From positions 1 to 16,699 of the forward strand of contig JAILQA010000452.1 of the NCBI GenBank assembly GCA_024699205.1: 16,699 nucleotides of DNA. The letters run 5' to 3'. This stretch comes from Treponema sp. GTDB taxonomy: Bacteria; Spirochaetota; Spirochaetia; Treponematales; Treponemataceae. The notes beneath the pieces were generated by a model that made no database searches, was not told where the DNA came from, and saw only the letters and a program-made list of their open reading frames with translations. The translations under genes and the position numbers were made by a program. Positions 1-16,699 of this stretch are shown piece after piece (position 1 is the first letter of the stretch; every line of letters starts with the position of its first letter).

Positions 1-498
1 TACCATTATTTTAGACAACAAAACTTTATGTGGTTTTAGAAGCATCATAAACTTTAATAATGGAGTTTTATCTTCCTCCTTCTGTTCAAATTTGTCATTT
101 GGAAAACATAAAAAGAAAATCCCAGTCCATAATTCAATAAAGTCACTTACAGGCATTTTGACAACGCCTTCTGCAGGATCATAAATCTTAATACGTTTAT
201 TTTTCACAGAATCAACTACCACATAATGTTCAACAGAGTCTCTTCTCAAATGAAAAATCGCAGGAAAGGGTATTTTTTCCAGATTATTCTTTTCTGGAAT
301 TGAAAACCCCTTGCAATTAAGGCCATATTTTTCTGCACAAACCTTTATTCCATAACCAGATGTTCCCTGAGTATCTGTTCCAGCAACTGTTCTTAATTTT
401 CTTATATTCACTTCTCTTCCATAATAATCAAGAATCATTGCCAGACAAGCCGCAGCACAATCTGATTCATCATGCTGTAAGTGAATCTTCAATCGCAT
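1..498 (-). CDS. C39 peptidase domain of a peptidase-containing ABC transporter (5' part, cut by window edge)
   Basis: The 166 visible codons have no stop, so the gene continues beyond position 1. The N-terminal half is a peptidase C39 domain, the cysteine protease fused to RiPP and bacteriocin exporters, which cleaves leaders after Gly-Gly at the inner face of the membrane. The visible triad is Cys14 within QHDESDCAAACLAMI, with the oxyanion Gln8, then His91 (EHYVVVD) and Asp107 (IYDP). After about residue 125 the domain ends and a linker leads towards what should be the transmembrane domain; the ABC ATPase part is not visible. The ATG at 498 has a good ribosome site, GGAGAG at 507-512, spaced 8 nt. 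It lies 31 bp downstream of a precursor whose leader ends in Gly-Gly, so it is the obvious processing and export partner. A stand-alone C39 protease is possible but less likely given the extension. Confidence 0.88.
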   Translation of the reverse strand, partial: MRLKIHLQHDESDCAAACLAMILDYYGREVNIRKLRTVAGTDTQGTSGYGIKVCAEKYGLNCKGFSIPEKNNLEKIPFPAIFHLRRDSVEHYVVVDSVKNKRIKIYDPAEGVVKMPVSDFIELWTGIFFLCFPNDKFEQKEEDKTPLLKFMMLLKPHKVLLSKIMV

Positions 499-529
499 AC
501 TTATTTCTCTCCGAATTTTAAATCTTTCC

Positions 530-922
530 TTAAAGCTGTTTTATTTCGTATTCTGTATACACAATCCCAGGATCAGTAATCAGATATGGATCAGGTATTT
601 TTTTACATACATACTTGTCAGTATTCATGTCAGAGGAAGTTGCAATTTGATATTTATCCTTAGGATTTACATCTACAACATGTGGAGGAGCAATAAAAAA
701 TCCATCCCTTTCAAGAGGTTTCACAACTTCAAGACCCGACTTACTACCCGTTTTTGAACCAACGCCGACACTACCGGAACAGTTACCGCCATAAGTAGGA
801 TATGTATACGAACCAGTAGATCCCATTCCAGTCAATACATTACCAGAACCACTGCATCCACCATTGATAGAAATCAAAGCAGAATAATCCAATTCCTTAC
901 ATTTAGACAATAAAAAACTCAT
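530..922 (-). CDS. RiPP precursor peptide with double-glycine leader
   Basis: This 130-residue protein has the layout of a ribosomal peptide precursor. Residues 1-22 form a leader ending LDYSALISINGG. Leu at -12, Leu at -7, Ile at -4 and Gly-Gly at -2/-1 fit the classic double-glycine consensus recognised by C39 peptidases. The predicted core starts at Cys23 and is rich in Gly, Ser, Thr and Tyr to about residue 63. It contains a near-repeat: GGCSGSGN (21-28) and GGNCSGSVG (45-53). A longer, more ordinary tail follows (64-130), with Cys106 and several prolines and aromatics. The start has AGGAGAG at 927-933, 4 nt from the ATG. It sits between a radical SAM/SPASM maturase upstream and a C39 transporter downstream on the same strand. 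The role is inferred from leader and context; I cannot assign it to a named precursor family. The mature product could be a modified core alone or the whole 108-residue part. Confidence 0.8.
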   Translation of the reverse strand: MSFLLSKCKELDYSALISINGGCSGSGNVLTGMGSTGSYTYPTYGGNCSGSVGVGSKTGSKSGLEVVKPLERDGFFIAPPHVVDVNPKDKYQIATSSDMNTDKYVCKKIPDPYLITDPGIVYTEYEIKQL

Positions 923-1013
923 GTTTCTCTCCTATAATAACTTTGTTCTTTTAAATTAAGATATAAACTCTCCCTGAATAAAATAAAAACATCATTACAT
1001 CAATAAAACTGCC

Positions 1014-3104
1014 CTAAAATACGTTTTGCATACGCTGCACAAACATCTGCATTTTTTTAGTCTGATAACCTAAAAAGCATTCCAAAGAACCCTTGTACCA
1101 TACATTACCAGATACAGGAATCTTGTATCGCTCAACCGTAGACAAGAGCATCTCCCTTGCATTTTCTGCAGACTTATCATCTGACAAAGATTCACACGAA
1201 ATCACTTTTCCAAAGTCAAAAGAATCCAGATTCTTGCAATCCATTCTCCTGCAAAAATCCTCGTCAACAGCATGCTTAGTCGCTATAAGAACAACTGTTT
1301 CAAGAATCTTATTGCTTTTTGTCTCAGAAACATTTAGCACCGAAATAAAGATATCCTCTTCAAAATCAAGATTAGATTTTCTCAGAGCCTCAAAAATCTT
1401 CCGGATTTCAAGCTCAACTTTTGTTAACGAACCTCTCACACTAAAAATCACACCATGTTCTACATAAAACTTTCTGTCAAAACAAATACCATCGTTAAAT
1501 TCCAAACCAATTTTCTTACCAAACTCCAGCAAATCTATTCCAGAATCAAGCAATCTTTGAACAAACTTTACGCTCAAAACCTGCAATCCTTGCTTCAGTT
1601 TACATTCAACCGGATCAGGCACAGAAATATCTTCCGAGTTTACAAACGAATTATAATAACAAGTCCCACCGCATAAATATTTACACCAGCAATCTTTACA
1701 TCCAGGACGCTCGTCCACACTCAAGACGCCTTCACAAACATCTTTTACTTCTTTAGAACGAATATTTCCACGTATAAACTTACTCATGCCAATAAAATAA
1801 TCACAGGGATAAATGTCACCATTATCATCGAAAATCGTATTTTCATTCCACTTGCAACGCTTCGCCAACCTACCTTTAGAAAGTATAAGTTTTACACCCA
1901 AAAATACACTATCATCTTTCAACAAATCCACCAGCGAATAATCACCAGCAACTACATCCACAAAAAAACGCTCAAACAGATTTTTATATCCGTCCAGCAA
2001 CCTTTCCACAGACACCTCATCAAAACTTGCATCCGTGCCAGCCCTTACAGGCGTTAGACTAACCGCAGACACACCAAGCTCCCTAAAATACTCCGTTAAC
2101 TTCAACGGATACGGATAATCTGATGTTAAAACCGCAGCAATACTAACCTTCAATCCAGCATTCATAAACTTCCTGATATTTTCAACAACAACAGCATGTG
2201 AAGCTTTATTATCATTAAAAGGTCTGTGAAGATTATGCACACAGGAAGGCCCATCCAGACTTACACAAATCGAATCAAGTTTGATCTCCTTAAGAAAATC
2301 AACAACTTCTTTGCTAAAAACAGTTCCATTTGTACATATGGAAAACGCATAATGGGGCTTTCGTAAAATAGTTTCAGGAAAAACCGCCTCCAGAAAACGG
2401 AGATTAAACTCCCTCAGAGAATAAAAATCAAGATTCTGCAAGTTTTTAAGCTGATTCGCTTCCCACTCCAGTAAAATCATACCGTCTGGAACAGGAAAAA
2501 AACTCACCAGATTTCTTAAATTAAGCAAAGAATCCATTTTTTTTACTACAGCATCCAGATTATCAGAATCAGAAAAATCTTCCAGAAGCACCCTTGGAAA
2601 ACAAGATAAATAACGCAGCGCAGACTCCAGGCTTTTAAAATCCCTTACAGAAAAACCAGGCATTGTCCTTTCATCGATGTACTGTTTAATTTCCTTTATC
2701 TTATTCAACTCAATTAGCGATTCCGAAGTCAAATTAACCGAAAAAGAATAAAACCAGATATGAGGAGCATAATCATCAATAATAAAATCGATAATCTTTT
2801 TTGCTTTAGCAAGCTCTGTTCTGATATGGCTCTTTTTATCCCTAAAACAATAATCACAATTTAAATTACAAAGGGTGGACAAATTAATTTTGAAAACATT
2901 ATCATCCGTTTTTACAAAAACTGACTGCTTTGGAGGAATCTGCTCTATTTTTGCCAGAACCGATTCAATCCAGCCATCAACAGAATCTTCCGAATCATTC
3001 AATTCATAAAACAAATTCCCAGAGTTCTGATCAAAAAGCAATGTCGATTTTTCTTCCTTTGAAATCAAAACTTTTGTTTTTTCCAAATCTTTTTCAATAA
3101 TCAT
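1014..3104 (-). CDS. Radical SAM/SPASM peptide maturase with unusual insert
   Basis: Numbering is from the ATG at 3104 (696 residues). The radical SAM cluster motif is CNLNCDYC with Cys79, Cys83 and Cys86. The core continues with ICTNGT (about 256-261) and VSLDGP (about 281-286). A SPASM domain follows with Cys417, Cys434, Cys469, Cys472, Cys474, Cys478, Cys482 and Cys501, which should hold auxiliary Fe-S clusters. Such enzymes cross-link or epimerise peptides. The gap between the cluster motif and TNGT is about 170 residues, longer than in typical SPASM maturases, and no GGEP motif is seen; SVNLTSE near 122 may stand in its place. About 190 residues after SPASM are unrecognised. The first 75 residues might be a PqqD-like leader-binding domain; this is only a guess. 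A TTG at 3116 gives four more codons, but the AGAAAGGG upstream abuts it and leaves about 12 nt to the ATG. It is the first gene of the operon. Confidence 0.88.
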   Translation of the reverse strand: MIIEKDLEKTKVLISKEEKSTLLFDQNSGNLFYELNDSEDSVDGWIESVLAKIEQIPPKQSVFVKTDDNVFKINLSTLCNLNCDYCFRDKKSHIRTELAKAKKIIDFIIDDYAPHIWFYSFSVNLTSESLIELNKIKEIKQYIDERTMPGFSVRDFKSLESALRYLSCFPRVLLEDFSDSDNLDAVVKKMDSLLNLRNLVSFFPVPDGMILLEWEANQLKNLQNLDFYSLREFNLRFLEAVFPETILRKPHYAFSICTNGTVFSKEVVDFLKEIKLDSICVSLDGPSCVHNLHRPFNDNKASHAVVVENIRKFMNAGLKVSIAAVLTSDYPYPLKLTEYFRELGVSAVSLTPVRAGTDASFDEVSVERLLDGYKNLFERFFVDVVAGDYSLVDLLKDDSVFLGVKLILSKGRLAKRCKWNENTIFDDNGDIYPCDYFIGMSKFIRGNIRSKEVKDVCEGVLSVDERPGCKDCWCKYLCGGTCYYNSFVNSEDISVPDPVECKLKQGLQVLSVKFVQRLLDSGIDLLEFGKKIGLEFNDGICFDRKFYVEHGVIFSVRGSLTKVELEIRKIFEALRKSNLDFEEDIFISVLNVSETKSNKILETVVLIATKHAVDEDFCRRMDCKNLDSFDFGKVISCESLSDDKSAENAREMLLSTVERYKIPVSGNVWYKGSLECFLGYQTKKMQMFVQRMQNVF

Positions 3105-3196
3105 AATCCGAACCAACCCTTTCTAATTCATTTTGTTCACACCCTATAATTAGTAAAAAAATGAAGATTTCGGACCATTCCAGAGAATAATTTTTT

Positions 3197-3224
3197 GTTA
3201 TATTTTATTTTCTCATCATGACAA
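3197..3224 (-). promoter_or_regulatory. Candidate sigma70 promoter of the RiPP operon
   Basis: On the minus strand TTGTCA (3224-3219) and TATAAC (3202-3197) are separated by 16 bp, each matching five of six consensus bases. Transcription would begin near 3190, about 86 nt before the maturase ATG. It lies in the gap after the GH5 gene, so the peptide operon probably has its own transcript. Confidence 0.45.
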
Positions 3225-3254
3225 ACACAATGATTTCAAGAAAACCGCACCACC

Positions 3255-4289
3255 CTACAGCAGCTTCACCACTTCATTCACAACCCCTTTCATGTGCTCG
3301 TCGGTCAAACCAAAGCTGTGGCTTTTATAAGTCCAGCAGGCGCGACCGATGCCACATTCCCTGAAGGCTGCATTAATATCTTTGAACCACTGTAAAGTAT
3401 CTTCCGTATTCGCCTTGTTGATTACACCATATTCACCGCAGTAAAGGGCAACATCGCGCTCCTCGCAAATCTTAATTCCTTCCTTAAATCGGTCAATAAA
3501 AAACTGCTTGTCTGTCTTGCGGTCAGGAGCAAAAGTATCACCACGGAAAACAAAATCAGACATACCATTTTTTACAGCCTCTTCATTAAGCTTTGCAATC
3601 GTACAAGGATACCCAATTCTAAAGCCCTCAGGCATACCATGCAGCCATCTTGCCCCCTGATGAGTAAAAAGCAGAGGATCATAACAGTGGAAATTATAAA
3701 CAATATTGTCATCAGCAGGCTTATCCAAATCCTTAAGAGCATCAATCGAATTATTCCAGTAACCGCCCACAAGAATCTTTACCGTCGGAGAAATCGCCCT
3801 TATTCTTCTAATTACTTCACCCGCAATTTTATTCCAGGCAGCACTATAAGAAGGCGACGTTACCTCATTCAAAAGTTCAAAACTCAACATATCTTCATTT
3901 TTAGCAAAACGACGGGCAAACTCTTCCCATAAAGCATAAAAATGTTTCTGAAGCTTTTCATCATCAAAAAAGGAAATCTTAGATTCATCAACATCAAAAG
4001 AATAACCTATCGTCTTATGCAAATCCAAAATCAAATTAAGATTATTATTAATGGCCCACAAAATAGCTTTTTCTATATACTTAAATCTGCCTTCAATAAA
4101 AGTTCCGTCGTCATTCTGAAAAACCTGATAATCCACCGGCAAACGAACATGGTCACATCCCCAGCTGGCAACCACCTCAAAATCACTTTCCTTTATAAAT
4201 TCATCGTAATGCTCAACCGTATATTCCGAACACTGAGAAAGCCATCCCCCAAAATCCACGCCTTTAACATAACCATCAAATTTTTTCAT
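3255..4289 (-). CDS. GH5 (cellulase-type) glycoside hydrolase, cytoplasmic
   Basis: The 344-residue protein is a single (beta/alpha)8 GH5 domain, a retaining endo-acting beta-glycosidase fold. Family marks are GVDFGGWLSQ (10-19), Arg49 in VRLPVDY, His91, the acid/base Glu142 in FELLNEV, His201/Tyr203, the nucleophile Glu286 in YCGEYG, and the substrate-platform Trp319. There is no signal peptide and no carbohydrate-binding module, so it probably works in the cytoplasm on imported beta-linked oligosaccharides. The substrate (cello-, manno- or other glucan) cannot be told from sequence by eye. The ATG has AGAGG about 6 nt upstream. A GC-rich repeat-like element lies between the gene and its likely promoter. 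The RiPP operon follows on the same strand, but has its own promoter candidate. Confidence 0.92.
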   Translation of the reverse strand: MKKFDGYVKGVDFGGWLSQCSEYTVEHYDEFIKESDFEVVASWGCDHVRLPVDYQVFQNDDGTFIEGRFKYIEKAILWAINNNLNLILDLHKTIGYSFDVDESKISFFDDEKLQKHFYALWEEFARRFAKNEDMLSFELLNEVTSPSYSAAWNKIAGEVIRRIRAISPTVKILVGGYWNNSIDALKDLDKPADDNIVYNFHCYDPLLFTHQGARWLHGMPEGFRIGYPCTIAKLNEEAVKNGMSDFVFRGDTFAPDRKTDKQFFIDRFKEGIKICEERDVALYCGEYGVINKANTEDTLQWFKDINAAFRECGIGRACWTYKSHSFGLTDEHMKGVVNEVVKLL

Positions 4290-4315
4290 AAAAATACCTC
4301 TATAATTTTTTTTAA

Positions 4316-4455
4316 GGGCGTGCCTGCTAAAGCAGGTCGCTATGTCCGCACTTCGCTGCCGCTCATCCGCTTCCCTCGCTCACTTCCTTCCGTCAGTTCG
4401 TTCAGTCCAGTGGACTGCTTACGCAGGTGCTCCCAGCGCTCACGCATTACATCCC
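4316..4455. repeat. GC-rich intergenic repeat-like element with nested hairpins
   Basis: This 140-bp stretch is far richer in G+C than its flanks and begins GGGCGTGCC and ends CATCCC. It contains a perfect 6-bp stem with a 2-nt loop (4323-4336, CCTGCT/AGCAGG) and another with a 3-nt loop (4403-4417, CAGTCC/GGACTG), plus many short TTCG/CGCT echoes. It is open in more than one frame without looking like a gene. It resembles the dispersed GGGCGT...CCC intergenic elements I recall from Treponema and Bacteroidetes genomes. Only one copy is in this window, so repetition is inferred. Read on the minus strand it would sit in the GH5 5' untranslated region. Confidence 0.5.
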
Positions 4456-4477
4456 ATCAAACATTTTTTTCGCCCCT

Positions 4478-4486
4478 ACTATAACA
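4478..4486 (-). promoter_or_regulatory. Candidate extended -10 promoter for GH5
   Basis: On the minus strand TGT-TATAGT forms an extended -10 element (TATAGT at 4483-4478, TG at 4486-4485) with no good -35. The start point would be near 4471, giving a leader of about 180 nt that includes the whole GC-rich element. Weak evidence. Confidence 0.3.
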
Positions 4487-4579
4487 CAAGCCCAAATCCC
4501 AATTTTTCAAAATATTTGGCTTTTTACAAATAAATTCGGTTTTAATTCACAATTCACAACACATAATTACGGGTCGTTT

Positions 4580-4608
4580 TTGATAAATATATATTATGTC
4601 GAAATAAT
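4580..4608 (+). promoter_or_regulatory. Candidate sigma70 promoter for proC
   Basis: TTGATA (4580-4585) and AATAAT (4603-4608) are separated by 17 bp, each one mismatch from consensus. The -35 box lies inside the left arm of the inverted repeat. Transcription from about 4615 would give a leader of about 114 nt. Confidence 0.4.
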
Positions 4609-4613
4609 AATCG

Positions 4614-4665
4614 TGCTGAAAGGACACCGCAGTGCCAGACTTTTTAAGGCCGTGAAACGGAAGCA
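4614..4665 (+). other. Possible three-way-junction RNA in the proC leader (unidentified)
   Basis: TGCT (4614-4617) can pair with AGCA (4662-4665). This would enclose a GG(A)CAC/GTGCC hairpin with a CGCA loop (4622-4636) and a CCGT/ACGG hairpin with a GAA loop (4650-4660). It matches no riboswitch consensus I know. The stems are short, so this is only a candidate. Confidence 0.2.
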
Positions 4666-4728
4666 GGTTTTATTGACGATGTATGTACCAATGATATATA
4701 TTTATCAAAAACATATAGTGAGGCCAAT

Positions 4729-5517
4729 ATGAAAATCGGATGTATCGGAACAGGTGCCATGGGCGGAGCAATCATGCGTGCCGTTTGCAAAAAATATGAT
4801 GTAAAACAAATCAAAGTAACAGACAAAAACACACAAATGGGAAAAGCCTTTGCCGCAGAAACAGGCGCAAGCTTTGTTGCTTCCAATAAAGACGTTCTCG
4901 ACTGTGACTATATTTTTCTTGCAGTAAAACCTCAATTTTTAGGGGATGTATTTGCCGAAATAGCAAAAGATATCCCATCAAAAGCCGTAATCATTTCTAT
5001 GGCCGCTGGAGTTAAAATAGAAAAACTCCAGAATTGGGCGCCAAATGCACGCTTTATCCGCATGATGCCTAACGTTTGCGCTCAGATTGGACAGGCAATG
5101 ACCGCCATAACTTATGGTTCAAACATCAGCTCAGAAGAAGCACAAACCGCAATAGAGATTCTTTCTTCCGCCGGAAAAGTAGAAGTTGTACCAGAAAAAC
5201 TTATGGATTGTGTAACAGCAGTAAGCGGTTCAGGTCCGGCTTTTGTTTTTATGTTTATAGAAGCCCTTGCCGATGCCGCAGTCCGCTGTGGAATGCCACG
5301 TTCACAAGCCTACACTTACGCAGCCCAGACAGTTTACGGTTCAGCCGGAATGGTTTTGGAAAGTGGAAAACACCCGGCAGTCCTTAAAGACATGGTCTGC
5401 TCTCCGGCTGGAACAACAATCGAAGGCGTCGCTGCCCTCGAAAAAAATAATTTCCGCAATGCCGTAATCCAAGCCGTAACTGCCGCCTGTGAAAAATCTG
5501 CGGCACTAGGAAAATAA
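4729..5517 (+). CDS. proC: Pyrroline-5-carboxylate reductase
   Basis: ProC reduces 1-pyrroline-5-carboxylate to L-proline with NAD(P)H, the last step of proline synthesis, in the cytoplasm. The 262 residues are near the usual family length. The N-terminal Rossmann fold has IGTGAMGGAI (6-15). AVKPQ (65-69) and RMMPN (111-115) are typical of the family. The C-terminal helical dimerisation domain carries SGSGPAFVFMFIEALADA from 166 and the signature VCSPAGTTIEGVAALE (233-248). The ATG follows AGTGAGG with 5-nt spacing. No proA or proB is nearby, so it appears to be a stand-alone gene. Its stop lies 3 bp from the end of the convergent nuclease gene, with no obvious terminator between them. Confidence 0.97.
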   Translation: MKIGCIGTGAMGGAIMRAVCKKYDVKQIKVTDKNTQMGKAFAAETGASFVASNKDVLDCDYIFLAVKPQFLGDVFAEIAKDIPSKAVIISMAAGVKIEKLQNWAPNARFIRMMPNVCAQIGQAMTAITYGSNISSEEAQTAIEILSSAGKVEVVPEKLMDCVTAVSGSGPAFVFMFIEALADAAVRCGMPRSQAYTYAAQTVYGSAGMVLESGKHPAVLKDMVCSPAGTTIEGVAALEKNNFRNAVIQAVTAACEKSAALGK

Positions 5518-5520
5518 TTT

Positions 5521-6390
5521 TTAGGTTGTCTGACATTCAGACTGAAGCTTTAATACTTGTTCCAGAGATAATCCTGTAGCTTGTGCTATCTGTTCTGGTG
5601 TTCCCATGTTCATTTGGAACAGATTTTTTGCTGCTTCCAAAGCTTTAGCCTCCATGCCATTCTCAAATGCTTCTTCCTGTTTTACGGCAATATCCATCTT
5701 GTAATCATATTTTGCACACAACATGTTTATGACCTCCCGCGATTTTCTGTCAAGGTAATCGGTTAGGATTCCTTTCTCCATCGCTATCTCTATTGCCGTT
5801 CTGAACGATTTTTTCGGAAAGAGCCTATTATAATTCTGCTCGACAATTTCTATAAATTGGCAATACTCTTTCAGAATATCACAGTTTCCGTCAATCGGCA
5901 ATAATTTGGAATCGGAGCAGTTCTTCACCTTTACAACGAGCTCAAGTTTACTTCCATCTTTTACATAAAATGCATCAGACAGCCGTAAATCACTTTCCAA
6001 AGGTTGTTCCTTTTTACCCACATAAACAACATAGAAATCAGGATTCGGAATCTTGTAAACCTTTTCAGCATAGCGTTGTTTTATTGGAACAATTCCTTCA
6101 TAAATGCGAGTAACATATTCAAGACAGCGCAGCGGCATGTTTTCATTGATAGTAGATTGATGTTCAATAAGCACAATCAATTTTCCATCAATCTCCCAGC
6201 TTACATCGTTGTTAAAAGTTTTGTAGAGAGACTGTTCGATAACTTTGCGTTCAAGCGAGATTTGTTCCAAGCCGTAATTATTCCCCGAAAGCGCGTTGTA
6301 TAACTCAAGAAAGTTCTTCTTTCCATCCCTGTCGCTTCCAAATAAATCCGTAAAAACGGAATCTTTATACTTACGGTTTCTTTTTGCCAT
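5521..6390 (-). CDS. Rpn-family PD-(D/E)XK nuclease / putative transposase-like protein
   Basis: The 289-residue protein belongs to the COG5464/PDDEXK group named 'recombination-promoting nuclease/putative transposase', whose E. coli members cut DNA and promote RecA-independent recombination. The nuclease core is seen as Asp62 and Asp68 in NDVSWEIDGK, then LIVLIEHQST with Glu76 and Gln78 (an ExQ form of the motif), followed by Arg88 and Tyr92. The C-terminus has an Ala/Lys-rich helix and a small helical module, GTPEQIAQATGLSLEQVLKL, which resembles a helix-turn-helix and recurs in the gene at 15100. GGAAGG lies 5-6 nt before the ATG. No inverted repeats flank it, so there is no sign that it is an insertion sequence. 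The biological role is unknown. Confidence 0.85.
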   Translation of the reverse strand: MAKRNRKYKDSVFTDLFGSDRDGKKNFLELYNALSGNNYGLEQISLERKVIEQSLYKTFNNDVSWEIDGKLIVLIEHQSTINENMPLRCLEYVTRIYEGIVPIKQRYAEKVYKIPNPDFYVVYVGKKEQPLESDLRLSDAFYVKDGSKLELVVKVKNCSDSKLLPIDGNCDILKEYCQFIEIVEQNYNRLFPKKSFRTAIEIAMEKGILTDYLDRKSREVINMLCAKYDYKMDIAVKQEEAFENGMEAKALEAAKNLFQMNMGTPEQIAQATGLSLEQVLKLQSECQTT

Positions 6391-6500
6391 AATTTCCTTC
6401 CTGCATATTAATTGGAAAAATTATGAAAAATTCGGAAGTCATCTAGTAAAAATAACAGATTTTTATAATTTCCATCACTTTCAAATGCTTTAAAAAAAAC

Positions 6501-6528
6501 TTGACAATTCCATTTTTGAAAATATCAT
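6501..6528 (+). promoter_or_regulatory. Sigma70 promoter of the EF-G-like gene
   Basis: A perfect TTGACA (6501-6506) and TATCAT (6523-6528, one mismatch) are 16 bp apart. The start would be near 6535, leaving a leader of about 67 nt before the ATG at 6602. This is the strongest promoter candidate in the window. Confidence 0.6.
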
Positions 6529-6601
6529 AGTATATAGTAGTATTTTAATTATTTCTTATCTTACTATTTAAAATTAATATCTTCAAAAGGAGAAGCTCTA
6601 C

Positions 6602-8692
6602 ATGGATTTTTCTACTTCAAAATTAAGAAACATTGCAATTGCAGGTCATGGTCAGACTGGTAAGACCTCTCTCTTGGAACATTTGCTTTTATTGAGCGGA
6701 GTAATTTCTAAAGCAGAAACAACAGAGTCCGGAAAAACAGTAAGTGATTATTCACCAGAAGAAATAGAGCGAAAGATTTCTATCTACGCTTCACTTGCAC
6801 ATATTACCTGGAAAGATTGCAATCTTAATTTTTGGGATACTCCGGGAGCTTCCGACTTTATTGGCGAAGTTATTTCCGCATTCCGTTCAAGCGAAATGTG
6901 TCTTATGATGATTGACGGACGCTCTGGTGCCCAGATTGAAACAATCAAGCTTTGGCGAGATTTGGACCGACGCAATAAACCACGCTTTATCTTTATCAAC
7001 AAGTGCGAAGATGAACGTACAAACGTTGCAGACGTAAACAAAGATATTCACGACAAGTTCAATGTTGAAGTTTGTCCTGTCACAATTCCAATGGGAAACG
7101 GTGCAGACTTTAAAGGTGTTATCGACGTTCTTAAAGGAAAGGCATATTTTACACCAGCAGCCGGCGAAAAAGAAAAAGAAGTTGATATCCCTGCTGAATA
7201 CATGGATGAATATAAACGAGCCGTAGAAGTTCTTGCTGGTTCAGCTGCAGAAGGTGATGATGACTTACTGGTTAAATTCATTGATGAAGGTGAACTTACT
7301 CCAGAAGAAATCGCACGCGGACTTTCAATTGCGTTTGCAAACAACAGAATTGTTCCAAGCTTTGCAGGTTCAGCCCTTTTGAATTCAGGTCTTACTGCCA
7401 TGCTTGATTTCATCGTATCAACAGCACCTAATCCAGAAGGATTTATTGATACAGTAAAAACTCCTGATGGCGAAACTTCTACAATCAAAGTTGATCCTAC
7501 ACTTCCAATGGCAGCCGTTGTTGTAAAAACTTCAAGCGATCAATTCTCTGGCCGTCTTTCTTACATCAAAATCGTTACCGGCAAAATCAACGCCGAAACA
7601 GAATATTGGAACATTCGCGAAGGCCGCAAAGAAAAACTCGGTAAGCTTTATCGTGCTGTCGGCAAAAAACTCGAAGAAATCAAAACTGCAAATGCCGGTG
7701 ATATTATCATCGCTACAAAACTTACGCTTGCACAGACAAGTGACACCCTTTCTGAAGTTCAAACAGCTCCATCCTTTGTTAAGCTCCGCCATCCTGAACC
7801 AGTATTCTCTATGGCAGTTTCTGCCGGCGATAAAAAAGAAGAAGACAAGCTCAGTGCAATGCTGGCAAAAGCAACCGAAGAAGACAAGACTCTTTCTTAC
7901 AAGTTCAATATCGAAACAAAGCAGAATGTACTTTCGGGCATGGGTGAACTCCATATCAACATGATTCTTGACAAAATCAAGGCTCAGACAAAAATTAACA
8001 TCACAACAACCGTTCCTCGTGTTGCTTACCGCGAAACAATTCTTCGCAAGGCTCAGGCTGAATACACTCACAAAAAACAGTCTGGTGGCCACGGACAGTA
8101 TGCCCGCGTTGTTCTTTCAATTGAACCTCTTGAACGTGGAGAAGAATACAAGTTCACAAACGCAATTTTTGGTGGTGCAATTTCCAAAGGTTACATTCCT
8201 GGCGTAGAAAAAGGTATCAAAGAAGCTATGCTCAACGGTGTTCTTGCCGGCTATCCTGTAACAGATGTTGCATCTACAGTTGTTGATGGTAAAGAGCATC
8301 CAGTAGACTCTTCTGAACTTGCATTCAAAATTGCTGCTCGAAACTCATTCCGCGAAGCAATGCGACAGGCAGGTCCTATTCTTCTTGAACCAATTATGAA
8401 CATAACAGTTTGGGTTGAATCTAAATATCTTGGTGATATCATGTCTGATTTGTCAGGAAAACGCGGCCGAATCCTTGGTCAGAGCGAAATTGGTGGCGGT
8501 ATTGAAGAAATCCGAGCACAGGCTCCTCAGGCTGAATTGCTCCGCTATGCCATCGACCTGCGTTCTCTTACCAGTGGTACCGGAAGCTTTGAAACTTCAT
8601 TCGACCATTATGACCCAATCTCTGGTAAAGTTGCTGATGACGTAATTGCAGCAGCAAAAGAGTTCATCACAATCCAGAATCTTGATTCATAA
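6602..8692 (+). CDS. EF-G-like translational GTPase (second EF-G paralogue)
   Basis: The 696 residues show all five EF-G domains: GTPase 1-280, beta-barrel II about 303-385, domain III about 397-465 (SGMGELHINMI 445-455), domain IV about 470-595 (GGHGQYARV 495-503) and domain V about 596-696. P-loop GHGQTGKT is at 15-22 and DTPG at 79-82. Three G-domain positions differ from canonical EF-G: the catalytic His after DTPG is Ala83, the switch-I RGIT is RKIS (57-60), and NKxD is NKCE (133-136). This puts it in the EF-G-like/EF-G2 subfamily, not main fusA; T. pallidum also has two EF-G genes. The related mycobacterial EF-G2 is reported to lack ribosome-stimulated GTPase activity; whether that holds here is unknown. 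AAGGAGAA at 6587-6594 sets the start. It is monocistronic, with its own promoter and terminator. Confidence 0.9.
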   Translation: MDFSTSKLRNIAIAGHGQTGKTSLLEHLLLLSGVISKAETTESGKTVSDYSPEEIERKISIYASLAHITWKDCNLNFWDTPGASDFIGEVISAFRSSEMCLMMIDGRSGAQIETIKLWRDLDRRNKPRFIFINKCEDERTNVADVNKDIHDKFNVEVCPVTIPMGNGADFKGVIDVLKGKAYFTPAAGEKEKEVDIPAEYMDEYKRAVEVLAGSAAEGDDDLLVKFIDEGELTPEEIARGLSIAFANNRIVPSFAGSALLNSGLTAMLDFIVSTAPNPEGFIDTVKTPDGETSTIKVDPTLPMAAVVVKTSSDQFSGRLSYIKIVTGKINAETEYWNIREGRKEKLGKLYRAVGKKLEEIKTANAGDIIIATKLTLAQTSDTLSEVQTAPSFVKLRHPEPVFSMAVSAGDKKEEDKLSAMLAKATEEDKTLSYKFNIETKQNVLSGMGELHINMILDKIKAQTKINITTTVPRVAYRETILRKAQAEYTHKKQSGGHGQYARVVLSIEPLERGEEYKFTNAIFGGAISKGYIPGVEKGIKEAMLNGVLAGYPVTDVASTVVDGKEHPVDSSELAFKIAARNSFREAMRQAGPILLEPIMNITVWVESKYLGDIMSDLSGKRGRILGQSEIGGGIEEIRAQAPQAELLRYAIDLRSLTSGTGSFETSFDHYDPISGKVADDVIAAAKEFITIQNLDS

Positions 8693-8735
8693 TGTAATAA
8701 ACACATAATTCATGGGCCCACAAGCCTAAACAAAG

Positions 8736-8770
8736 AACCACTGTAAGTTAATTCCTACAGTGGTTTTTTT
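8736..8770 (+). terminator. Rho-independent terminator after the EF-G-like gene
   Basis: A perfect 10-bp stem, AACCACTGTA (8736-8745) and TACAGTGGTT (8756-8765), with a 10-nt loop runs into a T7 tract ending at 8770, followed by more T-rich sequence. The minus-strand reading lacks a T tract, so it acts on the plus strand only. Confidence 0.92.
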
Positions 8771-8825
8771 ATTATTTTTTCGTAATTCAAATCGAAGCTA
8801 AATCTATTCTAAGTATACTCAAAAT

Positions 8826-9695
8826 CTATCTAATCTTCTCTGGTTTTCCTGTAAGCAAAATCCTTAGATTCAGTTTAATGTAGGAACAGATTTCGCGGAC
8901 ATAAGTATGTGGAATCTTTAAAACTGGTGTTTTTGAAGAAACTCCTTTTATATCTGTAAAGCCCATTCTATCTGCAAGACGTTCTGCACGGCGCAGGTGG
9001 AATCTGCTGGTAACAACCGCAACAGGACTTTCCAAAATCTTAGATTGCGGAAGGCCAGTATAATCAGAAAGCATTTTGCAGCTGTATTCAAAGTTCTGAA
9101 TTGTATCCAAAGCCTGATCTTCCACAAGAACTTTTGATTGCTCAATACCATTTTCTACAAGATATTTCTTTAAGGAAGGAGCCTCTGCAACCGGCAGAAA
9201 ATCCAAAGTTCCTCCGCTTACAACACAAACTGCATTCGGATGTTTTTTAAGATATTCAGCAGTTCTTTCCACACGCCTCAAAACAGAATCAGGTAAAATA
9301 CCATCCTTAGAAACCCCGCCACCAAGCAGAATCACATAATCAACCTGCTCAGAATCCTCTGCAATACGCGGAGTAAGAATATAATAAAGACTGATTGCGC
9401 TTATAATTCCACCGGCAATAAGCAGAAGTACAAAGACCACTTTAATCCAGCGCTTCCACACACTCCAGAAGCTATGCTTTTTTAAAAGTCTATATATTCC
9501 CGTAAAAATCAAATAAAGTCCTGCAGCCGACCAGATATGCGTAAAACTAATTACATTATCCCAAAAAGTACCCGGGCAGGAAGTGATTAAATATACATCA
9601 TAGGCAATTCCAATCAATCCGAGCACGATAATCAAAACAGAACAAACAGCAAATCGGCTGTTGACCTTTTTAGCTTTCTCCAGTAAACCGCTCAT
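8826..9695 (-). CDS. DUF218 (YdcF/ElyC/SanA-like) membrane protein
   Basis: From the ATG at 9695 the protein has 289 residues. Three membrane helices (about 15-37, 51-71 and 86-107) are followed by a DUF218 domain, which should lie outside the membrane. Domain marks are DYVILLGGG (119-127), VVSGG (158-162), VEDQALDTIQN (191-201) and VVTSRFHLRRAERLA (227-241). Relatives such as ElyC and SanA affect envelope integrity, peptidoglycan and undecaprenyl-phosphate use; the exact reaction is unknown. Two upstream ATGs (9707 and 9701) are in frame, but only 9695 has GAGG at proper spacing (6 nt). It is divergent from the M15 peptidase gene, leaving about 100 bp between the two starts. Confidence 0.85.
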   Translation of the reverse strand: MSGLLEKAKKVNSRFAVCSVLIIVLGLIGIAYDVYLITSCPGTFWDNVISFTHIWSAAGLYLIFTGIYRLLKKHSFWSVWKRWIKVVFVLLLIAGGIISAISLYYILTPRIAEDSEQVDYVILLGGGVSKDGILPDSVLRRVERTAEYLKKHPNAVCVVSGGTLDFLPVAEAPSLKKYLVENGIEQSKVLVEDQALDTIQNFEYSCKMLSDYTGLPQSKILESPVAVVTSRFHLRRAERLADRMGFTDIKGVSSKTPVLKIPHTYVREICSYIKLNLRILLTGKPEKIR

Positions 9696-9756
9696 TTTCA
9701 TCCTCATATTTCATATTTTATTCACATGTAATTCTTTTTATATAATCCTTTTTTTA

Positions 9757-9785
9757 TTGTTAAAAATCAATATTTAGCCTAATAT
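9757..9785 (+). promoter_or_regulatory. Weak promoter candidate for the M15 operon
   Basis: TTGTTA (9757-9762) and TAATAT (9780-9785) are 17 bp apart; an alternative -10 TATAAA is at 9783-9788. Either would start transcription at or very near the GTG at 9793, leaving no room for a ribosome site. The match is modest. Confidence 0.25.
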
Positions 9786-9792
9786 AAAATAC

Positions 9793-10728
9793 GTGAGCAA
9801 AAGATTATTCAGCACAATTTTTAGTTTTTTTATCATCGCGTCAACCTTTACACTTTTTGCAAGCCCGTCAATTTCCGTGCAAGCAGAACCAAAAGAATTA
9901 AATCTCTTTAGAAGAGCCTACCCTGACATCACCTTTAAATCAACTTATGATGCAAAAGTCAAAGATTTTTTAATCACAATCACCTGTGAAGGCCGAAGCG
10001 CTGACTTTTACTGGCAAAACGCAAGTCTTATTCCCCCTCAGGAACTCCAGAACGCAGAAAATTACAGTACGCTTCTTTATCCTTATGCAGAAAAAATCCC
10101 AGACCCAAAGGATTTTACTCCAGAAGATATAGAAAGAATCCGCAATTATTCTTCAAAGGAAAACCGCACTAAGGGAGCAAAAACTCCGCCATTTTTTTAT
10201 GATTTGATTTATGACTGCAAAACCCGGGCTGCCTTGGAAAAACACATCATCAAACACACATTTTTAGGAAAAAGCACCATAATCCACGAGAGAATTAAAG
10301 AACCTCTGCTGAGAGTTGAAAAAAAGATTCTTGATGAAGCAAAAGTTACCCCGGAAGTTCAAACTTTTCTTGATAAGCTTTTAAGTGCCGACAGTTACAA
10401 CTGGCGCGAGATTCAGGATTCAGGAAATCGCTCTTTTCATAGTCTTGGAATTGCCCTTGATATTCTTCCAAAAGGCTGGGGACAGAAAAACGTATACTGG
10501 GCCTGGCGACGAGATTTTGACAAGGACTGGATGCTTCTTCCTTTGAACCGACGCTGGACACCACCCGAAAAAGTTGTTGAGATTTTTGAATCAGAAGGAT
10601 TTATCTACGGTGGAAAATGGATTATCTGGGATAACATGCATTTTGAATATCACCCGGAAATTATTTTATACAATGCAAAATCAGCTTCAAACACATCATC
10701 AAACAAATCAACAAGCACCTCAAGATAA
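9793..10728 (+). CDS. Secreted M15-family D-Ala-D-Ala carboxypeptidase-like peptidase
   Basis: The 311-residue protein starts with a signal peptide: a basic start, a hydrophobic run to about residue 23, and a likely cut after SISVQA at 31. The C-terminal M15 (VanY/DacY-like) zinc peptidase domain has His216 and Asp223 in SFHSLGIALDI, then Asp280 and His283 in WDNMHFEYH. Together these give the usual HxxxxxxD...(D/E)xxH layout of two His and one Asp zinc ligands plus an acidic catalytic residue. Such enzymes trim peptidoglycan stem peptides. The region 32-190 is family-specific and unrecognised; the last 15 residues are a Ser/Thr/Asn tail. The GTG start lacks a Shine-Dalgarno sequence, but no later start would keep the signal peptide. 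It is the first of three close genes on this strand. Confidence 0.85.
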   Translation: MSKRLFSTIFSFFIIASTFTLFASPSISVQAEPKELNLFRRAYPDITFKSTYDAKVKDFLITITCEGRSADFYWQNASLIPPQELQNAENYSTLLYPYAEKIPDPKDFTPEDIERIRNYSSKENRTKGAKTPPFFYDLIYDCKTRAALEKHIIKHTFLGKSTIIHERIKEPLLRVEKKILDEAKVTPEVQTFLDKLLSADSYNWREIQDSGNRSFHSLGIALDILPKGWGQKNVYWAWRRDFDKDWMLLPLNRRWTPPEKVVEIFESEGFIYGGKWIIWDNMHFEYHPEIILYNAKSASNTSSNKSTSTSR

Positions 10729-10746
10729 AGGGGTAAAGAGGAATAT

Positions 10747-12378
10747 ATGATTGAAACCGACACAAACACCAGGTATTCTGAAAGCCTGATTTCTATAAAT
10801 AACTGCCGCATCGAAAACTCACGCAGCATTCTTTTACCACAAATTAACTGGAATATGAAAAAAGGTCAGGCCTGGCTGATTATAGGCCCAAACGGCGGAG
10901 GAAAGGCAGATTTTATAAACGCGCTTGCGGGACTTCAAAAAATTATTCCTAATAACACAGCCATATCCGGCGATTCATCCACAGATACAAAAGAATCTTC
11001 ATATATCAATCAATTTGCAGACTCAGTTGAACTGGTGTCTCTGGAAAGAGCCGCCCGCCTTATTCAGGAAGAACGCGAAAATGACGAAAGCGATTATATT
11101 GAAGGCGGTGTAGATATCGGTCGAACAGGACGAGTTTTTATTGCCCAGGCACTGTCAGAAACAATCAAAAAAGGTGATGAACTTCCAGACTTTGCAAAAA
11201 AGCTTGAAGCCTATCCTCAGATAAAGCTTTGCGGGGTTGAAAAGATTCTTGACCGCGGATTAAAATACATGTCTACAGGAGAAATCAGGCGTACACTTTT
11301 AGCACGCGCTCTTATTTCCGGCAAAAAACTGCTAATTCTTTCTGATCCTTTTGCAGGGCTGGATGTACAGAGCCGAACAATTCTGCTGGACTTTTTTAAT
11401 ACAATCGCTTCCCGTTCAAGTCCATCAATCATTCTTGGCATGGAGCGTTATCACGAAATACCAGATGCAATCACCCACGTGCTTGAGTTTAAGGATAAAA
11501 AAATCTCCTTCTGCGGATTAAAAGCTGATTACGAGCAGTATCTTGCAAATCAGCAGGATTCTGATTTACACAAATCAACCAGCAAAGAAGAAAGGCTCCA
11601 GTTTGCGGAACAGCTGCAGCAAGCAAAACAAACAAATCAGCAGGAGCAAGAAAATCAAAAAGTCCCACAGGAAGAGGAAAGCCCCCTTGTAAAAATGAAA
11701 AATGTAAACGTAGGCTGGGGCGACAATCATGTTTTAAGAGACCTCAACTGGACGCTGAATAAGGGCGAGCACTGGCTGATTCAGGGCCCCAACGGTTCAG
11801 GAAAAACAACTTTTTTGGAATTGATTACCGGTGATAATATGCAGGTTTTCTGTAATGACATTGAACTTTTTGGAAAACGGCGTGGCAGCGGAGAAACTAT
11901 CTGGGATATAAAAAAACAGCTTGGAATTGTCTCCTACCGACTTCATGTTGAATACCGAATGTTAGGCGGAACAAATCTTTTAAGCGTAATTGTCTCTGGT
12001 TTTAAAGATTCAATCGGCTTGTATGAAGCGGCCACCGATACCGAAATCGATTACGCAAAAAAATGGCTCAAACTGGGTGGTTTTGAAGGCCGCGAAAAGG
12101 AAGCTTTTGGAAGTCTTAGTTATGGCGAACAAAGGGCTATCCTTATTCTGCGCTCAGTCGTAAAATCGCCAAAAATCCTTATTCTTGATGAACCTTGTCA
12201 CGGTCTGGATGAACAATACAGAAATAAAATCCTCAATCTTATGGAAACAATCGGCGAAGAGGGAAGCACAACAATGCTTCATGTTACCCACGATTCTTCC
12301 GAAATTTTAAAGTGTGAAAAACATATCCTTCAGCTTTTGCCAGGTGAAAATCCAATGTATAAGATAGAAGTTAAATAA
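10747..12378 (+). CDS. Tandem ABC ATPase, ModF/PhrA-like, with degenerate first site
   Basis: The 543-residue soluble protein has two ATP-binding cassettes and no membrane helices. The second is canonical: Walker A GPNGSGKTT (347-355), signature SLSYGEQ (456-462), Walker B/Glu LILDEP (478-483) and H-loop His515. The first is altered: Walker A GPNGGGKAD has Ala54 where Ser/Thr binds magnesium, Walker B reads LILSDP (197-202; Ser199-Asp200 replace Asp-Glu), the signature is MSTGE, and the H-loop position reads GMERYHEIP without the expected His. A Gln/Glu/Lys-rich linker spans about 268-312. The closest architecture I know is ModF (COG1119), whose function is poorly defined despite the molybdate name. 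No permease or binding protein is adjacent. AGAGG lies 5 nt before the ATG, 18 bp after the M15 gene, so they are probably co-transcribed. Confidence 0.88.
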   Translation: MIETDTNTRYSESLISINNCRIENSRSILLPQINWNMKKGQAWLIIGPNGGGKADFINALAGLQKIIPNNTAISGDSSTDTKESSYINQFADSVELVSLERAARLIQEERENDESDYIEGGVDIGRTGRVFIAQALSETIKKGDELPDFAKKLEAYPQIKLCGVEKILDRGLKYMSTGEIRRTLLARALISGKKLLILSDPFAGLDVQSRTILLDFFNTIASRSSPSIILGMERYHEIPDAITHVLEFKDKKISFCGLKADYEQYLANQQDSDLHKSTSKEERLQFAEQLQQAKQTNQQEQENQKVPQEEESPLVKMKNVNVGWGDNHVLRDLNWTLNKGEHWLIQGPNGSGKTTFLELITGDNMQVFCNDIELFGKRRGSGETIWDIKKQLGIVSYRLHVEYRMLGGTNLLSVIVSGFKDSIGLYEAATDTEIDYAKKWLKLGGFEGREKEAFGSLSYGEQRAILILRSVVKSPKILILDEPCHGLDEQYRNKILNLMETIGEEGSTTMLHVTHDSSEILKCEKHILQLLPGENPMYKIEVK

Positions 12379-12390
12379 ATGGAGATATTC

Positions 12391-13485
12391 ATGAGAAAAA
12401 CAAGAAGAAATCTATCCGAAAATCTATCTGAAAGCTCACGAAAGAATGATTTTTTTGTTGAAATATCCATTGTATTGCTGATATTCCTCATTTTTAATTT
12501 TTCTTCCTGTACAAATCAAAAAATAAAATCAGAAGCAGAATACACCCTCAGAGCTCCTGCACAAGAATCCCTTGAGTTCAATGAAACCTGGAGTTTTGTT
12601 TTGCAAGGCCGTGAAGAGGAATACAAACCAGAAATGCCAGTTACAGATCTTTGCTACTATTATACTGATATAAATTGCTACGGCGAGTTGATTGATATTC
12701 CAAATCGTGCAAAACTCACTGTAAACGAAGGAACGCGGGTTCATTTTGGAATGTGCTGCCAGAGTACCTCGCTTACACATTTTGTTATTAACCCGGAATA
12801 CGGACTGCGGGACAGAATCATAAAAGAAATTGTAGATGCAGCCAAAGCTTTTGACGGCATCCAGCTTGATTTTGAATATGTTCCCCGCCGTGATAAAAAG
12901 AAATATCTTGATTTTATTCAGAAAGTGCGTGAAGAAATCAATGCTCAAAATAAAGAGTGTGATAAAAATCAAATGCTTTCTGTATGTCTTCCTGGACGTT
13001 ATAAAGATGCCGAAAGCGACTTTTTTACCTACAAAGAAATTGCCAAGCTTTGCGACAGAGTTTTTATAATGGCTTATGATGAACATTGGGCTACAAGCCA
13101 GCCTGGTCCAGTAGCTTCTACCGAATGGAGCAAAAAAGTTGTCGATTTTGCCCTTACACAAATCCCTCAGGAAAAGTTGATAATGGGAATGCCTTTTTAC
13201 GGCCGCACCTGGAATGATAAAAGCACAGCAAAGGCCTGGTACTTTTCAAGCTTACAACAAAACATGATAGAAAACGACGTTAAGGATGTTTATTATGAAA
13301 ACGACATCCCTATGTTCAAATACAAAACAGAAGTTGAAGTTACTGGTTATTTTAATGATAACTATTCTGTTTTAAACTTATGCGATATTTACCAAAAGGC
13401 AGGCATAGACAAGGTTGGCTTCTGGCGAATCGGTTTTGAATCCGAAGATTTCTGGAATTACATAAAAATCCGCAAAGAAGATTAA
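12391..13485 (+). CDS. GH18 domain lipoprotein (YaaH/SleL-like glycosidase)
   Basis: From the ATG at 12391 (GGAGA 5 nt upstream) the protein has 364 residues; an ATG at 12379 abuts the preceding stop and lacks a ribosome site. The N-terminus is basic, then a hydrophobic stretch (22-37) ends in NFSSC, a relaxed spirochaete-type lipobox with Cys40 as lipid anchor. The GH18 domain shows FDGIQLDFEYVP with Asp155, Asp160 and the catalytic Glu162, then VFIMAYDEHW, GMPFYGRTW and the terminal KVGFWRIG strand. The DxxxDxE form and the MAYD and FYGRxW motifs are like spore-cortex SleL/YaaH enzymes, which cut N-acetylglucosaminyl bonds in peptidoglycan; chitin is the other possible substrate. It is the third gene of the operon, 12 bp after the ABC gene. 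No convincing terminator follows. Confidence 0.85.
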   Translation: MRKTRRNLSENLSESSRKNDFFVEISIVLLIFLIFNFSSCTNQKIKSEAEYTLRAPAQESLEFNETWSFVLQGREEEYKPEMPVTDLCYYYTDINCYGELIDIPNRAKLTVNEGTRVHFGMCCQSTSLTHFVINPEYGLRDRIIKEIVDAAKAFDGIQLDFEYVPRRDKKKYLDFIQKVREEINAQNKECDKNQMLSVCLPGRYKDAESDFFTYKEIAKLCDRVFIMAYDEHWATSQPGPVASTEWSKKVVDFALTQIPQEKLIMGMPFYGRTWNDKSTAKAWYFSSLQQNMIENDVKDVYYENDIPMFKYKTEVEVTGYFNDNYSVLNLCDIYQKAGIDKVGFWRIGFESEDFWNYIKIRKED

Positions 13486-13507
13486 CAGACTGTAAGATTT
13501 TTTGTTA

Positions 13508-13536
13508 TTGCTACCGGCCCTTCTTTTCATTAAAAT
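13508..13536 (+). promoter_or_regulatory. Candidate promoter for the UPF0210 gene
   Basis: TTGCTA (13508-13513) and TAAAAT (13531-13536) are 17 bp apart. Transcription would begin near 13543, about 62 nt before the ATG at 13606. The -35 matches four of six bases, so confidence is modest. Confidence 0.35.
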
Positions 13537-13605
13537 AATCTCATAATTTAATACGATGGCTTTATTTTAAATATTACCCTTATCAAAACCATCATGGGAG
13601 TAATT

Positions 13606-14967
13606 ATGATTTTTTCACCTATAGAGATTCAGGAAACAGTAAACATGTTCATGCGCCAAAAGCTGGATATCCGCTGTATTACAATGGGTATTTCACTTTT
13701 AGACTGCGCAGATTCAGACAGTAAACGTGCCTGCGATAAAATCTACGATAAAATTATGAAAAAAGCCGGAAACCTTGTAAAAACCGGCCAGGATATAGAA
13801 AAAGAGTTCGGGGTTCCTATCATCAACAAGCGTATTTCGGTAACTCCGATTTCTCTGGTAGCAGGTGCAAGCCAAGCAAAAAATTATGTTCCATATATCA
13901 AAACTCTCGATCGCTGTGCTCACGAGCTTGGCGTAAACTTTATCGGCGGTTTTTCTGCCCTGGTTCAAAAGGGAATCACTCCTGCTGACCGCATTTTGAT
14001 TGAATCAATTCCAGAAGCTCTCGCAACTACAGATTTTGTTTGCTCTTCGGTAAATGTTGGAAGTACAAAATCGGGAATCAATATGGATGCCGTAAAACTC
14101 ATGGGCGAAATTATTACAAAAACAGCCGAAGTTTCTAAAAACTGCGAAGTAAACGGTTGTGCAAAGCTGGTTGTTTTCTGCAATGCCCCGGAAGATAATC
14201 CTTTTATGGCAGGAGCTTTCCACGGACCTGGAGAAGCAGATTGTGTAATCAATGTTGGCGTAAGTGGTCCTGGAGTTATTCTTGCCGCTGCCAGAGAGTA
14301 TAAAGGTCAGCCAATTAACGTACTCGCAGACGGTATAAAAAAGATGGCATTCAAAATCACAAGAATGGGACAGCTGGTTGGAAGTGAAGCAGCAAAACGT
14401 CTCGGCGTTGATTTTGGTATTCTTGATTTGTCTCTGGCCCCTACCCCTGCTGTTGGAGATTCAGTTGCCCGTATTCTTGAAGAAATTGGTCTTGAAGGCT
14501 GCGGTGCTCCTGGAACAACTGCCGCCCTTGCTATGCTTACTGACATGGTAAAAAAAGGCGGTGTTATGGCTTCAACTAACGTTGGTGGTTTAAGTGGTGC
14601 CTTTATTCCGGTTTCCGAAGACGAAGGAATGATTAATGCTGTTGAAAAAGGCTCCATCACTCTCGAAAAACTTGAAGCAATGACTACTGTTTGTTCCGTT
14701 GGTCTTGATATGATAGCAATTCCTGGTGATACACCGGCTACTACAATTTCTGGCATTCTTGCTGATGAGTTTGCAATTGGTATGGTAAACAACAAAACCA
14801 CTGCCTGCCGCTTAATTCCTGCTCCTGGCAAAAAAGCCGGTGAATGGGTTGAGTTCGGCGGTCTTTTAGGCGGTTGCCCTGTTATGCCTGTAAACAAGTT
14901 CAGTTGTGCAGACTTTATTAACAGAGGCGGTCGCATTCCAGCACCGATTCATTCGTTCAGGAACTAG
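13606..14967 (+). CDS. UPF0210 / PFL-like family protein (DUF711, COG2848)
   Basis: The 453-residue protein matches the UPF0210 family along its length and at its start: [15 protein letters not shown] (about 20-34) is the family's typical opening. Other marks are a Gly-rich middle ([14 protein letters not shown]), [38 protein letters not shown] and the terminal GRIPAPIHS. The fold is related to the pyruvate formate-lyase/ribonucleotide reductase barrel, but no enzymatic activity is established. In many bacteria the gene is paired with a small ACT-domain protein (UPF0237); none is adjacent here. An ATG at 13594 is in frame, but GGGAG at 13596-13600 lies within that codon's reach and is spaced 5 nt from 13606, which fits the family's normal N-terminus. 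It has its own promoter candidate and seems to be cytoplasmic. Confidence 0.95.
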
Positions 14968-15099
14968 TTTTAAGAATAAATCACCTAATCCAACTTAGAA
15001 CAGAAAATTATAATTTTTTCTCAAAAAAGCCGCAGAAAAAAACATTTTAAAACAAATATAAGGTAAGCATATTAATACTAAACTTATAGGAGTTTTATT

Positions 15100-15933
15100 A
15101 TGAAAAATGATAGTTATCATCCGAAATCTGTTGACGAACTAACCTTCACCGATGATGGAATGTTTCAAGCAGTATTACATAATCCAGAAATATGTGCGGA
15201 ACTTATCGAAAGATTACTTCATATCAAAGTAAATCACGTAGATTATCCTGAACTTGAAAAACAAATAGCACCTTACTATTCCAGCAAGGGGGTAAGGCTG
15301 GATGTTTATGTAAAGGATGATGATAAGATAATCGATATAGAAATCCAATCATATAAACAAGAAGCTCTAGGAAAACGCACACGTTATTACCAAAGCATGG
15401 TTGATATCGATTGTATTTTGAAAGGCCAGGATTATACAGAATTAAAAGACAGTTACATTTTATTTATCTGTAAGGATGATCCTTTTACTTTTAAGGAAAA
15501 CAGTAAAAATCATTTTGGCATCCCCTGTTATACATTTAAAAATATTTGCCTTGAGAATCAAGCAGTTAAATTAGATGACAAAAGCCTTAAGGTGATTTAT
15601 AATTCAAGTGCATATGAAAAAGAAAGCGATGAAAAAATACGAGGCTTTCTTCATTATATATACACGAATGAACCTGGAGAAGATGATTTTTCCAACCGCC
15701 TTTCTGCCCTAGTTGAAAAGATAAAAGAAAACGACAGATTCAGGAGGGATTACGCCGCCATGAACTTACACGATAGAGACATTCAAAGAGCTGCAAAAAA
15801 AGAAGGAGCTCATCAAAAAGCTTTAGAAACCGCAAAAAATCTTCTTAAGATGAAGTTACTGACAGTTGAACAAATTTCACAAGCCGCTGGTCTTTCTATA
15901 GAGGAAATAAATAAACTTGCTAATGAACTTTAA
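15100..15933 (+). CDS. Rpn-family PD-(D/E)XK nuclease / putative transposase-like protein (second copy)
   Basis: The 277-residue protein is another COG5464-type PD-(D/E)XK nuclease, only distantly similar to the one at 5521. The core reads GVRLDVYVKDDDKIIDIEIQ with Asp68, Glu81 and Gln83, followed by KRTRYYQSMVD (Arg93, Arg95). The N-terminal part (FTDDGMFQAVLHNPEIC) is the helical segment typical of this subgroup. The C-terminus has MKLLTVEQISQAAGLSIEEI, clearly the same module as in the other copy. AGGAG lies 8 nt before the ATG. There are no flanking inverted repeats. Function is inferred only from family; these genes are often present in many copies in Treponema and gut Firmicutes genomes. 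Confidence 0.87.
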   Translation: MKNDSYHPKSVDELTFTDDGMFQAVLHNPEICAELIERLLHIKVNHVDYPELEKQIAPYYSSKGVRLDVYVKDDDKIIDIEIQSYKQEALGKRTRYYQSMVDIDCILKGQDYTELKDSYILFICKDDPFTFKENSKNHFGIPCYTFKNICLENQAVKLDDKSLKVIYNSSAYEKESDEKIRGFLHYIYTNEPGEDDFSNRLSALVEKIKENDRFRRDYAAMNLHDRDIQRAAKKEGAHQKALETAKNLLKMKLLTVEQISQAAGLSIEEINKLANEL

Positions 15934-15993
15934 TCAGATTAATTTTCTTCGTCTTATATATATTAAATTTTGTCTTTTTGTTTGTTGTTTTAA

Positions 15994-16022
15994 TGGACAA
16001 ACTAATTTTTATGTTGTATCAT
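15994..16022 (+). promoter_or_regulatory. Candidate promoter for the GH20 gene
   Basis: TGGACA (15994-15999) and TATCAT (16017-16022) are 17 bp apart, each one mismatch from consensus. The predicted start point falls at about 16029, the A of the ATG. A TATAAT at 16022-16027 would start inside the gene and is less likely. Confidence 0.35.
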
Positions 16023-16028
16023 ATAATT

Positions 16029-16699
16029 ATGAAGACAATTATATCTATAATCCCTGAACCACAGGAAATTACAGTAAAAAACGGCCTTTTACTTACAAAA
16101 AACAATTTCGCACTTGCATCAGACGATTTTTTTAATGATTACGCAGACTTTTTATGTAAGGAACTTCAGAAGTGCAATGTAAAATGTAAGGTAAACGACG
16201 ATTCTAAATCTAAGACAAGTACACCTGTTCAAATTAAAGTCACACAAACTGATTCAAACTCACAGACCACAGAAATTATTCCGGAATCTTATACTCTCGA
16301 CATCAATGATAACGAAATCCTTATTCAGGCAGCAGACAAAGCTGGAGCTTTATTTGCAATCCAAACTTTAAAACAGTTGATTCTTTCTAACGAGGGATTT
16401 TTACCTTGCCTTTCAATAAAAGATTTCCCTCAGTATAAATGGCGCGGATTTATGCTGGACACCAGCCGCAACTATTTTTCAATTGATTTTATAAAGAAAG
16501 TTCTTGATTTGGCTTCTTTCCACAAAATGAACCGCTTCCACTGGCATTTGACAGATGACCAGGGCTGGAGAATCCATGTACCAGAATATCCTTTATTAAC
16601 AGAAATCGGTTCAATCCGCGACGCACATACTATGCCTTTAATGAAGGACTATTACTGTGACTTCAAGAAAAATCTGCCTTATTACTACACCGATGAAGA
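16029..16699 (+). CDS. GH20 beta-N-acetylhexosaminidase (5' part, cut by window edge)
   Basis: The reading frame is open to the window end (223 codons plus 2 bases). The start IIPEPQEITVKNGLLL is the usual beginning of the GH20 N-terminal (GH20b) domain, covering about 1-135. The catalytic barrel begins at YKWRGFMLDTSRNYFSIDF (about 137-155) and continues with KMNRFHWHLTDDQGWRI; the Asp-Glu catalytic pair should lie beyond the window. GH20 enzymes release terminal N-acetylglucosamine or N-acetylgalactosamine from glycans, chitin oligomers or peptidoglycan fragments. There is no signal peptide, which suggests cytoplasmic action on imported sugars. The ATG has no Shine-Dalgarno sequence and may be the first base of the mRNA. 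The segment from about 55 to 90 is Ser/Thr/Asp-rich and may be a loop specific to this protein. Confidence 0.9.
   Translation, partial: MKTIISIIPEPQEITVKNGLLLTKNNFALASDDFFNDYADFLCKELQKCNVKCKVNDDSKSKTSTPVQIKVTQTDSNSQTTEIIPESYTLDINDNEILIQAADKAGALFAIQTLKQLILSNEGFLPCLSIKDFPQYKWRGFMLDTSRNYFSIDFIKKVLDLASFHKMNRFHWHLTDDQGWRIHVPEYPLLTEIGSIRDAHTMPLMKDYYCDFKKNLPYYYTDE

Follow-up and report, generated by a model that had tools for sequence, protein, structure and literature searches.

A Treponema radical SAM/SPASM and C39 exporter locus as a candidate toxin-less member of a family that may deliver polymorphic toxins

What does a small gene cluster in the gut spirochaete Treponema make: a plain small RiPP, or part of a toxin and immunity system? 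The cluster lies at one end of the window, the stretch of 16,699 nucleotides analysed here, which spans the whole of contig JAILQA010000452.1 (assembly GCA_024699205.1). It had initially been annotated as a complete-looking RiPP locus, one operon of maturase, precursor peptide and exporter with a promoter candidate at 3197-3224.

Results

Organization of the window locus

The genes for the maturase, the double-glycine (GG) precursor and the start of the C39 exporter all lie on the (-) strand, separated by 91 and 31 bases. The proposed three-gene system of SPASM enzyme, GG-leader protein and C39 peptidase is well supported by domains, leader and catalytic residues, whereas its completeness and its promoter did not hold up. 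Specifically, the exporter breaks off at the contig end after 166 aa, and HlyD-like and TolC-like genes (labels explained below) would lie off the contig. A promoter scan of 1-4700 returned 11 promoter-like sites relative to 14.5 in shuffled sequence, which is not above the shuffles, and the candidate at 3197-3224 was absent from the sites returned; this promoter was therefore dropped. The window had no match in an Rfam scan at gathering scores or in a tRNA scan. A role in anti-phage defence was also rejected, as the maturase had weak, general viperin-model matches and the other three proteins tried had none.

A SPASM maturase with a GyrI-like tail

The gene at 1014..3104 (-) codes for a 696 aa radical SAM/SPASM maturase composed of an N-terminal part that aligns with CteB, a radical SAM core, a SPASM domain and a C-terminal GyrI-like domain. 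The ATG at 3104 is a better start than the TTG at 3116, from which the frame was taken for the Pfam scan that matched PF04055 (E 7.6e-13). Its CX3CX2C motif (C79/C83/C86) and seven SPASM cysteines (C417-x11-G429-x4-C434, C469-x2-C472-x5-C478-x3-C482 and C501) are invariant in 37 aligned proteins, and the NCBIfam SPASM domain model TIGR04085 scores 42.8 bits relative to a cut-off of 27, which confirms the enzyme class first assigned. Comparison with RiPP family models, suggested in the initial annotation as a check, had a mixed outcome: the SPASM domain model is matched by the maturase, but the precursor has no match and, among the best 25 of 57 matching NCBIfam families, no named equivalog (PapB, SCIFF, nif11 and others) exceeds its curated cut-off. 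The top scores of 117.1 (PapB), 114 (nif11) and 103 bits (SCIFF) are far under the respective cut-offs of 340, 519 and 425.

The maturase aligns over model residues 9-519 with CteB (PDB 5wgg), which we take to be the SCIFF thioether maturase. The strands and helix at the maturase N-terminus align within CteB, starting at CteB residue 1, marking a candidate leader-binding RRE region; Pfam gave no match of note for maturase residues 1-80. The radical SAM core and SPASM domain are held in common with CteB and PapB-type ranthipeptide maturases. Unlike these enzymes, the Treponema maturase family has a GyrI-like tail and substrates with C-x-G motifs and often extra domains. The family also has about 100 residues between the CX3CX2C and TNG motifs that are lacking in P0027-P0036. 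The tail itself (aa 535-696; 1014..1502 (-)) has a GyrI-like fold that was aligned in 27/27 long family members compared. It has no PDB sequence match, and we found no description in the literature of a GyrI-like tail on a SPASM enzyme. Its presence raises the question of ligand or product control over a RiPP enzyme.

Precursor and exporter

The precursor (130 aa; 530..922 (-)) contains no known domain, as Pfam (up to E 5) and NCBIfam (up to E 0.1) each gave 0 families, in agreement with the original remark that it could be matched to no named RiPP class; a close relative, P0072, is 94% identical. Its leader, MSFLLSKCKELDYSALISINGG (22 aa; 857..922 (-)), ends in GG and carries L-12, L-7 and I-4 just as first described. 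Right behind the GG stands a C-S-G-S motif (aa 23-26; 845..856 (-)), followed by a second at aa 48-51 (770..781 (-)), and both are proposed modification sites on the basis of the motif enrichment described below. Among relatives the leader is kept while the remainder of the protein differs. A leader profile of 29 positions scores 62.6 bits (E 1.1e-16) on the window leader, itself among the 12 training rows, and has matches at E <= 0.05 in 30 of 196 genomes of the genus; the profile spans the first Cys motif and therefore favours motif-bearing cargos.

The exporter frame (166 aa; 1..498 (-)) matches, at 3-498, the C39 peptidase family PF03412 with an E of 2e-39 and, over residues 1-165, shares 65% identity with the complete exporter of a relative, L010. 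The Cys14/His91/Asp107 triad claimed for it is intact and is accompanied by Gln8, with all four residues invariant in 11 aligned C39 domains. Its predicted ABC domains are invisible in the window because the frame stops at the contig edge; those of the L010 homologue are PF00664 and PF00005 by Pfam. A search of its own 73% complete genome did not recover the remainder of the exporter; the match most like a 3' piece, on C94 (46%, residues 482-709), was rejected, as it lies at a contig start with flanking genes unlike those of the relatives.

Relatives with exchangeable cargos and candidate immunity partners

Fuller loci in relatives encode the maturase, a GG-led cargo, a partner with a Sec signal, often a second short GG peptide, a C39 ABC exporter, and HlyD-like and TolC-like proteins. 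The gene order in four of the closer relatives (L010, L011, L012 and L013) is maturase-toxin-partner-short peptide-ABC. The window locus encodes one short peptide, with toxin and partner gene both absent. In the long cargos, the leader is followed by a linker that abounds in C-[SG]-G-[SG] and then by a C-terminal domain that can be exchanged. These domains include M23, VanY/M15 and papain-like types as well as others with no family, and M23, VanY and papain-like domains occur behind one near-identical N-terminus; a cell-wall peptidase domain recognised by Pfam is present in only 3 of 28 GG cargos. The domain-type names alpha (papain-like), beta, gamma, delta and zeta are our own, and the labels Rhs-type, HlyD-like, TolC-like and, for gamma and delta, CHAP/NlpC-like are informal, in part assigned by eye, rather than results of a family search or Pfam match. 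The window itself has no C-terminal toxin domain and is not filed as a polymorphic toxin system, because 530-922 matches no Pfam or NCBIfam family.

A downstream partner accompanies 28 of 29 cargos on a list made by hand, which took in neither short GG peptides nor frames truncated at a contig end. All but two partners (L149 and L060, each with an internal Met that by eye starts a plausible signal) scored as signal-bearing under a crude rule that 65 of 245 control frames also pass. Partner clusters mostly track cargo domain type. Only the cluster of L015 mixes types, the partner of this papain-like cargo grouping with gamma partners, and beta partners split into four groups. At L140, a beta cargo, a gene resembling the gamma partner of L013 lies upstream. 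We read the downstream partners as putative periplasmic immunity proteins, and since they carry Sec signals the cargo target is probably in the envelope.

The Cys-x-Gly motif and the maturase

Cys-x-Gly is strongly enriched in cargo linkers relative to shuffles in sets of 19 and 53 sequences, which are mutually related so that the shuffle counts lack independence. In the smaller set, linker ends were placed by hand, and the larger set holds 53 of 66 homologues, the others either equalling or closely resembling rows of the 19-sequence set (4) or lacking NG[GA] within their first 70 residues (9). Gly at -2 of Cys is enriched too (53 relative to 28.2 expected, 53-sequence set), indicating that part of the motif signal reflects a general Gly setting, and the C-[SG]-G-[SG] motif could serve a purpose other than modification. 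As a sign of a Cys thioether of the sactipeptide or ranthipeptide kind, Cys-x-Gly enrichment is no more than suggestive.

At the genome level, Cys-x-Gly cargo co-occurs with the maturase in a test of 25 of the 30 leader-profile genomes. This table was entered by hand from searches and reading by eye, and presence or absence alone was tested; one entered count (G180) should read 3, not 4. Maturase presence was called by two thresholds, with all seven negative genomes searched in one search, and G191 was assumed equal to G034 (nearly the same match), both being counted. The negative genomes comprise three with Cys-x-Gly cargos (G107, G211 and G140) and four with motif-free GG cargos, in none of which was the maturase detected, and two maturase genomes (G054 and G190) also hold motif-less GG toxins by eye (L101 and L102). 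The five genomes left out were G019 (value missing), G192 (frame missed) and G200, G142 and G164 (no maturase-profile search). By eye, G019 and G192 would fall in the class that has motif and maturase together.

Discussion

Relatives pair such maturases and leaders with long GG proteins of exchangeable domains and with secreted partners, which favours a toxin and immunity system over a simple small RiPP. Genes, motifs, gene order, cargo exchange and partner association are read from sequence, and from these we infer crosslink chemistry, cleavage site, killing and immunity. We give slightly better than even weight to an explanation in which the window locus is a toxin-less member of a Treponema family of such loci, this weight applying to the explanation as a whole, with leader-guided crosslinking, C39 export, and toxin and immunity in the relatives. 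Under this explanation the SPASM enzyme would bind the GG leader of the precursor and, in the part to be exported, form thioether-type crosslinks at the cysteines of C-[SG]-G-[SG] motifs. Cleavage behind Gly22 would fall to the C39 exporter, which, with its off-contig HlyD-like and TolC-like partners, would pass the product over both membranes. Leaders and Cys-motif linkers of this kind would, in the relatives, bear toxins that can be exchanged, cell-wall-type peptidases among them, and periplasmic immunity proteins would guard against these toxins. The product exported from the window locus would be the short modified peptide alone, probably bacteriocin-like or an accessory factor.

The gene order of these four closer relatives (L010 to L013), of which the window retains just the ABC-adjacent short peptide, could also mean that the window locus is a remnant that lost its toxin and partner, with a short peptide that serves as an accessory (spacer, adhesion or export helper) and has no antibacterial action of its own. 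We regard this as unlikely given the intact leader, the two CSGS motifs and the 94% identity of P0072; the precursor tail also has, by eye, a K[IV]P[DN]PYxIxDxGxV patch in common with P0073, and so is not the result of plain decay. Somewhat less likely again is that the peptide is a GG bacteriocin or signal of the usual unmodified sort, with the maturase acting on some other substrate. C39 exporters often carry unmodified peptides, and such a reading is congruent with the lack of a RiPP family model match, with Cys-free linkers in 16 of the 53 rows and with the four motif-free genomes where no maturase was detected. It is opposed by the position of the maturase, which adjoins the precursor in the window and a GG cargo in several relatives, and by a Cys-x-Gly motif that is strongly enriched and tracks the maturase among genomes. 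Finally, loss of existing toxin and partner genes in assembly is improbable, even for a 523-contig draft of 73% completeness in which leader-linker repeats can collapse, as the 91 bases between maturase and precursor contain a ribosome-site-like sequence and own-genome searches with the L011 papain-like toxin (the window leader being the sole match) and with the leader profile returned this locus alone.

The favoured explanation, a toxin-less member of a toxin-bearing family, places the relatives near known systems. In the available text on polymorphic toxin systems (Zhang et al., 2012; PMC3482391), such systems resemble the relatives' loci in their constant N-terminus, exchangeable C-terminal toxin and adjacent immunity gene, as well as in orphan immunity genes and in the use of one toxin domain in several delivery systems. 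That text mentions type I export for RTX toxins and has no mention of radical SAM, and its Table 1 does not list a GG-leader/C39 route. We also found no description in the literature of a C39-exported polymorphic toxin system with modified linkers. The cargos of the relatives are probably polymorphic antibacterial toxins delivered by a C39 type I system, with linkers probably modified by the radical SAM enzyme. A more specific proposal, to which we give a little less than even weight, is that of a new Treponema toxin class in which C39-exported proteins are SPASM-crosslinked at Cys-x-Gly in disordered linkers between leader and toxin, the window peptide is a stripped, linker-like form and the GyrI-like tail senses or grips a ligand.

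PCAT1, colicin/microcin V-type exporters and TepA1/TepB1 of Treponema denticola have the C39 triad, the oxyanion Gln and an HlyD-like partner in common with the system here. Unlike in those systems, the Treponema cargos here are, judging from the relatives, candidate modular toxins. GG proteins lie upstream of tepA1 in T. denticola, and the word "radical" is absent from that paper (PMC4947327). As for the chemistry, the partial text on streptosactin (GggA/GggB; PMC8172795) describes unnested thioethers that join a Cys to the residue three positions further along (Cys25-Ser28 and Cys31-Gly34), which is the spacing of C-[SG]-G-[SG] in the Treponema cargos. The likeness is one of spacing; streptosactin, as described there, is a small streptococcal peptide with a separate protease, unlike the Treponema system.

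If correct, this explanation would add one more delivery and maturation route for polymorphic toxins, and a weapon route in a bacterial group where we found little on interbacterial weapons. It would extend radical SAM peptide chemistry from small peptides to whole modular secreted enzymes and yield candidate new toxin and immunity families. A Cys-x-Gly linker beside a neighbouring maturase would be a testable rule to find such toxins.

The papain-like cargo domain invites comparison with the papain-like interbacterial protease toxins Cpe1 and CdiA-CT (8ssk). In the portion of the Cpe1 report available (PMC12136450), Cpe1 is associated with T6SS and CDI and has GyrB/ParE as its cleavage targets, unlike the Treponema system, where partners bear Sec signals and the target is probably in the envelope. 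The Treponema domain has a papain-like fold with Gln, Cys, His and Asp present and has no PDB sequence match. Its hhalign probability relative to C39 is only 0.2%, and a link between the two therefore rests on fold and residue order. It is also found at the tips of Rhs-type giants, with partner similarity that is absent at L092 and L094 and weak at L099 (E 1.7e-4), and at the tip of one phage-tail-like protein.

Gene content of the window locus and of its relatives

Known kinds of component, namely a SPASM maturase, a GG peptide, a C39 exporter and polymorphic toxins, are joined here in a combination that we did not find described. Our searches of open-licence literature, which mostly excludes subscription papers, turned up no account of polymorphic toxins linked to radical SAM enzymes or exported by a GG-leader/C39 route, nor of a GyrI-like tail on a SPASM enzyme. 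The delivery routes set out in Section 3, part 1 and Table 1 of PMC3482391 likewise include no radical SAM-linked or GG-leader/C39 route.

The window is an entire contig (C516, 16699 bases) of a draft genome of 523 contigs with 73% completeness. Its minus strand carries a radical SAM/SPASM maturase at 1014-3104 and, at 530-922, a GG-leader protein of 130 aa; the C39 exporter that comes next is represented by its first 166 aa, its frame leaving the contig at base 1. Gaps of 91 bases (maturase to GG protein) and 31 bases (GG protein to exporter) separate these genes, and ribosome-site-like sequences lie ahead of the GG-protein and exporter starts. The initial annotation described a complete-looking maturase, GG-precursor and C39 exporter locus; all three genes are indeed there on the minus strand, but the exporter is cut at the contig end. 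The locus is real and incompletely captured. A promoter candidate that had been placed at 3197-3224 was not recovered by our scan. A separate, secreted-looking GH5 cellulase gene (3255-4289, minus strand, Pfam) precedes the maturase in minus-strand order.

Four loci from relatives (L010, L011, L012 and L013) share an identical gene order comprising the maturase, a long GG cargo, a Sec-signal protein (220-240 aa), a short GG peptide (95-132 aa), a full-length C39 ABC exporter (~715 aa) and an HlyD-like gene, followed by a TolC-like start in the three whose flank extends there (HlyD-like and TolC-like calls by eye; the L013 stretch begins within the maturase). Relative to these loci, the window retains the maturase, short GG peptide and exporter and lacks the long cargo and Sec protein; the window member is predicted to export just one short peptide. 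More distant maturases (L014-L017, L055-L060 and L062) also adjoin GG cargos or GG peptides. All four named loci that match the maturase carry the label Treponema, two of them originating from water-buffalo rumen and from horse faeces, respectively; the organism carrying the window is therefore very probably a Treponema of the gut.

The genome of the window encodes a second maturase (L018 2084-3375, contig C217), ~30% identical and truncated where its contig ends. By eye, the genes upstream of it resemble those of L057, a locus with a beta-type GG toxin. An 821-aa maturase relative (L063 8753-11218; L064 8025-10490) has a C39 exporter as well as a protein of 485 aa for neighbours, and no GG cargo was recognised in the listed stretches of these two loci. 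L017 (8240-8722) and L062 (6262-6618) encode GG peptides that end in a hydrophobic, Ala/Gly-rich segment and lie close to a maturase from a different branch. Beside these peptides are proteins in which several stretches look by eye like membrane spans; each pair might be a pore-forming peptide and its membrane immunity protein. The tails of two short peptides, the window GG protein (530-922) and P0073, have a patch K[IV]P[DN]PYxIxDxGxV in common.

Cargos are modular

The cargos consist of a leader, a Gly/Ser-rich linker and then differing domains. Cell-wall peptidases recognised by Pfam occur in 3/28 GG cargos, with M23 domains in L060 (E 8.3e-17) and L133 (E 4e-27) and a VanY/M15 domain in L148 (E 1.3e-12). 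A Pfam search gave no match for the papain-like (alpha) domain and none of note for the Cys/His domain types that we call beta, gamma, delta and zeta. Shared N-termini precede different domain types: the L060 M23 cargo agrees with papain-like P0098 at 98% over 52 aa, the L148 VanY cargo with papain-like P0096 at 96% over 52 aa, and the M23 and gamma cargos of L133 with each other at 79% over 98 aa. A profile built from 12 leaders matches 30/196 genomes of the genus at E <= 0.05. In the maturase tree, papain-like toxins (L010-L012 and L015) fall under separate maturase branches, as do beta toxins (L055-L056, L057, L139-L141), a scatter expected if toxins move between systems.

The papain-like domain is also the C-terminus of Rhs/YD-type proteins (by eye; L092, L093, L094, L095, L096, L098 and L099), four of which exceed 1800 aa and others of which are cut by contig ends; a 409-aa protein recurs downstream of five of them. 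A dense island in L133 (genome G107, 4650-18098) combines a gamma toxin with two M23 domains, of which one sits in a leaderless frame, and also contains several toxin-less immunity-like genes and a transposase-like frame (by eye).

A Cys-x-Gly motif accompanies the maturase

Among 19 GG proteins (7 short, 12 long), 53/63 post-leader Cys residues are followed by Gly at +2, where 12.5 would be expected, and the count of C[SG]G[SG] is 38 against an expected 2.8; 0/1000 shuffles reached the observed value in either case. Position +4 shows no enrichment of [SG] (21 vs 25.8 expected). A further 53 papain-like rows show Gly at +2 for 97/129 Cys (28.5 expected; 0/1000 shuffles), weaker enrichment at -2 (53 vs 28.2) and depletion at +4 (11 vs 28.2), with linker Cys absent from 16/53. 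In the window peptide, one CSGS immediately follows GG and another begins at residue 48; a further Cys lacks Gly at +2. In a genome table entered by hand, with G019, G192, G200, G142 and G164 left out, motif and maturase co-occur in 18 genomes, the motif stands alone in 3, the maturase without the motif in 0, and neither is found in 4 (p 0.0028). Passages of PMC8172795 give the streptosactin thioethers as Cys25-Ser28 and Cys31-Gly34 (another prints Cys15), a spacing that fits that of the Cys motif here.

We propose that the maturase recognises the leader and, judging from its enzyme kin and the motif, may install thioether-type crosslinks at Cys-x-Gly. The C39 domain would then cut after GG, with export via ABC-HlyD-TolC, as family knowledge and the parts present in relatives suggest. 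More speculatively, a stiffened or protease-resistant linker might present an enzyme; for the window member, what is presented would be the short peptide.

Partner genes are candidate immunity determinants

Taking the partner as the nearest same-strand gene starting <=600 bases downstream, 28 of 29 hand-listed cargos (28 GG-led plus a phage-tail one) have a partner. A simple signal-peptide rule is passed by 26/28 partners relative to 65/245 control frames. Similarity clusters among the 28 mostly track cargo type: seven papain-like partners, the phage-tail case included, cluster together, four gamma and two delta partners are grouped, beta partners spread over four groups and the rest are single. 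The L015 partner, an exception, falls in the gamma group. A profile of seven GG-context papain-like partners found the phage-tail partner at E 1.2e-17. Partner-type genes also occur without an adjacent toxin (e.g. L133, L148, L059 and L060). That partners are secreted or lipoproteins suggests that they protect in the periplasm, and hence that the targets lie in the envelope.

Elsewhere, the window carries two PD-(D/E)XK (Rpn/YhgA-like) transposase-type genes (5521-6390, Pfam; 15100-15933, by eye), a secreted-looking VanY-type M15 peptidase (9793-10728, Pfam) and a secreted-looking GH18 glycosidase (12379-13485, Pfam). A probable GH20-type enzyme (15978-16697, by eye) is represented by its start, the remainder being cut off at the contig end.
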